A stretch of DNA of 64,000 bases, taken from Bradyrhizobium sp. SRS-191. Its GTDB lineage: Bacteria > Pseudomonadota > Alphaproteobacteria > Rhizobiales > Xanthobacteraceae. Positions 1 through 64,000 of the stretch are shown here, piece after piece. Location: NCBI RefSeq assembly GCF_024586915.1, contig NZ_JANBVS010000001.1, positions 372,001 to 436,000 on the forward strand, given 5' to 3'. Every line of letters starts with the position of its first letter. Position 1 is the first letter of the stretch. The position numbers were made by a program, and so were the translations under genes. Under the pieces are notes generated by a model. That model was not told where the DNA came from, did no database searches, and saw only the letters and a list, made by a program, of their open reading frames with translations.

Positions 1-582
1 TGGAACAATCTCGACAACGCCAAGGCGCATTACGAGTCGACGGGGCCGGAGATATGGGAGCAGACCGACGGCAAGGTCGATGCGTTCATCTGCGCCGTCG
101 GCACCGGCGGCACCATCGCCGGCACGAGCCGCTACCTCAAGGACAGGAACAAGGACATCGTCACCGCCTGCGCCGACCCGCACGGCTTTGCGATGTACAA
201 CTGGTTCAAGAACCACGAGGTCAAATCAACGCCCGGCGATTCCATCACCGAGGGGATCGGCATCGGCCGCGTGACGCCGGTGATCGAGACCGCGAAGGTC
301 GACGACGCCTTCCTCGTGTCGGACGAAGAGGCCGTCAACACGATCTACGATCTCGTGCAGCATGAAGGTCTGTGCCTCGGCGGCTCGACCGGCGTCAATG
401 TCGCCGGCGCAGTGCAGCTCGCCCGGAAGCTCGGGCCCGGCCACACCATCGTGACGATCCTGTGCGACTCCGGCACGCGCTATCAGTCGAAGCTGTACAA
501 TCCGGATTTCATGCGCTCGAAGAACCTGCCGGTGCCGGAATGGCTGGAGCGCCGCAGCGGCATCACGCCGCCGTTCGTGTGA
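1..582 (+). CDS. cysK: Cysteine synthase (O-acetylserine sulfhydrylase), C-terminal part
   Basis: This is the 3' part of a PLP-dependent beta-family enzyme; the start lies left of the window. The open frame runs from base 1 to the TGA at 580-582 (193 codons visible). The glycine loop VGTGGTIAG (about codons 34-42) that holds the PLP phosphate is present. The later segment GGSTGVN and the final stretch ending in a Tyr-Gln-Ser-Lys motif also fit cysteine synthase. The family makes cysteine from O-acetylserine and sulfide in the cytosol. A cystathionine beta-synthase-like role cannot be excluded, but no CBS domain follows. The gene converges on the amino-acid transporter aapP. Confidence 0.85.
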   Translation, partial: WNNLDNAKAHYESTGPEIWEQTDGKVDAFICAVGTGGTIAGTSRYLKDRNKDIVTACADPHGFAMYNWFKNHEVKSTPGDSITEGIGIGRVTPVIETAKVDDAFLVSDEEAVNTIYDLVQHEGLCLGGSTGVNVAGAVQLARKLGPGHTIVTILCDSGTRYQSKLYNPDFMRSKNLPVPEWLERRSGITPPFV

Positions 583-591
583 GCGCGAATA

Positions 592-637
592 GCGAATAGC
601 GAGCAAACTATCGTCCTATTCGCAGCTCGCTATTCGC
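592..637. terminator. Inverted repeat between convergent cysK and aapP
   Basis: Two perfect 12-bp arms, 592-603 and 626-637 (GCGAATAGCGAG and its complement), flank a 22-nt loop between the cysK stop and the aapP stop. There is no clear U-run, so a bidirectional transcript-end hairpin is inferred from position only. Confidence 0.45.
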
Positions 638-643
638 CTCTCC

Positions 644-1399
644 TCAATGCCGCAGGATCTGGCTGAGGAACAGCTTGCTGCGGGCATGCTGCGGATTGGC
701 GAAGAATTCCTGCGGCGTGTTCGACTCGATGATCTGGCCGGCGTCCATGAACACGACGCGGTTGGCGACCTCGCGGGCGAAGCCCATCTCGTGGGTGACG
801 ACCAGCATGGTCATGCCCTCCTTGGCGAGGTCGACCATGGTGTCGAGCACCTCCTTGACCATCTCCGGATCGAGCGCCGATGTCGGCTCGTCGAACAGCA
901 TGACCTTCGGGTTCATCGTCAGCGCGCGGGCGATCGCCACGCGCTGCTGCTGACCGCCGGACATCTGGCCCGGATATTTCTGCGCCTGATGCGGGATCTT
1001 AACTCGCTCCAGGAACTTCATCGCGGTCGCCTCGGCTTCCTTTTGCGGGATGTTGCGCACCCAGATCGGTGCGAGCGTGCAGTTCTCCAGCACGGTCAGG
1101 TGCGGAAACAGATTGAAGCTCTGAAAGACCATGCCGACCTCGCGGCGAACCTCGTCCACCCGCTTGAGGTTCGGACCGAGGTCGATGCCGTCGACATTGA
1201 TCTCGCCCTCCTGGAACTCCTCGAGCGCGTTGATGCAGCGGATCAGCGTCGATTTGCCGGAGCCGGACGGTCCGCAGATCACGATGCGCTCGCCCTTGCC
1301 GACCGACATGTTGATGTCGCGCAGGACGTGAAACTCGCCATACCATTTGTTGAGCGCGGAGATGCTGACGATGGAGTTAGCAGCCGAATTTGCAGCCAT
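644..1399 (-). CDS. aapP: General L-amino acid ABC transporter, ATP-binding protein
   Basis: This is a 251-residue ABC ATPase of the polar amino-acid uptake type. The Walker A motif GPSGSGKST is at residues 43-51, the signature MSGGQQQR at about 146-153, and Walker B VMLFDEP at about 166-172. The length is normal for the family. It is the last gene of aapJQMP, 27 bp after aapM, and would power uptake through AapQ and AapM at the inner membrane. In rhizobia the Aap system imports a broad range of L-amino acids and matters for nitrogen exchange. The assignment to Aap rather than another polar amino-acid system rests on the four-gene order and the two large permeases. Confidence 0.93.
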
Positions 1400-1426
1400 A
1401 GGTCGGTTACTCGGGTGAGCTTGTGT

Positions 1427-2947
1427 TCAGTGGCGCCGGTGCGCGTTGAGACGGCGCTCGACGAGCAGGGAGTAGCGTGACATGCCGAAGCAGAAGGCGA
1501 AGTAGATCAGTCCGGTGAAGGCGAACCCCGTAAAGGCCGTCGTCGGCGTCGCCCAGACCGGATCGGCGAACGAGGCCTTGAGGCTGCCCAAGAGGTCGAA
1601 CAGCGCCACGATCGACACCAGCGAGGTGTCCTTGAACAGCGAGATGAAGCTGTTGACGATGCCGGGGATGACGTGGCGCAGCGCCTGCGGCAGGACGATG
1701 AAGCTCGTCGTCTTCCACCAGGACAGGCCGAGCGCGCTCGCCGCCTCCGCCTGCCCGCGCGGAATGGCTTGCAGGCCGCCGCGGATCACCTCCGCCATGT
1801 AGGCGCCGGAGAACAGCGCGACGCCGATCAATGCGCGCACCAACCCGTCCACCCTGACATTGCCGGGCAGGAACAGCGGCAGCATGTAGGTCGCGAAGAA
1901 CAGCACGGTGATCAGCGGCACGCCGCGCACGAGCTCGATGAAGGCGATCGAGAAGATGCGGATCAGCGGAATCGTCGAGCGCCGGCCGAGCGCCAGCGCA
2001 ATGCCGATCGGCATCGAAGCGACGATACCGATGACCGAGACCACCAGCGTCACCAGCATGCCGCCCCACAGCCTGGTATCGACGATCTGCAGTCCGCCGT
2101 GATCGAGTCCCATGAGGGCGATGACGATGCCGATGCCGACGAAGGTCGCAGCCGCCGCGACGACGCTGCGCAATGCCCTCCTCCCGCCGCCGATCACGAA
2201 CACCAGCGCCATGGCGACGATGGCGGAGAGGATGAGATCATTCCAGACCGGCTGATGAGACTGTTGAATCTCGTGGCGGATCCAGACCAGCGGCCAGATC
2301 ACCAGCGAGAACAGCGTTCCGATCAGGACGACGAGCTTGCCGAGCAGCCACAGCAGCATGCCCACGACAGGCACGCTTTCGCCGGCCCGGACCAGCGCAT
2401 TGCCTGCGGTATCGATGCTCTCCACGAACAGCTGCAGCGTGCTGGTCGTCCAGCTCACGCCAAATCCAGACAGGCCGCCGCCATACAGCAGGAAGAACGC
2501 GACCACCGGCAGCGCGAAGAAGAACAGCCCCGCATTCAGTCCCTTGGCCGGAAGCTTCGGGATCAGCAGCGGCACCAACAGCACCACCGCAAGAACATAG
2601 GTCAGATTGACCCGCCAGCGCTCCGCCTCCGGGTAGAAGCCGTACATGAACTGTCCGAACTTCGCCGAAACGTAGGGCCAGCAAGCGCCGACCGCACGCC
2701 CTGCGTTCTCAGCCAGACAGGCATCGCGATCCTTGCCGACCCAGACCGCATCCACCAGCATGAACTTCAAGGCCGGGATCACGGTGAACCAGATCAACAG
2801 CGCGCTCACCAGCGTGAGCAGGATGTTGGTCGGCGAGTTCAGGAGCTTGGTGCGAACGAATCCGACGAAGCCCGTCGTCTTGACCGGCGCGGGACGTTCC
2901 CCGGCCATGTCCTGACGAATGAAGGTTGAAGCGGTGATATCGGTCAT
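1427..2947 (-). CDS. aapM: General L-amino acid ABC transporter permease AapM, enlarged
   Basis: This is an inner-membrane permease of 506 residues. The C-terminal third is the usual amino-acid permease domain, with the EAA loop near GGLQAIPRGQAEAASALGL. The N-terminal half carries the AapM-type periplasmic segment with the ACWPYVSAKFGQFMYGFYP-like motif. Compared with the AapM proteins I know (about 385-400 residues), there is roughly 100 residues of extra sequence between about residues 170 and 285, including two or three more hydrophobic segments, placed just before the conserved LWGGMLVTL start of the permease domain. The start is the ATG at 2947; aapQ ends 46 bp upstream. Confidence 0.9.
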   Translation of the reverse strand: MTDITASTFIRQDMAGERPAPVKTTGFVGFVRTKLLNSPTNILLTLVSALLIWFTVIPALKFMLVDAVWVGKDRDACLAENAGRAVGACWPYVSAKFGQFMYGFYPEAERWRVNLTYVLAVVLLVPLLIPKLPAKGLNAGLFFFALPVVAFFLLYGGGLSGFGVSWTTSTLQLFVESIDTAGNALVRAGESVPVVGMLLWLLGKLVVLIGTLFSLVIWPLVWIRHEIQQSHQPVWNDLILSAIVAMALVFVIGGGRRALRSVVAAAATFVGIGIVIALMGLDHGGLQIVDTRLWGGMLVTLVVSVIGIVASMPIGIALALGRRSTIPLIRIFSIAFIELVRGVPLITVLFFATYMLPLFLPGNVRVDGLVRALIGVALFSGAYMAEVIRGGLQAIPRGQAEAASALGLSWWKTTSFIVLPQALRHVIPGIVNSFISLFKDTSLVSIVALFDLLGSLKASFADPVWATPTTAFTGFAFTGLIYFAFCFGMSRYSLLVERRLNAHRRH

Positions 2948-2993
2948 GCGCCAAATCTCGTCATGCGCTCAATCATCTTCATGCACCGAATCG

Positions 2994-4199
2994 TCATGCA
3001 CCAAGTCTCTTGCCAAGGCGCCAGCTGTAGAAGCTCATCAGCGCGCTCGTGATCAGCGACAGCGCCAGATAGACGCCCATCGTGATGCCGATGATCTCGA
3101 TCGCCTGCCCGGTCTGGCTCATCGTGGTGCCGGCGAACACCGACACCAGGTCGGGATAGCCGATCGCCACCGCGAGCGACGAGTTCTTGGTCAGGTTGAG
3201 ATACTGATTGGTCAGCGGCGGCAGGATGACGCGCAGCGCCTGCGGCACGACGATCAGTCGCAGCACGGTGCCGCGGCTGAGGCCGAGCGACAGCCCCGCC
3301 TCCATCTGTCCCTTGTGCACGGAGAGGATGCCGGCGCGGACGACCTCGGCGATGAACGACGCCGTATACATCGTCAGCGCCAGCGTCAGCGCGACGAGTT
3401 CGGGAATGATCCGCGAGCCGCCCGCGAAGTTGAAGCCCTTCAGCACCGGCACCTCCCATGCGATGGGCGCGCCGAACACGAGCATCGCAATGAGCGGCAG
3501 GCCGATCAGCATCCCCAACACGTAGGGCCAGATTCGCATCGCATGGCCGCGCACGAACAATTCGCGTCGTGCGTAGAAGCGCAGACCGATCGAGGCGACG
3601 ATCGCGACACCGAGCGCGATCAGGAACGGCATCAGGCCGGGCTCCTCGACCGCACGTGGAACGATGAAGCCGCGGTTGTTGAGGAAGAAGGTCGAGAACA
3701 GCGAAATGCTCTGCCGCGGTCCCGGCAGGGCCGCTAGCACCGCGAGGTACCAGAACAGGATCTGGAACAACAGAGGCAGGTTGCGGATCAGCTCGACATA
3801 GGCGCCCGACACACGCGACAGCAGAGCATTGGGAGACAGCCGGCCGAGCGCGACGAGAAAGCCGAGGATCGTCGCCAGCACGATGCCGATGACCGACACC
3901 AGCAGCGTATTGAGAACGCCGACGATCAGCACGCGGCTATAGCTGTCCGAGCCGGAGTAGCTGATCAAGGCCTGGTTCACGTCGAACCCGGCCGTGTTGT
4001 TGAGAAACCCGAATCCCGACGTGATGCGTTGGGCGGCCAGGTTGCTGCGTGCGTTGGCTATGATCTCATAGCCAACCCACACCAAGACTGCGACGAACAG
4101 GATCTGCAGGATGATGCCGTTCCATCCTGCCTTGCCCCCCAGCATGCGCTTCAGCCGAAGCCCATATTGCGGAGGCGGTAGCCTTGCTTCGATGCTCAT
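2994..4199 (-). CDS. aapQ: General L-amino acid ABC transporter permease AapQ
   Basis: This is a 401-residue inner-membrane permease. It has several hydrophobic helices, the AapQ-type periplasmic insert (the segment naming RITSGFGFL near residue 60), and a C-terminal EAA loop in EVVRAGILSVHKGQMEAGLSL. It pairs with AapM to form the membrane channel. It lies 28 bp downstream of aapJ on the same strand and 46 bp upstream of aapM, so one transcript is likely. The length is normal for AapQ. Confidence 0.92.
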   Translation of the reverse strand: MSIEARLPPPQYGLRLKRMLGGKAGWNGIILQILFVAVLVWVGYEIIANARSNLAAQRITSGFGFLNNTAGFDVNQALISYSGSDSYSRVLIVGVLNTLLVSVIGIVLATILGFLVALGRLSPNALLSRVSGAYVELIRNLPLLFQILFWYLAVLAALPGPRQSISLFSTFFLNNRGFIVPRAVEEPGLMPFLIALGVAIVASIGLRFYARRELFVRGHAMRIWPYVLGMLIGLPLIAMLVFGAPIAWEVPVLKGFNFAGGSRIIPELVALTLALTMYTASFIAEVVRAGILSVHKGQMEAGLSLGLSRGTVLRLIVVPQALRVILPPLTNQYLNLTKNSSLAVAIGYPDLVSVFAGTTMSQTGQAIEIIGITMGVYLALSLITSALMSFYSWRLGKRLGA

Positions 4200-4227
4200 T
4201 CGCCGCAGCCCCGAGATCGTGCAGCTG

Positions 4228-5244
4228 TTAGCGGATCGGCGGTGCGTATTGCAGGCCGCCCTTGTTCCAGAGCTGGTTCAGCCCGCGCGCGATCTGCAGC
4301 TTGGAGCCGGCGCCGACATTGCGGTCGTACATCTCGCCGTAATTGCCGACGGCCTTCACGATGCGCGAGAACCAGTCCTTGGTGAGACCGAGCTGCTCGC
4401 CGAGATTTCCGTCGGTGCCGAAGGCCCGCTTGAAGTCGGGCTTGTCGGACTTCGCCATCTCGTCGACGTTCGCCTGGGTGACGCCCATTTCCTCGGCCGT
4501 GATCAGCCCGAACAGGGTCCACTTCACGATGTCGAACCACTGGTCGTCACCGTGGCGCACCATCGGACCGAGCGGCTCCTTCGAGATCACCTCCGGCAAC
4601 ACGACGTGGTCGGCCGGATTGGAGAGCTTCAGGCGCTCGGCGTAGAGGCCGGAGACGTCGGTCGTGAACACGTCGCAGCGGCCGGATTCATAGGCCTTCA
4701 CGGTCTCGTCGGCGCCGGCGAACGCGATCACCTCGTACTTCATCTTGTTGGCCTTGAAGTAGTCGGCGAGGTTCTGCTCGGTCGTCGTGCCGGTCTGCAC
4801 GCAGACCGAGGCGCTGTTCAGCTCGAGCGCCGAATTGACCTTCAGGGCCTTCTTCACCATGAAGCCCTGGCCGTCATAATAGGTGATGCCGGCGAAGTTC
4901 GCGCCCAGCGAGGTGTCACGCGACAGCGTCCAGGTCGTGTTGCGGGACAGCACGTCCACTTCGCCCGACTGCAGTGCAGTGAAGCGATCCTTGGCGGACA
5001 GCGGAACGAACTTGATCTTGGTCGGATCGTTGAAGATCGCGGCGGCAATAGCGCGGCAGACGTCGACGTCGAGCCCGGTCCAGTTGCCCTTGTCGTCCGG
5101 GTTCGAGAATCCGGGCAGACCCTGGCTGACGCCGCAGGCGAGCATGCCGCGATCCTTGACGGTCTTGAGCGTTTCGGCCTGGGCGCCGACGCTCGCCAGC
5201 ACCGGGGCGAGAGCAAGAGTGAGAGCCAGAGTGACGCGTTTCAT
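4228..5244 (-). CDS. aapJ: General L-amino acid ABC transporter, periplasmic binding protein
   Basis: This is a 338-residue solute-binding protein. A Sec signal peptide covers residues 1-23 (basic start, long Ala/Leu core, cleavage after GAQA). The mature part is family-3 binding-protein-like, with the SQGLPGFSNPDDKGNWTGLD segment near the N-terminus and a C-terminal NYGEMYDRNVG motif typical of AapJ/BztA. It delivers amino acids to AapQM. It is the first gene of the operon, and its promoter should lie in the gap facing metC. A purine-rich AAAGG stretch precedes the ATG on the minus strand. Confidence 0.93.
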   Translation of the reverse strand: MKRVTLALTLALAPVLASVGAQAETLKTVKDRGMLACGVSQGLPGFSNPDDKGNWTGLDVDVCRAIAAAIFNDPTKIKFVPLSAKDRFTALQSGEVDVLSRNTTWTLSRDTSLGANFAGITYYDGQGFMVKKALKVNSALELNSASVCVQTGTTTEQNLADYFKANKMKYEVIAFAGADETVKAYESGRCDVFTTDVSGLYAERLKLSNPADHVVLPEVISKEPLGPMVRHGDDQWFDIVKWTLFGLITAEEMGVTQANVDEMAKSDKPDFKRAFGTDGNLGEQLGLTKDWFSRIVKAVGNYGEMYDRNVGAGSKLQIARGLNQLWNKGGLQYAPPIR

Positions 5245-5559
5245 AAATACAGCCTTTCGCGGTCGTCCTTGGGGAGCGATGAAATCTCAGCGCGTGGTTG
5301 GGGCCGACCTGAATCCGCCTCTGCAAACGCCATACCAACAATATGGCGTGCACCATGCACAACGGAGCCGTCATGCATGATCGAGCGGAAATCGCGGCAA
5401 GCCCCTCAACGTGCAGCGATCGAATTGCGACGGCATCACAGAACGACTGGCGGTCCGGGTCAAGGGGTTGACGGCCCTGTTCTGCATTCTGTTATTAACG
5501 TCCGCAGTCCCGCCTGATTTGAGCTATCCCAGCACGCTTCCAAGAGAAAAGACACACTG
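5245..5559. other. Intergenic region between divergent aapJ and metC
   Basis: This 315-bp gap must carry the promoters of both the aap operon and metC. Some stretches are less GC-rich than the coding DNA, such as the run at about 5488-5500. I see no clear operator palindrome or riboswitch and no further gene. The metC ribosome site is weak (AAGAGAAAAG). Confidence 0.5.
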
Positions 5560-6753
5560 ATGGCATCATCGAACGACCCCGCTGCGGCGGTGCGACAAAA
5601 CGTCGAGACACGGCTGGTGACGGCGGGACGGGACACCAAGGCGCAGCACGGATTCGTGAATCCCCCGGTCGTTCATGGCTCGACCGTCCTGTATCCCACG
5701 GCCGAGGACCTGCACGCGCACCGCGGCGAATTCCAGTACGGCCGTCACGGCACCCCGACGACGAAGGCACTGCAGCAAGTGCTGATGGCGCTCGAGGGGC
5801 CGCAATGCGCCGGCGTCGGCATCGCTCCATCCGGCCTCGGGGCCATCTCGACCACCCTGCTGTCGGTCCTCAAGGCCGGCGATCATGTGCTGGTCTGCGA
5901 CAGCATCTACCGGCCGACGCGGAATTTCTGCAACGGAATGCTGGCGCGCTATGGCGTCGAGACGACGTATTTTGACCCTTTGATCGGCACAGGAATTGAG
6001 CAATTGCTCAAACCGAATACACGCGCCGTGGTTGTCGAGGCGCCCGGCTCGCAGTCCTTCGAGATGCCGGACATCCCGGCCATCGCGGCGGTCGCGCATG
6101 CGCATGGCGCGCTGGTCATCGACGACAACACCTGGGCCACGCCGCTCTACCACCGCTCGCTCGACCAGGGCGTCGACATCAGCATGCAGGCGGCCACCAA
6201 ATATATCGGCGGCCACTCCGACATCATGTTCGGCACGATTTCGGCGAATGAGAAGGCCTGGCCGCTGATCTCCGAGGGCATCCGTCTGCTCGGCGTCTGC
6301 GCCGGTCCGGACGACGTGTTCCTAGCCCTGCGCGGCGTGCGGACGCTCGGCGTGCGGTTGGCGCAGCATCATAAGTCCGGCCTGGAGATGGCGCGCTGGC
6401 TCGCCGCGCGCCCCGAGGTGATCGAGGTGCTGCATCCGGCCTTAGAGAGTCATCCGGGACATGCGATCTGGAAGCGCGATTTCACCGGCGCGTCCGGCCT
6501 GTTCAGCATCGTGCTGCAGCCAAAGCCGCAGGCGGCCGTTGATGCGATGCTCGACGCGCTGACCTTGTTCGGCATGGGCTACTCCTGGGGCGGCTTCGAG
6601 AGTCTCGCGATCCCGTTCGACTGCACGAGCTACCGCACCGCCACGTCATGGACGCCCGGCGGGCCCACGCTGCGGCTGCACATCGGCCTGGAGAACACCG
6701 AGGATCTCAAGGCCGATCTCGATCGCGGCTTTGCGGCCTTCAACGCGGCTTAA
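5560..6753 (+). CDS. metC: Cystathionine beta-lyase
   Basis: This is a 397-residue Cys/Met-metabolism PLP enzyme. The lysine that binds PLP is K214 in the AATKYIGGHSD motif. The substrate-side motif QYGRHGTPT is near residue 58, and the VVEAPGSQSFEMPD segment is typical of MetC. It splits cystathionine to homocysteine, pyruvate and ammonia in the cytosol on the way to methionine. The gene stands alone, divergent from aapJ. The start at 5560 follows a weak purine stretch. Cystathionine gamma-synthase or another member of the family is possible, but the SQSFEMPDI-type motif favours the lyase. Confidence 0.88.
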   Translation: MASSNDPAAAVRQNVETRLVTAGRDTKAQHGFVNPPVVHGSTVLYPTAEDLHAHRGEFQYGRHGTPTTKALQQVLMALEGPQCAGVGIAPSGLGAISTTLLSVLKAGDHVLVCDSIYRPTRNFCNGMLARYGVETTYFDPLIGTGIEQLLKPNTRAVVVEAPGSQSFEMPDIPAIAAVAHAHGALVIDDNTWATPLYHRSLDQGVDISMQAATKYIGGHSDIMFGTISANEKAWPLISEGIRLLGVCAGPDDVFLALRGVRTLGVRLAQHHKSGLEMARWLAARPEVIEVLHPALESHPGHAIWKRDFTGASGLFSIVLQPKPQAAVDAMLDALTLFGMGYSWGGFESLAIPFDCTSYRTATSWTPGGPTLRLHIGLENTEDLKADLDRGFAAFNAA

Positions 6754-6874
6754 CCGCTTCGTTACCACCAGGGAACGCCCTGCGATCAGGCAGGCGTCGC
6801 CGACAAAATCACGTTGATCCCAAGCCGATTGGGCGTAGCCTCCGCTGCAGAGGTTGCGGACACGAACGGGAATC

Positions 6875-8572
6875 ATGGCTCTTCTGGATCTGATGGGCGG
6901 CGTCGCGTTGCTGCTGTGGGGCCTGCATATGGTCCACAGCGGCATCCTGCGCGCGTTCGGACCGGATCTCCGGCTGCTGTTGTCGCACGCGCTGCGCAAC
7001 CGCTTCAGCGCGCTCGCGGCCGGCCTCGGCCTGACCGCCCTGCTCCAGAGCAGCACCGCGACCGCGCTGATCACCACGTCGTTCGCGGCGGAAGGCCTCG
7101 TCGGCCTGATCCCGGCGCTCGCGATCATGCTCGGCGCCAATATCGGCACCACGCTGATCGTCCAGGTGCTGTCGTTCAATGTGGCGGCCGTTGCGCCGGT
7201 GCTGTTCGTGCTCGGGCTGGTGGCGTTCCGCAGCGGACCGCGATCGCGCATCAAGGACCTCGGCCGGGTCTCGATCGGCCTCGGCCTGATGCTGCTGTCG
7301 CTGCACATCCTGATCGACACCCTCGCGCCCGCCGAACAGGCGCCTGCGATGCGTGTCTTCATGCAGGCGATCACGGCCGACGTCACGCTGTGCATCATCT
7401 TCGGTGCGGCTGTCACCTGGATCGTGCACTCCAGCGTCGCCAGCGTTCTCCTCGTGATGTCGCTCGCCTATTCGCATTTCATCACACCAGATGCGGCGCT
7501 GGCGCTGGTGCTCGGGGCCAATCTCGGCAGCGCCGTCAATCCGGTGTTCGAGGGTGCGCGCCGCGATAATCCGGCGAGCTATCGCCTGCCGGTCGGCAAT
7601 CTCCTCAACCGCATCATCGGCGTCGCGTTGATCGCGCCGTTCCTGCATCCGCTCGCGGCGCAGCTGCAGCTCTGGCAGCCCGACCTGTCGAAGCTCACGG
7701 CCCAGTTCCACATGGCCTTCAATCTCGGCACGGCCGTGGTCTTCATCGGCCTGCTCGGCGGCATGGAGAAATTGCTGGTCAGGCTGTTCCCGGACCGCCC
7801 GGCCGAGGTCGATCCGGCCAAGCCGCGCTATCTCGACGAGACCGCGCTGGAAACGCCGTCGCTGGCGCTTGCGGACGCGGCCCGCGAGGCGCTGCGTATG
7901 GGCGATCTGGTCGAGACCATGCTGCGCAGCGTCATGACCGCGATGATGACGAATGATCGCGGGCTGGTCGATCAGGTCTCGCGCACGGACAACATCGTCG
8001 ACCGGCTGGATGAGGCGATCAAACTCTACATCACCAAGCTCACGCGCGGCAGCCTCGACGATCGCGAGGGCAAGCGTGCGATGGAGATCATCTCGCTTGC
8101 GATCAACCTCGAGCATATCGGCGACATCATCGACAAGAACCTCAGCGAGCTAGCGACCAAGAAGATCAAGCGCCGTTTCCAGTTCTCGCTCGAAGGATCC
8201 GACGAACTGCAGGCGTTCCATCGCCAGATCATGGAATCACTGCGCATCGCCTTCGGCATCTTCATGTCGGGCGATGCCCAGCAGGCGCATCGGCTGCTCG
8301 ATCAGAAAGCCGAGCTGCGCAACGCCGAGCTCGCTGCAACCGAGCGGCATCTGGAACGGCTGCGCGAAGGACGCTCCGAGACGCTGGAGACGACGTCGCT
8401 GCATCTCGACGTGCTGCGCGACCTCCGCCGCATTCACTCGCACATCTGCTCTGTGGCCTACCCGGTGCTGGACGCAGCGGGAGAAGTGGCCACGCGCCGG
8501 AGTGAGGCTGCGGAGAGCGTAACGGCGCTCACCGCCCTGCCTGCATCGCGGCCCCAGCCGCTGCCGCGCTGA
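6875..8572 (+). CDS. Na/Pi cotransporter family protein with PhoU-like domain
   Basis: This is an inner-membrane protein of 565 residues from the ATG at 6875. An in-frame TTG at 6854 would add seven residues but looks less likely. The N-terminal half has two Na/Pi-cotransporter repeats marked by the QSSTATALI and HSSVASVLLV motifs and many hydrophobic helices. The C-terminal part from about residue 335 is a soluble helical PhoU-like domain (for example LVETMLRSVMTAM and INLEHIGDIID). The family couples sodium to phosphate transport or sets phosphate balance; the direction cannot be read from sequence. It is a single gene. Confidence 0.88.
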   Translation: MALLDLMGGVALLLWGLHMVHSGILRAFGPDLRLLLSHALRNRFSALAAGLGLTALLQSSTATALITTSFAAEGLVGLIPALAIMLGANIGTTLIVQVLSFNVAAVAPVLFVLGLVAFRSGPRSRIKDLGRVSIGLGLMLLSLHILIDTLAPAEQAPAMRVFMQAITADVTLCIIFGAAVTWIVHSSVASVLLVMSLAYSHFITPDAALALVLGANLGSAVNPVFEGARRDNPASYRLPVGNLLNRIIGVALIAPFLHPLAAQLQLWQPDLSKLTAQFHMAFNLGTAVVFIGLLGGMEKLLVRLFPDRPAEVDPAKPRYLDETALETPSLALADAAREALRMGDLVETMLRSVMTAMMTNDRGLVDQVSRTDNIVDRLDEAIKLYITKLTRGSLDDREGKRAMEIISLAINLEHIGDIIDKNLSELATKKIKRRFQFSLEGSDELQAFHRQIMESLRIAFGIFMSGDAQQAHRLLDQKAELRNAELAATERHLERLREGRSETLETTSLHLDVLRDLRRIHSHICSVAYPVLDAAGEVATRRSEAAESVTALTALPASRPQPLPR

Positions 8573-8619
8573 GTCCGCCGCGCTTCGCCATTCGTGCAAG
8601 CTTTCACGCCACACCCCCC

Positions 8620-8763
8620 GTCATTCCGGGGCAATCGGCAAAGTGCAGCCGCAAGGCGGCTGCGCTTTGGCGATTGAACCCGGAATCTCGATGTTGTTGG
8701 ACATGAACGCAAGCCAATCTCAAGATTCCGGGTTCAAGGCCTGCGGCCTTGCCCCGGAATGAC
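8620..8763. repeat. Dispersed palindromic repeat (CCGGAAT family)
   Basis: The 144-bp element has 15-bp perfect terminal arms (8620-8634 and 8749-8763, GTCATTCCGGGGCAA and complement) and a second inner pair built on GAACCCGGAATCT. It can fold into a nested hairpin. Elements like this sit between many Bradyrhizobium genes. It fills most of the 264-bp gap between the Na/Pi gene and the next operon's end, and no gene is seen there. Confidence 0.85.
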
Positions 8764-8836
8764 GATCGGTGTGGCGCGCGTAGTCCCCTGGCGTCTGTGC
8801 TCGTCGACCGCGAATCTAGTCTAAGCGCCATGGCGC

Positions 8837-9178
8837 TCAATTGCTCAGCGTCTGGGATTCCCGCTGGCGGTTCTTGAAGATCAGCATGACGTTGCGGACG
8901 TAGATGACGTTCGACAGCAGCTGGCCGAAGATGATGACCGGCTCGCGCTTGACCAGGCCATAGATCAGCGTCATCAGCCCACCGCCGATCGAGAAGAACC
9001 AGAAGGCGAGCGGCACGACGCTCTTGCCCGCGCGCTCGCTGGCGATCCACTGCACCAGGAAGCGCGCCGCAAAGGCGAGTTGCGCGGCGAGACCGAACAC
9101 CAGCCAGAAATCGAACTTGGCGATGAAGATGTCGTAGAGATAATTGCTGAACGCCTGCCCAAATTGAATCAGCATCAT
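8837..9178 (-). CDS. Lipid-A-biosynthesis N-terminal-domain (LABN) membrane protein
   Basis: This is a small membrane protein of 113 residues with three hydrophobic segments. Its motifs (WLVFGLAAQLAFAARFLVQW and the SVVPLAFWFFSIGGG stretch) are those of the LABN domain found at the N-terminus of some LpxB proteins and as stand-alone proteins. The chosen ATG at 9178 overlaps the upstream glycosyltransferase stop as ATGA, which settles the start; a longer frame to 9229 would run inside that gene. Stand-alone LABN proteins accompany dolichol-phosphate-mannose-synthase-like GT2 enzymes and may help move or use a polyprenyl-linked sugar. Confidence 0.82.
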   Translation of the reverse strand: MMLIQFGQAFSNYLYDIFIAKFDFWLVFGLAAQLAFAARFLVQWIASERAGKSVVPLAFWFFSIGGGLMTLIYGLVKREPVIIFGQLLSNVIYVRNVMLIFKNRQRESQTLSN

Positions 9179-9948
9179 GTCACCTCGATCGCGACCGGCG
9201 TCGGCTTCTTGCGGCGGATCAGCCACCACACGCCGGCGAGATCCATGATTCCGATCCAGAGCCGGTCGAAGAAGCCGTAGTTGGAGATGCCCGAATGTCG
9301 CGGGCGATCGATCACGTCGATATAGGCGATGTCGTAGCCCTCACGCCGCACCAGCGCCGGCAGGAAGCGGTGCAGACCATCGAAATACGGCATCATCAGG
9401 AACACGTCGCGGCGCACGGCCTTGAGGCCGCAGCCGGTGTCGCGCGTGCCATCCTTCAGCACCGCATTTCGGATCTTGTTGGCAATCCGTGACTGCAGCT
9501 TCTTGAAGCCGGTGTCCTTGCGGCCGACGCGCTGGCCCGCAACAAGACCGACGCCAGCGCCACCCTTCTCGAGCGCGGCAAGCAGGTCGGGCAGGAAAGC
9601 GGGATTGTTCTGGCCGTCGCCGTCGAGCGTGGCGACCATGCCGCCGCGCGCGGCGCGGATGCCGCTTCGGACTGCCGCGGATTGCCCAGACGACTTCTCG
9701 TGGCGCAGGACACGCAGGTTCGGCCGCCGTGCCATCTCGTCGGCAAGCCGCTGTGCAGTGTCGTCGGTCGAACCATCATTGACGTAGATGATCTCGTACG
9801 GCCAAAGACCGTCGAGCGCGGCCGCGATCTCGGTGATCAGCGGCGTGATGTTGCCGGCCTCGTTGCGCACGGGAACGACGATGGAGACGGCAACGGGGGT
9901 TTCGGTCGACAAGATCGGGACTCGTGATGGCGTGATCGGCCGGTTCAT
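9175..9948 (-). CDS. GT2 glycosyltransferase, polyprenyl-phosphate sugar synthase type
   Basis: This is a 257-residue family-2 glycosyltransferase. The N-terminal nucleotide-sugar fold starts with SIVVPVRNEAGNI, the metal-binding DGD sits in ATLDGDGQN, and the GTRDTGCGLKAVRRD motif is shared with DPM1/ArnC-like enzymes. Only a short hydrophobic C-terminal segment is present, so it is probably membrane-associated. It likely moves a sugar from a nucleotide donor to a polyprenyl phosphate on the cytoplasmic face, feeding the GT39 enzyme three genes up. The ATG at 9948 is chosen; an in-frame GTG at 9957 is possible. The stop overlaps the LABN start. Confidence 0.87.
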   Translation of the reverse strand: MNRPITPSRVPILSTETPVAVSIVVPVRNEAGNITPLITEIAAALDGLWPYEIIYVNDGSTDDTAQRLADEMARRPNLRVLRHEKSSGQSAAVRSGIRAARGGMVATLDGDGQNNPAFLPDLLAALEKGGAGVGLVAGQRVGRKDTGFKKLQSRIANKIRNAVLKDGTRDTGCGLKAVRRDVFLMMPYFDGLHRFLPALVRREGYDIAYIDVIDRPRHSGISNYGFFDRLWIGIMDLAGVWWLIRRKKPTPVAIEVT

Positions 9949-10002
9949 GCCCGGCACTGCGGCGGGGGCTTATTATGGGGCTTGGGCCCCTCTCGCAACC
10001 CC

Positions 10003-10794
10003 CTAGCGCGGTACGATCCCACCATCCTTCGACAGGCGGAAGCCGAGCCGTCGTGCTGCGAACCAGTAGCGCACCAGCATGGCACAGCCGAGGCCGACGA
10101 CGGCACCGGCGACGACGTCGCTCGGATGATGGGCCAGCAGCACCAGCCGGCTCAGCGCGATGAGGACGGCGTAGATGAACATGGGAATCCGCAGCCGCGG
10201 CCAGACCGCAGCGACGGCGAAGGCCAGCGCGAAGGCGGTCACGGCGTGAGCCGAGGGCATGCTGAAGTAAGCCGGCGTACCGTTGAACGGGTCGAAGTTG
10301 AAGGCGTTCGCCTTGCCGCCGACGAAGGGCCGGCCGCGGCCGATGATGTATTTCAGCACCTGGGCCGCGAGCACCGAGGTCAGCACCGCGAAGAAGAAAT
10401 ACTGAACATGCGTCGCGAAGTTCAGCAGCCGGCTGCGCGTCGCCTCGGGCCATAGCGGCGCGATCAGGATGGTCACGACGACGCCCGCCGCAAGAAGACC
10501 GAGGACATATTCATCCTGGCCGAACTCCGTGATGATCCGCACCGGCCACAGGCTCGGCGTGCCGCGCGCGGGCATCAAGCCGATCTCGTAGGCGTCGAAG
10601 CCAACCATCAGCACCAGGATCGCGCCGAGGCCGATCGCGCCGACCAGGAGAAGCCCGCGCCACAGACGCTGCCGGCTCGCGGCATCAGGCGCCGTCTGCG
10701 GCCGGCGCACCAGCCGGCCGAGCGAGAATTTCGCGACCAGCGCGAGCTGGGAGAAATAGCCTGACGAAGACGATGGGCTATCGGGGGCCAGCAT
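10003..10794 (-). CDS. PAP2-family membrane phosphatase
   Basis: This is a 263-residue membrane protein with about six hydrophobic helices. It carries the PAP2 phosphatase motifs KYIIGRGRP, PSAHA (as MPSAHAVTAFA) and a later HHPSDVVAG. These three form the lipid-phosphate phosphatase active site facing the periplasm. Substrates could be undecaprenyl pyrophosphate or a lipid A phosphate (LpxE-like). Its ATG at 10794 directly abuts the stop of the GT39 gene, so the two are translated from one message. The gene context favours lipid A or lipid-carrier work, but the substrate is an inference. Confidence 0.85.
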   Translation of the reverse strand: MLAPDSPSSSSGYFSQLALVAKFSLGRLVRRPQTAPDAASRQRLWRGLLLVGAIGLGAILVLMVGFDAYEIGLMPARGTPSLWPVRIITEFGQDEYVLGLLAAGVVVTILIAPLWPEATRSRLLNFATHVQYFFFAVLTSVLAAQVLKYIIGRGRPFVGGKANAFNFDPFNGTPAYFSMPSAHAVTAFALAFAVAAVWPRLRIPMFIYAVLIALSRLVLLAHHPSDVVAGAVVGLGCAMLVRYWFAARRLGFRLSKDGGIVPR

Positions 10795-12537
10795 TTATTC
10801 GGTGCCCTCCGAACGATAGATCGCGATCGAGACCGTGCGGCCCTGCGAGATATTGTAGCCGTCGATGCGCCGGGCGACATTGTAGCGCAGACCAATGGCC
10901 TCGGCCCGCTGCACGAAGGCACGCTCCGTGCGCTGCTCGACCAGGGCGAAGCGGCAGGTGCCCTGGCTGAGGAAGTCGGCGGCACCGGAGCCGTCGGTCA
11001 GCTGCGTCGACGTTCCCGTCATGAAGACGAGGCTGGGCTCGTGGAAGCCGGCCGCCGCCGCCTTCGGTCCGACGCAGACGACGTTGCGCAAGGCGCGTGC
11101 GATCTCCGCGCTCGGGAACAGCGGCGTCAGCGCCGGCAGCACTGCGCCATAGACCACAAACGCCAGGAACATCGCCGCCACGGCGGCATTCAGCAACGAG
11201 CGCTCGGCGCGGCCATCGTCGTAGAGCCACCAGGCGAACAGGCCGAAGATCAGCGACGCCGCCACGAAAGGCCAGGCCAGGAAAACCGGCTGGTGGGTGA
11301 CAACGATGGCGCCGATCACGGCGACGACTGAGGTAATTGCGGGAATCGCGAACCACCAGGCAGCCCCGCGGCGCAGCCAGGAGCGCGACAGCACACGCCG
11401 CTCCAGCGCGCCGACGGTGAGGATCGCGATCGCCGGATACAGCGGCAGCACGTAATGCGGCAGCTTGGTCAGCACCGCCTCGAACACGATCCAGGACGGC
11501 AGCAGCCAGGCCAGCAGGAACTGCGCGCCCGGCTCGCGCCGTGCCCGCCACACGGCGGGAGCGGCCATCGCGGCCAGCGGCGCGCCCGGCCAGAAGGTGA
11601 TGAACAGCAGCAGCAGATACAGTCCGGGAGGCGCGCCATGCGACTCCTGCGCGCCGATCTTGCTCAGCATGTCGCCGCCGACGGAGTCGGCAAAAAAGGT
11701 GTCGCCGGCGCGCAGGAAGATCAGCACGAACCAGGGCAGCACCAGCACGAGCATCCACATCAAACCCCAGACGGGGCGCAGGCGCCACAGCCACCCAGCG
11801 CCGCGATCCATGATCGCGAGCGCGATGATCGTGAGGCCCGCAAACATCAGGATCAGAGGGCCCTTGATCAGGATGCCGACGGCGAGCGCCGTCCAGAACA
11901 TCGCCGGCGGTCCCCACGGCGGATGCTCGGGATCCTCGCCGCGCTGCCAGGACAGATAGACGCGCGCCAGCGCGCCCATCGCGGCGACCACGGTGAACAG
12001 CAGCATCGCATCGGTCTTGGCAAGCCGCGCCTCGACGCCGAGCAACACCGAGCAGCACATCAGGAGTGCGGCGAACACCGCGCCGCGCCGGGTGACGAAG
12101 GCGAGCGCCGTCCAATAGGTCAGCAGCACCGCGCCGATGGCGCCGATCAGCGAGGGAATGCGATAGACCCAGATGCGCAGCTGCGCCCGCGGCAGCCCGA
12201 TGGCCGAGGCGGTCTCAACGGCAGCCGATTGCAACCAGTAGATGCCGACCGGTTTCTTGTAGCGCACGTCGTCCTGGAAACGGATATCGACGTAATCACC
12301 GCTCTCGACCATCTGCTTGGTCGCCTGCGCGAAGCGCGCCTCGTCGCGATCGACAGGCGGAATGGTGAAGAAGCCGGGCAGGAACAGCAGCAGGCCGCAG
12401 ACGAGCAGGAACGCGACCGCCCTGGCATGACTCACGGTGACGGCATCGATCATCCGCACCAGCCGATTGCCCGGATTCACCAGGTTCTTCGGCTCGCGCG
12501 GCTCTCCAAAACGGGGGCGGGCATAGGTCTCGACCAT
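10795..12537 (-). CDS. GT39 (ArnT-like) membrane glycosyltransferase
   Basis: This is an integral membrane glycosyltransferase of 580 residues from the ATG at 12537 (a TTG at 12573 would add twelve). The first periplasmic loop carries the PVDRDEARFAQATKQMV motif, with the Asp-Glu pair conserved in ArnT/PMT enzymes, followed by RYKKPVGIYWLQ. About eleven hydrophobic helices follow. ArnT-like enzymes take a sugar from a polyprenyl phosphate and place it on lipid A or another envelope acceptor on the periplasmic side. The GT2, LABN and PAP2 genes directly downstream fit such a pathway. The sugar (for example galacturonate or aminoarabinose) cannot be read. Confidence 0.87.
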   Translation of the reverse strand: MVETYARPRFGEPREPKNLVNPGNRLVRMIDAVTVSHARAVAFLLVCGLLLFLPGFFTIPPVDRDEARFAQATKQMVESGDYVDIRFQDDVRYKKPVGIYWLQSAAVETASAIGLPRAQLRIWVYRIPSLIGAIGAVLLTYWTALAFVTRRGAVFAALLMCCSVLLGVEARLAKTDAMLLFTVVAAMGALARVYLSWQRGEDPEHPPWGPPAMFWTALAVGILIKGPLILMFAGLTIIALAIMDRGAGWLWRLRPVWGLMWMLVLVLPWFVLIFLRAGDTFFADSVGGDMLSKIGAQESHGAPPGLYLLLLFITFWPGAPLAAMAAPAVWRARREPGAQFLLAWLLPSWIVFEAVLTKLPHYVLPLYPAIAILTVGALERRVLSRSWLRRGAAWWFAIPAITSVVAVIGAIVVTHQPVFLAWPFVAASLIFGLFAWWLYDDGRAERSLLNAAVAAMFLAFVVYGAVLPALTPLFPSAEIARALRNVVCVGPKAAAAGFHEPSLVFMTGTSTQLTDGSGAADFLSQGTCRFALVEQRTERAFVQRAEAIGLRYNVARRIDGYNISQGRTVSIAIYRSEGTE

Positions 12538-12588
12538 GGGGTTCCGAATACGCTGAAACCACCATGTCGACAACCGCTTAGCGAACGG

Positions 12589-14823
12589 TCACTGGATTCT
12601 GACCACAACTGTGTCCGCAGCGCCCGTGGCATCGATCACGGTGAGGCGGGCAAAGCCCGGTCCGGGCGGATCGATCAGGCGCTGGCGCCGGCTGTCGATC
12701 TCGCCGACCGGGAGGCCGTTGACCATCATGGTCAGCGGCAGCACGCCGCCGGAGACCTTCACCGGCATCACCGAGGCCTCAGGTCCGGCCGAGCGGTCGA
12801 CGTCGATGCGCGAGCCATTCAGCGGGAACTGGATGTGAGGCGCCTGCTCTGCGCCCGTGCGCACGAGTTCGCCGATCGGACGGAACCGGCGCAGCGGCAG
12901 CGGCAACTTTGAATTGCTGGCGACAAGCGCCCCCTTGGGCGGCTTCGGCAAGGCGGCGGGCAGCTTGCCCGAGCGCGCGAACGCGTCGAACAGGATCGGC
13001 GCCGCAGAGACGCGGCCGATCAGGCCGGGCACCGGCGCGCCGTCGGGACGGCCGACCCAGACGCCGATCGTGACACGGCCGTCGAAGCCGATCGACCAGG
13101 CGTCACGATAGCCGTAGCTGGTGCCGGTCTTGAAGGCGATGCGGTTGCGCGCGGCGTTTTCCGGCGGCGGCGTGCCGAGCAGCACGTTGCCGACCTGCCA
13201 GGCGGCCGCCGGATCCATCAGCCGCATCGGCTCCCGGGCATCGTCCTTCTCATCCGCGGTCACGATCTCGCGCAGCGGCCTGGTTGTCCCAAGGCGCGGG
13301 AAGCCCGCATAGAGCTGCGAGAGGTCCTGCAGGGTCACGCCGACGCCGCCGAGGCCCATGGCAAGGCCGGGTGCTTCGTCCTTCGGCAGAATCAGGTTGC
13401 CCCCGGCCTGCTTCAGCCGCGACGACAGCCGGCTGGCGCCGACGCGGTCGAGCAGCACGATCGCCGGTACGTTCAGCGACAGCTGCAGCGCCTTGCGCAC
13501 CGGCACCGTGCCCTGGAACGTCATGTCGAAATTCTCCGGCGCGTAGGAACCGAAGCGCACCGGACGGTCCTCGATCAGGCTCTCCGGATGCACGAAGCCG
13601 TCCTCGAAGGCGAGGCCGTAGATAAAAGGCTTCAGGGTCGAGCCGGGCGAGCGCACCGCGCGGGTCATGTCGACCTGCCCTGCCCGCCTCTCGTCGAAAT
13701 AATCGGCCGAGCCGATATGGGCGAGCACGTCGCCGCTCTCATTGTCGATCACGATGATGCCGACCGAGACGTTTGGCCCCAGCGCCACGGCGCGGTCGCG
13801 CGCCAATGGCTCCAATACTTTCTGCAAGGAGGAATCGAGTGTCAGCCGGATGATCGGCTGGTCCTTCACGACCGCCGTGGCCTGGTCGGCGGCATGCGGC
13901 GCCAGGATCGGCATCGGCTTGCGGAAGGCCGGGACGGGTTGCGCCTTGGCCTGTGCGGCCTCGTCGGCGGAGATGACGTTCTCCGAGACCATGCGGTCGA
14001 GCACCCGGTCGCGGCCGCGGCGCGCGGCCTCCGGATGCCGGTCAAGCCTGCGCGTCTCCGGCGACTGCGGCAGCGCCACCAGCAGCGCGGCTTCCGCCAG
14101 CGACAGCCGTTTCGGCTCCTTGCCGAAATAGGCGATCGAGGCTGAGCGGATGCCTTCGAGATTGCCGCCATAGGGCGCGAGCGTCAGATAGAGATCGAGG
14201 ATCTCGTCCTTGCTCAGCTTCTGTTCGAGCTCGAGCGCGCGCACGATCTGCCGCAGCTTCGCATGCAGCGAGCGCTGCCGCCGCGGCTCGAGCAGCCGCG
14301 CCAGCTGCATCGTGATCGTCGAGCCGCCGGAGACGATGTGGCCGTGCGAGCCGAGCTGGATCGCGGCGCGGGCCAGCGCGCGCGGATCGACACCGTGATG
14401 GTCGTAGAAGCGCTGGTCCTCATAGGCGAACAGCAGCTTCAGATAGGTCGGATCGACGTCCTTCCTGGCGCTGACCGGCAGCCGCCACCGTCCGTCCGCC
14501 ATCGCATAGGCGCGCAGCAGCTTGCCGTGGCGGTCGACCACGGTGGTGGAGACGGCCTTGGCTTCTTGGAGCGGCAGCGGACCGAGCCAGATCGTGTAGG
14601 CGGTGAGTGCAGTCGCCACGACCAAGATCAGCAGGAGCGCAAATGCCGCTAGACGTTTTACGACGCGCCCTCTCCTCCCGTCATGGCCGGGCTTGTCCCG
14701 GCCATCCACGTCGTGCAGCGCGCGCGAAGCGAGCGTGGATGCCCGGGTCGAGCCCGGGCAGGACGGCGTTTGTAGCTCCGCCGCTCCGCCTAACTCACGA
14801 TCGCTCGTTCCACCCTCGCTCAT
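12589..14823 (-). CDS. pbpC: Penicillin-binding protein 1C
   Basis: This is a bifunctional peptidoglycan synthase of about 744 residues. After one membrane anchor (about residues 58-80) comes a glycosyltransferase domain with EDQRFYDHHGVD and GGSTITMQLARLL. The transpeptidase domain has the catalytic S395 in SPGSTLKPF, the SLN triad, and K565 in KTGTSYGYRDAW. A PBP1C C-terminal domain closes the protein. The ATG at 14823 overlaps the alpha-2-macroglobulin stop as ATGA. Residues of about 20-49 are encoded by an 87-bp dispersed palindromic element, so the N-terminus is unusual; no other good start lies between the element and the anchor. Confidence 0.9.
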   Translation of the reverse strand: MSEGGTSDRELGGAAELQTPSCPGSTRASTLASRALHDVDGRDKPGHDGRRGRVVKRLAAFALLLILVVATALTAYTIWLGPLPLQEAKAVSTTVVDRHGKLLRAYAMADGRWRLPVSARKDVDPTYLKLLFAYEDQRFYDHHGVDPRALARAAIQLGSHGHIVSGGSTITMQLARLLEPRRQRSLHAKLRQIVRALELEQKLSKDEILDLYLTLAPYGGNLEGIRSASIAYFGKEPKRLSLAEAALLVALPQSPETRRLDRHPEAARRGRDRVLDRMVSENVISADEAAQAKAQPVPAFRKPMPILAPHAADQATAVVKDQPIIRLTLDSSLQKVLEPLARDRAVALGPNVSVGIIVIDNESGDVLAHIGSADYFDERRAGQVDMTRAVRSPGSTLKPFIYGLAFEDGFVHPESLIEDRPVRFGSYAPENFDMTFQGTVPVRKALQLSLNVPAIVLLDRVGASRLSSRLKQAGGNLILPKDEAPGLAMGLGGVGVTLQDLSQLYAGFPRLGTTRPLREIVTADEKDDAREPMRLMDPAAAWQVGNVLLGTPPPENAARNRIAFKTGTSYGYRDAWSIGFDGRVTIGVWVGRPDGAPVPGLIGRVSAAPILFDAFARSGKLPAALPKPPKGALVASNSKLPLPLRRFRPIGELVRTGAEQAPHIQFPLNGSRIDVDRSAGPEASVMPVKVSGGVLPLTMMVNGLPVGEIDSRRQRLIDPPGPGFARLTVIDATGAADTVVVRIQ
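14679..14765. repeat. Dispersed palindromic element inside pbpC
   Basis: This 87-bp element starts with CGTCATGGCCGGGC and ends with the near-complement. It closely resembles the intergenic copy at 24151-24236. Its length is a multiple of three, and it keeps the pbpC frame open, adding a Pro/Gly/Asp-rich segment ahead of the membrane anchor. Confidence 0.85.
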
Positions 14824-17800
14824 TTCGCCGCGCGGACCTCCACGGCTCCTGTCCCGGTCCGACCATAGCGCGAGGGATTGTACATGTCCTCGACATAGGC
14901 CTGCGGCAGCACGTATTTGCCGGGCGACACCGCGCGCACGACGTAAGCCACGGTGAACACGGCCTTGGAATCCGCGGCGCGGTCCAGTGCGGTGGTGAAG
15001 CGGTCGTCGCGGAACTCGGTATTCACAGGCTCCTGGCCGTCCTCGATCCAATCCAGCGTGCCGCTGTCACCCGACGACACCAGGCGCGGATTGTCGATCT
15101 CGAGCCCCGCCGGCAGATAGTCCGACACCATGATGTGCCCGTATTCCGGCTTAGCCTCGGTGACTTTCAGGACGACGGCGAAGCGGTCGTTCTGCTTCGC
15201 GATCTTGATATCCGCCGGCTTGCCGTCGAGCGTGTAGTAGCTGCGCTCGATCTTGAAGCCGTTGGAGGCCGCCGGCTCGGGCGTCAGCGGCGAGCCGGAC
15301 ACCGAGACCACCGCCTGCACCGGCGCGTCGCCGGTGTTGGTGATCTTCAGCGGCTGGCCGGAGAGCTCCGCGGCCTTGTAGCTGCGGTACAGCGCCTGCT
15401 TCACCGCTTGGCCGTTGACGTCGAGCACCAGGGTCTCCTTGGCGAGCGCGCGCGCCGCCAGCACCATCCACGCATTCTCCTGCGTGGACGTATACGGCGT
15501 CAGCCCGCGCGCCGCCTCGACGCGCGCGACGGCCTGCGTCAAGGTCGCGCGCGGCGCGTTGCCCTCGCCCGCCAGCGACACCAGCGCCGCCGCATCGCGC
15601 AGGTCCGAGCCGTAGTCGGTGCGGCCGAATACCAGCACCGGCTTCGGCGCGAGGCTGTCGGCCGCAGCGCCATAGACCCGCTCGGCGCGGGCGCGGTCAC
15701 CGACCAGCGCCAGCGCCGCTGCGAGCTGCGCCTTGGCGATCGGCGTCGCCAAATTGCCGAGCTTGGTGTCGGCGAGATAGCGCAGATCGCCGATCGGCGC
15801 CGCGCCATTGCGTGCCAGCACGTAGAGGCCATAAGCGAGATCGCGGCCGCCGGTCTTCTCCGGCTCCTCGGCATTGACCACCGAGTTCCTGACGCGGTCG
15901 AGAGCGCTCTTGAACAGCACGTCCGGCACGGCAAACCCCTTTTCGCGGGCGCGGGTCAGGAAGTCCGTCACATAGGCATCGAGCCAGGGATCGTCGCCGC
16001 CGGCCGACCACAGTCCGAACGAGCCGTTCGAGCCCTGACGAGCAAGAAGCCGATCGATGGAGTCGCGGATGCGCTGGTCGACCTCGGTATCCATCGCCAG
16101 ATGCGCGCCCGCGGCGAGCTCGTTGACATAGAGCAGCGGCATCGCGCGGCTGGTGATCTGCTCCGAGCAACCATGCGGATAGCGGTCGAGCGCCTTGAGG
16201 ATCGTCGCCGCGTCGAGCGCGGTCGACAGTCCCGCCGACAGCGACACCGTGCCGGTGCCCGCCACGAGATCACTGAACATGTCAGACGTCAGCGTCAGGC
16301 TCTCGCCCTTCGCCAACTTGCGGATCGAGCGCCGCGCCAGCACCTGCGTCGCCGGCTTGACGTCGAGCTGATAGTGCCGCGCCAGCGCCAGTCCGTTCGG
16401 TCCCTTGATGTCGACGTCGAGCTGCGCCGTGCCGGTGCCGCTGGCATCGAGCGGCAGGGTCGACGACCCCCGCTGCTTGGCCGCGAGCTTCAACGTCACA
16501 TTGGCATTGCCGGACACCTTGACGGGGCCACTCGCCTTGACGGCCACGACATAGTCGCCGGGCGCGCCCTCGACATTGTCGACATCGAAGGACAGCGTGC
16601 CGCGATCACCACTCAGCAGGAAGCGCGGCAAGGTCGCGGTCAGCACCACGGGATCGCGCACAGTGACGTCGACATTGGCGCGACCGACCTTGGTCGCGCT
16701 CCACGCCACCGCCATCACGCGCGCGGTGCCCGCAAACTCCGGAATGTCGAAGCTGACCTCCGCGGTGCCGTCGGGACCGACGGTCACGATGCCCGAATAC
16801 AGCGCCAGCGGCTTCTGCGTCGGCGGCGAGCCCTGCAGCTCGGCGCCTCCGCTGTCACCGCCGGAGCGGATCTGGCCGCGCGAGCCCTGCATGCCGTCGA
16901 TCAGCTGCCCATAGAGGTCGCGGATCTCGGCCGAGAGCTGGCGCTGGCCGAGATAGTAGTCGTCCGGCGCCGGCGGCTTGTAGTTGGTGAGATTGAGAAT
17001 GCCGACATCGACCGCCGCGATGACGATCTTGGCGTCCTCGCCGGGATTGAGCCCGCCGATCTTGACCGGGATCTTCAACGCCGAGCCCGGCCGCACCAGC
17101 GCCGGCGGGCTCAAGGCCACGTTCAAGGTCCGGACCGATTTGTCGATCCCGAACCAGGCGACCCCGAGCGCCCGGCCAGGCATGCGCTGCGCGGCCGCAT
17201 CGAGCGGACGCCGGAGCGTCGTCACGACATAGGCGCCCGTGCCCCAGTCCTTGCCGACCGAAAGCTTGACCTGGTTGGTGCCTTCCTTGACCTCGGTGGT
17301 CTGCGTCGTCAGCAGCCGGTCGCCGAGCACGTTGACCGTGAGCTTGCCGGCGGTGCGCGCATTCACCGTGACGACCATGGTGTCGCCCGACTGGTATTGC
17401 GGCTTGTCGAGCGACGTCTCCAGCAAATCAGGCGTATCGGCGCTGCCCTCGGTGTACCAGCCGACATCGAACTGGAGCGAGGTTACCGGACCATCCGCAT
17501 CCGCCGACTTGACGTCGAGCCGATAGCGCCCCGCCTCCGGCTGGAAGCTCAGCCGCGCCGGCTTGTTCGCTGCGATCGTGACGTCGCCGTCGCCGACGCG
17601 CTTGGTCGACTTCACCGGCTCGTACTCCCAATAGGAGTTCTGCCGGTACCACTGATAGCGCGACTCGATCTTCAGGAGCTCATAGCGCAGTCCATTGCGC
17701 GCCAGCGTCTTGCCCTCCGGCGAGACGAACACAACGTCGAACTCCGCCTTGTCGCCCTCGCCGACGCTCTTGCCCGAGAATGACGGCTTGATGCCGATCT

Positions 17801-20051
17801 GCGCCGCGTTCGGCGCGACGGGCAGCACCAGCTTGCGCTCGACCGCGCGGCCGCCGGTCTCGGCCATGCGCACATAGATCTGCGCCTCCTGCGGCCGGCT
17901 CGATGACGGCGGCTTCGGCAGGCTGACCGGGAAGGTCGCCGCGCCCTTGTCGTCGGTCTCGGGCAGCCCCTCGATCGGCGTGCGCTCGTTGGAGGCGCTC
18001 TGCTCGTCGGCGACGCCGAACTGATAGCCCGGAAAGCCCGGCCGCTCGGACGCGGTCGTCACCAGCAGGTCGCCCTCGAGCTGCAGGCTCGATGCCGGCG
18101 CGCCATAGAGGAAATGGCCGTCCACCTTCACCTCCACCGGAGTCTCAGCCTTGATCTGCTTGTCCTTGGACGACAGGTCGAATTCCAGCCGCTCGGGGAC
18201 GTAATCCTCGACCATGAAGGTGGTCTCGCCGACCGCCGCCCCCTTGGGATCGGTGAAGGCGCGGACGCGGTAGGTGCCGGTCGGCACCGCCGAATTCAGC
18301 GCCACGCTCAGCGAACGCCCGCCGGCGCCCTGGTCGGGCAGCACGGCGCGGCGGAACTCGACGCCGTCGGGGCGCTCGACCACCAGCGTCAACGGCGTGC
18401 CGGTCATGGCATTGCCCCGGGCGTCGCGCAGCAGCGCGGTGAGATAGACGGTCTCGCTGGAGCGATAGACGCCGCGCTCGGAATAGACGAAGGCATCCGG
18501 CCCGGCCGGCGCTTCGCGCCCGGCGACGCCGCGATCCGACAGGTCGAAGGCGGAGGTCTTCAGGCTGAGGAAGGCATAGTCGGCCTTCTCGCCCGACACC
18601 GTCAGCATCGCCGGCGACAGCCCGCCCTCGCCGCGCGCGAGCCCCGACTCGAACAGCACATGGCCGGCCTCGTCGGTCTTGCGCGTCGCCAGGATCTCGT
18701 TGTTGCGCGCCACCAGCCGTACCTCGGCGCGCGCCACCGGATCGGTCGACGCCAGCGAGTTCACGAACACATGGATGCCGTCATTGCCGGAGAACGCGGC
18801 GAGGCCGAGATCGGAGACGATGAACCATTGCGTGGCGAGCTGGCCGCTGTCCTCATCGCTGTTGCCGCTGGCCGAGCCCTTCGGCGCCGCCGTCATCACA
18901 TAGACGCCGGGCTGCATGTCGCTGAGCGCCTGGTCGACCGGGAAGGCGGTGGTGACATCCTGGTTCAGGGTCATTGCGGTCGAGAGCTCGCCGCTCCACA
19001 CCTTCATGCCGCGCTGGTCGCCGAGATCGCTGAGCTGGTAGCTCGACAACGGCCGCTGGAAGTCGCTGTCGATGACGGTGTTGATCAGGTTGCGGTCGCC
19101 GATCCGGAACACGTTGATGTTGACCGCGGGCGTGTTGACGCTGACCAGCGGAATGCCCTTCTGCCCCGTGCGCGGCAGCACATAGGCCTTGCCGGTGAAG
19201 CGCACGAACGGCTTGCGGTCGCGGACATAGATGTTGAACTCGGCCGATCTCGGCAGGCTTTCCTTGACGCCCGAGGGCAGCCCGGCGCGCAGATTGATAT
19301 TGTAGCGCTCGCCATGCTTGAGGCCCTCGACGCAGAGCTGCTTGTCCTCGGAGGTCAGCGCCGGCTTGTCGTTGCCGGCCTGCGCCACGAAGGGCGAGAA
19401 GTCGGTGCGCTTGGCGAGATCCTCGGAGAACTGGAAGCAGGCGCGCGGGCTCGCCGAGTCCGAATCCACGGTGTAGTCGAGCAGCTTGAAGCCGTGCTCG
19501 TCGCGCATCCGCTCATACTGCCCTCTGATATCGGCGACCTCGCGCAGGTCGAGCGACATCCGCAGCGTATCCAGCGCCGGCCGCCACAGCTTGCGCTCCG
19601 CCATGGTCTTGCCGAGCACCGCGAGCGCATCGGCCTCCTCGCCGGCATTGCCGGCGCGCTGATAGGCGATGTAGGCCGCCGTCGAGGCGCGCTCCAGCAG
19701 GAAGGTCTGCTCAGATGCGTTGAAGGGCCGGATCTGGGTGAGCACGGTGCGCGCCAGCCGCAGCCAGTTGCCGGAATCCTCCGGCGCCGCGGTCGCGATC
19801 TGCCCGAGGATCTGCAAGCCGGTGCGCAAATCGTTCCGACGCAGCGCCGCGTCGGCATCGGTGCGCAAGGTCGCCAGCGGCTTGTTCACCGCCCCCGCCT
19901 CGCTCTTGATCTGCGCCTCCAGCTTGATGGCGGCGTCCGCGAGGTCGTCGCGCTTGAACGCCTTCTCGGCGGCCAACGCGCTCGATCCGGCGGAGAGAAG
20001 ACCGAACGCCATCACGGCGCAGACGGCGGCGGCGCGAACCAGACCGATCAT
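14820..20051 (-). CDS. Alpha-2-macroglobulin family protein with thioester
   Basis: This is a very large periplasmic protein of 1743 residues. The ATG at 20051 follows an AAGGAG ribosome site seven bases away and opens a Sec signal peptide (MIGLVRAAAVC..., cleavage near SALAA); a longer frame to 20204 lacks these. There is no lipobox cysteine, so it is probably soluble rather than a lipoprotein. MG-type beta domains fill the first two thirds. The thioester motif is C1295-S-E-Q in HGCSEQ, within the helical thioester domain. Bacterial A2Ms of this type are paired with PbpC and are thought to trap invading proteases. That pairing is seen here, with the pbpC start overlapping. Confidence 0.93.
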   Translation of the reverse strand: MIGLVRAAAVCAVMAFGLLSAGSSALAAEKAFKRDDLADAAIKLEAQIKSEAGAVNKPLATLRTDADAALRRNDLRTGLQILGQIATAAPEDSGNWLRLARTVLTQIRPFNASEQTFLLERASTAAYIAYQRAGNAGEEADALAVLGKTMAERKLWRPALDTLRMSLDLREVADIRGQYERMRDEHGFKLLDYTVDSDSASPRACFQFSEDLAKRTDFSPFVAQAGNDKPALTSEDKQLCVEGLKHGERYNINLRAGLPSGVKESLPRSAEFNIYVRDRKPFVRFTGKAYVLPRTGQKGIPLVSVNTPAVNINVFRIGDRNLINTVIDSDFQRPLSSYQLSDLGDQRGMKVWSGELSTAMTLNQDVTTAFPVDQALSDMQPGVYVMTAAPKGSASGNSDEDSGQLATQWFIVSDLGLAAFSGNDGIHVFVNSLASTDPVARAEVRLVARNNEILATRKTDEAGHVLFESGLARGEGGLSPAMLTVSGEKADYAFLSLKTSAFDLSDRGVAGREAPAGPDAFVYSERGVYRSSETVYLTALLRDARGNAMTGTPLTLVVERPDGVEFRRAVLPDQGAGGRSLSVALNSAVPTGTYRVRAFTDPKGAAVGETTFMVEDYVPERLEFDLSSKDKQIKAETPVEVKVDGHFLYGAPASSLQLEGDLLVTTASERPGFPGYQFGVADEQSASNERTPIEGLPETDDKGAATFPVSLPKPPSSSRPQEAQIYVRMAETGGRAVERKLVLPVAPNAAQIGIKPSFSGKSVGEGDKAEFDVVFVSPEGKTLARNGLRYELLKIESRYQWYRQNSYWEYEPVKSTKRVGDGDVTIAANKPARLSFQPEAGRYRLDVKSADADGPVTSLQFDVGWYTEGSADTPDLLETSLDKPQYQSGDTMVVTVNARTAGKLTVNVLGDRLLTTQTTEVKEGTNQVKLSVGKDWGTGAYVVTTLRRPLDAAAQRMPGRALGVAWFGIDKSVRTLNVALSPPALVRPGSALKIPVKIGGLNPGEDAKIVIAAVDVGILNLTNYKPPAPDDYYLGQRQLSAEIRDLYGQLIDGMQGSRGQIRSGGDSGGAELQGSPPTQKPLALYSGIVTVGPDGTAEVSFDIPEFAGTARVMAVAWSATKVGRANVDVTVRDPVVLTATLPRFLLSGDRGTLSFDVDNVEGAPGDYVVAVKASGPVKVSGNANVTLKLAAKQRGSSTLPLDASGTGTAQLDVDIKGPNGLALARHYQLDVKPATQVLARRSIRKLAKGESLTLTSDMFSDLVAGTGTVSLSAGLSTALDAATILKALDRYPHGCSEQITSRAMPLLYVNELAAGAHLAMDTEVDQRIRDSIDRLLARQGSNGSFGLWSAGGDDPWLDAYVTDFLTRAREKGFAVPDVLFKSALDRVRNSVVNAEEPEKTGGRDLAYGLYVLARNGAAPIGDLRYLADTKLGNLATPIAKAQLAAALALVGDRARAERVYGAAADSLAPKPVLVFGRTDYGSDLRDAAALVSLAGEGNAPRATLTQAVARVEAARGLTPYTSTQENAWMVLAARALAKETLVLDVNGQAVKQALYRSYKAAELSGQPLKITNTGDAPVQAVVSVSGSPLTPEPAASNGFKIERSYYTLDGKPADIKIAKQNDRFAVVLKVTEAKPEYGHIMVSDYLPAGLEIDNPRLVSSGDSGTLDWIEDGQEPVNTEFRDDRFTTALDRAADSKAVFTVAYVVRAVSPGKYVLPQAYVEDMYNPSRYGRTGTGAVEVRAAK

Positions 20052-20542
20052 GGGACAGCTCCTTGGACGGTTCTCGAGGCGGTGTTGGAGACGATCTCGG
20101 GGACGGATCGCCCCGCGGGGACGCCGTCCGTGTTTGGCCGATTCGTTGTCAGAATGGACGCGAAATGGTGACGGACTGATGGCAAAGGTTGTGGCGGCCA
20201 GCATAGCGGGTGGCGGCCCTCGGCGGCCGGGCGCGGCCGTAAAATTTGGTTCATCAACGGCAATTCACAGCCCATGGCAACCCGGCAAGGCCCGCGGCCG
20301 CCGTTCATCCGGCGCCACCGACGCGGAAAACGGCGCAAACGCCCTCCCCCGCCTCCGCTTGGTCGCGCCGCCCGTGGATCCGGTTCGCTCACTCTTGGCG
20401 AAACCAAAGATTTTTCATATGACCCGTGCTATGGATTCCGCGCCGGCCGGCCCCCCGCCCGCCGGCACCGATCCCGTGAACCGGCCGATAGGTCCGTTCA
20501 CGCGTCGTCCGTTCACGTCCTTGCCGTTCACGTCGCGACGAC
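20052..20542. other. Intergenic region with three 9-bp direct repeats before tRNA-Arg
   Basis: The 491-bp gap between the A2M gene and tRNA-Arg holds no convincing gene. Near its right end CCGTTCACG occurs three times at exact 15-bp steps (20494, 20509, 20524), ending ten bases before the tRNA. The rest should carry the A2M promoter. Confidence 0.6.
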
Positions 20543-20619
20543 GGTCCCATAGCTCAACTGGATAGAGTAGCGGATTTCTACTCCGCGGGTTGCAGGTTCG
20601 AGTCCTGCTGGGATCGCCA
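20543..20619 (+). tRNA. tRNA-Arg (anticodon UCU)
   Basis: The 77-nt gene has a full cloverleaf. The acceptor stem GGTCCCA pairs with TGGGATC, the discriminator is G, and CCA is encoded at 20617-20619. The anticodon stem GCGGA/TCCGC encloses the loop TTTCTAC, giving anticodon TCT, which reads AGA/AGG. The T arm has GGTTCGAGTCC. Accessory DNA starts directly downstream, which fits a tRNA used as an integration site. Confidence 0.96.
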
Positions 20620-20961
20620 CGTCGGCTTGTGCGACGCGCGTTCGCCCGTTTGAGGACACACCAACGTCTACGGCGCCCTGACCACCGATCCGAATGCGAT
20701 CGTCGACCTCCCTTCCCCTCGATCGAACGTCCCCGCACCTGCGCAAGCCTAAGGGGCCCCCCTCTCCGGCACGGCTGTCAGACCTGCAATCATCAGACGG
20801 CTGACCGAGGACGGATCGGCGGCTCTGAGCATAGGACCGCCCGCCAAAGGCTGGGCCAAAAGGTCGACTTTCGCAATCCGCACTCAACTCAACCGCAAGT
20901 TTACGCAAAATTTGCCATATCGGCGCTAAGAGACGGCAGTGGAATTCCGACCGGTAGGGCC
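20620..20961. other. Intergenic region downstream of tRNA-Arg
   Basis: There are 342 bases without a supported gene between the tRNA end and the TPR gene. An open frame crosses the whole tRNA into this stretch, but it has no start signal and an atypical composition. I see no copy of the tRNA 3' end here that would mark a right-hand att site. Confidence 0.5.
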
Positions 20962-22806
20962 ATGAATCGTCGTGAGCGCAGGGTGGTCAGCAAGGCGAAG
21001 TCCAAAGCCATCGCTCCGAACATCGTTGATCTGAAGACTTCAGTGATAACTTCCTTGCGCGCGGGAGACCTTCTCGGCGCCGAGATGTCGTGCCGGCGAG
21101 CTATTGAGGGCGCCCCCGACGATCCCGAGCCCTTGAACTTGATGGCGCAGGTTTGCTGTAACGCCGATCAATTCGATCATGCCGTCGAATGGGCCATTCG
21201 CGCCATTCGGCTAGATCCGAAGCCTGAATACCTGACAACGCTTGGTATCGCACTCCTGAATGCCGGTCGCTGCGACGACGCCGTGAATGCATTCGACAAG
21301 GCGGTGCAGCTGAGGCCGAATGATGCGGCACTCTGGAGCGATCTCGGTGACGCGCTCATCGCGGTCGGGAGAGCCTTGGACGCGGTGTTGTGTTTCAGGC
21401 GTACGTTGGAGTTGGATCCGATCCGCGCGAGTGCGGCTTTCAAGGCCGGCGGGATTTTGCGCGAGACTAGGCAACTCGAGGACGCCGTTGCCTTCCTCGA
21501 TGTCTCCAACAACCTTCAGCCCGAGCATTCGCCGACCCTTCGATTGCGGGCGCTTGCCCTTGATGGTCTTGGCAGGCACGCAGAAGCCTTGCGGGACAAT
21601 CTGCGGGCGGACGAGCTTCAGCCGAACGATCCTGAGATCGGAAATGGTATCGGCTACGATCTCATGAAGCTTGGACGTTACACCGAGTCCTTGGAATGGT
21701 TCGATCGAGCGATCGAAGTCCAGCCCGACTTCGCCCAGGCCATTCATAACAAGGCTCTCTCACTTTTCCAGCTCAACCGCTTCGGTGAAGCCGCCGAGGC
21801 GTTCGAGAGGCTGCAGCAGATCGACGGGAAGAACCCTGAGGCGATTTGGGACTTTGCGCTCCTGCAGATGCTCATGGGCAATTTCGAAGCTGGCTGGAGA
21901 GGACGCGAGGCGCGCTTCGATCTTCCGTCGGTCGCACCCCGCTATCCGACGTTCGGACGGCCACGTTGGGATGGGAGCGCGCCGCTCGATGGCAAGACGA
22001 TTGTTCTGTACGCAGACGAAGGACTCGGTGATGCGATCCAGTTTGCCCGTTATGCGCCTATGGTCGCAAGGCTCGGCGCCCGAGTCGTCCTGGTCGTCCA
22101 AAAGGAATTGAGGTCGCTGCTATCTGGCCTGGACGGTGTCGCACAATGCCTGTCGAAGTCGGACCCGGTGCCGAGCTTCGACTTCCATTGTCCTATCTCC
22201 AGCCTTCCAATGGCATTCCGGACCCGCCTTGATAGCATCCCTGCAGCACGATCATATCTGCCCGCCCCTTCGCCTGAGCTGGTTAGCACTTGGGACGAAC
22301 GCCTCGGCGCACATGACAAGCTGCGGGTGGGAGTGGTCTGGTCGGGCAATCCGAAACATTGCAACGACCTCAACCGGTCGATGTCGCTGCGGGTCATGCA
22401 GCAACTTCTGGACCTCGATGCAACTTTCGTGAGCTTGCAGAAGGATCTACGAGAGAACGACCGGGAGACGCTCGCCCGTACGAAGATCGTTGATTTGACG
22501 CCACATCTCGCCAGCTTTGTCGATACTGCGGCACTCACTTCGTGCCTCGATGTGGTTGTCACGGTCGATACCAGCGTTGCACACCTTGCCGGCGGCCTCG
22601 GTCGGACGACCTGGACGTTGCTGCCCTTTACACCGGACTATCGTTGGCTGATCGACCGCGAGGACACCCCATGGTATCCAACCATGCGCCTGTTCAGGCA
22701 AGGTGCCGAGCGCGACTGGAATATCGTGATCGACCGAGTGAGGGACGAACTTGGGAAGCAGGTGTCGCTCTTCGGAACAACACTCAAGGCCACCCCCACT
22801 TCGTGA
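20962..22806 (+). CDS. TPR protein with C-terminal glycosyltransferase-like domain
   Basis: This is a 614-residue protein. Residues of about 20-330 are tetratricopeptide repeats (LNLMAQVCCNADQFDHAVEWA and later units such as AIHNKALSLFQLNRFGEAAEAF). The C-terminal part holds a GT9/GTB-like half with VGVVWSGNPKH, SLQKDLRENDRE and TVDTSVAHLAGGLGRTTW, a layout common in rhizobia and other alphaproteobacteria. Its substrate is not known; surface glycan or protein glycosylation is possible. The ATG at 20962 is chosen because the longer frame runs back through the tRNA. Codon use is visibly less GC-rich than in the neighbours, which suggests transfer. Confidence 0.8.
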   Translation: MNRRERRVVSKAKSKAIAPNIVDLKTSVITSLRAGDLLGAEMSCRRAIEGAPDDPEPLNLMAQVCCNADQFDHAVEWAIRAIRLDPKPEYLTTLGIALLNAGRCDDAVNAFDKAVQLRPNDAALWSDLGDALIAVGRALDAVLCFRRTLELDPIRASAAFKAGGILRETRQLEDAVAFLDVSNNLQPEHSPTLRLRALALDGLGRHAEALRDNLRADELQPNDPEIGNGIGYDLMKLGRYTESLEWFDRAIEVQPDFAQAIHNKALSLFQLNRFGEAAEAFERLQQIDGKNPEAIWDFALLQMLMGNFEAGWRGREARFDLPSVAPRYPTFGRPRWDGSAPLDGKTIVLYADEGLGDAIQFARYAPMVARLGARVVLVVQKELRSLLSGLDGVAQCLSKSDPVPSFDFHCPISSLPMAFRTRLDSIPAARSYLPAPSPELVSTWDERLGAHDKLRVGVVWSGNPKHCNDLNRSMSLRVMQQLLDLDATFVSLQKDLRENDRETLARTKIVDLTPHLASFVDTAALTSCLDVVVTVDTSVAHLAGGLGRTTWTLLPFTPDYRWLIDREDTPWYPTMRLFRQGAERDWNIVIDRVRDELGKQVSLFGTTLKATPTS

Positions 22807-22827
22807 GGACATGTCAGATCCGGCACA

Positions 22828-23220
22828 CCGTGGCGAAAGGCGAGCGTGGTGATCTCGGTGACGCGGGCGCGCTCGGCCTCGACAGCACGGCGCACGGCGG
22901 CATCGGTCGCAGCCCGCTTGATGATGGGAAGGTTTCGTCGGTGCTGCGCACCTGAGCGCCGGCATCCGCCGGGATGGCGACGAAGGACACCTCGAACGAC
23001 GTCCACCGGGTGGCGATGCGCTTCCCGACATCACCCTCTTTTGCGGTTCCTCGAGGCGCAACTCATCGATCGCGTATAGCTATTCTGAGCGGTCGACTTC
23101 GCGATCTGCAAAGCCAGATCGATGATCGTGGCGGCCTCAGCGAACAGGCCGGCCTTCGATTGTGCTTGGCAATCCCTCCGAGTTTGCGCGCAGACAAATG
23201 CGGATCGCCTCTTGCGTAGC
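22828..23220 (-). pseudogene. Decayed phage head gene (prohead protease/capsid-like), with frameshifts
   Basis: No intact frame spans this stretch, but protein-like segments can be read on the minus strand. At 23038-22928 the frame reads EVSFVAIPADAGAQVRS, as in HK97-type prohead proteases, where the segment normally reads like EVSLVPIPADP. At 22927-22822 a different frame continues with KRAATDAAVRRAVEAERAR and then ITTLAFRHGVPDL, as in protease-capsid fusions. A third piece near 23100-23180 (GLFAEAATIIDLALQIAKST) also looks protein-like, with a one-base shift before it. The match is from memory of the family. The remnant abuts the TPR gene's stop. Confidence 0.5.
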
Positions 23221-23313
23221 GTGACGATGTCCTCTCCATAGGTTGCCGGGTGAATGCTGCTGGGACGCCAATCTGCTGACTGAGGCTCGTTGGAAGACGA
23301 ACTATAGAGACCC

Positions 23314-23343
23314 CCCGGCCCGCGGACTTGTCCGCAGGCCGGG
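23314..23343 (-). terminator. Hairpin downstream of the orphan gene at 23390
   Basis: The stem is CCCGGCC-C-GCGGA, loop CTTG, then TCCGC-A-GGCCGGG: twelve pairs with one mismatch. It lies 47 bases beyond the stop of the minus-strand gene ending at 23390. No U-run follows, so terminator function is inferred. Confidence 0.5.
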
Positions 23344-23389
23344 CCAGTGCTTTCAGTTTGACCAGGGCCGCTCTAAGCTCCCCGCGTCG

Positions 23390-23767
23390 TCATCCCAATC
23401 GCGACCACGCATTCAGCCCGACTGACGGACTGGAGATGCCGCGAAGAGCGGCGCCGCGGGCTGTCACGAAGGACGGCGAACCGTCGAGAAAGTTCTGGTT
23501 GAAGGTCGGAATGCTGCTCGGGAACACCTCGATGTCGCCGCCCACAGGATGAATTTCGACCTCCTGCCCGGGAATGGCGACGCTCCCGAGCGCGACCGCG
23601 TAGTTGCTGGCGTCGACCCGGTTTGCCACGATGATCACGCGCCTGAAATTGTTCGGCACATTGACGCCGGCCGCGGTCGCGGCCGACGTGCCGGCGGCGT
23701 TGACGGCGACGATCTGGGTATCATCCGCAAAGGTCGAGAAGTTGTTGTCGGAGACGATCTTTTCCAT
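23390..23767 (-). CDS. Orphan protein, beta-rich, phage-structural-like composition
   Basis: This is a 125-residue protein I do not recognise. The ATG at 23767 is preceded by GAGGACTTC, and the longer frame to 23983 looks non-coding upstream. The sequence is short on charged residues and rich in Val, Ile, Ala and Asn (for example NNFRRVIIVANRVDASNYA and GQEVEIHPVGGDIEVFPSS), which fits a beta-sandwich structural or decoration protein. There is no signal peptide or membrane segment. It sits between a decayed phage head gene and repeats, so a surviving prophage cargo or structural gene is possible. Confidence 0.6.
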   Translation of the reverse strand: MEKIVSDNNFSTFADDTQIVAVNAAGTSAATAAGVNVPNNFRRVIIVANRVDASNYAVALGSVAIPGQEVEIHPVGGDIEVFPSSIPTFNQNFLDGSPSFVTARGAALRGISSPSVGLNAWSRLG

Positions 23768-24430
23768 GAAGTCCTCGAGTGGAGTTGGGAGCCGGCAAAG
23801 ACTCGTGGCAGCGGCGCGGCTCCCGGCCGACGCGGCAACGCTGACAGCGCCGAGCCGCAACCGCGGACACCAGCGTTGTCGAACTCGGATGATGATGTGA
23901 GGAAGGCGGCTGCGGCGCACCGTCGCGGACGGGCGACGATCAAGGCCAGGGTGGAATAAGACACCTGATTTGCCCGACGGCACAAGGGGGAGTTCGCGAT
24001 TTCAGAAGCGTCCTGTCCATTCATGCGGGCCTGGAAGTCCGAAGTCGTTCGCTGCTCGCAATCACGTGTTGGTGCTGCCTGCCCCCATGACACGGGCCGC
24101 AAGGCGATCGCATTTGACGCTCGCTGCTTTGTGTTCATCTCTCTCAACGTCGTCATGGCCGGGCTCGTCCCGGCCATCCACGTCGTTCGGTATGCTGAGA
24201 ACGACGTGGATGCCCGGGACAAGCCCGGGCATGACGGAGCCACTAACGGGCAGGATCGTTGAGTACGCACTGCTCATCACGAGTCGTCGCCGCGGACGCA
24301 GTGGTGTCGCGCCCCCGCAGTCGCCTCGTACTCGCCACGCCTTGCCATCGTGACGCCACGGTGCCGCCGCCCGCCGCATTCATGTCTGACAGCGTCCAGG
24401 TCCGGCAAGACATCTCGCTGCTGGACCAAC
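23768..24430. other. Intergenic stretch with a palindromic repeat
   Basis: There are 663 bases without a supported gene between the orphan gene and the FkbM gene, whose promoters must lie here. The only clear structure is the 86-bp palindromic element at 24151-24236. Open frames through it encode the repeat rather than a protein. Confidence 0.6.
24151..24236. repeat. Dispersed palindromic element, same family as in pbpC
   Basis: The 86-bp element has outer arms CGTCATGGCCGGGC and GCCCGGGCATGACG and an inner pair around CCATCCACGTCGTT / AACGACGTGGATG. It closely matches the copy inside pbpC but is one base shorter. Confidence 0.85.
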
Positions 24431-25201
24431 ATGGGCTTGAGAGCCAGTCTTTGGGGGACAGTCTTGGCGAAGCACGAAGCATCTCGGTTTCTGGTCCGGC
24501 TGCTGCGGTCGCGCTTGCGCGACCATCGGACCGAGCTGTCCGAGCTGCGTCGCCACATCCGGCCGGGCGATATCGTCTGCGATGTCGGCGCCAACAAGGG
24601 CAGCTTCCTGTATTGGCTGGCGCGATGGTCCGCGCCCGGGCGGGTCATCGCCTTCGAGCCGCAGCCGGACCTGGCTCACGGCCTGACGCGGCTGTGCAGC
24701 CAGTTCGCGCTCGACAACGTGGTGATCGAGCCGCGGGCCGCCTATTCCTGCACCAGCCGCAAGACGCTGTTCGTGCCCGAGGGCCATCAGCCCGGGGCAT
24801 CGCTGCTGGAGCCGGCCGAGCGGTCGAAGCCGATCGCGGTGCAGACCGTCGCGCTCGACGATTACCTGCCGGCCACCGGACATGTCTCCGCGATCAAGAT
24901 CGATGTCGAAGGCGCCGAGCTCGACGTGCTGCGCGGCGCCGAGCGCACCCTGCGCCGCTGCCGGCCGCTGCTCGTGGTCGAATGCGACCGCCGCCTCGCC
25001 ACACTCGACCGCGTGAAGCAGACCTTCGCGCTGCTGCTCGGCCTCGGCTATCGCGGCGAATTCCTGGACCGCGGCCGGCTGCTCCCGCTGTCGGCGTTCG
25101 ATCCCGAGGTTCACCAGCGCGCCGACGGCGAATGGTTCTGGAAGCGCAAGGACTATTGCAACAACTTCGTGTTCCGGAGCGTGGACGCCCGCGCATCGTA
25201 A
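24431..25201 (+). CDS. FkbM-family methyltransferase
   Basis: This is a 256-residue SAM-dependent methyltransferase. The SAM-binding glycine motif is DVGANKGSF, followed by RVIAFEPQPD. The later IKIDVEGAELDVLRGA segment is the FkbM hallmark. Such enzymes usually methylate hydroxyl groups of glycans or lipids. The ATG at 24431 is chosen; a GTG at 24350 in the same frame would add 27 residues of non-conserved sequence. The nearest upstream coding gene is on the opposite strand, so it is probably transcribed alone. Its place in the tRNA-linked accessory stretch suggests surface-glycan work. Confidence 0.85.
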   Translation: MGLRASLWGTVLAKHEASRFLVRLLRSRLRDHRTELSELRRHIRPGDIVCDVGANKGSFLYWLARWSAPGRVIAFEPQPDLAHGLTRLCSQFALDNVVIEPRAAYSCTSRKTLFVPEGHQPGASLLEPAERSKPIAVQTVALDDYLPATGHVSAIKIDVEGAELDVLRGAERTLRRCRPLLVVECDRRLATLDRVKQTFALLLGLGYRGEFLDRGRLLPLSAFDPEVHQRADGEWFWKRKDYCNNFVFRSVDARAS

Positions 25202-25249
25202 GCCGCGGGCTATTGCCTGTGAGTCAAGCTCGCGGCCGGCGGCGCGCCA

Positions 25250-25530
25250 CCACTCGTCGTTCGAGACGCCCGCCTCCGGCGGGCTCCTCAGGACGAGGCC
25301 CGTTTCGCGGCGGAGTTCTCAACCCACTCCACGAGTTTGCTGCTCCATGAGGTTGTTGTCGAAGCCCGACAGCGGCCTCAGGGTCTGCATGCAGCGTCGC
25401 CCTCGGCGTCAGACCCTCTCCATGAGGACGCGGCTCACGGCGTGTTCATGGTCGGTGTGCAGGACCCCCTTGGGTGCCAGAACCTCATGGTGAGGAGCGC
25501 CCGCTTCGGCGCGTCTCGAACATGAGGCCC
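25250..25530. repeat. Dispersed repeat region (GTCTCGAAC / GAGGCC family)
   Basis: Two related blocks occur: about 25258-25302 (TCGTTCGAGACGCCCGCC ... CCTCAGGACGAGGCC) and about 25480-25530 (CTCATGGTGAGGAGCGCCCG ... CGTCTCGAACATGAGGCC). These are parts of a palindromic intergenic element of Bradyrhizobium type. No gene is seen between the FkbM stop and 25668 apart from the small protein that follows. Confidence 0.7.
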
Positions 25531-25668
25531 CTAGGGGATCACCGAGCCATATGCATCACGAAACGCTCGGAAGAGCCGGTCGAAACCATTTCCCGCTCCT
25601 GACGAAAACGTCCTGAAACACGGCGCCGGCATCTTGGCTCCATTCCATTGACCTCAAGGGGGACGCCG

Positions 25669-25767
25669 ATGACCGCGTTGCTGAGCTTCATTTTCGAATC
25701 CTACTGCCTGAGCTGCCGGGCGATGTATCCGGAGCTCGACGCCGGTCGCACGCCCCGGGCGGAATGA
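25669..25767 (+). CDS. Very small Cys-containing protein
   Basis: This is a 32-residue frame whose ATG at 25669 follows a strong AAGGGGG ribosome site six bases away. The product starts with MTALLSFIFESYC and contains a CLSC motif (Cys13-x-x-Cys16) after a short hydrophobic segment. I know no function. The ribosome site and its placement before another small gene argue that it is real, but nothing else supports it. Confidence 0.45.
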   Translation: MTALLSFIFESYCLSCRAMYPELDAGRTPRAE

Positions 25768-25905
25768 TCACAGGCTCTCGGCCGCACCTGGCCGCGAGAA
25801 CGGCAAAGGCCACGCACCGCATTAAGCTTTCCTCTTCAGCTTAACGCCGGCTTCCATTTGACGCCGGCGCCTTCATCCGCCACGTCGTGGCGATGGAGCT
25901 TTGAT

Positions 25906-26067
25906 ATGTTTGAATTGGTTGTTTTGACCGCAATCTGTTGCATTGCCGCCGTGGCCGTCGTGACCTTTTATCAGCGTCGCCAGGACGTCCTGTACGGCCC
26001 TTACATCGAGGACATCGCCCGCAGCCCGGCGCTGCGCGACGAGGGGATCGAAGCCTCCTCATCCTGA
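25906..26067 (+). CDS. Small single-pass membrane protein
   Basis: This is a 53-residue protein with one transmembrane helix (about residues 4-22, LVVLTAICCIAAVAVVTFY) followed by a basic QRR and a polar tail. The ATG at 25906 has GGAG nine bases upstream, so the longer frame from 25858 is not used. The function is unknown. It follows the 32-residue gene by 138 bp. Confidence 0.6.
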   Translation: MFELVVLTAICCIAAVAVVTFYQRRQDVLYGPYIEDIARSPALRDEGIEASSS

Positions 26068-26149
26068 TCCCACGGCGCACATCCGCGAAGCACCCGCGCC
26101 CCGGCGAGATCCTCGCCGTCGCGGCCGAGGCGTCGCTGCGCGTCAGCCG

Positions 26150-26359
26150 TCACAGGCTGCGGCCGTGCCCGTCACTGATCAGCGCGTCGAGCCGGTCGGG
26201 GCTGATGTTCTGTCCGCCGGGCGTCTGGATGCTCACGCAGGCGGCGCCGAGCCGCAGATAGGTATTGGCCGTGAGCAGCGCGTCCTGCGCGCTGCGGCAC
26301 CGGATGGTGGCGATCGCGTTGAGATTCTCGGCGCGGACGGTGAACGACGCGGCAGCCAT
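26150..26359 (-). CDS. Small rhizobial hypothetical protein
   Basis: This is a 69-residue protein starting at the ATG at 26359. The core FTVRAENLNAIATIRCRSAQDAL resembles a small alphaproteobacterial family that I know only as hypothetical. There is no signal or membrane segment in this form; the longer frame to 26473 adds a non-conserved leader. Alternating beta and helix stretches suggest a compact alpha/beta fold. The function is unknown. Confidence 0.6.
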   Translation of the reverse strand: MAAASFTVRAENLNAIATIRCRSAQDALLTANTYLRLGAACVSIQTPGGQNISPDRLDALISDGHGRSL

Positions 26360-26494
26360 GAACAGCCCGTGTGCAGCTAACGGCAGGATGAAGCCGTAGC
26401 TTATGCAGCGAGCTCGGACGGTCTCATTGAGCTGGATCAAACGGCCAGCGCGTCCCCGCCGGCCGGACCCCACCTCGCGCCGCAGCTCCCAGGC

Positions 26495-26980
26495 TCACCC
26501 CCGGTTCAGCGACAGGCTGATGCGCGTGACGATGCCGTCCCAGTCTCGCTCCCAGGCCCGGGGGTAGTTGATCAGCACGCAGTGCACGTAACCGCCGGCG
26601 AAGTTGCAGCGATTGTACCAGACATAGTCGCCCTTGTAGCTCGACACCGCGAAGAAGCGCGAGGTCACGCGCTTGTACTGGATGTTCGGCGGCGGGTTCT
26701 TCCTGGCAAGGAACCGGGCCGGCGATTCGCCGTCGCTGGGGGCCGACTGCACCGTCAGATTGGCGCGGCCGTCGGAGGTCTGGAAGCGCTGACCGTAGCC
26801 ATCTGGCTGGCCGGCCGTGTCGCTGAAGATCGAGGCGGGAATGTCGACCGAGGTGCCGGTCTCCGGAATCCGGTAGGTGGTCCAGCGCACCGGCTCCGCC
26901 TGCGCGGCGGCGCTCCAGCTGGCGGCAAGGGTGAGAAGGGTCAGACGCGCCAGAGCCCTGATCATCGAAGTCATGTTCAT
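26495..26980 (-). CDS. Secreted hypothetical protein
   Basis: This is a 161-residue protein with a clear Sec signal peptide (MIRALARLTLL core, cleavage after AAAQA near residue 30). The mature part starts EPVRWTTYRIPETGTSVDIP and carries two cysteines in NRCNFAGGYVHC, likely to form a disulfide. An aromatic-rich SSYKGDYVWYNRC stretch sits before it. I know similar secreted rhizobial proteins only as hypotheticals. Starts at 26980 and 26974 are equally possible; the longer frame to 27166 is not supported. It is a single gene on the minus strand. Confidence 0.68.
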   Translation of the reverse strand: MNMTSMIRALARLTLLTLAASWSAAAQAEPVRWTTYRIPETGTSVDIPASIFSDTAGQPDGYGQRFQTSDGRANLTVQSAPSDGESPARFLARKNPPPNIQYKRVTSRFFAVSSYKGDYVWYNRCNFAGGYVHCVLINYPRAWERDWDGIVTRISLSLNRG

Positions 26981-28364
26981 CGTCCCGAACGGCATGGAAA
27001 GACTCGAGGCTAGCCCGTCTTCGCGGCCCCGCGAAGGCATGTCTCCACCCCCGCCGGGGAGAACGCGCAGTACCGCCGCAAGGTTCATGATCGACGGCGC
27101 CCTCGTCGCGCACAGGCCGGAAGCTGACTCACCCAGCGACGCCGCAGGACGGCAACACGCGTTCAAAGGCCGGGGTTGATCTCCAGCACCCCGGGCAACT
27201 CATCCACTGAGGATCCCGTTTTGCCAGCGACGTCAGCTGCCTCGGCGCGATCAGGTCGAACCTTCAAGAAATTTCGCTTGCTATTTTTCCGATTTTCGGA
27301 AATGATGCAGCCATCCCGTCCTCGTGAGAGGGACGCTTCGCGATCGTCACGAACGTGGAGGGCGGGATGCGGTGGCCGCCATCTTTCGCAGCGTGCTTCG
27401 ATGCGCGCGGACGAACGGCAGGTGGCGGACGTGAAGACGCGTGGTCCTGGCGCCCCGACGCTGGCGCTAAGCCTTTGGGTGATGATGATCCCCGGGGGCG
27501 ACGGTGGCTAAATAGCCGGACACCGAGGAGAGCGCGAGATAAGCGTTAAGACCACCGCGCAGGGAATGCCGGGTTTGCCCGGCTCGACCTGTGGTGACTG
27601 CCGCCTGCTTTTTTTTCTGCAGGCGGGCCATGGGTTGCGGCCAGCGCCCGGCATTCCCTGCGCCCTCTTCTTCGATGAGGGTTTCTGCAACAAGACCTGG
27701 GCCTGTGGGGCCGCGGGAACGTTGATGCTTGCTTGTGACATATTCGTCATATCCGATGCCCGACATCGGCTGTTGTCGCGGCGGCACCGCGCTGGGGCGA
27801 CGAGGATTGTGCGGCCGTTGTTTGACATGTGCATCCACAGCGGGATTGCGCCGGCGATCTTCCGGGGCTGTCGACCACATGATACCGGTCATGCCATCGA
27901 TGCCCCGCGAGTCCGAGGCGGCTCCGCCACAGGCGTTAAGCTTTCGCCACATATCGGCCGGCGGCGAGATGACCAGCCCCGATACTTCGAGTTGCTTTTG
28001 CAACCCGACCGTTGCCGCCCGCGCGACAGGCTCGATGCGGAGCGCGCGACGTCGCAAATGCGCTTCCACGCAGCAATTAAGCTTAAGAACGTGCGGTACG
28101 CGGGCGCAACAACCTGTCCATTTCATTCAGCAGCCGTGACGTGCAACAATACTGAGCGCAACTTTCGTCAACCTCAGATTTATTTAACTGATCTTTTACT
28201 TTCCTCAACTTTGCCCCAAATTTTGCACGATGCTGGGTTCCACTTTCATAATTAGAACTCTTCTCGGACCCTACAAAATGGCCGTCCCAGAATGGGTTCT
28301 AATAGCCTCGGATATACTTTCATCACTCACTCTCCGTCTTCGTTTCGCGTACAGAGGTCCAACA
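26981..28364. other. Gene-poor, repeat-bearing stretch
   Basis: There are 1384 bases without a convincing gene. The middle is a dispersed repeat (27557-27663). The right end, about 28070-28360, is clearly AT-richer than the surroundings and should hold the promoter of the small membrane gene at 28365. Several open frames cross the stretch but lack ribosome sites and have atypical composition. Confidence 0.6.
27557..27663. repeat. Dispersed repeat with 17-bp inverted ends
   Basis: The perfect arms are GCGCAGGGAATGCCGGG at 27557-27573 and its complement at 27647-27663. A second inner pair (CCGCCTGC and GCAGGCGG) flanks a run of eight or nine T. Six-frame translations of this element give the familiar spurious ORF fragments seen repeatedly in Bradyrhizobium genomes. 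Confidence 0.8.
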
Positions 28365-28520
28365 ATGACAACCCTGACAAAGGCTCTCCCGACCCACATC
28401 GAAGAGACCCGCATCGACTCCGAGAAGCTGCGGACGATCCTGATGCTGTGCGCCGCCACGGCGTTCGGCTTCTTCCTTCATTCGACCTACGGTCTCGATC
28501 TCAGCTACGCCTTCTTCTGA
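28365..28520 (+). CDS. Small membrane protein
   Basis: This is a 51-residue protein from the ATG at 28365, with AGAGG eight bases upstream. A polar N-terminal half (MTTLTKALPTHIEETRID) is followed by one hydrophobic helix (about 25-42) and a Tyr/Phe-rich end. The function is unknown. It has its own AT-rich upstream region and is followed by an imperfect GC hairpin (about 28530-28551), so it looks like a single unit. Confidence 0.62.
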   Translation: MTTLTKALPTHIEETRIDSEKLRTILMLCAATAFGFFLHSTYGLDLSYAFF

Positions 28521-28777
28521 TTTGATCGGTCCGCCGGCATCACCGGCCGGACTCTTCATTGCCGGACGCGATCGTCGTCCTCTCCGGCTCGCGGGGTCAT
28601 GGATCGCCCCGCGCGTCGCCTTCCCCGAGTGTCACGCGAAGATCACGGCGAGTGCCGCCACCACAGGCTTGATCGCGCTTTTGCACAGCCTGGCCGCACC
28701 GCTCCCACAATTTCGCCGCGACCGCGCGAGACGCTCGGCAGTGTCAAGATTTCGCTTGGTTGAGGACGAGTAGCGTC

Positions 28778-29050
28778 ATGCGTTCGCCAGTCTATGATCT
28801 CTACCAGATGAAGCAGGATCGCTTGCCGAAGGGCGCCCGTTCGGCATGGCTGCGCACGCGGCCCAACGAGCCGCCGCCGGCGGCCGATGACTGGATCTTC
28901 GTCGGCAAGGAGCGGCATCCCAGCCGCTGGACCATTGCCGAGATGACAGAGAAGGGCACCTGCTATCGCGAGATTCCGATCTGGCTGTCGAGCCGGCGCA
29001 GCATGATGGCGGCCGCGTCCGACAACGCCGTCCAGACGCCGGCCGCCTGA
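28778..29050 (+). CDS. Small hypothetical protein
   Basis: This is a 90-residue soluble protein. The ATG at 28778 has GAGGA twelve bases upstream; an in-frame start at 28760 would add six residues. It is rich in Pro, Arg and Trp (ADDWIFVGKERHPSRWTIAEM) with a small helical C-terminus. I do not recognise it. It converges on the PRC-barrel gene with a 13-bp gap. Confidence 0.55.
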   Translation: MRSPVYDLYQMKQDRLPKGARSAWLRTRPNEPPPAADDWIFVGKERHPSRWTIAEMTEKGTCYREIPIWLSSRRSMMAAASDNAVQTPAA

Positions 29051-29063
29051 GCCGCGCCTGCGG

Positions 29064-29447
29064 CTAGGCCAGCTTGACGCCGTAATAATCGTCGACCTTG
29101 CGGCCGGTCGCGAGGTCGCCCCAATCCCACTCGCGCTCGTCGGAATATTTCGGCGCGCCGCGAAGCTGGTCCTCGGTGACGCCGGTGACATAGCCGCCGA
29201 GCCGGGTGTCGTATTTCAGCGACTGCCACGGCAACGGATAGTGCTCGTTGCCGAGCCCGAGAAAGCCGCCGAAGGCGAGCACCGCGTAGGAGACGCGGCC
29301 GCTGATCTTGTCGATCATCACCCGCTCGATCGTGCCGATCTTGTTGTCGTCGGCGCCATAGACGGCCGTCCCTTCGACCTTGTCGCTGCCGATCAGATTG
29401 CCGTATTCGCGCTGGTCCAGCATGGACGTGTCGAGCATGGATGTCAT
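29064..29447 (-). CDS. PRC-barrel domain protein
   Basis: This is a 127-residue soluble protein. The ATG at 29447 follows GGAGG six bases upstream. A PRC-barrel fold covers about residues 12-85 (LIGSDKVEGTAVYGADDNKIG, then RVMIDKISGRVSYAVLAFGGFLG). A short acidic helix ends the protein. Stand-alone PRC-barrel proteins in rhizobia are often part of the general stress response; their molecular role is not known. An almost perfect EcfG-type promoter lies 28-53 bases upstream, at 29475-29500. Confidence 0.82.
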   Translation of the reverse strand: MTSMLDTSMLDQREYGNLIGSDKVEGTAVYGADDNKIGTIERVMIDKISGRVSYAVLAFGGFLGLGNEHYPLPWQSLKYDTRLGGYVTGVTEDQLRGAPKYSDEREWDWGDLATGRKVDDYYGVKLA

Positions 29448-29474
29448 TGTCAGCCTCCGTTGGTTGAGACGAGG

Positions 29475-29500
29475 AACGTGCGGGCGGTCACCGGCGTTCC
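29475..29500 (-). promoter_or_regulatory. EcfG-type stress promoter of the PRC-barrel gene
   Basis: Read on the minus strand: GGAAC, seventeen bases, then CGTT. This is the consensus of EcfG sigma-factor promoters in alphaproteobacteria, with the -10 box 28 bases before the ATG. Confidence 0.72.
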
Positions 29501-29517
29501 GCGCTCTTGTTGTCGCG

Positions 29518-29685
29518 TCACTTCGATGCCGGGCGTATGCCATACTGCCTTTCAGGATCGCGCGTCGCCTCATGCGTGGGCGACTGGGGCGAGGTCGTCT
29601 GGTGGACGCGCTGCGCCCGCTCCTTGTCGGCCGGCTGCTCCTCGCCGCGTCCGGTCCTGACGATACCCTGGTCGTGCTGTGCCAT
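29518..29685 (-). CDS. Small hydrophilic protein
   Basis: This is a 55-residue frame whose ATG at 29685 has AGGAGA six bases upstream. The product begins MAQHDQGIVRTGRGEEQPAD and is very polar and low in hydrophobic residues, so it is probably disordered. It starts 24 bp after the stop of the DUF6894-like gene on the same strand, so the two are likely co-transcribed. The function is unknown; small polar proteins of this kind often belong to stress regulons. Confidence 0.6.
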   Translation of the reverse strand: MAQHDQGIVRTGRGEEQPADKERAQRVHQTTSPQSPTHEATRDPERQYGIRPASK

Positions 29686-29708
29686 TGGAATCTCCTGTTC
29701 GATTTCAG

Positions 29709-29939
29709 CTAGTGAAGGACGTCGAGCGGAACGCGGCAGATCTCGTCCCCCTCTTCATTGGTCACCAGCACCGCGTAGTTCTGATTGCGCAGCTCCGGAT
29801 GATCCGCGGCCAACTGGCGCGCGATCACGTCGGCCGAGTCCATCGCCTCGACGTCACCCGGGAGTTCGACGTAGCGCTCGTTTGCGATCGGCTCGCTGTT
29901 CGTCAAATCAAAGTGATAGAACGGCATCGTCCTGGCCAT
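29709..29939 (-). CDS. DUF6894-like small protein
   Basis: This is a 76-residue protein. The ATG at 29939 follows GGAAGGGAGC closely, which fixes the start. The sequence MPFYHFDLTNSE near the N-terminus and the ending ICRVPLDVLH resemble the small rhizobial DUF6894 family. The fold and role are unknown. It begins a probable two-gene unit with the 55-residue protein, divergent from the short-chain dehydrogenase. Confidence 0.72.
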   Translation of the reverse strand: MARTMPFYHFDLTNSEPIANERYVELPGDVEAMDSADVIARQLAADHPELRNQNYAVLVTNEEGDEICRVPLDVLH

Positions 29940-30003
29940 GCTCCCTTCCGCGGCGGCTGACAGCACGCCTCAGCCCCACCGCTGATGTTGCGCATGCCCA
30001 AAC

Positions 30004-30028
30004 GACGCCGGCAAACGGCTTTCGTTCC
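30004..30028 (-). promoter_or_regulatory. Possible EcfG-type promoter of the DUF6894-like gene
   Basis: On the minus strand GGAAC, sixteen bases, CGTC. The -10 box has one mismatch to CGTT. It points at the gene starting at 29939, 65 bases away. Confidence 0.4.
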
Positions 30029-30088
30029 CTGAACGCCGCGCCTGAGCCAATCGGTCACAAGGCCCCGGCCTCTTTTGAATAACCGGTA

Positions 30089-30113
30089 CGAACGTTCGCC
30101 GCCCACGCTCGTT
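30089..30113 (+). promoter_or_regulatory. EcfG-type promoter of the short-chain dehydrogenase
   Basis: CGAAC, sixteen bases, CGTT. The -35 has one mismatch; the spacing and -10 are exact. It lies 28 bases ahead of the ATG at 30142. Confidence 0.55.
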
Positions 30114-30141
30114 GTCGACCACCCTCAAGCGGAGCAAGCGT

Positions 30142-31155
30142 ATGGCAGACGATCGCAGATCTTCGATATCCCGCCGGCAGATGGTCGGCGGCACTGCGAC
30201 CCTCGCGGCCGCCTCATTGACGACAGCCGCAGCGAAAGGACGTGAAACGATGGCCGAGGATTCCAGGACCGCCGAACGATTGGTCGACCCGACCGACAAA
30301 TATCCGAAGCCGCCGTTCGAACGCCAATCCCAGGAGTGGCCAGGTCTCGCGAGCAAGATGTCTCCACGCCCCGATCACGGCGAGACCAGCTACAAGGGAT
30401 CCGGACGGCTTACGGGACGCAAGGCGCTGATCACGGGCGGCGACTCCGGCATGGGACGAGCGGCCGCGATCGCCTATGCCCGCGAAGGCGCTGATGTCGC
30501 CATCAACTATTACCCGACCGAGGAGCCGGACGCCCAGGAGGTCGTCGCCCTGATCCAGGCCGAAGGCCGCAAGGCGGTGGCCATTCCAGGCGACCTGCGC
30601 GACGAGCGCTTCTGTCAGCAATTGGTCCAGCAGGCGGTCGAGGCGCTCGGCGGTCTCGACATCGTCGTCAACAACGCCGCACGGCAGCAGGCGCGCCAAT
30701 CGATTCTCGACGTCTCGTCTGACGATTTCGACGCGACCATGAAGACGAACGTCTATGCACCGTTCTGGATCATCAAGGCCGCCCTGCCCCACCTCAAGCC
30801 CGGCTCGGTCATCATCGGCACCTCCTCTGAGCAGGCCTATGATCCCTCGCCGGATCTGTATGACTACGCACAGACCAAAGCCGCCACGATGAACTACGTC
30901 AAATCACTGGCCAAGCAGCTCGGTCCGAAGGGCATACGCGTCAACGCGGTGGCTCCCGGTCCGATCTGGACGCCGCTGCAGGTCTCCGGCGGAGCGACGA
31001 TGGAGAAGCTGGAGAAGTTCGGCGGCCAGACGCCGCTCGGCCGTCCGGGCCAGCCGGCCGAGCTGGGATCGATCTACGTGCAGCTTGCCGCCGCCGACGC
31101 GAGCTACGCCAATGGCCAGGTCTACGGCTCGTCGGGAGGCTCCGGGCAGCCGTAA
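30142..31155 (+). CDS. Short-chain dehydrogenase with twin-arginine-type leader
   Basis: This is a 337-residue SDR oxidoreductase of the stress-linked type seen next to general-stress genes. The cofactor motif is TGGDSGMG, followed by NNAA, and the catalytic pair is Y242 and K246 in YAQTK. The first 31 residues contain SISRRQMVGG and an Ala/Thr-rich stretch, like a Tat signal. The ATG at 30142 has GGAG eight bases upstream. A second in-frame ATG at 30250 (residue 37) has an AGGA-like site nine bases upstream and would give a cytosolic form. The substrate is unknown. Confidence 0.85.
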   Translation: MADDRRSSISRRQMVGGTATLAAASLTTAAAKGRETMAEDSRTAERLVDPTDKYPKPPFERQSQEWPGLASKMSPRPDHGETSYKGSGRLTGRKALITGGDSGMGRAAAIAYAREGADVAINYYPTEEPDAQEVVALIQAEGRKAVAIPGDLRDERFCQQLVQQAVEALGGLDIVVNNAARQQARQSILDVSSDDFDATMKTNVYAPFWIIKAALPHLKPGSVIIGTSSEQAYDPSPDLYDYAQTKAATMNYVKSLAKQLGPKGIRVNAVAPGPIWTPLQVSGGATMEKLEKFGGQTPLGRPGQPAELGSIYVQLAAADASYANGQVYGSSGGSGQP

Positions 31156-31163
31156 GGCTGCCC
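31144..31163. terminator. Hairpin over the dehydrogenase stop codon
   Basis: GGGCAGCC and GGCTGCCC pair across a four-base loop (31144-31151 and 31156-31163). It spans the TAA and faces a convergent gene. There is no U-run; terminator function is weakly supported. Confidence 0.4.
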
Positions 31164-31169
31164 TCCCGT

Positions 31170-31301
31170 TCAAATATGGGTGGTGGGCTGCGGAAGCGAA
31201 TAGGCTTCCGTATGAACCTGGCGGATGGTCGTCACCGCTGCGACCGCCGACGCCACGCTGAACGCGGTCAGCAGCGCGATGAGGATGGTGCGGGGAGTCA
31301 T
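31170..31301 (-). CDS. Small exported or membrane-anchored protein
   Basis: This is a 43-residue protein whose ATG at 31301 has GGAGG six bases upstream. The first 26 residues (MTPRTILIALLTAFSVASA...) form a signal peptide or one membrane helix, and the rest is a short polar tail. It starts 23 bp after the stop of the 64-residue gene, so one transcript is likely. The function is unknown. Confidence 0.6.
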   Translation of the reverse strand: MTPRTILIALLTAFSVASAVAAVTTIRQVHTEAYSLPQPTTHI

Positions 31302-31324
31302 GACTGAGTCCTCCATTGGCCTCG

Positions 31325-31519
31325 CTACTCGCCTGTTGGTTTCGCCCGGGGCTCGAGCATCGGCACAGCCTCCCCGTCGAGCCAGTCCTGCTCGACGGCC
31401 AGCGCACGCCAGCCCTCGGCCATCCGCCTGTAGCGGCGGAACGCGGGATCACCTTCGGCGCGCTCCGCGAGATGAAGACAGTTGTCGGCGTTTTCTCGGA
31501 ACAGATCTGATTGCTTCAT
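31325..31519 (-). CDS. Small rhizobial hypothetical protein
   Basis: This is a 64-residue soluble protein from the ATG at 31519. It begins MKQSDLFRENADNC, with a core of AFRRYRRMAEGWRALA and WLDGE near the end, a sequence type seen repeatedly in Bradyrhizobium and known to me only as hypothetical. It is mostly helical, with no signal. It is followed on the same strand by the 43-residue gene. Confidence 0.68.
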   Translation of the reverse strand: MKQSDLFRENADNCLHLAERAEGDPAFRRYRRMAEGWRALAVEQDWLDGEAVPMLEPRAKPTGE

Positions 31520-31829
31520 ATGAAATAGCTGGGAGCCGATCAGCATCGCCACAACCCGGGTTACACGATCTTAATCTTCGTGGAACGGCCCCCCTCGAAA
31601 TCCAACGACGACCCTTCGGGGCCTCCTCCTAGTTCCATGCAAAAATTTCCAGCGATCAATAGGAACGAGTTCCGTGGAAACGAGTTGAGCCGCTTGTGCC
31701 GGGTTCGAGGGGTTCCATTGGACCTTGGAAACCGGCATGCGGCTTGATTTGAGAGGTGGTCGCGGCTTGTATGCCGCAGATCTTTAGACTCGGAATCGAG
31801 TTGGCCATTGTGCTGCCCGGGGGAACTAC
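31520..31829. other. Intergenic region before the poly-HAMP kinase
   Basis: There are 310 bases between divergent genes with no further gene. The sequence GGAAC ... AGTT (31671 onward, spacing sixteen) is a weak EcfG-like candidate pointing at the kinase. The repeated GAGTTCC and GGAAA words in the same place make other regulator sites possible. Confidence 0.4.
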
Positions 31830-38126
<6,297 letters not shown>

Positions 38127-38139
38127 ACGGCTCAACATC

Positions 38140-39636
38140 ATGGAACATGAGAAGGTCAACATCCTCCTGGTTGACGACCAGCCCGCAAAGCTGCTGGCCT
38201 ATGAAGTCATCCTGAAGGACCTCAACGAGCACCTCGTGGTCGCGACCTCCGGCCGCGAGGCGCTCGAGATCCTGTTGAAGAACGAGATCTCGGTCATCCT
38301 GGTCGACGTCTGCATGCCCGAGCTGGATGGTTTCGAACTCGCGCAGATGATCCGCGAGCATCCGCGGTTCCAGAAGATCGCGATCATCTTCATCTCCGCC
38401 GTCCAGGTCAGCGATTTCGATCGGCTGCGCGGCTATGAGATGGGCGCCGTCGACTACGTGCCGGTTCCTGTGGTGCCTGAGGTGCTGCGCGCGAAGATCA
38501 AGGTGTTCACCGAGCTGTATCGCAAGACGCGCGAGCTCGAGCATTTGAACCTCGAGTTGGAGAATCGTGTTCGCGCCCGCACCGCGGAGCTGGAGAAGTC
38601 CACCGCTCGCCTGCGCGAGAGCGAGGAACGCCGCAGCATGGCCATCGCCGCCGGACGGATGGGCTCGTGGGATTGGGACGGCATCAACGGCGATTGGATG
38701 TGGGACGAAGGTCAGTACCGCATCTTCGGCGTGACCCCGCAGGGCTTCGAACTCAACAGCGTCAACATCATGGGCCTGCTGCATCCCGATGATGCCGAGC
38801 GTGCGCGGCACGTGCTGGACGAGTTCGGCCGCGGCGTGACGTCCTATGAGGCCGAATTCCGCATCAACCGGCCCGATGGCGAGGAGCGCTGGTGCGTCGG
38901 AACCGCGGCGGCAACCACGGACAGATCCGGCCGCGTGGTCCGCGTCAGCGGCGTCACGATCGACATCACCGAGCGCAAACGCGCGGAGGAGCGCCAGAAC
39001 CTGCTGACACGGGAGGTCGATCATCGCGCCAAGAATGCGCTGACGCTGGCGCAGTCGATCGTCCGCCTCACCAAGGCGGAGAACGTGCGGACCTATGTCA
39101 GCGCCGTGGAGGGCCGCATCAGCGCGCTGGCGCGTGTTCACACCATCCTCTCGCTGTCGAGCTGGCAAGGCGCAGAGATCAGCCGGCTCGTCGAAGAAGA
39201 GCTCGCGCCCTATGCCACGGGAGGTCAGGTCGGCTTCGGCGGGCCCGAGCTGCAGCTCGAACCAGCGACGGCGCAAACGCTTGCGCTGGCGCTGCACGAG
39301 CTGGTGACTAACTCCGCCAAATACGGCGCGCTTTCGGTCCGCTCCGGTCATCTGTCGGTGCAATGGACGATCGAGCCAGATCAGCGGCTCGATCTCACCT
39401 GGATCGAAACCGGTGGACCGCTGGTCCATGTGCCGACGTCGCGCGGCTTCGGCACGCGCAGCCTGATGGCGAGCGTCGAGAGCCAGCTCGGCGGCCGCGC
39501 GTTGTTTGACTGGCGTCCCGAGGGCCTGGTCTGCCGCCTCCTCGTGCCGCTCCGTCCGGGTGCTACTCCGCCGGAGACGACAAGGCCCTTCACGGTCGCC
39601 GCGCCAAAAGAAGCGCGTCAGCGCGCGGCGGGATGA
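38140..39636 (+). CDS. Receiver-PAS-HWE histidine kinase
   Basis: This is a 498-residue soluble kinase. The N-terminal receiver domain has D56 in ILVDVCMPELDG, then a coiled coil, then a PAS/PAC domain (MGSWDWDGINGDW onward). The C-terminal kinase is of the HWE family: H295 in DHRAKN, the N-box ELVTNSAKYG, and WIETGGP carrying the W-x-E signature. The ATG at 38140 lies 13 bp after the poly-HAMP kinase, so the two are one unit. The receiver could accept phosphate from that kinase. HWE kinases often act on PhyR of the general stress response. Confidence 0.9.
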   Translation: MEHEKVNILLVDDQPAKLLAYEVILKDLNEHLVVATSGREALEILLKNEISVILVDVCMPELDGFELAQMIREHPRFQKIAIIFISAVQVSDFDRLRGYEMGAVDYVPVPVVPEVLRAKIKVFTELYRKTRELEHLNLELENRVRARTAELEKSTARLRESEERRSMAIAAGRMGSWDWDGINGDWMWDEGQYRIFGVTPQGFELNSVNIMGLLHPDDAERARHVLDEFGRGVTSYEAEFRINRPDGEERWCVGTAAATTDRSGRVVRVSGVTIDITERKRAEERQNLLTREVDHRAKNALTLAQSIVRLTKAENVRTYVSAVEGRISALARVHTILSLSSWQGAEISRLVEEELAPYATGGQVGFGGPELQLEPATAQTLALALHELVTNSAKYGALSVRSGHLSVQWTIEPDQRLDLTWIETGGPLVHVPTSRGFGTRSLMASVESQLGGRALFDWRPEGLVCRLLVPLRPGATPPETTRPFTVAAPKEARQRAAG

Positions 39637-39644
39637 CAGCTTAC

Positions 39645-41930
39645 CTAGCCTGCTGCCTCCCGGGTGATGCGCACCGGCACGGACTTGGCAGCCGGCACCT
39701 TGCTGCCTTCGGCGTAGTGCCACAGCGGGATCAATCCGTTGCACTCGGGGTAGTAGGCCGCGACGCTGAACCTTGGGATGTCGAACGTGACAGCCTGTAG
39801 TCCACCGAGCGAGCGTTCGACGCCGTCATCGGCGACGGTCGCGAGTTTGATCATATCGCCCTGCCCGATGCCCAGCTCCGCCATGTCGCTTGCATTCATG
39901 AACACGACCCGACGCCCGCCGGACACGCCGCGGAAGCGGTCGTCCTCGTTGTAGATCGTGGTGTTGAACTGGCCGTCGGCACGCAACGTCATCAGCTGAA
40001 AGATGCCATTGCCCTCTTCCGGGGGATTAAGCGCCGCTTTCGGCACGGTGAAATTGGCCTTGCCCGTCGCCGTCTTCCATTTGCGCTCGCGAGCTCCCAA
40101 TGGCCGCGGAAAGCCGCCAGGCTCGAACAGCCGCGTGTTGAAGTCCTTGAACTGATCGGGGTAGGTGCGCTCGATCGCCTCCCGGACGAGCGCATACTTG
40201 CCAACCCATGCATCCCAGTCCACGCGCGGATTCGGCGCCAGCGTCGCCTGGGCGAGGCCGGCGACGATCGCGGGCTCCGACAGCAGGCCATCGGCGACCG
40301 GCTGACGCTGGCCCTTCGAGCCGTGGATACAGGTGGTGGAGTCCTCCATCGCCACCGCCTGCTCGCCGCTCGCCTGCCTGTCGATCTCGATCCGCCCGAG
40401 GCACGGCAACAGGTAGGTGATCTCGCCGGGCACAAGATGGCTGCGATTGAGCTTGGTCGCGATCTGGACGGATAGCCGCAGCTTCGCCCAGGCCGGCTCC
40501 ATCAGCGATCGCTCCGGCACGGCGCGCAGAAAATTGCCGCCGAGACTGACGAAGCCCTTGACGTCGCCCTTGATGATGGCCTCGCAGGCGTCGACCGTGT
40601 TGAGGCCATCCCAGCGCGGCGGCTCGAACGCATAGAGCTCCGCCAGCTTGTCGAGCGGCACCAGCTTGGTCTTCTCGGAGATGCCGACGGTGCGCTGCCC
40701 CTGCACGTTGGAATGGCCGCGGACCGGAGAGATTCCCGCGCCAGGCTTGCCGATGTTCCCGCGCAGCAGCAGCAGGTTGACGATCATCTTGGCCGTTTCG
40801 ACACCATGGCGATGCTGCGTGATGCCCATGCCGTAATTGGCGATCACGGCGTGCGCGGATGCATAGACCTTCGCAGCCTCCAGGAGGTCAGCGCGACGAA
40901 GACCGGACGCCCGCTCGATATCGCTCCACGACGCCTGACGGCAGTAGTTCGCGAACTCCTCGAAACCGGAGGTGTGCTGCTCGATGAAGGCCACATCGAG
41001 AACGCGCGGACGCTTCATGGAGACCGCGGCGTCATCAGCCTCGATCACCGCCTTGCACATCCCGAGCAGCGCCGCGCCATCGCCGCCGACCCTGAGCTGA
41101 TGATATTGCGTGCTGATGCGGGTGCCGCCGGTGAGCACCATCTGGATCGGATTCTGCGGATTGGTGAAGCGCTCCAGCCCACGCTCGCGCAGGGGGTTGA
41201 AGGTGATGATGGGAACGCCGCGTTGCGCCGCCTTCTGCAGCGGATGCAGCATGCGCGGCGAGTTGGTCGTGGTGTTCTGGCCGAAGAACAGGATGCAGTC
41301 GGACTTGTCGAAATCCTCGAGCAGCACAGTGCCGACGGGCACACCGATCACCTCGGGCAGCGCGACCGAGGTGGATTCGTGACACATGTTCGAACTGTCA
41401 GGAAAATTGTTGGTGCCGTACATGCGCCCGAACAGCTGATACATGTAGCTGGTCTCGAGCGAGGCCCGGCCCGACGTGTACATCACGACCGCGCGCGGAT
41501 CGAGCCGGTTCAGCTCGGCTCCCACGGCGCGAAACGCCTCGTCCCAACTCACGGGAACGTAGCGGTCGCTCGCCGCATCATAGCGCATCGGATGCGTCAG
41601 CCGGCCCTGCTCCTCCAACTGATGGTCCGACCAGGTCCGCAGCTCGGACAGAGTATGCTGAACGAAGAATTCCGGCCCGACCGTCTTGCCGGTGATTTCC
41701 CATGCCGTGGCCTTGGCGCCGTTCTCGCAGAATTCGAACGGGTGTGGATGGGCCGGCTTGGCCCAGGAACAGCTGACGCACATGAATCCGTCAGGCTTGT
41801 TCTGCTTCAGGAGGATCTCGCTGCCGAGCAGCGTGACCTCCTCCTGCGTAAGGATGCTGGCCACCGCTTGCACCGAACCCCAACCGCCGGCCGGAGCCGT
41901 ATAGTCCTGTATCTTCACCTTCTCACTCAC
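39645..41930 (-). CDS. YdeP/FdhF-family molybdopterin oxidoreductase
   Basis: This is a 761-residue cytosolic oxidoreductase of the YdeP type. The N-terminus carries FMCVSCSWAKPAHPHPFEFCENGAKA, typical of this family and different from the classical four-cysteine iron-sulfur motif. Long molybdopterin-binding and C-terminal MopB segments follow (RGHSNVQGQRTVG, SLGGNFLRAVP, TLRADGQFNTTIY). The GTG at 41930 has CGGAG seven bases upstream and is preferred over the TTG at 41954. The E. coli homologue is tied to acid resistance; the substrate is not known. It is a single gene, convergent with the HWE kinase. Confidence 0.88.
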   Translation of the reverse strand: MSEKVKIQDYTAPAGGWGSVQAVASILTQEEVTLLGSEILLKQNKPDGFMCVSCSWAKPAHPHPFEFCENGAKATAWEITGKTVGPEFFVQHTLSELRTWSDHQLEEQGRLTHPMRYDAASDRYVPVSWDEAFRAVGAELNRLDPRAVVMYTSGRASLETSYMYQLFGRMYGTNNFPDSSNMCHESTSVALPEVIGVPVGTVLLEDFDKSDCILFFGQNTTTNSPRMLHPLQKAAQRGVPIITFNPLRERGLERFTNPQNPIQMVLTGGTRISTQYHQLRVGGDGAALLGMCKAVIEADDAAVSMKRPRVLDVAFIEQHTSGFEEFANYCRQASWSDIERASGLRRADLLEAAKVYASAHAVIANYGMGITQHRHGVETAKMIVNLLLLRGNIGKPGAGISPVRGHSNVQGQRTVGISEKTKLVPLDKLAELYAFEPPRWDGLNTVDACEAIIKGDVKGFVSLGGNFLRAVPERSLMEPAWAKLRLSVQIATKLNRSHLVPGEITYLLPCLGRIEIDRQASGEQAVAMEDSTTCIHGSKGQRQPVADGLLSEPAIVAGLAQATLAPNPRVDWDAWVGKYALVREAIERTYPDQFKDFNTRLFEPGGFPRPLGARERKWKTATGKANFTVPKAALNPPEEGNGIFQLMTLRADGQFNTTIYNEDDRFRGVSGGRRVVFMNASDMAELGIGQGDMIKLATVADDGVERSLGGLQAVTFDIPRFSVAAYYPECNGLIPLWHYAEGSKVPAAKSVPVRITREAAG

Positions 41931-42239
41931 GGCACATCTCCGCGGCCTGAACAAGCGGCCAACCCGTGATCAAGAGGTAAGTTCCGTCCACTCACGGCAG
42001 GTTGCTTCAGGCCGGGACGACCAGGATGCAGCAGCCGAGGATCGGCGAAGTGACTTGGGAACGACGTGAATTAGGAACGACGCGCCGCGCCAGGCGTCTT
42101 CCAAGTGTCTCCGGCGGCGTTCCCCCATCTCGTCGGAGGCACTCCGTGTGGACTGCGGCCCAGCGTTCGACCCCTCGGGCGCTGGGCCTGTTCGCGCGGA
42201 GAGAGCCGGACCTCTCGACCCGGCCCTCCCCGACACGCC
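41931..42239. other. Intergenic region without a gene
   Basis: There are 309 bases between the YdeP-type gene and the stop of the PfpI gene, which must hold the YdeP promoter. I see no clear ORF, terminator or known promoter here. The sequence is GC-rich with short inverted words but no long hairpin. Confidence 0.5.
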
Positions 42240-42806
42240 TCAGGCCGCGCTGCGCTGGAGGTGCCGGCCTTCCCGGACCTCCTCGATGATCTTGGCGCTG
42301 AAGGCTTCGAGATCGCCGGGGTTGCGTGAGGTGATGACGCCCTGGTCGACGACGACCTCAGCATCCTGCCACTGGGCGCCGGCGTTGGCGACGTCGGTCT
42401 TGATCGACTTGTAGGACGTCATCTTGCGTCCCTTCGCAATGCCTGTCTCGATCAGGAGCCAAGGTGCGTGACACACCGCGGCGACGATCTTCTTGGCATC
42501 GAAAACGTCCTTGATGAAGGCCAGCGCCTTCGGCTCGAGGCGCAGCAGATCGGGGTTGATCTGCCCACCCGGCAGTACGATGGCGTCGTAGTCGGAGGCC
42601 GACGCCTGGTCGAGCGTCTTGTCGACCTTGACGGGTCGACCCCAATCCTTCTGGTCCCAGCCTTTGATCTCACCCGGCGCGAGCGAGATGATGTCGACGG
42701 TCGCTCCGGCCTGCTTCAGGCGATCACGCGGCACTTCGAGCTCGGATTGTTCGAACCCGTTGGTCGCGAGGATCGCGATCCTCTTTCCCTTGATGTTGTC
42801 CATCAT
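42240..42806 (-). CDS. PfpI/DJ-1 family stress protein (type 1 glutamine amidotransferase fold)
   Basis: This is a 188-residue DJ-1/PfpI-fold protein. The nucleophile elbow is AAVCHAPW with C112 and H113; the early acidic partner is within the GFEQSELEVP motif. The start is an ATG pair at 42806/42803 with GGAGAGA just upstream. Such proteins are general-stress proteins (related to B. subtilis GSP18/YfkM), with proposed glyoxalase, deglycase or protease activity. An EcfG-like promoter lies at 42847-42872. Confidence 0.88.
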   Translation of the reverse strand: MMDNIKGKRIAILATNGFEQSELEVPRDRLKQAGATVDIISLAPGEIKGWDQKDWGRPVKVDKTLDQASASDYDAIVLPGGQINPDLLRLEPKALAFIKDVFDAKKIVAAVCHAPWLLIETGIAKGRKMTSYKSIKTDVANAGAQWQDAEVVVDQGVITSRNPGDLEAFSAKIIEEVREGRHLQRSAA

Positions 42807-42846
42807 TCTCTCCTGTTCATATCGACTTCGGATCGACATGGCGGGC

Positions 42847-42872
42847 AACCTTGTGCCCGCGACCATCGTTCC
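42847..42872 (-). promoter_or_regulatory. EcfG-type promoter of the PfpI gene
   Basis: On the minus strand GGAAC, seventeen bases, GGTT. The -10 has one mismatch to CGTT. It is divergent from a second such site at 42927. Confidence 0.58.
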
Positions 42873-42926
42873 GCGGCGATGCAGGACCGATCGTCACAAC
42901 TGGTCGATCGATGAACTCGGGGGCGT

Positions 42927-42951
42927 GGAACAGCCAAGCCTCGGCGAGGTT
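42927..42951 (+). promoter_or_regulatory. EcfG-type promoter of the gene at 43032
   Basis: GGAAC, sixteen bases, GGTT. A transcript from here would begin near 42958, so starts earlier than that cannot serve it. Confidence 0.55.
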
Positions 42952-43031
42952 TGTGTGTGGGAGCAGCCCTGGACGGACCGCGCGCCGCGGACGAGCTGGA
43001 CGCTCCGGCGGACCGCGATCTGGAGCTCCTC

Positions 43032-43319
43032 GTGCCCTACGCACTGTTTGAGAATGACGAAAGATTGACCCGTCCGTTTCGGACCGAACGCGAGGTCTGG
43101 GAGGCGGCCGAGCAGGCCGATCTCGTGACCTTTGATCCGCACGGCGAGAAGGTGCTCGACAACAATTTCGAGATCAAGCCGTGCGAGGCAACGCCGGACG
43201 AACTCACAAGCCCCCGCGACGAGATCGTGCTTCCCAAACCGCATGGCGCCGACGCGACCGGCGAACACGATGCGGTATCGCCACCGCGGCTTTCGTCGCG
43301 CAAGGCAGCGTCGTCGTAA
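43032..43319 (+). CDS. Small acidic hypothetical protein
   Basis: This is a 95-residue protein. The GTG at 43032 has GGAG nine bases upstream and gives MPYALFENDERLTRPFRTER, a plausible conserved N-terminus with EREVWEAAEQADLV following. The frame extends upstream to 42951, but the predicted promoter at 42927-42951 makes those starts unlikely. It is acidic with no signal. I know similar rhizobial proteins only as hypotheticals. It is probably under the general stress sigma factor. Confidence 0.55.
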   Translation: MPYALFENDERLTRPFRTEREVWEAAEQADLVTFDPHGEKVLDNNFEIKPCEATPDELTSPRDEIVLPKPHGADATGEHDAVSPPRLSSRKAASS

Positions 43320-43367
43320 GTCCTCTCAGGAGGAGATGACACGGCGCTTGACATATAGAACAAAATA

Positions 43368-43392
43368 GGAACATTATACTGATCGCTGGGTT
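43368..43392 (+). promoter_or_regulatory. EcfG-type promoter of the DUF3072 gene
   Basis: GGAAC, sixteen bases, GGTT, 38 bases before the ATG at 43430. The surrounding DNA is AT-rich. Confidence 0.58.
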
Positions 43393-43429
43393 GGATGCCG
43401 TGCGACCATTGTAGCAACGGAGATCAGCG

Positions 43430-43621
43430 ATGACGGAGAAGATCGAGAAGGATCCGAAGACCTGGGTTTCAGGCGACGATCCGATGACGGGTGCTCAAGC
43501 CTCCTACTTGAAGACACTGAGCGAACAGGCGGGGCGGCCGGATCCGACTTCGGATGTGCAGACCAAGGCGGAGGCATCCGAACTGATCGACGAGATGCGG
43601 CACGCCGCGGGGTTGGACTGA
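43430..43621 (+). CDS. DUF3072 family protein
   Basis: This is a 63-residue protein with the DUF3072 hallmark DPMTGAQASYLKTLSEQAG, followed by a helix ending IDEMRHAAG. The ATG at 43430 has GGAG eight bases upstream. DUF3072 proteins look like small SAP/KTX-type helical modules; no function is established. It lies behind an EcfG-like promoter and is followed at 111 bp by another small gene on the same strand. Confidence 0.85.
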   Translation: MTEKIEKDPKTWVSGDDPMTGAQASYLKTLSEQAGRPDPTSDVQTKAEASELIDEMRHAAGLD

Positions 43622-43732
43622 GACGCCAAGGCTCTGATAATCGGTATTCCGATGCTTGCACCGCACGGCCTGAGACAGTCGCGAATCAAGACTCGGTTGT
43701 TTAGTCTTCGCGCCATGTCTCAGGAGTGGACC

Positions 43733-44020
43733 ATGGTTGCGGATAGTGACAGCAAGGTTGCCTGGCATCGCGCGCAGCTGAAGAAGAACCGGGCAGCGCT
43801 CAAGCAGATCGAGACCGCCCGCTTCACCGTCGGTGTGAGCGCCGATCCCAAGGCGATCGAGCGGACCAAGCGGCAGGTCGCGGAGCTTCAACTGAAGGTC
43901 CGCGAGTCGGAACAAGTGGTCGGCCTGCACGACAAACAAGCGCGACGTCCCCTGGCGACCGACTTGCGTAGCCTCTCCAACGTGTCCTGGCGCAATTGGA
44001 CCGGGAACGGCCCGCGCTGA
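43733..44020 (+). CDS. Small coiled-coil hypothetical protein
   Basis: This is a 95-residue protein from the ATG at 43733, which has AGGAG six bases upstream; a longer frame to 43652 is not supported. Basic helices with heptad spacing run through WHRAQLKKNRAALKQIETAR and TKRQVAELQLKVRESEQVV, so a coiled coil is likely. The function is unknown. It may share the transcript of the DUF3072 gene. Confidence 0.6.
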   Translation: MVADSDSKVAWHRAQLKKNRAALKQIETARFTVGVSADPKAIERTKRQVAELQLKVRESEQVVGLHDKQARRPLATDLRSLSNVSWRNWTGNGPR

Positions 44021-44037
44021 ACGCACGATCTCGGCTT

Positions 44038-45405
44038 TTACTCGACCGCCTTCCACCGCGTGCCTGCCGAACGCCCGGAACTCGTCATGACATTTGCGGC
44101 CTGCGGTCCATCGTCCTGCCGCAGCCAGCGCGTCAGCCGCTCATCGCTCCGGCGCAGCGCAGCCAGATCAATTTGTCCGCCCGCCAGAGCTTGCTTCGCG
44201 CAGGCAAGGACGCGATGGAACTGCGTGCCGTCATAGGCCACGAGCAACAGATCAGCGCCGCCGTTGAGGGCTTCCACCACCGCTTTGCATAAGTCGCGGC
44301 CATAGATCGCTCCCATCACGAGATCATCGGTGATGATCACGCCCTGATAGTTCCACCGGCCACGGATGAGGCCTTCGAGCACCGCCTTGGAATGCGAGGC
44401 CGGCCGCTCCCGATCGATCGCGTCGACCATCACGTGCCCCACCATCATGGCTGCATGCGAACTGTCCAGCACCTGGCGGAACGGCCGCCAATCGGACTGC
44501 TCCAGCACGTCGGCTGCTGTGTCGAGCTGCGCGGAGAAGTGATGCGTGTCGGCCTCGACGCGCCCGAGACCCGGGAAGTGCTTGGCCGCCGCCTGTACGC
44601 CGCTCGCCTCCAGGCCGCGGACATAGCCGAGCGCGATGTCACCCACCACGGCCGGATCGTTGGAGATCGCACGCTGCCCGATCAGCGTATGAAAATCGAG
44701 CCGGTTACGAGTCCAGCGTGGCCGCAGATCGACCACCGGCGCCAAGTTGAAATTGATGCCTGCTGATGCCAGCGACTGCCCCTGGGCCCGTCCCATCTCG
44801 TAGGCATCATGGGCGCGCCGCGCAGCCGGGAGATCGGCCAAGGTCGCCAGCCCGGGCATGTTGGGCAGCGTCGGCGAGAGGTGCGCAACTCTGCCTCCCT
44901 CCTGATCGGCCGACACGAGCAACGGCGGCAGCCCGGCTGCCCTGCGCGCCGCCTGCAGCCGTGCAATGTCGGCGCTCAGCTGCGCCTCGGTCCGTCCGCG
45001 CACGTTGTGATGAGTAACATATACGCCGGCGATCAGGCCCTGCCCGGCCAAGGCGGCGGCTTCATCGACGGTCGTGTATCCGACGATGAAATGCCGCCCG
45101 AGCAGACGCGCCACCTCGGGCGCCGTCTGAAATGTCTCGTACTTGCGCCAAGCGAACGTGAACTGCGTCGCAGTCAGCGCGAGCAGCGGGATGCACCATG
45201 CCGACACCAGCATGCGTCCGGCGATGCCGTCGCGCCAGCGCCCGCCCAGTAGAAGCAGCAGCGGAGCTGCCAGCCCGATGATGAGCAGCGCGGCGTGCCC
45301 CGTCCCGCGCAGACGGACCAGATAGGGCTCGTTGCTGTTGAGCGTGATGACAATGAAAGCCAGAGCAAGGATCCAGAGGACCACCGTCCTGATACGTCCG
45401 AGCAT
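44038..45405 (-). CDS. Membrane-anchored GH3 glycosidase (NagZ-like)
   Basis: This is a 455-residue protein. Three hydrophobic helices (about residues 5-23, 36-55 and 66-80) precede a GH3 domain with the NagZ motif AKHFPGLGRVEADTHH and the nucleophile aspartate in VIITDDLVMGAI. NagZ removes N-acetylglucosamine from peptidoglycan fragments and is normally cytosolic, about 340 residues and without membrane anchors. Topology is not fixed by sequence, but the anchor suggests work near the membrane, possibly in cell-wall recycling. The fold and motif are clear; the exact substrate is inferred. It converges with the 95-residue gene. Confidence 0.85.
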   Translation of the reverse strand: MLGRIRTVVLWILALAFIVITLNSNEPYLVRLRGTGHAALLIIGLAAPLLLLLGGRWRDGIAGRMLVSAWCIPLLALTATQFTFAWRKYETFQTAPEVARLLGRHFIVGYTTVDEAAALAGQGLIAGVYVTHHNVRGRTEAQLSADIARLQAARRAAGLPPLLVSADQEGGRVAHLSPTLPNMPGLATLADLPAARRAHDAYEMGRAQGQSLASAGINFNLAPVVDLRPRWTRNRLDFHTLIGQRAISNDPAVVGDIALGYVRGLEASGVQAAAKHFPGLGRVEADTHHFSAQLDTAADVLEQSDWRPFRQVLDSSHAAMMVGHVMVDAIDRERPASHSKAVLEGLIRGRWNYQGVIITDDLVMGAIYGRDLCKAVVEALNGGADLLLVAYDGTQFHRVLACAKQALAGGQIDLAALRRSDERLTRWLRQDDGPQAANVMTSSGRSAGTRWKAVE

Positions 45406-45618
45406 GTGAGCAGCCGATCATTCCATGGAAAAGAGGACTTCTGCGTAACAACGCCGAATGGCCTCCGCCAGCAGCCGAATTGCGCCTGCACGAAATCTGC
45501 AAACAAATCCTGAAATGCTGCAGATCCGCTCGTGAGGGGCTGCACGCGGCGGGGTCATGGTCCGGTCATTGGCTGGCGAATGCCGGCCGTATCGTCACTC
45601 AATCGAGGACTCCCGCAA

Positions 45619-47094
45619 ATGACCAGCTCAGCGGAGCTGACGGCGTCTCCAGCCGTCCCGCTCTCCATGTGGCACAAATTCGCCCTTGCCTTCGCGCTTC
45701 TCGGGCTCGCCGACGTTCTGTTCTACGATCAAGCCCCAGGGCTCTCGCTTCCGATCTTCACCGCCGCGCTGGCCGTGACCAGCCTGCTCGCCAATCACGC
45801 CGGCGTCGATCGATCGCGGACGAAGCTTGCGGCGGTGGTGCTCGTCGTGGGCCTGCTGCCTGCGATCGAGGACCTGACCCTGCTGTCAGTCTCGAGCGCG
45901 GTCCTCGCAACGATCTCGGCAATCGCCCTGACGACAAACCCCGCAGCCGAGGGGCTCCGCCTGCCGGTCACGGCCGCACGACAGCTGCTCCTGGTCGGAC
46001 CGTTCAGGCTGATCCCCGACGCCATTGCAACGCTTCGCGCCCATGACTTCACGCGGCTGCTGTTGACCTGGAGCATCCCGCTCGCGCTCGGCCTCGTTTT
46101 CAGCCTGCTGTTCGCTGCAGCCAACCCCGTGATCGAGCAGTGGCTCGATCAGCTCCGGCCTCAGCGCATCGTCTCCAATCTCAGCGTCGGCCGTCCGATC
46201 TTCTGGCTCTTGATGCTGTCTCTGATCTGGCCGTTCGTCCATCTGCGCTGGCGGCAGCGGACGAAGGCGCCGCGCCTGCCGATCGATCCCGAGGCCGAAC
46301 AAGCACCGTCGATCGCAGCTCCCCTGCTCAATCCGCAAACTGTCATTCGTTCGCTCCTCCTGTTCAACCTGTTGTTTGCGGTCCAGACCGCGCTCGATGG
46401 CGCCTATCTGTGGGGACATGCGGCGCTTCCCGACGGGATGACCTACGCCACCTATGCGCATCGCGGCGCCTATCCGCTGATCGTCACTGCGCTGCTGGCC
46501 GCAGCCTTCGTCATCATCGCCGTCCGATCCAGACAGCAGGATGAGCCGCGGCTGATCCGTCCGCTCGTCTACCTCTGGGTCGGACAAAACCTGCTGCTGG
46601 TGCTGTCCTCGATCCAACGGGTTCACATCTACATCCAAAGCTACCTGCTGACCCATTGGCGCATCGCGGCGCTGATCTGGATGGCGCTCGTGGCCGTCGG
46701 CCTGATCCTGATCGTGGTCCGGATCGTCCTGGACCGTCCCACGGCCTGGCTCGTCCGCATGAACCTGATTGCGCTGGCGGCGACTCTCTATGGCTGCGCG
46801 CTCGTCAATTTCTCCGCAGTGATCGGCGACTACAATGTCGCTCATAGCCGTGAGGCCGGACGGAGCGGGACCGCCATCGACATGCCGTATCTTCTGAGCC
46901 TCGGTCCGCAGGCCCTGCCGGCGGTCCAGCGAGCCATGCTGCTGCTGCGTGGGGAGTCCGCACTCTCCCGCATGAACCAGAGTCTGCTGGAGCAGCAGGC
47001 AAAGGACATGGCCAACTGGCGCTCCTGGACGTTCCGCGGCTGGCGCTTGCAGCGCTATCTCGATACACATCCCCTGACCCAGAACCCCAGCTGA
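45619..47094 (+). CDS. DUF4173 family membrane protein
   Basis: This is a 491-residue inner-membrane protein with about eleven hydrophobic helices. It has the DUF4173 hallmark TYATYAHRGAYPLIVTALLAA and RPLVYLWVGQNLLLVLSS. The ATG at 45619 has GAGGA nine bases upstream, chosen over longer frames from 45532. The function is unknown; it shares its stop with the ATG of the next gene (TGATG), so it is translationally coupled to a response regulator and sensor kinase and probably belongs to their signalling output or input. Confidence 0.82.
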   Translation: MTSSAELTASPAVPLSMWHKFALAFALLGLADVLFYDQAPGLSLPIFTAALAVTSLLANHAGVDRSRTKLAAVVLVVGLLPAIEDLTLLSVSSAVLATISAIALTTNPAAEGLRLPVTAARQLLLVGPFRLIPDAIATLRAHDFTRLLLTWSIPLALGLVFSLLFAAANPVIEQWLDQLRPQRIVSNLSVGRPIFWLLMLSLIWPFVHLRWRQRTKAPRLPIDPEAEQAPSIAAPLLNPQTVIRSLLLFNLLFAVQTALDGAYLWGHAALPDGMTYATYAHRGAYPLIVTALLAAAFVIIAVRSRQQDEPRLIRPLVYLWVGQNLLLVLSSIQRVHIYIQSYLLTHWRIAALIWMALVAVGLILIVVRIVLDRPTAWLVRMNLIALAATLYGCALVNFSAVIGDYNVAHSREAGRSGTAIDMPYLLSLGPQALPAVQRAMLLLRGESALSRMNQSLLEQQAKDMANWRSWTFRGWRLQRYLDTHPLTQNPS

Positions 47095-47813
47095 TGTCCC
47101 GCCGCGGAGCCTCGATTGTGTCCCCCCGAATCCTGATCGTCGACGACGATCCGCACATCCGCGAAGTCCTGCGTGTCGCCCTGGGAAAGGCCGGCATGAC
47201 GGTGACGGAGGCCGCCGACGGCCGTGCGGCCCTGGTCAGGTTCGGCGAGGACCGCCCGGACCTGATCGTGCTCGACGTCGGCATGCCCGAGTTCGACGGC
47301 CTCGAAGTGTGCCGTCGCATCCGGCGGACCTCGCAAGTGCCGATCCTATTCCTGTCGGCGCGCGACGAGGAGATCGATCGCATCCTCGGGCTGGAGATCG
47401 GCGGCGATGATTACGTCACCAAGCCGTTCAGCCCGCGCGAGCTCGTCGCGCGCGTCAACGTCATCCTCCGGCGCGCCGCCGGCGGCGACCGTGCGGCGGC
47501 TCCGGAGGAGCTCCTCCATGGCCGGCTTCGGCTCGACCCGCAGCAGCATCTCGCTCGTTTCGGCGATACGCCGCTCACGCTGACGGCGCTCGAGTTCAGC
47601 ATCCTTCGGACCTTGATGACCCGGCCGGCCGTCGTGTTCAGCCGCGAGCAGATCATGAGCGCTGCCTATCATCTCAACATCCAGGTCTCCGACCGGACGA
47701 TCGACAGCCATATCCGCAACATCCGTGCGAAGCTCGCGGCCGCCCATTGCGAGGATGCCATCGAGACGGTGCACGGCGTCGGCTTCCGGCTCGGCCGCTG
47801 CGGCGCGCCATGA
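47094..47813 (+). CDS. OmpR-family response regulator
   Basis: This is a 239-residue regulator. The receiver domain has D61 in LIVLDVGMPEFDG and the acidic pocket DDD near residue 18. The C-terminal winged-helix DNA-binding domain follows (LTALEFSILRTLMTRP, then SDRTIDSHIRNIRAKL). The ATG at 47094 overlaps the DUF4173 stop. It should be phosphorylated by the kinase encoded directly behind it. Targets are not known; the DUF4173 gene itself is an obvious candidate. Confidence 0.92.
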   Translation: MSRRGASIVSPRILIVDDDPHIREVLRVALGKAGMTVTEAADGRAALVRFGEDRPDLIVLDVGMPEFDGLEVCRRIRRTSQVPILFLSARDEEIDRILGLEIGGDDYVTKPFSPRELVARVNVILRRAAGGDRAAAPEELLHGRLRLDPQQHLARFGDTPLTLTALEFSILRTLMTRPAVVFSREQIMSAAYHLNIQVSDRTIDSHIRNIRAKLAAAHCEDAIETVHGVGFRLGRCGAP

Positions 47814-49429
47814 TCGCACCGAAGCCGAAGAAGAAATGGCGGCCGTCGCTCGGACAGATCGTGTTCGGCGTGCTCGCGCTCGTCGCCACCCTGCCCCTCG
47901 TCGGCCTGTTCTTCTTCCGCATCTACGACAATCAGCTGATCCGCCAGACCCAGGCCGAGTTGATCGCGCAGAGCGGCGTGCTCGCCGCGGTGTTCGCCGA
48001 GGAGGTCTCGGCGCGCCTCGCCGCCGGCATTCCGCTCGGCGCCGAGATCCCGCCGGAGGCGCGGCCGGACGCCGCTGACGAGGTGACGCCGATCCGGCCG
48101 CTGCTCGACCTGCTCGCCAATGATCTCTTCGTCCGCCGTCCCGATGCCCGCGAGGCGCCTCAGCCTGCGGACCCAGCCTATGTCGCCATCGGCGCGCGGC
48201 TGTGGCCGATCATACGTGAGACCCAGAAGGTCACCTTGGCCGGCTTTCGCGTGCTCGATCCGCAGGGCGTCGTGATCGCCGGCCGCGACGAGATGGGCAA
48301 ATCGCTCGCCCATATCGACGAGATCGCGGCCGCCCTGAAAGGGAGATACAGCGCGGCGCTGCGCATCCGCATTCCGGACAAGGCACCGCCGCCGATCTAT
48401 TCGTTCAGCCGTGGCGTGGGTGTTCACGTGTTCTCGGCCATGCCGGTCATCGTAAACGATCACGTCGCGGGCGTCATCTACACCTCACGGACGCCGCGCA
48501 ACATCTTCGAGCACCTCTATGTCGAGCGCGGCAAATTCATCGCCGCAGGCTCCGCGATCGTTCTCACGACATTGCTGGTTGGCCTGATCGTGGCCAGAAC
48601 GATCACGCGCCCGATGTGCGAGCTGGTCGACCGCGCCGGCCGGATCGGCCGCAGCGATCCCGCCGGATTCCGTCCGCTCGCCCATTACGGCACGCGCGAC
48701 TTCGCCGAGCTGGCCGAGCATTTCTTTGCGATGGCCGAGCAATTGGCGCGTCGCTCCAGCTACCTCCGAAACTTCTCCGCGCACCTGACACACGAGCTCA
48801 AGTCGCCCCTCACTTCGATCAAGGGCGCGGCGGAGCTCATGCTGGATTCGCTGCACGCCACCTCAGGCCAGCTGACGCCCGCCGAGCAGGAAACCTTTCT
48901 GACCAACATCCTTGGCGATGCCGAGCGGCTCGACCGGATGGCACAGCGCCTGCGCGAGCTCGCGCGTGCCGAAGCCCTTCAGCAGAGCGAAGCCAGCAGC
49001 CTGGACGAGGTGATCGGTCCGCTGCGCGAGCGGTTTCCCGCCGCCCAAATCGGAACAGGCGGCGCGCTGCGGCGTCCGATCCGGCTCTCGAGCGAGACGC
49101 TCCTGATCGTCCTCACCCATCTGGCCGACAATGCCGTCCGTCACGGCGCCCGCACGATCAGCCTGGAGCTGGACGATCGAGCCGAGCAAGTGATCCTCAA
49201 GGTGAGCAACGACGGCAATCCGATCTCGCCCGCCAACCGCGAGCGGGTCTTCGACGCGTTCTTCACCACGCGGCGCGACAGCGGCGGAACTGGAATGGGC
49301 CTGGCCATCGTGCGCGCCGTCATGATGAGCCATGGCGGCCAGATCGATCTGCTGCCGTCCGACGATGAAGTGTGCTTCGAGCTGCGTCTGCCGGCCGGCG
49401 AAGAGCCGCGCCAGACACACCTCAAATAG
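47810..49429 (+). CDS. Sensor histidine kinase
   Basis: This is a 539-residue inner-membrane kinase. TM1 covers about residues 17-37, then a large periplasmic sensor region of about 205 residues, TM2 about 244-265, a HAMP domain, HisKA (SAHLTHELKSPLTS), and a HATPase with NAVRHGA and GGTGMGLAIV. The ATG at 47810 overlaps the response-regulator stop as ATGA, which fixes the start. The ligand is unknown; the conserved loop ending HVFSAMPVIVNDHVAGVIY is a CHASE/PAS-like segment. Confidence 0.9.
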   Translation: MIAPKPKKKWRPSLGQIVFGVLALVATLPLVGLFFFRIYDNQLIRQTQAELIAQSGVLAAVFAEEVSARLAAGIPLGAEIPPEARPDAADEVTPIRPLLDLLANDLFVRRPDAREAPQPADPAYVAIGARLWPIIRETQKVTLAGFRVLDPQGVVIAGRDEMGKSLAHIDEIAAALKGRYSAALRIRIPDKAPPPIYSFSRGVGVHVFSAMPVIVNDHVAGVIYTSRTPRNIFEHLYVERGKFIAAGSAIVLTTLLVGLIVARTITRPMCELVDRAGRIGRSDPAGFRPLAHYGTRDFAELAEHFFAMAEQLARRSSYLRNFSAHLTHELKSPLTSIKGAAELMLDSLHATSGQLTPAEQETFLTNILGDAERLDRMAQRLRELARAEALQQSEASSLDEVIGPLRERFPAAQIGTGGALRRPIRLSSETLLIVLTHLADNAVRHGARTISLELDDRAEQVILKVSNDGNPISPANRERVFDAFFTTRRDSGGTGMGLAIVRAVMMSHGGQIDLLPSDDEVCFELRLPAGEEPRQTHLK

Positions 49430-49746
49430 TAGCAGAACCTCTCTCCTCCTTTGAAGTTGCAGGCTGGATCGAGATCTCCTGTGGAGAGCAAAAAGTCACC
49501 GGCTCCGGGATACCCGTCCAGCGAGCCGGCGTCACGGCAAAGCAATTCCACCACCCCGTACCACGGCAGCTCCGCCATCCCACCGATCATTCGTATACGA
49601 GCAATCCGTTTCGGCCAGCCCTCGTGGCGGCATGCCGGCTGCGACGGTTCGGCCGCGCAATTGGGAATGACTTGGCCTTGTGATCCGCGTAAGCTTCGGC
49701 GCATTGCACCATCGGCCAGCACCGTCATGGCCTTCGGGAGACCTGG
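49430..49746. other. Intergenic region before the peptide-type ABC operon
   Basis: There are 317 bases without a supported gene. It should contain the promoter of the ABC operon at 49747; I see no clear sigma-70 or EcfG site and no strong hairpin. Confidence 0.5.
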
Positions 49747-51363
49747 ATGAATTCGAGCCGTTTCGACATCACCCGCCGTACCGCACTGCTGACCTCGGCT
49801 GCGATCGCAGCCAATGTGGTCAATCCGTTCCGGGCCTTTGCCCAGGAGACCCCGCGCAAGGGCGGCGTGTTCAACGTGCATTACGGCGCTGAGCAGCGCC
49901 AGCTCAATCCGAGCCTGCAGGCCTCGACCGGCGTCTACATCATCGGCGGCAAGATCCAGGAGAACCTCGTCGATCTCGACGCCAATGGGCAGCCGGTCGG
50001 CGTGCTCGCCGAGAGCTGGGAGGCCGCGCCCGACGGCAAGACGGTCACCTTCAAGCTGCGCAAGGGCGTTACCTGGCACGACGGCAAGCCGTTCACGTCC
50101 GAGGACGTCGCCTTCACCGCGATGAACATGTGGAAGAAGATCCTCAACTACGGATCGACCTTGCAGCTGTTCCTGACCGCCGTCGATACGCCCGATCCGC
50201 AAACCGCGATCTTCCGCTACGAGCGCCCGATGCCGCTCAATTTGCTGCTGCGCGCGCTGCCCGATCTCGGCTACGTCTCGGCCAAGCACATCTATGAGAA
50301 CGGCGACATCCGCCAGAACCCGGCCAATCTCGCGCCCATCGGCACCGGGCCGTTCAAGTTCGTGAAATACGAGCGCGGCCAATACATCATCGCCGACCGC
50401 AACGCGGATTACTGGCGCCCCAACGCGCCCTATCTCGACCGTATCGTGTGGAAGGTCATTACCGATCGCGCCGCCGCGGCTGCTCAGCTCGAAGCGGGTG
50501 AACTGCACTACAGCCCGTTCTCGGGGCTGACCATCTCGGACATGGCGCGGCTCGGCAAGGACAAGCGCTTCATCGTTTCGACCAAGGGCAATGAAGGCAA
50601 CGCGCGCACCAATACGCTGGAATTCAACGTCCGCCGCAAGGAGCTGTCGGACATCAAGGTCCGCCGCGCGATTGCGCATGCGATCAACGTGCCGTTCTTC
50701 ATCGAGAACTTCCTCGGCGATTTCGCCAAGCTCGGTACCGGCCCGATCCCGTCCACGTCGACCGACTTCTATCCCGGCGCGAACACGCCGCAATATCCCT
50801 ATGACAAGGCCAAGGCGGCCGCGCTGCTGGACGAGGCCGGCTACAAGCCGGCCGCCGGTGGCAACCGCTTCTCGCTGAGGCTGCTGCCTGCCCCATGGGG
50901 CGAGGACATCTCGCTGTGGTCGACCTTCATCCAGCAATCCCTGGGCGAGGTCGGCATTGCCGTGGAGATCGTCCGCAATGACGGCGGCGGCTTCCTCAAG
51001 CAGGTCTATGACGAGCACGCCTTCGACCTGGCCACCGGCTGGCATCAGTACCGCAACGACCCGGCGGTCTCGACCACGGTGTGGTACCGCTCCGGCCAGC
51101 CCAAGGGCGCGCCGTGGACCAATCAGTGGGGCTGGGACGATGCCAAAATCGACAAGATCATCGACGACGCCGCCACCGAGGTCGATCCGGTCAAGCGCAA
51201 GGCGCTCTATGCCGACTTCGTGCGCGAGGCCAATACCGAGCTGCCGGTGTGGATGCCGATCGAGCAGATCTTCGTCACGGTGATCACGGCGAAGGCGCGC
51301 AACCACTCCAACACGCCACGCTGGGGATCGACCAGCTGGCACGATCTCTGGCTTTCCGCCTGA
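49747..51363 (+). CDS. ABC transporter substrate-binding protein, peptide/nickel type
   Basis: This is a 538-residue periplasmic binding protein of family 5. The leader DITRRTALLTSAAIAANVV has a twin arginine and an Ala-rich core, cleaved near FAQE, so Tat export is likely. The mature part has family motifs such as LRKGVTWHDGKPFTSEDVAF and YLDRIVWKV. It serves the two permeases and ATPase downstream (spacing 23, 3 and -4 bp). The ligand could be a di- or oligopeptide, an opine, a sugar acid or similar and cannot be read. Confidence 0.9.
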   Translation: MNSSRFDITRRTALLTSAAIAANVVNPFRAFAQETPRKGGVFNVHYGAEQRQLNPSLQASTGVYIIGGKIQENLVDLDANGQPVGVLAESWEAAPDGKTVTFKLRKGVTWHDGKPFTSEDVAFTAMNMWKKILNYGSTLQLFLTAVDTPDPQTAIFRYERPMPLNLLLRALPDLGYVSAKHIYENGDIRQNPANLAPIGTGPFKFVKYERGQYIIADRNADYWRPNAPYLDRIVWKVITDRAAAAAQLEAGELHYSPFSGLTISDMARLGKDKRFIVSTKGNEGNARTNTLEFNVRRKELSDIKVRRAIAHAINVPFFIENFLGDFAKLGTGPIPSTSTDFYPGANTPQYPYDKAKAAALLDEAGYKPAAGGNRFSLRLLPAPWGEDISLWSTFIQQSLGEVGIAVEIVRNDGGGFLKQVYDEHAFDLATGWHQYRNDPAVSTTVWYRSGQPKGAPWTNQWGWDDAKIDKIIDDAATEVDPVKRKALYADFVREANTELPVWMPIEQIFVTVITAKARNHSNTPRWGSTSWHDLWLSA

Positions 51364-51386
51364 GCCCGGATACGTCAGAATAGGCC

Positions 51387-52364
51387 ATGCGCATCCTGAG
51401 CCTTGCGGGGCGGCGGCTCGCCGCCTCGATTCCGACCCTGTTGCTGATCCTGATCGGCGTCTTTCTCCTGCTGCAGCTCGCGCCTGGCGACACGGTCGAC
51501 GCGATGATGGCGCAGATGGGCGGCGGCGACGCTGCGACGGCGCGCGAGCTCCGCCGCTTCTATGGGCTCGACCTCTCAGTGCCGATGCAGCTCACCAACT
51601 ATCTGTGGCGCTTGGTCCGGCTCGATCTCGGCTTCTCCGCGATCTACGGCAAGCCGGTTGCGACCGTCATCCTGGAGCGGCTGCCGCCGACCCTATTGCT
51701 GATGACCTCGGCCCTTTCGTTTGCGTTCTTCTTTGGTCTGGTGTTCGGCGTGATCGCGGCGCGCGGCGTCAACCGATGGCCTGATACGCTGATCTCGACC
51801 GTCGGCCTGATCTTCTATGCGACGCCGTCATTCTGGTTCGGCCTGATGGCCATCGTGGTGTTCTCGATCTATCTGCAATGGCTGCCGGCCGGCGGCTTCG
51901 AGGATATCGGCGCAGTCAGCACCGGCCTTTGGCGCGTGCTCGACGTGGCAAGCCATCTCGTGCTGCCGTCGCTGACGCTCGGCCTGATCTTCCTTGCGAT
52001 TTATCTGCGCATCATGCGCGCCTCGATGCTCGAGGTCCTCAATCTCGACTTCGTCCGCACCGCGCGCGCCAAGGGCCTCGACGAGACCCGCATCATCACC
52101 CGCCACGTGCTGCGTAATGCGCTGCTGCCGATGGTGACGCTGATCGGGCTCCAGGCCGGCACGATGCTCGGCGGCTCGGTCGTCGTCGAGACCGTGTTCT
52201 CGCTGCCTGGCCTCGGCCGCCTCGCCTATGAGTCCGTGGTCCAGCGCGATCTCAATACGCTGCTCGGCATCGTGTTCGTGTCCGCGCTGCTGGTGATCCT
52301 GGTCAACTTCATCACCGACCTGCTCTATGCGCGGCTCGACCCGCGAATCTCGGCGGAGAGCTAG
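51387..52364 (+). CDS. ABC transporter permease, DppB type
   Basis: This is a 325-residue inner-membrane permease. The N-terminal LLQLAPGDTVDAMMAQ and LRRFYGLDLSVPMQ motifs are those of DppB/OppB. About six hydrophobic helices follow. The EAA loop is near DFVRTARAKGLDETRIITRHVLRNA. The gene lies 23 bp after the binding-protein gene and 3 bp before its partner permease. The length is normal. Confidence 0.92.
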   Translation: MRILSLAGRRLAASIPTLLLILIGVFLLLQLAPGDTVDAMMAQMGGGDAATARELRRFYGLDLSVPMQLTNYLWRLVRLDLGFSAIYGKPVATVILERLPPTLLLMTSALSFAFFFGLVFGVIAARGVNRWPDTLISTVGLIFYATPSFWFGLMAIVVFSIYLQWLPAGGFEDIGAVSTGLWRVLDVASHLVLPSLTLGLIFLAIYLRIMRASMLEVLNLDFVRTARAKGLDETRIITRHVLRNALLPMVTLIGLQAGTMLGGSVVVETVFSLPGLGRLAYESVVQRDLNTLLGIVFVSALLVILVNFITDLLYARLDPRISAES

Positions 52365-52367
52365 CGC

Positions 52368-53198
52368 ATGGATGCCGTGAAACGATACTTCCGAAGTCCC
52401 GCCGCGGTGCTCGGCCTCGTCCTGCTGCTGATCGTCGTGGGCATGGCGATCAGCGCCGGCTATTTCTATCCGCGCGATCCCCTCGCGCTCGCGGGCCGGC
52501 CCTTGATCTGGCCGTTCGCCAATCCACGTTTCCTGCTCGGCACCGACAATTCCGGCCGCGACATTGCTGCCCAGGTCTTCTACGGGGCGCGCATCTCGCT
52601 CCTCATCGGCGGCGTCGCCACGCTGATTGCGGTGACGATCGGCATCCTGGTCGGCGCGCTCGCCGGCTACTATGGCGGCTGGATCGACAACATCCTGATG
52701 CGCATCACCGAGGCCTTCCAGACGCTGCCGAACTTCGTGCTGCTGCTGGTGCTGGTCGCCGTATTCGGCTCGACCTTGGCGACGGTGACGATCGCGGTCG
52801 GGATCGTATCGTGGCCCGCGCCGGCGCGGTTGACGCGGGCCGAATTCCTGTCGCTGCGGAGCCGCGAATTCGTCCAGGCCGGCCGCACGCTGGGCATGCG
52901 CGACACGCAACTGATCCTGCGCGAGATCCTGCCCAATGCGCTGCCGCCGGTGATCGTATATGCCGGCGTGGTGATGGCGGTCGCGATCCTTCTGGAAAGT
53001 GCGCTGGCATTCCTGCGGCTGTCGGATGCCAACGTCGCCTCCTGGGGCAATCTGATCGGGCTCGGCCGTGACGTGCTGCGCGTGCAATGGTACGTCTCGG
53101 CCATTCCCGGCGTCGCCATCCTGATCACCGTGCTCGCGGTGTCGCTGGTCGGTCAGGGCCTCAACGATGCACTGAACCCGCGGCTGAAGCAGCGATGA
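52368..53198 (+). CDS. ABC transporter permease, DppC type
   Basis: This is a 276-residue inner-membrane permease of DppC/OppC type. The motif LLGTDNSGRDIAAQVFYGARISL is near residue 60, and the EAA loop in SREFVQAGRTLGMRDTQLILREILPN follows. It is paired with the DppB-like permease. Its stop overlaps the start of the ATPase gene as ATGA, so all three are translated together. Confidence 0.92.
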   Translation: MDAVKRYFRSPAAVLGLVLLLIVVGMAISAGYFYPRDPLALAGRPLIWPFANPRFLLGTDNSGRDIAAQVFYGARISLLIGGVATLIAVTIGILVGALAGYYGGWIDNILMRITEAFQTLPNFVLLLVLVAVFGSTLATVTIAVGIVSWPAPARLTRAEFLSLRSREFVQAGRTLGMRDTQLILREILPNALPPVIVYAGVVMAVAILLESALAFLRLSDANVASWGNLIGLGRDVLRVQWYVSAIPGVAILITVLAVSLVGQGLNDALNPRLKQR

Positions 53199-54817
53199 GT
53201 TCGACAGCCCCCATTCTCTCCGTCGACCGCCTCAGCGTCCGCCTCCCCAAGGGCGCCGATCGGGCGCACGCGATTTCCGAGGTGTCGCTCTCGATCGCGG
53301 AGAACGAGATCGTCTGTATCGTCGGCGAGTCCGGCTCCGGCAAATCGATGATGGCCAACGCGATCATGCGGCTGCTGCCGCAGGGCGTGTCCACCGATGG
53401 CGGCCGCATCCTGTTCGGCGGCTACGATCTCTGCACGACCTCGGCGGCCGAGATGCGCCGCATCCGTGGCGCCGACATCGCGATGGTGTTCCAGGAGCCG
53501 ATGACGGCGCTCAATCCGCTGCGCACGATCGGCGACCAGATCGGCGAGGTCCTGGACATCCACACCGATCTGTCGAAAGCCGAGATCCGATCGCGCGTGC
53601 TGACGCTGCTCGCCGACGTCAACATCCCCGATCCGCCGCGCGCCGCCAAGGCCTATCCTCACGAGCTCTCCGGCGGGCAGCGCCAGCGCGCGATGATCGC
53701 GATGGCCCTGGCGCTCGATCCGAAGCTGTTGATCGCCGACGAGCCGACCACTGCGCTCGACGTCACCACGCAGGCGCAGATCCTCAAGCTGATCCGCGAG
53801 CTGCAGCAGCGGCGCAAGACCGCGGTGCTGTTCATCACCCACGATTTCGGCGTCGTCGCTGAAATTGCCGACCGTGTCGTGGTGATGCAGCACGGTGTGG
53901 TCGTCGAGCACGGTCCTGCAGCGGAAGTGCTGCGCAAGCCGCAACACGCCTACACCCAACAGCTGATCGCCGCGGTGCCGCCGGTCGCCGCACCACCGGC
54001 GCGCAAGCTCTCGGACGAGACCATTCTGACACTTTCGGGCGTTGCCAAGACCTATCGGACCGGCGGCTTTCTCGGTCGCGGCGTGCGCGTCACCCATGCG
54101 GTCAAGGATGTCTCGCTCGCGCTGCCCAAGGGTGCGACGCTCGGCATCGTCGGCGAATCCGGCTCCGGCAAATCCACCCTCGCCCGCTGCATCATTCGCC
54201 TGATCGATCCGGATGCGGGATCGATCCTGCTCAACGGCGAGGATTGGGCCCGGCTGTCACGTGGTGACATCAGGCAGCGGACTCAAAAGATGCAGATGGT
54301 GTTCCAGGACCCGTTCGCCTCGCTGAACCCCCGGCGCAAGGCGGCCGAGCTGGTGGCGCAGGGACCGATCGTGCACGGCACGCCGCGGGCCCGGGCGCTG
54401 TCCGAGGCGCGCGAGCTGTTCGCGCTGGTCGGTCTCGATCCCTCCGCTGCTGATCGCTTCCCGCACGAATTCTCCGGCGGCCAGCGCCAGCGCATCGGGC
54501 TTGCCCGGGCGCTCGCGCTGAAGCCTGAGGTGCTGGTGGCCGACGAGCCTGTGTCGGCGCTCGACGTGTCCGTTCAGGCGCAGGTGCTGAAGCTGCTCAC
54601 CAGCCTGCGTGAGCGGCTGGGCCTCTCGATCATCTTCATCACCCACGACCTGCGCGTCGCAGCGCAGATCTGCGACCTTGTCGCCGTCATGAAGGACGGC
54701 GAGGTCGTCGAGCATGGGCTGACGGGCCAAGTGTTCGGCAGCCCGCAGCATCCCTACACGCAGGCCCTGCTCGCGGCCATTCCGGGCGGCGACTTCGCCC
54801 GGACCGCACAGGGCTGA
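53195..54817 (+). CDS. ABC transporter ATP-binding protein with two nucleotide domains
   Basis: This is a 540-residue ATPase containing both ATP-binding halves of a peptide-type importer, equivalent to DppD and DppF fused. Each half has a Walker A of GESGSGKS, a signature LSGGQRQR or FSGGQRQR, and a Walker B with [10 protein letters not shown] or [10 protein letters not shown]. The true start is the ATG at 53195 overlapping the permease stop; the longer frame from 53087 is not used. It powers uptake through the DppB/C-like permeases. It converges on the oxidoreductase gene with a 3-bp gap. Confidence 0.93.
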
Positions 54818-54820
54818 GCG

Positions 54821-56131
54821 CTAGGCGATCTCGCGCGCGTCGCGGTAGCGATACAACAGCAGCATCAGCGGCGCGAACGGTCGCAGCAGCGCATGCGCCG
54901 GGATCGTGACCGGCTCCGTGAACGGCAGCGCCAGCTCACTGGCCGGCACGCCGCTGACGGCCTTGGCGAGCTCTGCGCCGAGCGGGATCGTCAGCGCCAC
55001 CGCGCGGCCGTTGCAGCCGGTCCAGCCATACGCGTCGGGACCAAGGCGGTGGATGCGCGGCATGTAGTCCGTGGTCATGCCGACATAGCCGTTCCACACA
55101 TAGTCGAACCGGACCTCGCCGATCTGCGGCCACAACCGCTGCAAACGCTCTGAGACCCGCGCCTTCAACCGCTCGGCCTTGTTGCCGGGGCCGATCACCG
55201 CGCCACCCGTCACTAGGCGGTTGCGCGCATCGTAGCGCGCGAAATACAGCTCGCCATGGGTGTCGGACATCGCCTGCCGCGCCGGAATGATTGTCTTGCG
55301 AACGTTGTCCGACAGCGGCTGCGTCGCCATCTGCCACGACAGCACCGGCATCACCTCATGCGCGATATCGGGGGCGAGCGCCTTCGAGAACTCGCCGCTA
55401 TAGGCATTGCTGGCCAGCACCAGCGCACGCGCCGAGAGCTCGCCGCGCGCCGTCCGCACCACCCAGCGCTCGCCGCGCCGCTCGAAATCGATCACGGGCG
55501 AGCGCGCATAGATGCGGCCTCCCAGGCTCAGCACGGTGCGGGCCAAGCCACGCGCCAGCGCCAGCGGATTGATATGGCCGCCGGTCTTGTTCCAGAAGCC
55601 GCCATGCCACGCGTCGGAGCCGAGCATGTCGCGCGCCTGATCGCGCGACAACAGCTCGACATCGGCGCCGAACTTCGACCATTGCTTGAACCTGCGCTCG
55701 GCGATCTTGATGCGGCCCGGCGAATGCACCGGCTGCACCCAGCCGGCCTGCTCATGCTCCGCGTCGATGCCGTAGCGCCTGACCGTGTCGAACAGCGCGG
55801 ACGCGCTGTCACGGAGCATGGCCACGAAGCGCTCACCCGCGGCGCCGTGGCGCCTGATGAGATCCTCGGGGTCGGGACGCGACAGCGTCGGAATCACCTG
55901 GCCGTTGTTGCGGCCCGACGCGCCCCAGCCCGGCTCCATCGCCTCGACGATCGCCACGTCCGTGCCCGCCTCGCGCAGATGCAGCGCGGTCGACAGGCCG
56001 GTAAAGCCGCCGCCGATGATGACGACATCGGCCTGCGCGCTGCCCTCGAGCGCGGGGAGATCGGGACCGGGCGGGGTCTGCGCGGCCCACAGGGATGGCG
56101 GCCATGGAACGTCTTGTGTCGTCATGCTCAT
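54821..56131 (-). CDS. DadA/PuuB-like FAD-dependent oxidoreductase
   Basis: This is a 436-residue flavoprotein. The FAD-binding motif VVIIGGGFTGLSTALHL is near residue 35, followed by the RNNGQVIP segment typical of D-amino-acid-dehydrogenase and gamma-glutamylputrescine-oxidase-like enzymes. A second motif RLVTGGAVIGPGNKAERL and a final GCNGRAVALTIPLG fit the same family. The ATG at 56131 is chosen; the longer frame to 56515 runs into the neighbouring gene's DNA. It likely oxidises an amine or amino acid, perhaps one taken up by the adjacent ABC importer. Confidence 0.86.
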   Translation of the reverse strand: MSMTTQDVPWPPSLWAAQTPPGPDLPALEGSAQADVVIIGGGFTGLSTALHLREAGTDVAIVEAMEPGWGASGRNNGQVIPTLSRPDPEDLIRRHGAAGERFVAMLRDSASALFDTVRRYGIDAEHEQAGWVQPVHSPGRIKIAERRFKQWSKFGADVELLSRDQARDMLGSDAWHGGFWNKTGGHINPLALARGLARTVLSLGGRIYARSPVIDFERRGERWVVRTARGELSARALVLASNAYSGEFSKALAPDIAHEVMPVLSWQMATQPLSDNVRKTIIPARQAMSDTHGELYFARYDARNRLVTGGAVIGPGNKAERLKARVSERLQRLWPQIGEVRFDYVWNGYVGMTTDYMPRIHRLGPDAYGWTGCNGRAVALTIPLGAELAKAVSGVPASELALPFTEPVTIPAHALLRPFAPLMLLLYRYRDAREIA

Positions 56132-56281
56132 CGTGGACAGCTCACCCCTGCTGATCGACCGACCTCGGAGAGATCGATCTTGCCTTGCGCCCGGAGCCCG
56201 GCGCCGCCGGTTGCGGCGCATGGGTCGATTGGGCATAGTTCGGCCGCCAATATGCCAATTTCGCTGCAAGGAGACAAACGC

Positions 56282-57139
56282 GTGGCCCTCAAGAACGTCA
56301 TCGGTATCGATCACGCTGTCGTCGTGGTGAAGGAGCTCGACGCAGCCGCCGAGACCTGGAAGCGGCTCGGCTTCACGTTGTCCCCCCGCGGCACCCACAG
56401 CGCCAAGATGGGCTCCGGCAATTACACCATCATGCTCGATCCCGATTACATCGAGCTGCTCGGCATCCTCGCCGAGACTGACCACAACGTACCGACGCGC
56501 AATTTCATCGCGCAACGCGGCGAAGGCATCGAGCGCATCGCCTTCACGGCCATCGACTCAGCTGCGGGCGCCGAAGAGATCCGCAGCCATGGTTTTGAGC
56601 CGATCGGCCCGATCGATTTCGAGCGCCCGGTGCCGCTGCCCGATGGCACGATCTCGGCGGCCAAATTTCGCGTCTTTCAATGGCCGGTCGCGGAGGCGCC
56701 CGGCGGCCTGCGCATCTTCGCCTGTCAGCACAAGACGCGCGAGACGGTGTGGATTCCGGAATTGATGAGCCACGCCAATGCCGCCAAGCGGCTGAAGCAG
56801 GCCCTGATCGTCACGCCGGATCCAGCGAAGGACGCGGCGCATCTGTCGCGGCTGATCGATCGCGAGGGCCGTAACGAAGCCGATGGCGCAGTCACCGTCA
56901 CCTCGGGCGGCGATCGCGCCGACTTCGTGTTCCTGACCCGGGATCAGCTTGCCGCGCGCTATCCCGGCGTGTCGCTCGCCGGCCTGCCGGAGCGCGGCGG
57001 CGCCGGCCTCGTGCTGGCCTCGCATGATCTGGCGACGACGGAGAAAACTCTGGGTGCGGCTGCCGTGCGCAGCGGCGCGAGCCTGGTCGTTCCGCCGGCA
57101 GCGGCGACCGGCACCCTGCTCGCCTTCGTGGCCGGCTAG
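56282..57139 (+). CDS. VOC/glyoxalase-fold family protein
   Basis: This is a 285-residue protein. The N-terminal half is a glyoxalase-like fold with GIDHAVVVVKELDAAAETWK and LLGILAETDHN, as in ring-cleaving or isomerising VOC enzymes; the C-terminal half looks like a second, diverged copy. The GTG at 56282 has AAGGAG eight bases upstream and is preferred over the ATG at 56252. It is divergent from the DadA-like gene. It may act on the product of that oxidation, but the reaction is not known. Confidence 0.8.
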   Translation: MALKNVIGIDHAVVVVKELDAAAETWKRLGFTLSPRGTHSAKMGSGNYTIMLDPDYIELLGILAETDHNVPTRNFIAQRGEGIERIAFTAIDSAAGAEEIRSHGFEPIGPIDFERPVPLPDGTISAAKFRVFQWPVAEAPGGLRIFACQHKTRETVWIPELMSHANAAKRLKQALIVTPDPAKDAAHLSRLIDREGRNEADGAVTVTSGGDRADFVFLTRDQLAARYPGVSLAGLPERGGAGLVLASHDLATTEKTLGAAAVRSGASLVVPPAAATGTLLAFVAG

Positions 57140-57146
57140 ATCGACG

Positions 57147-57176
57147 CGAAGCGGCCACGTCATCGTGGCCGCTTCG
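57147..57176. terminator. Perfect 13-bp hairpin between convergent genes
   Basis: CGAAGCGGCCACG, four-base loop TCAT, and the exact complement. It lies between the VOC gene stop (57139) and the oxidoreductase stop (57180) and can act on both strands. There is no clear U-run on either side. Confidence 0.7.
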
Positions 57177-57179
57177 AAC

Positions 57180-58214
57180 TCATTCGGCCGGCTGGAACAT
57201 CGCCGGCCGGCCACGCTGGCTGTCGAGCCAACCGACCAGCCGGTCCATCAGTCCGCCGCTCGACTCCGAGGGCTGCGCCGACGACACGAACGGATCGCAA
57301 TGGCACTTGGCGCCGGCCGCGCGCGACATCTTGGCCACGGCGTCCGTCATCGCCGGCGCGCCGCAGGTGTAGACCACGTCGTTCGGCGTCAGCTCCGGCA
57401 TGTGCTCGGTCGGACGGCCGCTGCGAATCGCCGGCGAAACGTTCTGCGGCTCCGAGACGATCGGGATGATCTTCACGTTCGGGAAGCGCGCCAAGCGGCA
57501 CAGCGCCTGATGCATGTAGAATGATTGCAGCGTGCGCGACACGACGATGAAGACGATCTCGCGCTTCGGGTTCTCGGTGATCGCCGCAACGGCGATCGCC
57601 CACATCGGCGCGAAGCCGGTGCCGCTGGCGACGAGGATGATTCGTCCACGATGCTTCTGGCGGAAGAACGCGGTGCCGAGCGGCGCCGTCAGCTTGACGC
57701 GATGACCGACCTGGATGTCGCGGCCGAGCGCCGACGACACCAAGCCGTCCTTCAGGATGCGGATGTGCAGGTACAGCAGATGGCTGTCCGGCGCGCCGAC
57801 CATCGGATAGGTCGGGCTGTAGCAGCGCGTCGGAAAACCGCGGTACTGGACCTTGGCATATTGTCCGGGGAAGAACCGCAGCGGCTTCGGCATCTCGATG
57901 GTGACACCGACGACGTCGGGCGCCAGCCGCACGAGATCGCCGACCTCGCAATTCATCGTCACGGTGTCGGGAACGGGCTCCGTGATGATCTTCAGATCGG
58001 AGACGACGCGGGCCTGGCAGGCATGCGCCATATCTCCTTCCATCCCGCCGAACAGCTTGCCGTCGACAACGGTGACCTTGCAGGAGCCACAGATTCCGCT
58101 GCGGCAGTCATGGGGCAGATCCACGCCGCTGTTGATGGCGCCGTCGAGCAGGATGTCGCCCACATTCGCGTAGAACGTTTCCCTGTTGTACTGGATTTTG
58201 CAAATCTTACCCAT
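57180..58214 (-). CDS. 2Fe-2S ferredoxin/FAD/NAD reductase
   Basis: This is a 344-residue electron-transfer flavoprotein. The N-terminal plant-type ferredoxin has C37, C42 and C45 (CRSGICGSC) and C66, with a short final spacing. Next come the FAD domain (FPTRCYSPTYP) and the NAD domain (LVASGTGFAPMWAI). It resembles the reductase of ring-hydroxylating or methane-type monooxygenases. The ATG at 58214 follows GAGGTG and overlaps the stop of the heme gene (TGATG). The two probably form one electron path: NADH to flavin, iron-sulfur, then heme. Confidence 0.9.
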   Translation of the reverse strand: MGKICKIQYNRETFYANVGDILLDGAINSGVDLPHDCRSGICGSCKVTVVDGKLFGGMEGDMAHACQARVVSDLKIITEPVPDTVTMNCEVGDLVRLAPDVVGVTIEMPKPLRFFPGQYAKVQYRGFPTRCYSPTYPMVGAPDSHLLYLHIRILKDGLVSSALGRDIQVGHRVKLTAPLGTAFFRQKHRGRIILVASGTGFAPMWAIAVAAITENPKREIVFIVVSRTLQSFYMHQALCRLARFPNVKIIPIVSEPQNVSPAIRSGRPTEHMPELTPNDVVYTCGAPAMTDAVAKMSRAAGAKCHCDPFVSSAQPSESSGGLMDRLVGWLDSQRGRPAMFQPAE

Positions 58215-60151
58215 CACTGCACCTCAAGTCGCATCGGCCGGATCTGCCTCGTATGTCGGATCTGGGTGTGGTCGAACGCAGCGACTCGCATGAAGACACC
58301 GTTCTTGATGGGAACGTCGTACTTGCTTTTCGTGTCCATTTTGCGGGCAATTTCGAGCGTCCAGTGGCCGGCTGCCCAACGTGCGGCACACCGGATATCG
58401 GCGCGGTCGCCTGTGAATTCGCCACTGATGAGAACGCCGGGCACCACCGTCCCGATCGGCGTCTGCGCATCGGCTTCGGCGGAATAAGGCACCGACTCCG
58501 CCTCCGTCATGAACCAGCGCGCCCCTTCGCTCTCGCCGATGTTCGGATCGAGATTGATCTCGCCCATCGCCGCCGTCATCGCCGCAACGTCCTTCGGCAG
58601 GCGCTTCGGTCTGACGCCCCGATTGCCCAGTCTGGCGGCCTCCCTGTCGATGACGAAATTGTCCGTGTAGTTCGCCGTGCCCGGATCGGGCGCGAAGCCG
58701 CCCTTATAGGGCGTAAGGCCCTTGACCTGGTCCGGCGTCGGCTCGGCCGGCGGGCCGAAATGATCGTCATCCATCCAGCCGGTCGGACCGCCGCTCGTGG
58801 CCTTCCACAGCCACGCGTCGGCGTAGAGATTCGGTGCCGGCGTGTAGTGAATGCCGCGGCCCGACATCGTCGCCGGCTTGTCCGGCATCGGCTGCGAGCT
58901 CATGTGGAAGGTCCGGTCAGCAGCCAGAGTGATCGGCAGCGTCGTGAACAACATCGAGAACTTGTCCTCGTTGTAGTCGTTCTCGTCGCCCTTATCGAAG
59001 CCGTTGGTCAACAGATGCCAGCCATCGGCCTTCTTGATCAGCGGCAGCTGCTTCAACGAGCGCGTCGGATCTTCCCAGATGACGAGGAAGTAGACCCAGG
59101 TGCCGTCATGCGCCGCCTTGATCCAGACGCGCGATTCGCCGGTGCCGTCGAAATTGTCGCCCTGGTTGGTGGTGACCATGTGCGGCTGGATGTTGCGCCA
59201 GACGCGGTCCGACGAATCGCCGTCGAGTGTCGGCGCATCCGAGCTGGCGATCCGATACACGGTGACAGTGTCCTCCGCGTAGTAGTCCGCGGCGAACATC
59301 GCCGAGCCGATCACGATGGCTGCGGCCGTGGCGACCATGAACGGGTTGGCCTGGAAGGTCGGGTTGCGGCGGCGCGAATTGCCCTTCGCCGGCGCAGGCG
59401 GCGGACGCATCCGTCCCGGCGGCATGCGCGGCTCGGGTCGTCCCCGCATCGGCTCCTCCATGCGTCGCTGCGCCGGCATCGGCTCGCGCATGGGGGGGCG
59501 CTGCTGCTGAGCAGGCGCGGGCTTCTTCGGCGGCGCCTCGGCCTCCTCGAGCTTCTCCGACTGCTCGACCAGCATCGTGAGCAGCTCGACCGGATCGAGC
59601 TTCGGCGGCGGGGGCGGCAACGGGGCCGGACGGAACACGCGATAGAGCTGCATCTTTCCACCGATGCTGAAGTGAACCAGGATGTGCAGCACAACGAAGG
59701 CCGGAATGACCCAGGTTGCGTACCAGTGGATCATCATGGTGACGTAGCCGGAGGCCACGCCGAAGAACAGGAGGCCGCCGGTGACGATCAACGTGAACAT
59801 GGAGATGAACAGCACCCAATGGAGGATCACGCTGATCGATCCCAGACGCGCGGGCCGGCGACCGAGAAGACCCTTGAAGCGCATCTTGTCGATGCTGACG
59901 CGACGACCGAGACCGGACTTGGAGATATAGATCATGTACGCGACCGCGACGCTCGCGAGCACGACGCCCGCGGGCATGTGCCAGGTCCAGGTGCGGTGCC
60001 GCGGCAGCAGCCAGTCGAGATTATTCGCGATCCACGCATGCCCCGGCGCTTCGGTGGCCATGCGAAGCCCGGTCAGGAACGCAATCACCGTAGCCCCGAC
60101 AAGGGTCCAGTGCAGGATGATCGTTCCATAGTCGGTCTTTCGAATCTTCAT
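58214..60151 (-). CDS. Cytochrome b561 fused to ethylbenzene-dehydrogenase-like heme domain
   Basis: This is a 645-residue membrane protein. The first 180 residues are a cytochrome b561-type module with four helices and histidines such as H14 (TIILHW), H57 (TWHMPAG) and the HWYATWVIP segment. A Pro/Arg/Met-rich linker (about 185-300) follows, then one more membrane helix (about 305-325). The C-terminal 320 residues resemble the ethylbenzene-dehydrogenase heme-binding (EB_dh) family (APTLDGDSSDRVWRN). The ATG at 60151 follows GGGAGGCG. It likely passes electrons across the inner membrane; the partner is unknown. Confidence 0.83.
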   Translation of the reverse strand: MKIRKTDYGTIILHWTLVGATVIAFLTGLRMATEAPGHAWIANNLDWLLPRHRTWTWHMPAGVVLASVAVAYMIYISKSGLGRRVSIDKMRFKGLLGRRPARLGSISVILHWVLFISMFTLIVTGGLLFFGVASGYVTMMIHWYATWVIPAFVVLHILVHFSIGGKMQLYRVFRPAPLPPPPPKLDPVELLTMLVEQSEKLEEAEAPPKKPAPAQQQRPPMREPMPAQRRMEEPMRGRPEPRMPPGRMRPPPAPAKGNSRRRNPTFQANPFMVATAAAIVIGSAMFAADYYAEDTVTVYRIASSDAPTLDGDSSDRVWRNIQPHMVTTNQGDNFDGTGESRVWIKAAHDGTWVYFLVIWEDPTRSLKQLPLIKKADGWHLLTNGFDKGDENDYNEDKFSMLFTTLPITLAADRTFHMSSQPMPDKPATMSGRGIHYTPAPNLYADAWLWKATSGGPTGWMDDDHFGPPAEPTPDQVKGLTPYKGGFAPDPGTANYTDNFVIDREAARLGNRGVRPKRLPKDVAAMTAAMGEINLDPNIGESEGARWFMTEAESVPYSAEADAQTPIGTVVPGVLISGEFTGDRADIRCAARWAAGHWTLEIARKMDTKSKYDVPIKNGVFMRVAAFDHTQIRHTRQIRPMRLEVQ

Positions 60152-61089
60152 GCGTGCGCCTCCCGACATGCGCGCACGCAACCGGCGCGATTCAACGCCG
60201 CTCCGGCGACCGACTGGCGAGTCAGCGCGTCGACCACGACATGGCTGGTCCACCCCTTGCCATCCGCGGCCGGCCTTCGCCCCAAATGCAATCCCGCATC
60301 ACTCGTTTTGGTGGTGATGTAGTTCAGCAACTCTCGTCCCCCAGGATACTCATTACTCGGCAACCATCTGTCCGACACCGACGCCACCCGCGTCGCCCTT
60401 CATTGTGTTGCCCCTCTACGTTCGGCGCGCCCCCGAAGATCACGCACCGAAGACCAGTGTGAAGCATCCAGAGCCGGTGACGGGTTGCTCGGGTTGCAAT
60501 TGAACTGGTCCGCCGCGTTGCCCTCCCTGATGTTGTTATCGCCCGCCGTCAGACCGGATGCCGGACACTTGCCGTCTACGTGTTCGTTGAAAGAACGCAC
60601 AGCCGACAACCGAAGTGGCCATGGGTCATTGCGCCTGTGTCCGTACGGGGATCCACGTCTGCGCGTATCTTCGCTGGTGTCACTGTCGTTCCCTACACAT
60701 CCGCCGATGCCGCATGATCGAGATGACAACGCGAGTCCGTTGCACCGCAGGAAGATTTATTCGCGTTCATGGCGTCAATCGGCCCGGACCGCGGCCAATG
60801 AGTGCAGAAGCAAGGTGATAGACGGACGAATGTGTGACGCCCTCTCTTCATCGCGCCTCATCACCGACATGCAACTATCGAAGATCACGGCCGAATCCGA
60901 TTCGGACGGATGGCTTCGACAGTTCTCCGCGACGCGGCTTGAGACCATGCTCTCCTCTACCTCTCCGCGCTTCGTTGAGCCCGCCGCCTGCGACAGAATT
61001 GGCCAACTGTCCAATTGTTGCCGGAAATTCGTCGGCATCGACTGGCAAGAGCGCTGACTGACGTATTGGAATTTGGGAGACGCGCCTGG
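60152..61089. other. 938-bp intergenic region upstream of the secretion genes
   Basis: There is no convincing gene. A 109-codon frame on the minus strand (60400-60729) is polar and lacks a ribosome site. A small inverted repeat AATTGG-N8-CCAATT (60997-61016) lies about 74 bases before the ATPase start and could be an operator. The divergent heme gene and the secretion operon must both have their promoters here. Confidence 0.5.
60997..61016. promoter_or_regulatory. Possible operator before the type I secretion operon
   Basis: AATTGG and CCAATT separated by eight bases. This is a short palindrome at a plausible distance from the start; the regulator is unknown. Confidence 0.3.
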
Positions 61090-62952
61090 ATGAGTCTGGC
61101 TCAAGACCGCCCGCGAACGAAAGCCGCGGCTGCCCTCAATGACCTGATCTCGGGAAGCGATGATCCGGTGACGCGGGGCCTGCGTCAGGCTGTCAAACGC
61201 ATGGCCGGCATCGGCGTGTTCAGCGGCGTGATCAACATCCTCATGCTCTCCGGCTCCGTCTACATGATGCAGGTCAACGACCGCGTCGTCCCCAGCAAGA
61301 ACTTGGCGACGCTGATCGGCCTGTCGGTGATGATTCTGGCCGTCTATTTGATCCAGGGTTATTTCGACGCGCTGCGCTCGCGCATGCTGTGCCGGGTCGC
61401 AACCGTGTTCGACGCGAGCCTGCAGGACGCCATCCACCACGCTTTGGCTACCCTGCCCCTGCGCGGCACCAAGCCGATGCTGATGCAGCAGCCCTTGCGC
61501 GATCTCGACCAGTTGCGCGCCTTCATGTCGAGCATGGGGCCGACCGCTTTTCTCGACATGCCTTGGATTCCGATCTTTCTGATCGGCATGTTCCTGTTTC
61601 ATCCGCTGATCGGCATCACCGCGATCATCGGCACGGTGGGCATCATCTCGATGACGCTGGTCACCGACCGGCTGTCGAAGCACGCCAGCCGATCCGCCAG
61701 CGACACCAGCGCCGCACGCCAGGTTCTTGCCGATGCCACCCAGCGCAACGCCGAGGTGATTCGTGCGCTCGGCATGCTCGACCGTTTCTCGGCGCGCTGG
61801 AACGCCGTCAACGAGAAGTATCTGAAGGACAATATTCGCGCGAGCGACGTCTATTCCAACCTCGGCGCTGCCGCCAAAGTGCTGCGTTACATCCTGCAGT
61901 CGGGCATGCTCGGCATCGGCGCGGCGCTGGTCGTCTCCGAGCAGGCCTCGGGCGGCGTCATGATGGCGTCGTCGATCCTGATGGGCCGCGCCCTCGCGCC
62001 GATCGAGATCGCGCTCGGCAGCTGGAAGCAGTTGGTCGCCGCACGCCAGGGCATCGCAAGGCTGCGCGACGTCTGCAAGGCCACCGCAAAGCCGGAAGCG
62101 CCGCCGGTGGCGTTGCCGCGCCCGTTCCGCGAGCTCACGGTCCAGGAGCTCACCGTTGCCGCACCGGGGACGGATCGTCCGATTGTTCAGAACGTCTCGT
62201 TCTCGATCAAGGCCGGCACCGGTCTGGCGCTGCTCGGCGCGAGCGCGTCCGGCAAGACCTCGCTGTCGAAGGCGCTGGTCGGCATCTGGCCGACGTTGAA
62301 CGGCACCGTCCGTCTCGACGGCGCGGCGCTCGACCAATGGAGCAACGAGGATCTCGGACGGCATATCGGCTACCTGCCGCAGGACGTCGCCCTGTTCGAC
62401 GGCAGCATCGCCGACAACATCTGCCGCTTCGACGAGAATGCGACATCGGATTCGATCCTGAAGGCGGCGCAGATCGCCGGTGTGCACGACATCATCCTGC
62501 GGCTGCCCGAAGGCTATTCGACGCGAATCGGCCAGGGCGGCATGTCGCTGTCGGCCGGTCAGCGGCAACGCGTCGGTCTGGCGCGCGCGCTGTATGGCGA
62601 TCCGTTCCTCATCGTGCTCGACGAGCCGAACGCGAACCTGGACACCGACGGCGAGAATGCGCTCAGCCGCGCCATTCAGATCATGCGGCAGCAGAACCAG
62701 AGCATCGTCATCGTCATCTCGCACCGGCCCAGCGCGCTGAACGCGCTCAACATGGCGCTGGTGCTCTACGAGGGCAAGGCGATCGCCTTCGGCCCCTGCC
62801 AGGAGATCTTCGCCCGCGTTGCCGGCGCCAAGGCCCCGGCAGGACCGGCGGTCACGCATGCCGCCGCCGCACCGAGGGTTGCCGCCCCGACAGCCGCGCC
62901 CAATCCGAACGCGAGATCGCTTCGTCGCGCCGCCCCAGCAGAAAGCGCTTGA
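61090..62952 (+). CDS. Type I secretion system ATPase/permease, PrtD type
   Basis: This is a 620-residue ABC exporter subunit. The N-terminal membrane domain has about six helices (VFSGVINILMLSGSVYMMQVN onward), typical of PrtD/LapB-like exporters without a peptidase domain. The ATPase has Walker A GASASGKT (K389), signature LSAGQRQR and Walker B VLDEPNANLD. The ATG at 61090 follows GGGAG. It pairs with the HlyD-type adaptor 3 bp downstream; an outer-membrane TolC-type partner is not in the window. The likely cargo is an RTX-type or similar protein, not present here. Confidence 0.9.
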   Translation: MSLAQDRPRTKAAAALNDLISGSDDPVTRGLRQAVKRMAGIGVFSGVINILMLSGSVYMMQVNDRVVPSKNLATLIGLSVMILAVYLIQGYFDALRSRMLCRVATVFDASLQDAIHHALATLPLRGTKPMLMQQPLRDLDQLRAFMSSMGPTAFLDMPWIPIFLIGMFLFHPLIGITAIIGTVGIISMTLVTDRLSKHASRSASDTSAARQVLADATQRNAEVIRALGMLDRFSARWNAVNEKYLKDNIRASDVYSNLGAAAKVLRYILQSGMLGIGAALVVSEQASGGVMMASSILMGRALAPIEIALGSWKQLVAARQGIARLRDVCKATAKPEAPPVALPRPFRELTVQELTVAAPGTDRPIVQNVSFSIKAGTGLALLGASASGKTSLSKALVGIWPTLNGTVRLDGAALDQWSNEDLGRHIGYLPQDVALFDGSIADNICRFDENATSDSILKAAQIAGVHDIILRLPEGYSTRIGQGGMSLSAGQRQRVGLARALYGDPFLIVLDEPNANLDTDGENALSRAIQIMRQQNQSIVIVISHRPSALNALNMALVLYEGKAIAFGPCQEIFARVAGAKAPAGPAVTHAAAAPRVAAPTAAPNPNARSLRRAAPAESA

Positions 62953-62955
62953 GCC

Positions 62956-64000
62956 ATGAAACACATCAATGACTTCAGGCCGTTCGACGACCAGGACTAT
63001 GTGCGACCGAAGACGCGCGCGGTTGGTCCGCAGGGTGATGCCCTGATCCTAGAACTGCAGCGACTGCAGGGCGCCTTCGACGATGGCTCGGACGAGGATG
63101 ATCCGCGGGCCCGCCGCGGCTCACGCGACGGCAAGAAGCGCCGGCGTCCGCCGCCATCGCAAGCGCGGCCCAAGCCTCGCAAGAAGAAGGGCAGCACGAT
63201 GGGCCGTGCGCTGTCGCTGTTCGGGATCGGCAACCAGGCCCCAAAGCCGCGCCGCGCCGAGGGCATCCGCGAGATGGATTGGCAACAGCCGGCGCAGACG
63301 CGCGGCTACGAGCCGGAGTTCTCACCTCCGCCACGCAATGCGCCCGCGCGCTTGCCAGCCAATCAGGCACCGGTGCTGGACCTCAGGGATAACCGACGCG
63401 ACGCTAATTTCGGCGACGGTACGCGACGGCCGATGGGACAGCAGAACCTTCCTGCGACCCTGGGGCACGCGCCGGCCGTTCCGCAGACCGGCGTCCGCCG
63501 TCTGGTCGGAACCGCCGGCACGGCCTTGACCACAGGCATGACGTTCATCGCCGCACAGGGAACGGCGGCAGACCTGGATGATGGCTCGGACGAACCGCTC
63601 GTGCCGCGCGTCGGCCGCATGTTCGAGAACGAGCTGCGTCTCGGCTTGCGTGTCCTGCTGGTGGCGGCTGTGTTCGGCGGCGGCTGGCTGACATTGGTGC
63701 CGCTGGCGGGCGCGATCGTCGTGCCGGGCAATCTCGTCGTGCAATCCAACGTCAAGGCGATCCAGCATCCGACCGGCGGCATCGTTGCGGAGATCAAGGT
63801 CGACAATGGCAAGCGTGTCGCGGCCGGCGATCTTCTGGTGCGGCTCGACGCCACCCAAAGCCAGGCCCAGTTGCAGGCGATCACCAAGCAACTCAACGAG
63901 CAGCGCGCCAAGATTGCCCGTCTGTCGGCGGAGCGCGATGGTCTGGAGCAGCCGGACTACCCGACGACACTGACGTCACGCACCGACGATCCCAACGTCC
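62956..64000 (+). CDS. HlyD-type secretion adaptor with long charged N-terminus (partial)
   Basis: The window ends inside this gene; 348 codons are visible. Only from about residue 226 does a membrane helix appear (LGLRVLLVAAVFGGGW), followed by the HlyD start (VVPGNLVVQSNVKAIQHPTG) and coiled-coil helices. The first 225 residues are cytosolic, rich in Arg, Pro and acidic residues (FDDGSDEDDPRARRG, then KKRRRPPP), with a second DDGSDE near residue 207. HlyD adaptors normally have only a short cytosolic tail of tens of residues. The long tail may bind cargo or the ATPase; that is inference. Confidence 0.85.
   Translation, partial: MKHINDFRPFDDQDYVRPKTRAVGPQGDALILELQRLQGAFDDGSDEDDPRARRGSRDGKKRRRPPPSQARPKPRKKKGSTMGRALSLFGIGNQAPKPRRAEGIREMDWQQPAQTRGYEPEFSPPPRNAPARLPANQAPVLDLRDNRRDANFGDGTRRPMGQQNLPATLGHAPAVPQTGVRRLVGTAGTALTTGMTFIAAQGTAADLDDGSDEPLVPRVGRMFENELRLGLRVLLVAAVFGGGWLTLVPLAGAIVVPGNLVVQSNVKAIQHPTGGIVAEIKVDNGKRVAAGDLLVRLDATQSQAQLQAITKQLNEQRAKIARLSAERDGLEQPDYPTTLTSRTDDPNV

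Follow-up and report, generated by a model that had tools for sequence, protein, structure and literature searches.

A conserved poly-HAMP hybrid kinase and receiver-bearing HWE kinase pair in Bradyrhizobium with a probable place in the general stress response

Results

A giant poly-HAMP kinase gene is followed by a Rec-PAS-HWE kinase gene

The two genes described here lie in a stretch of 64,000 nucleotides, referred to below as the window, from a 7.6 Mb genome in 96 contigs whose closest relatives are Bradyrhizobium. The first gene (31830..38126, forward strand), defined by its open reading frame and its Pfam matches, encodes a giant poly-HAMP hybrid histidine kinase of 2098 aa. Pfam places 11 HAMP and 11 HAMP_2 stretches in this protein together with a GAF domain (GAF_2, residues 1208-1344, 35451..35861), a HisKA and HATPase_c core (residues 1423-1490 and 1538-1661, 36096..36812) and three receivers; the third receiver, Rec3 (residues 1980-2092, 37767..38105), is the one that best matches the receiver of the downstream kinase, at 36% identity. 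Between the stop codon of the giant-kinase gene, which ends at 38126, and the following ATG at 38140 lie 13 bp, as given in an initial annotation of this DNA. We note that the HAMP array (31830-35400) also matches the SpoIIID (E 1.3e-11) and RpiR-type HTH Pfam models, probably by chance. An Rfam scan of the window at gathering thresholds gave a tRNA at 20543-20616 as its sole match.

The second gene (38140..39636, forward strand) encodes a protein of 498 aa, here called P0001, which its open reading frame, Pfam matches and predicted model describe as a Rec-PAS-HWE histidine kinase. The Response_reg, PAS_3 and HWE_HK matches each exceed their own Pfam cut-off, and correspond to an input receiver (residues 8-120, 38161..38499), a PAS domain (residues 186-272, 38695..38955) and an HWE_HK domain (residues 292-369, 39013..39246; H295 codon 39022-39024). 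By profile P0001 is an HWE histidine kinase (PF07536, 74.3 bits against a cut-off of 22.8); the host genome has 15 HWE matches in all, P0001 among them. The initial annotation had assigned a receiver with D56 and an HWE kinase with H295 to this gene, and both domains and both residues are indeed there. In the predicted model (mean pLDDT 81.8, pTM 0.40) the last receiver helix continues into the PAS domain as one long helix (residues 113-172, 38476..38655), which could plausibly be a lever linking the receiver and the kinase.

The HWE motif set consists of the HRxxN, N-box, WxE and GxG residues. In P0001 these are H295, R296, N299, N391, W421, E423, G436 and G438, all of which are present in 89/89 HWE-type sequences; because the Bradyrhizobium rows of that alignment had been motif-filtered we repeated the count without the filter, and the complete HWE match, with the same eight residues, is found in 80/80 Bradyrhizobium-type loci. 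The intact key residues favour kinase activity for P0001 and would be compatible with phosphatase activity as well. The best solved-structure match by sequence is PDB 6ph4 ('Blue-light-activated histidine kinase', residues 146-477 of P0001, E 1.2e-38), which we take to be Brucella LOV-HK. The input of LOV-HK is a LOV light sensor, whereas the input of P0001 is a receiver. What is said here of the organism and role of LOV-HK draws in part on the available text of PMC4438053.

The pair is core in Bradyrhizobium and sporadic elsewhere

We collected 80 Bradyrhizobium-type loci, 77 of which gave a readable HWE gene with a simple, motif-filtered ORF call (the other three, L054, L088 and L105, were missed by that call). 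In 72 of the 77 the giant-kinase gene ends no more than 100 bp upstream of the HWE gene, mostly 3-14 bp; with the same simple call, L047, L076 and L092 show no giant-kinase ORF, and in L060 and L115 it lies more than 1 kb away. When 146 Bradyrhizobium genomes were searched (E up to 1e-150 for the HWE kinase, up to 1e-250 for the giant-kinase core), the HWE kinase was found in 141 and the giant-kinase core in 139, with both in 139, neither in five and only the HWE match in two (G857, where it begins at base 310 of a contig, and G875). Presence and absence of the two are thus concordant in 144/146 genomes, and the pair is core in Bradyrhizobium; in G859 the two kinases are on different contigs. 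One record that holds a Bradyrhizobium-type pair is titled Frankia sp. RB7; its genome may be mislabelled or mixed.

Scattered examples of the pair occur in other Alphaproteobacteria. A search of the order (249 genomes, E up to 1e-75) gave seven matches outside Bradyrhizobium, six of them beside a poly-HAMP kinase, and a search of the class (289 genomes, E up to 1e-70) gave seven further matches, again with six beside a poly-HAMP kinase. In the two exceptions, G045 and one locus of G308, the hybrid kinase core nearby has no HAMP array; at 36-37% identity these are also the most distant of the matches. We also note two more distant Rec-PAS-HWE genes (L146 and L162) close to a hybrid kinase core. 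Spread of the pair on plasmids was considered and rejected, as plasmid matches to P0001 are below 60% identity in 17/17 records; on sphingomonad and Ketogulonicigenium plasmids, 14 of the 15 P0001 matches listed overlap features annotated as CheR. We likewise rejected an extra domain in the Bradyrhizobium orthologs, which had been raised by tblastn spans of 1.86 kb: these proteins measure about 495-505 aa, and the long spans can most likely be put down to inclusion of the last receiver of the giant kinase.

The receiver is kept while the output kinase is exchanged

We compared the gene that follows the giant kinase in 33 pairs, namely that of the window, those of seven Bradyrhizobium loci and those of 25 other genomes, a follow-up that covered part of the giant-kinase matches. 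Among 20 stretches checked, a partner receiver was found in 17 and not in G594 or G777, and one stretch (G492) was too short; G703 and G633, both with Lys at the switch position discussed below, have a partner receiver and lie outside the 33-pair set. Twenty-seven pairs are near pairs, with a receiver at least 57% identical to that of the window, and their output is HWE in 19 and HisKA in eight. The receivers of the 19 near pairs from outside the genus are 57-77% identical to that of P0001. Output type was confirmed by Pfam for 9/11 of the HWE partners outside the genus and 6/8 of the near HisKA partners; for four partners (G526, G090, G740 and G751) and for the six distant ones the assignment is based on motifs.

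The near HisKA partners are 57-75% identical to P0001 in the receiver and 37-76% identical in the exit helix (residues 123-158), and align at only 16-25% over its HWE kinase region. One of the eight, in G230, retains the PAS domain as well (45% identity), and a second, C-terminal receiver is present in five of the six that were scanned with Pfam. When a tree is built from the giant-kinase core, the seven alphaproteobacterial HisKA outputs cluster as a single supported group (99/96) among HWE types. This tree requires two changes of output, but its well-supported branches taken alone demand only one; the short receiver gave a poorly resolved tree, which requires four. Since the receiver and its exit helix stay constant while the output varies, the receiver looks like the dedicated partner of the giant kinase, and it seems from these comparisons that the receiver goes with the giant kinase and that the downstream output is exchangeable. 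Among the sequence arguments for functional coupling of the two genes we regard this as the strongest. At the same time, the presence of HisKA outputs in the same pair means that the unit does not by its nature include output from an HWE kinase to PhyR.

The kept receiver has an invariant Asp and lacks the switch lysine

Receivers canonically carry an acid pair, the phospho-accepting Asp, a Thr or Ser and a Lys, and the lysine couples phosphorylation to the conformational switch. The numbering of the P0001 receiver matches that of CheY (Thr87, Tyr106, Lys109). The receiver alignment places the predicted phospho-acceptor, D56, at 38305..38307 and the switch-lysine position at 38464..38466, both on the forward strand; D12, D13, D56 and S86 are present and the Lys is replaced by Val109, so that the canonical set is incomplete. 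This is not peculiar to the window. Across 97 near sequences (78 of Bradyrhizobium type, window included, 11 of other HWE types and eight of HisKA types), D12, D13 and D56 are present in 97/97, position 86 is Ser in 96 and Thr in one, and position 109 is Val in 97/97, as against Lys in 6/6 distant partners. Without the motif filter, D12, D13, D56, S86 and V109 are found in 80/80 Bradyrhizobium-type loci.

A receiver that gives up the lysine and yet preserves the Asp so strictly does not have the appearance of a decaying domain. It may be that D56 is still phosphorylated and this is read in some other way; otherwise the receiver would act mainly via docking. These results bear on the proposal in the initial annotation that phosphate could pass from the giant kinase into the HWE kinase. 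The coupling of the two kinases that this presupposes is well supported, to judge from the conserved adjacency, the near-complete agreement in presence and absence and the retention of the receiver across changes of output kinase. Simple entry of phosphate into D56 has become less plausible, as an invariant Val replaces the switch lysine, although the acidic pocket is itself invariant.

An EcfG-type promoter is conserved upstream of the pair

In Sphingomonas the EcfG motif is given as GGAAC-N17-20-GTT in the available text of PMC6599016. The strict pattern GGAAC-N16/17-CGTT occurs at 117 places in the host genome, as compared with 123 for the reversed control pattern, and being at chance level a lone match means nothing; we therefore rejected strict matches as stand-alone evidence. 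The window's own site upstream of the pair (GGAAC-N16-AGTT, 31662..31686, forward strand) is moreover a relaxed match. It stands out as a phylogenetic footprint. In 66 Bradyrhizobium-type upstream sequences (the window and 65 of the 80 loci), GGAAC is found at the aligned place in 65 and a four-base -10 element ending in TT at exactly N16 in 60, with xATT or similar in place of xGTT in about 22. Because these sequences are related and not independent, the evidence lies in the contrast between boxes and spacer: the last two -10 bases are conserved at 100% and 95%, and the spacer columns at 35-70% (n=66). GGAAC-N16/17-NGTT is found in 47/66 upstream regions (expected 0.97 from shuffles and 5.0 from the motif-rich background of the loci themselves) and the CGTT form in 24/66 (expected 0.43 and 2.0, respectively).

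Beyond Bradyrhizobium, a site near the giant-kinase start is found in nine of 21 other alphaproteobacterial loci, where shuffles predict 0.73 and the background predicts 1.06; that of L142 is doubtful since it falls within the opened reading frame. The site is missing from the other 12 loci, and from both of two non-alphaproteobacterial loci. By type, the site is present in 5/9 HWE, 1/6 near HisKA and 3/5 distant loci and in 0/1 for G230, and it also precedes the HisKA-type pair at locus L230. The footprint gives good support, at the sequence level, for control of the pair by EcfG in Bradyrhizobium, and predicts that the pair is likely a member of the general stress regulon. It speaks to membership of the regulon and not to action of the kinases on it; and as the stress promoter accompanies the poly-HAMP unit more widely, it is not in itself evidence for output of the HWE kinase to PhyR.

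We observed that EcfG-like patterns other than the site before the pair are numerous around these genes, with 347 against 77 reversed controls in loci L047-L126 and 29 against three in the 21 other alphaproteobacterial loci. The initial annotation had correctly placed EcfG-like promoters on both sides of the pair. The upstream one is the deep footprint just described; the downstream one (41961..41985, reverse strand), a similar form of which recurs in L047, lies directly before a neighbouring FdhF/YdeP-family oxidoreductase gene (39645-41954, reverse strand) to which it belongs and which is found in just that one of the 80 loci. A strict EcfG-type pattern on both strands at 29473-29500 directly precedes an ORF at 29507. 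Two other neighbours were rejected as EcfG-type genes: PfpI, whose site is in the window only (0/4 relatives), and an SDR gene, for which the site is absent in 4/4 sequences including that of the window.

Candidate outputs of the HWE kinase

The host genome contains a probable PhyR-NepR-EcfG set. A single NepR was detected by profile (contig C39, position 225625), and the translations of the genes beside it were read by eye as PhyR, with a sigma-like part and a receiver, and an ECF sigma factor. An HWE kinase beside NepR (L147:7242-8897) lacks the usual N-box, with FELASHSDEGLSL in place of the HELVTNSAKYGAL found in P0001, and from its sequence is perhaps a phosphotransferase rather than a kinase. 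There are parallels in PhyT of Sphingomonas, whose ATPase domain is degenerate, and in the phosphotransfer protein PhyK of Caulobacter, as described in the portions available of PMC5898713 and PMC5964349. With a degenerate N-box in the NepR-adjacent protein, a system of this kind would need phosphate from elsewhere.

One potential route is through receivers with the FATGUY motif, PFXFATG(G/Y) (PMC5964349, available text). The motif is absent from the only receiver of P0001, which reads KIAIIFISA at that place, and P0001 has no C-terminal receiver. Among sister HWE partners that do have one, PFxFxTGY is present in it in 7/8, as compared with 0/7 for HisKA partners. The host genome also encodes a single-domain receiver (L247, C1:513976-514287) with PFIFATGY, whose open frame is preceded at a distance of 127 bp by a strict EcfG-type site; by sequence it is a candidate for a hub of the SdrG/MrrA type. 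Taken with the FATGUY-like receivers of the sister kinases, this makes output to FATGUY receivers or PhyR the likeliest; delivery of phosphate by P0001 to PhyR is plausible given its HRXXN motif and those sister receivers. NepR itself does not discriminate between outputs. It was detected in 24 of 29 genomes searched (not in G476, G449, G653, G777 or G703) and with both output types, in 11 of 12 HWE-type genomes and in all seven alphaproteobacterial genomes with near HisKA partners; we rejected it as a discriminator since it occurs with both types and is undetectable in the HWE-type genome G476.

Discussion

We have found that a giant poly-HAMP hybrid kinase and a Rec-PAS-HWE kinase form a pair that is core in Bradyrhizobium and is preceded by an EcfG-type promoter. 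The closest precedent we are aware of is AskB-AskC of Myxococcus xanthus, which acts with AskA (PMC7643160, as far as the available text goes) and is the one worked-out bacterial poly-HAMP kinase system that our literature search returned. The systems share a poly-HAMP, Nik1-like hybrid kinase and a receiver-bearing kinase gene directly downstream, the very layout met here, and the pair resembles AskB-AskC in that layout. Rec3 of AskA is reported to contact the AskC receiver in a two-hybrid assay (PMC7643160), which makes docking reasonable for the present pair. AskA and AskB also show partial matches of the SpoIIID and RpiR types along the HAMP array, where models of the same names match here, and AskB bound DNA in vitro (PMC7643160). 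AskA, AskB and AskC serve development and ambruticin sensing, unlike the stress role proposed here; 'HWE' is absent from the main text of PMC7643160 and EcfG was not found in the portion available.

Related systems are also Pak/SdrG/PhyT of Sphingomonas melonis and MrrA-PhyK-PhyR of Caulobacter, with which the present genome shares HWE/HisKA_2 kinases with HRxxN, FATGUY receivers, PhyR and NepR (PMC5898713, PMC5964349, available portions). In vitro, MrrA is fed by the HisKA kinase CC2874 and in turn feeds PhyK (same sources). Unlike in those systems, the receiver here is fused N-terminally to the HWE kinase, lacks the switch lysine and has a poly-HAMP partner. The fungal group III kinases (Nik1, TcsC) are likewise poly-HAMP hybrid histidine kinases and differ from this pair in heading a HOG phosphorelay. 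We know of no second kinase gene in the fungal systems. Our literature search returned no paper on the pair, though doi 10.1094/MPMI-02-22-0051-FI (diazoefficiens) may already cover this HWE kinase.

We suggest that the kinase pair is probably one unit within the general stress response, and probably both a sensor for the general stress regulon and a member of it. The poly-HAMP hybrid kinase would sense stress and work via its HisKA core and receivers; it would control the N-terminal receiver of P0001, through phosphorylation of D56, through docking between Rec3 and that receiver, or through both; the resulting change would run along helix 113-172 via the PAS domain and set the activity of the HWE kinase at H295. 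The HWE kinase would then exchange phosphate with FATGUY-type receivers, PhyR or both, adjusting the release of EcfG, and EcfG would transcribe the kinase operon and so provide feedback. We put the probability of this scheme as a whole at roughly 50%. Sequence analysis establishes the domain anatomy, the conserved pairing, the constant receiver with its varying outputs, the missing switch lysine and the promoter footprint; which way phosphate flows, that it reaches PhyR or FATGUY receivers, and whether the feedback is positive or negative are matters we infer. The Val at the switch-lysine place counts against canonical phospho-switching within the scheme.

The same Val, invariant in the near sequences, suggests that the receiver may be a docking module, with Rec3, phosphorylated or not, holding the HWE kinase on or off while D56 stays unphosphorylated. 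That Rec3 of AskA binds the receiver of AskC in a two-hybrid assay (PMC7643160, available text) is consistent with this, but an acid pair and an Asp kept in every near sequence would be needless for pure docking. We consider this a real possibility, if a somewhat doubtful one, and it overlaps with the scheme above, which leaves the choice open. Much less can be said for the two genes being mere neighbours, with the receiver taking phosphate from its own H295 in the manner of an ordinary hybrid kinase: receiver and kinase do share one chain, but the receiver stays with the giant kinase when the output family changes, and the agreement in presence and absence across Bradyrhizobium genomes makes this reading very improbable.

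The promoter and the sister pairs bear on what the HWE kinase does with its phosphate. Being EcfG-induced, the pair could be a brake, its HWE kinase withdrawing phosphate from PhyR or from FATGUY receivers in the way proposed for LovK-LovR; lovKR of Caulobacter is SigT-controlled and proposed to give negative feedback (PMC5964349, available text), and the EcfG-type promoter upstream of the pair fits such a role. P0001 nevertheless retains the key HWE residues, which favours a kinase while still allowing a phosphatase, and we think a brake unlikely. It is also unlikely, in our estimation, that the HWE kinase has some other output, such as adhesion, motility or the envelope, with only its transcription tied to stress. 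There are precedents for this in SkaH and LovK, HWE kinases that affect holdfast control with SpdS-SpdR, and in Brucella ovis PhyK, which acts on the envelope (both from partial accounts), and it would accommodate the replacement of HWE by HisKA in sister pairs and the HWE-type pair of G476, a genome in which NepR was not detected; it sits less well with the FATGUY-like C-terminal receivers of the sister HWE partners and with the conserved EcfG-type promoter. A stress-response unit is the reading we prefer. A more general form of it, which we offer tentatively as a possibility and with some doubt, is that the lysine-less receiver may be a standard plug on which the poly-HAMP kinase docks to drive whichever kinase is fused to it, in Bradyrhizobium an HWE kinase leading to PhyR and EcfG, with EcfG transcribing the pair.

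It is only partly known which sensors act on the general stress response in nitrogen-fixing Bradyrhizobium, whose stress mutants show symbiotic defects (PMC8092242, available text). A receiver that has invariably lost its switch lysine, has invariably kept its Asp and has been joined to different output kinases amounts to a natural experiment on how a receiver can control a kinase. Through this pair the poly-HAMP kinases of bacteria can be connected with the general stress response of Bradyrhizobium in a specific way that lends itself to experiment.
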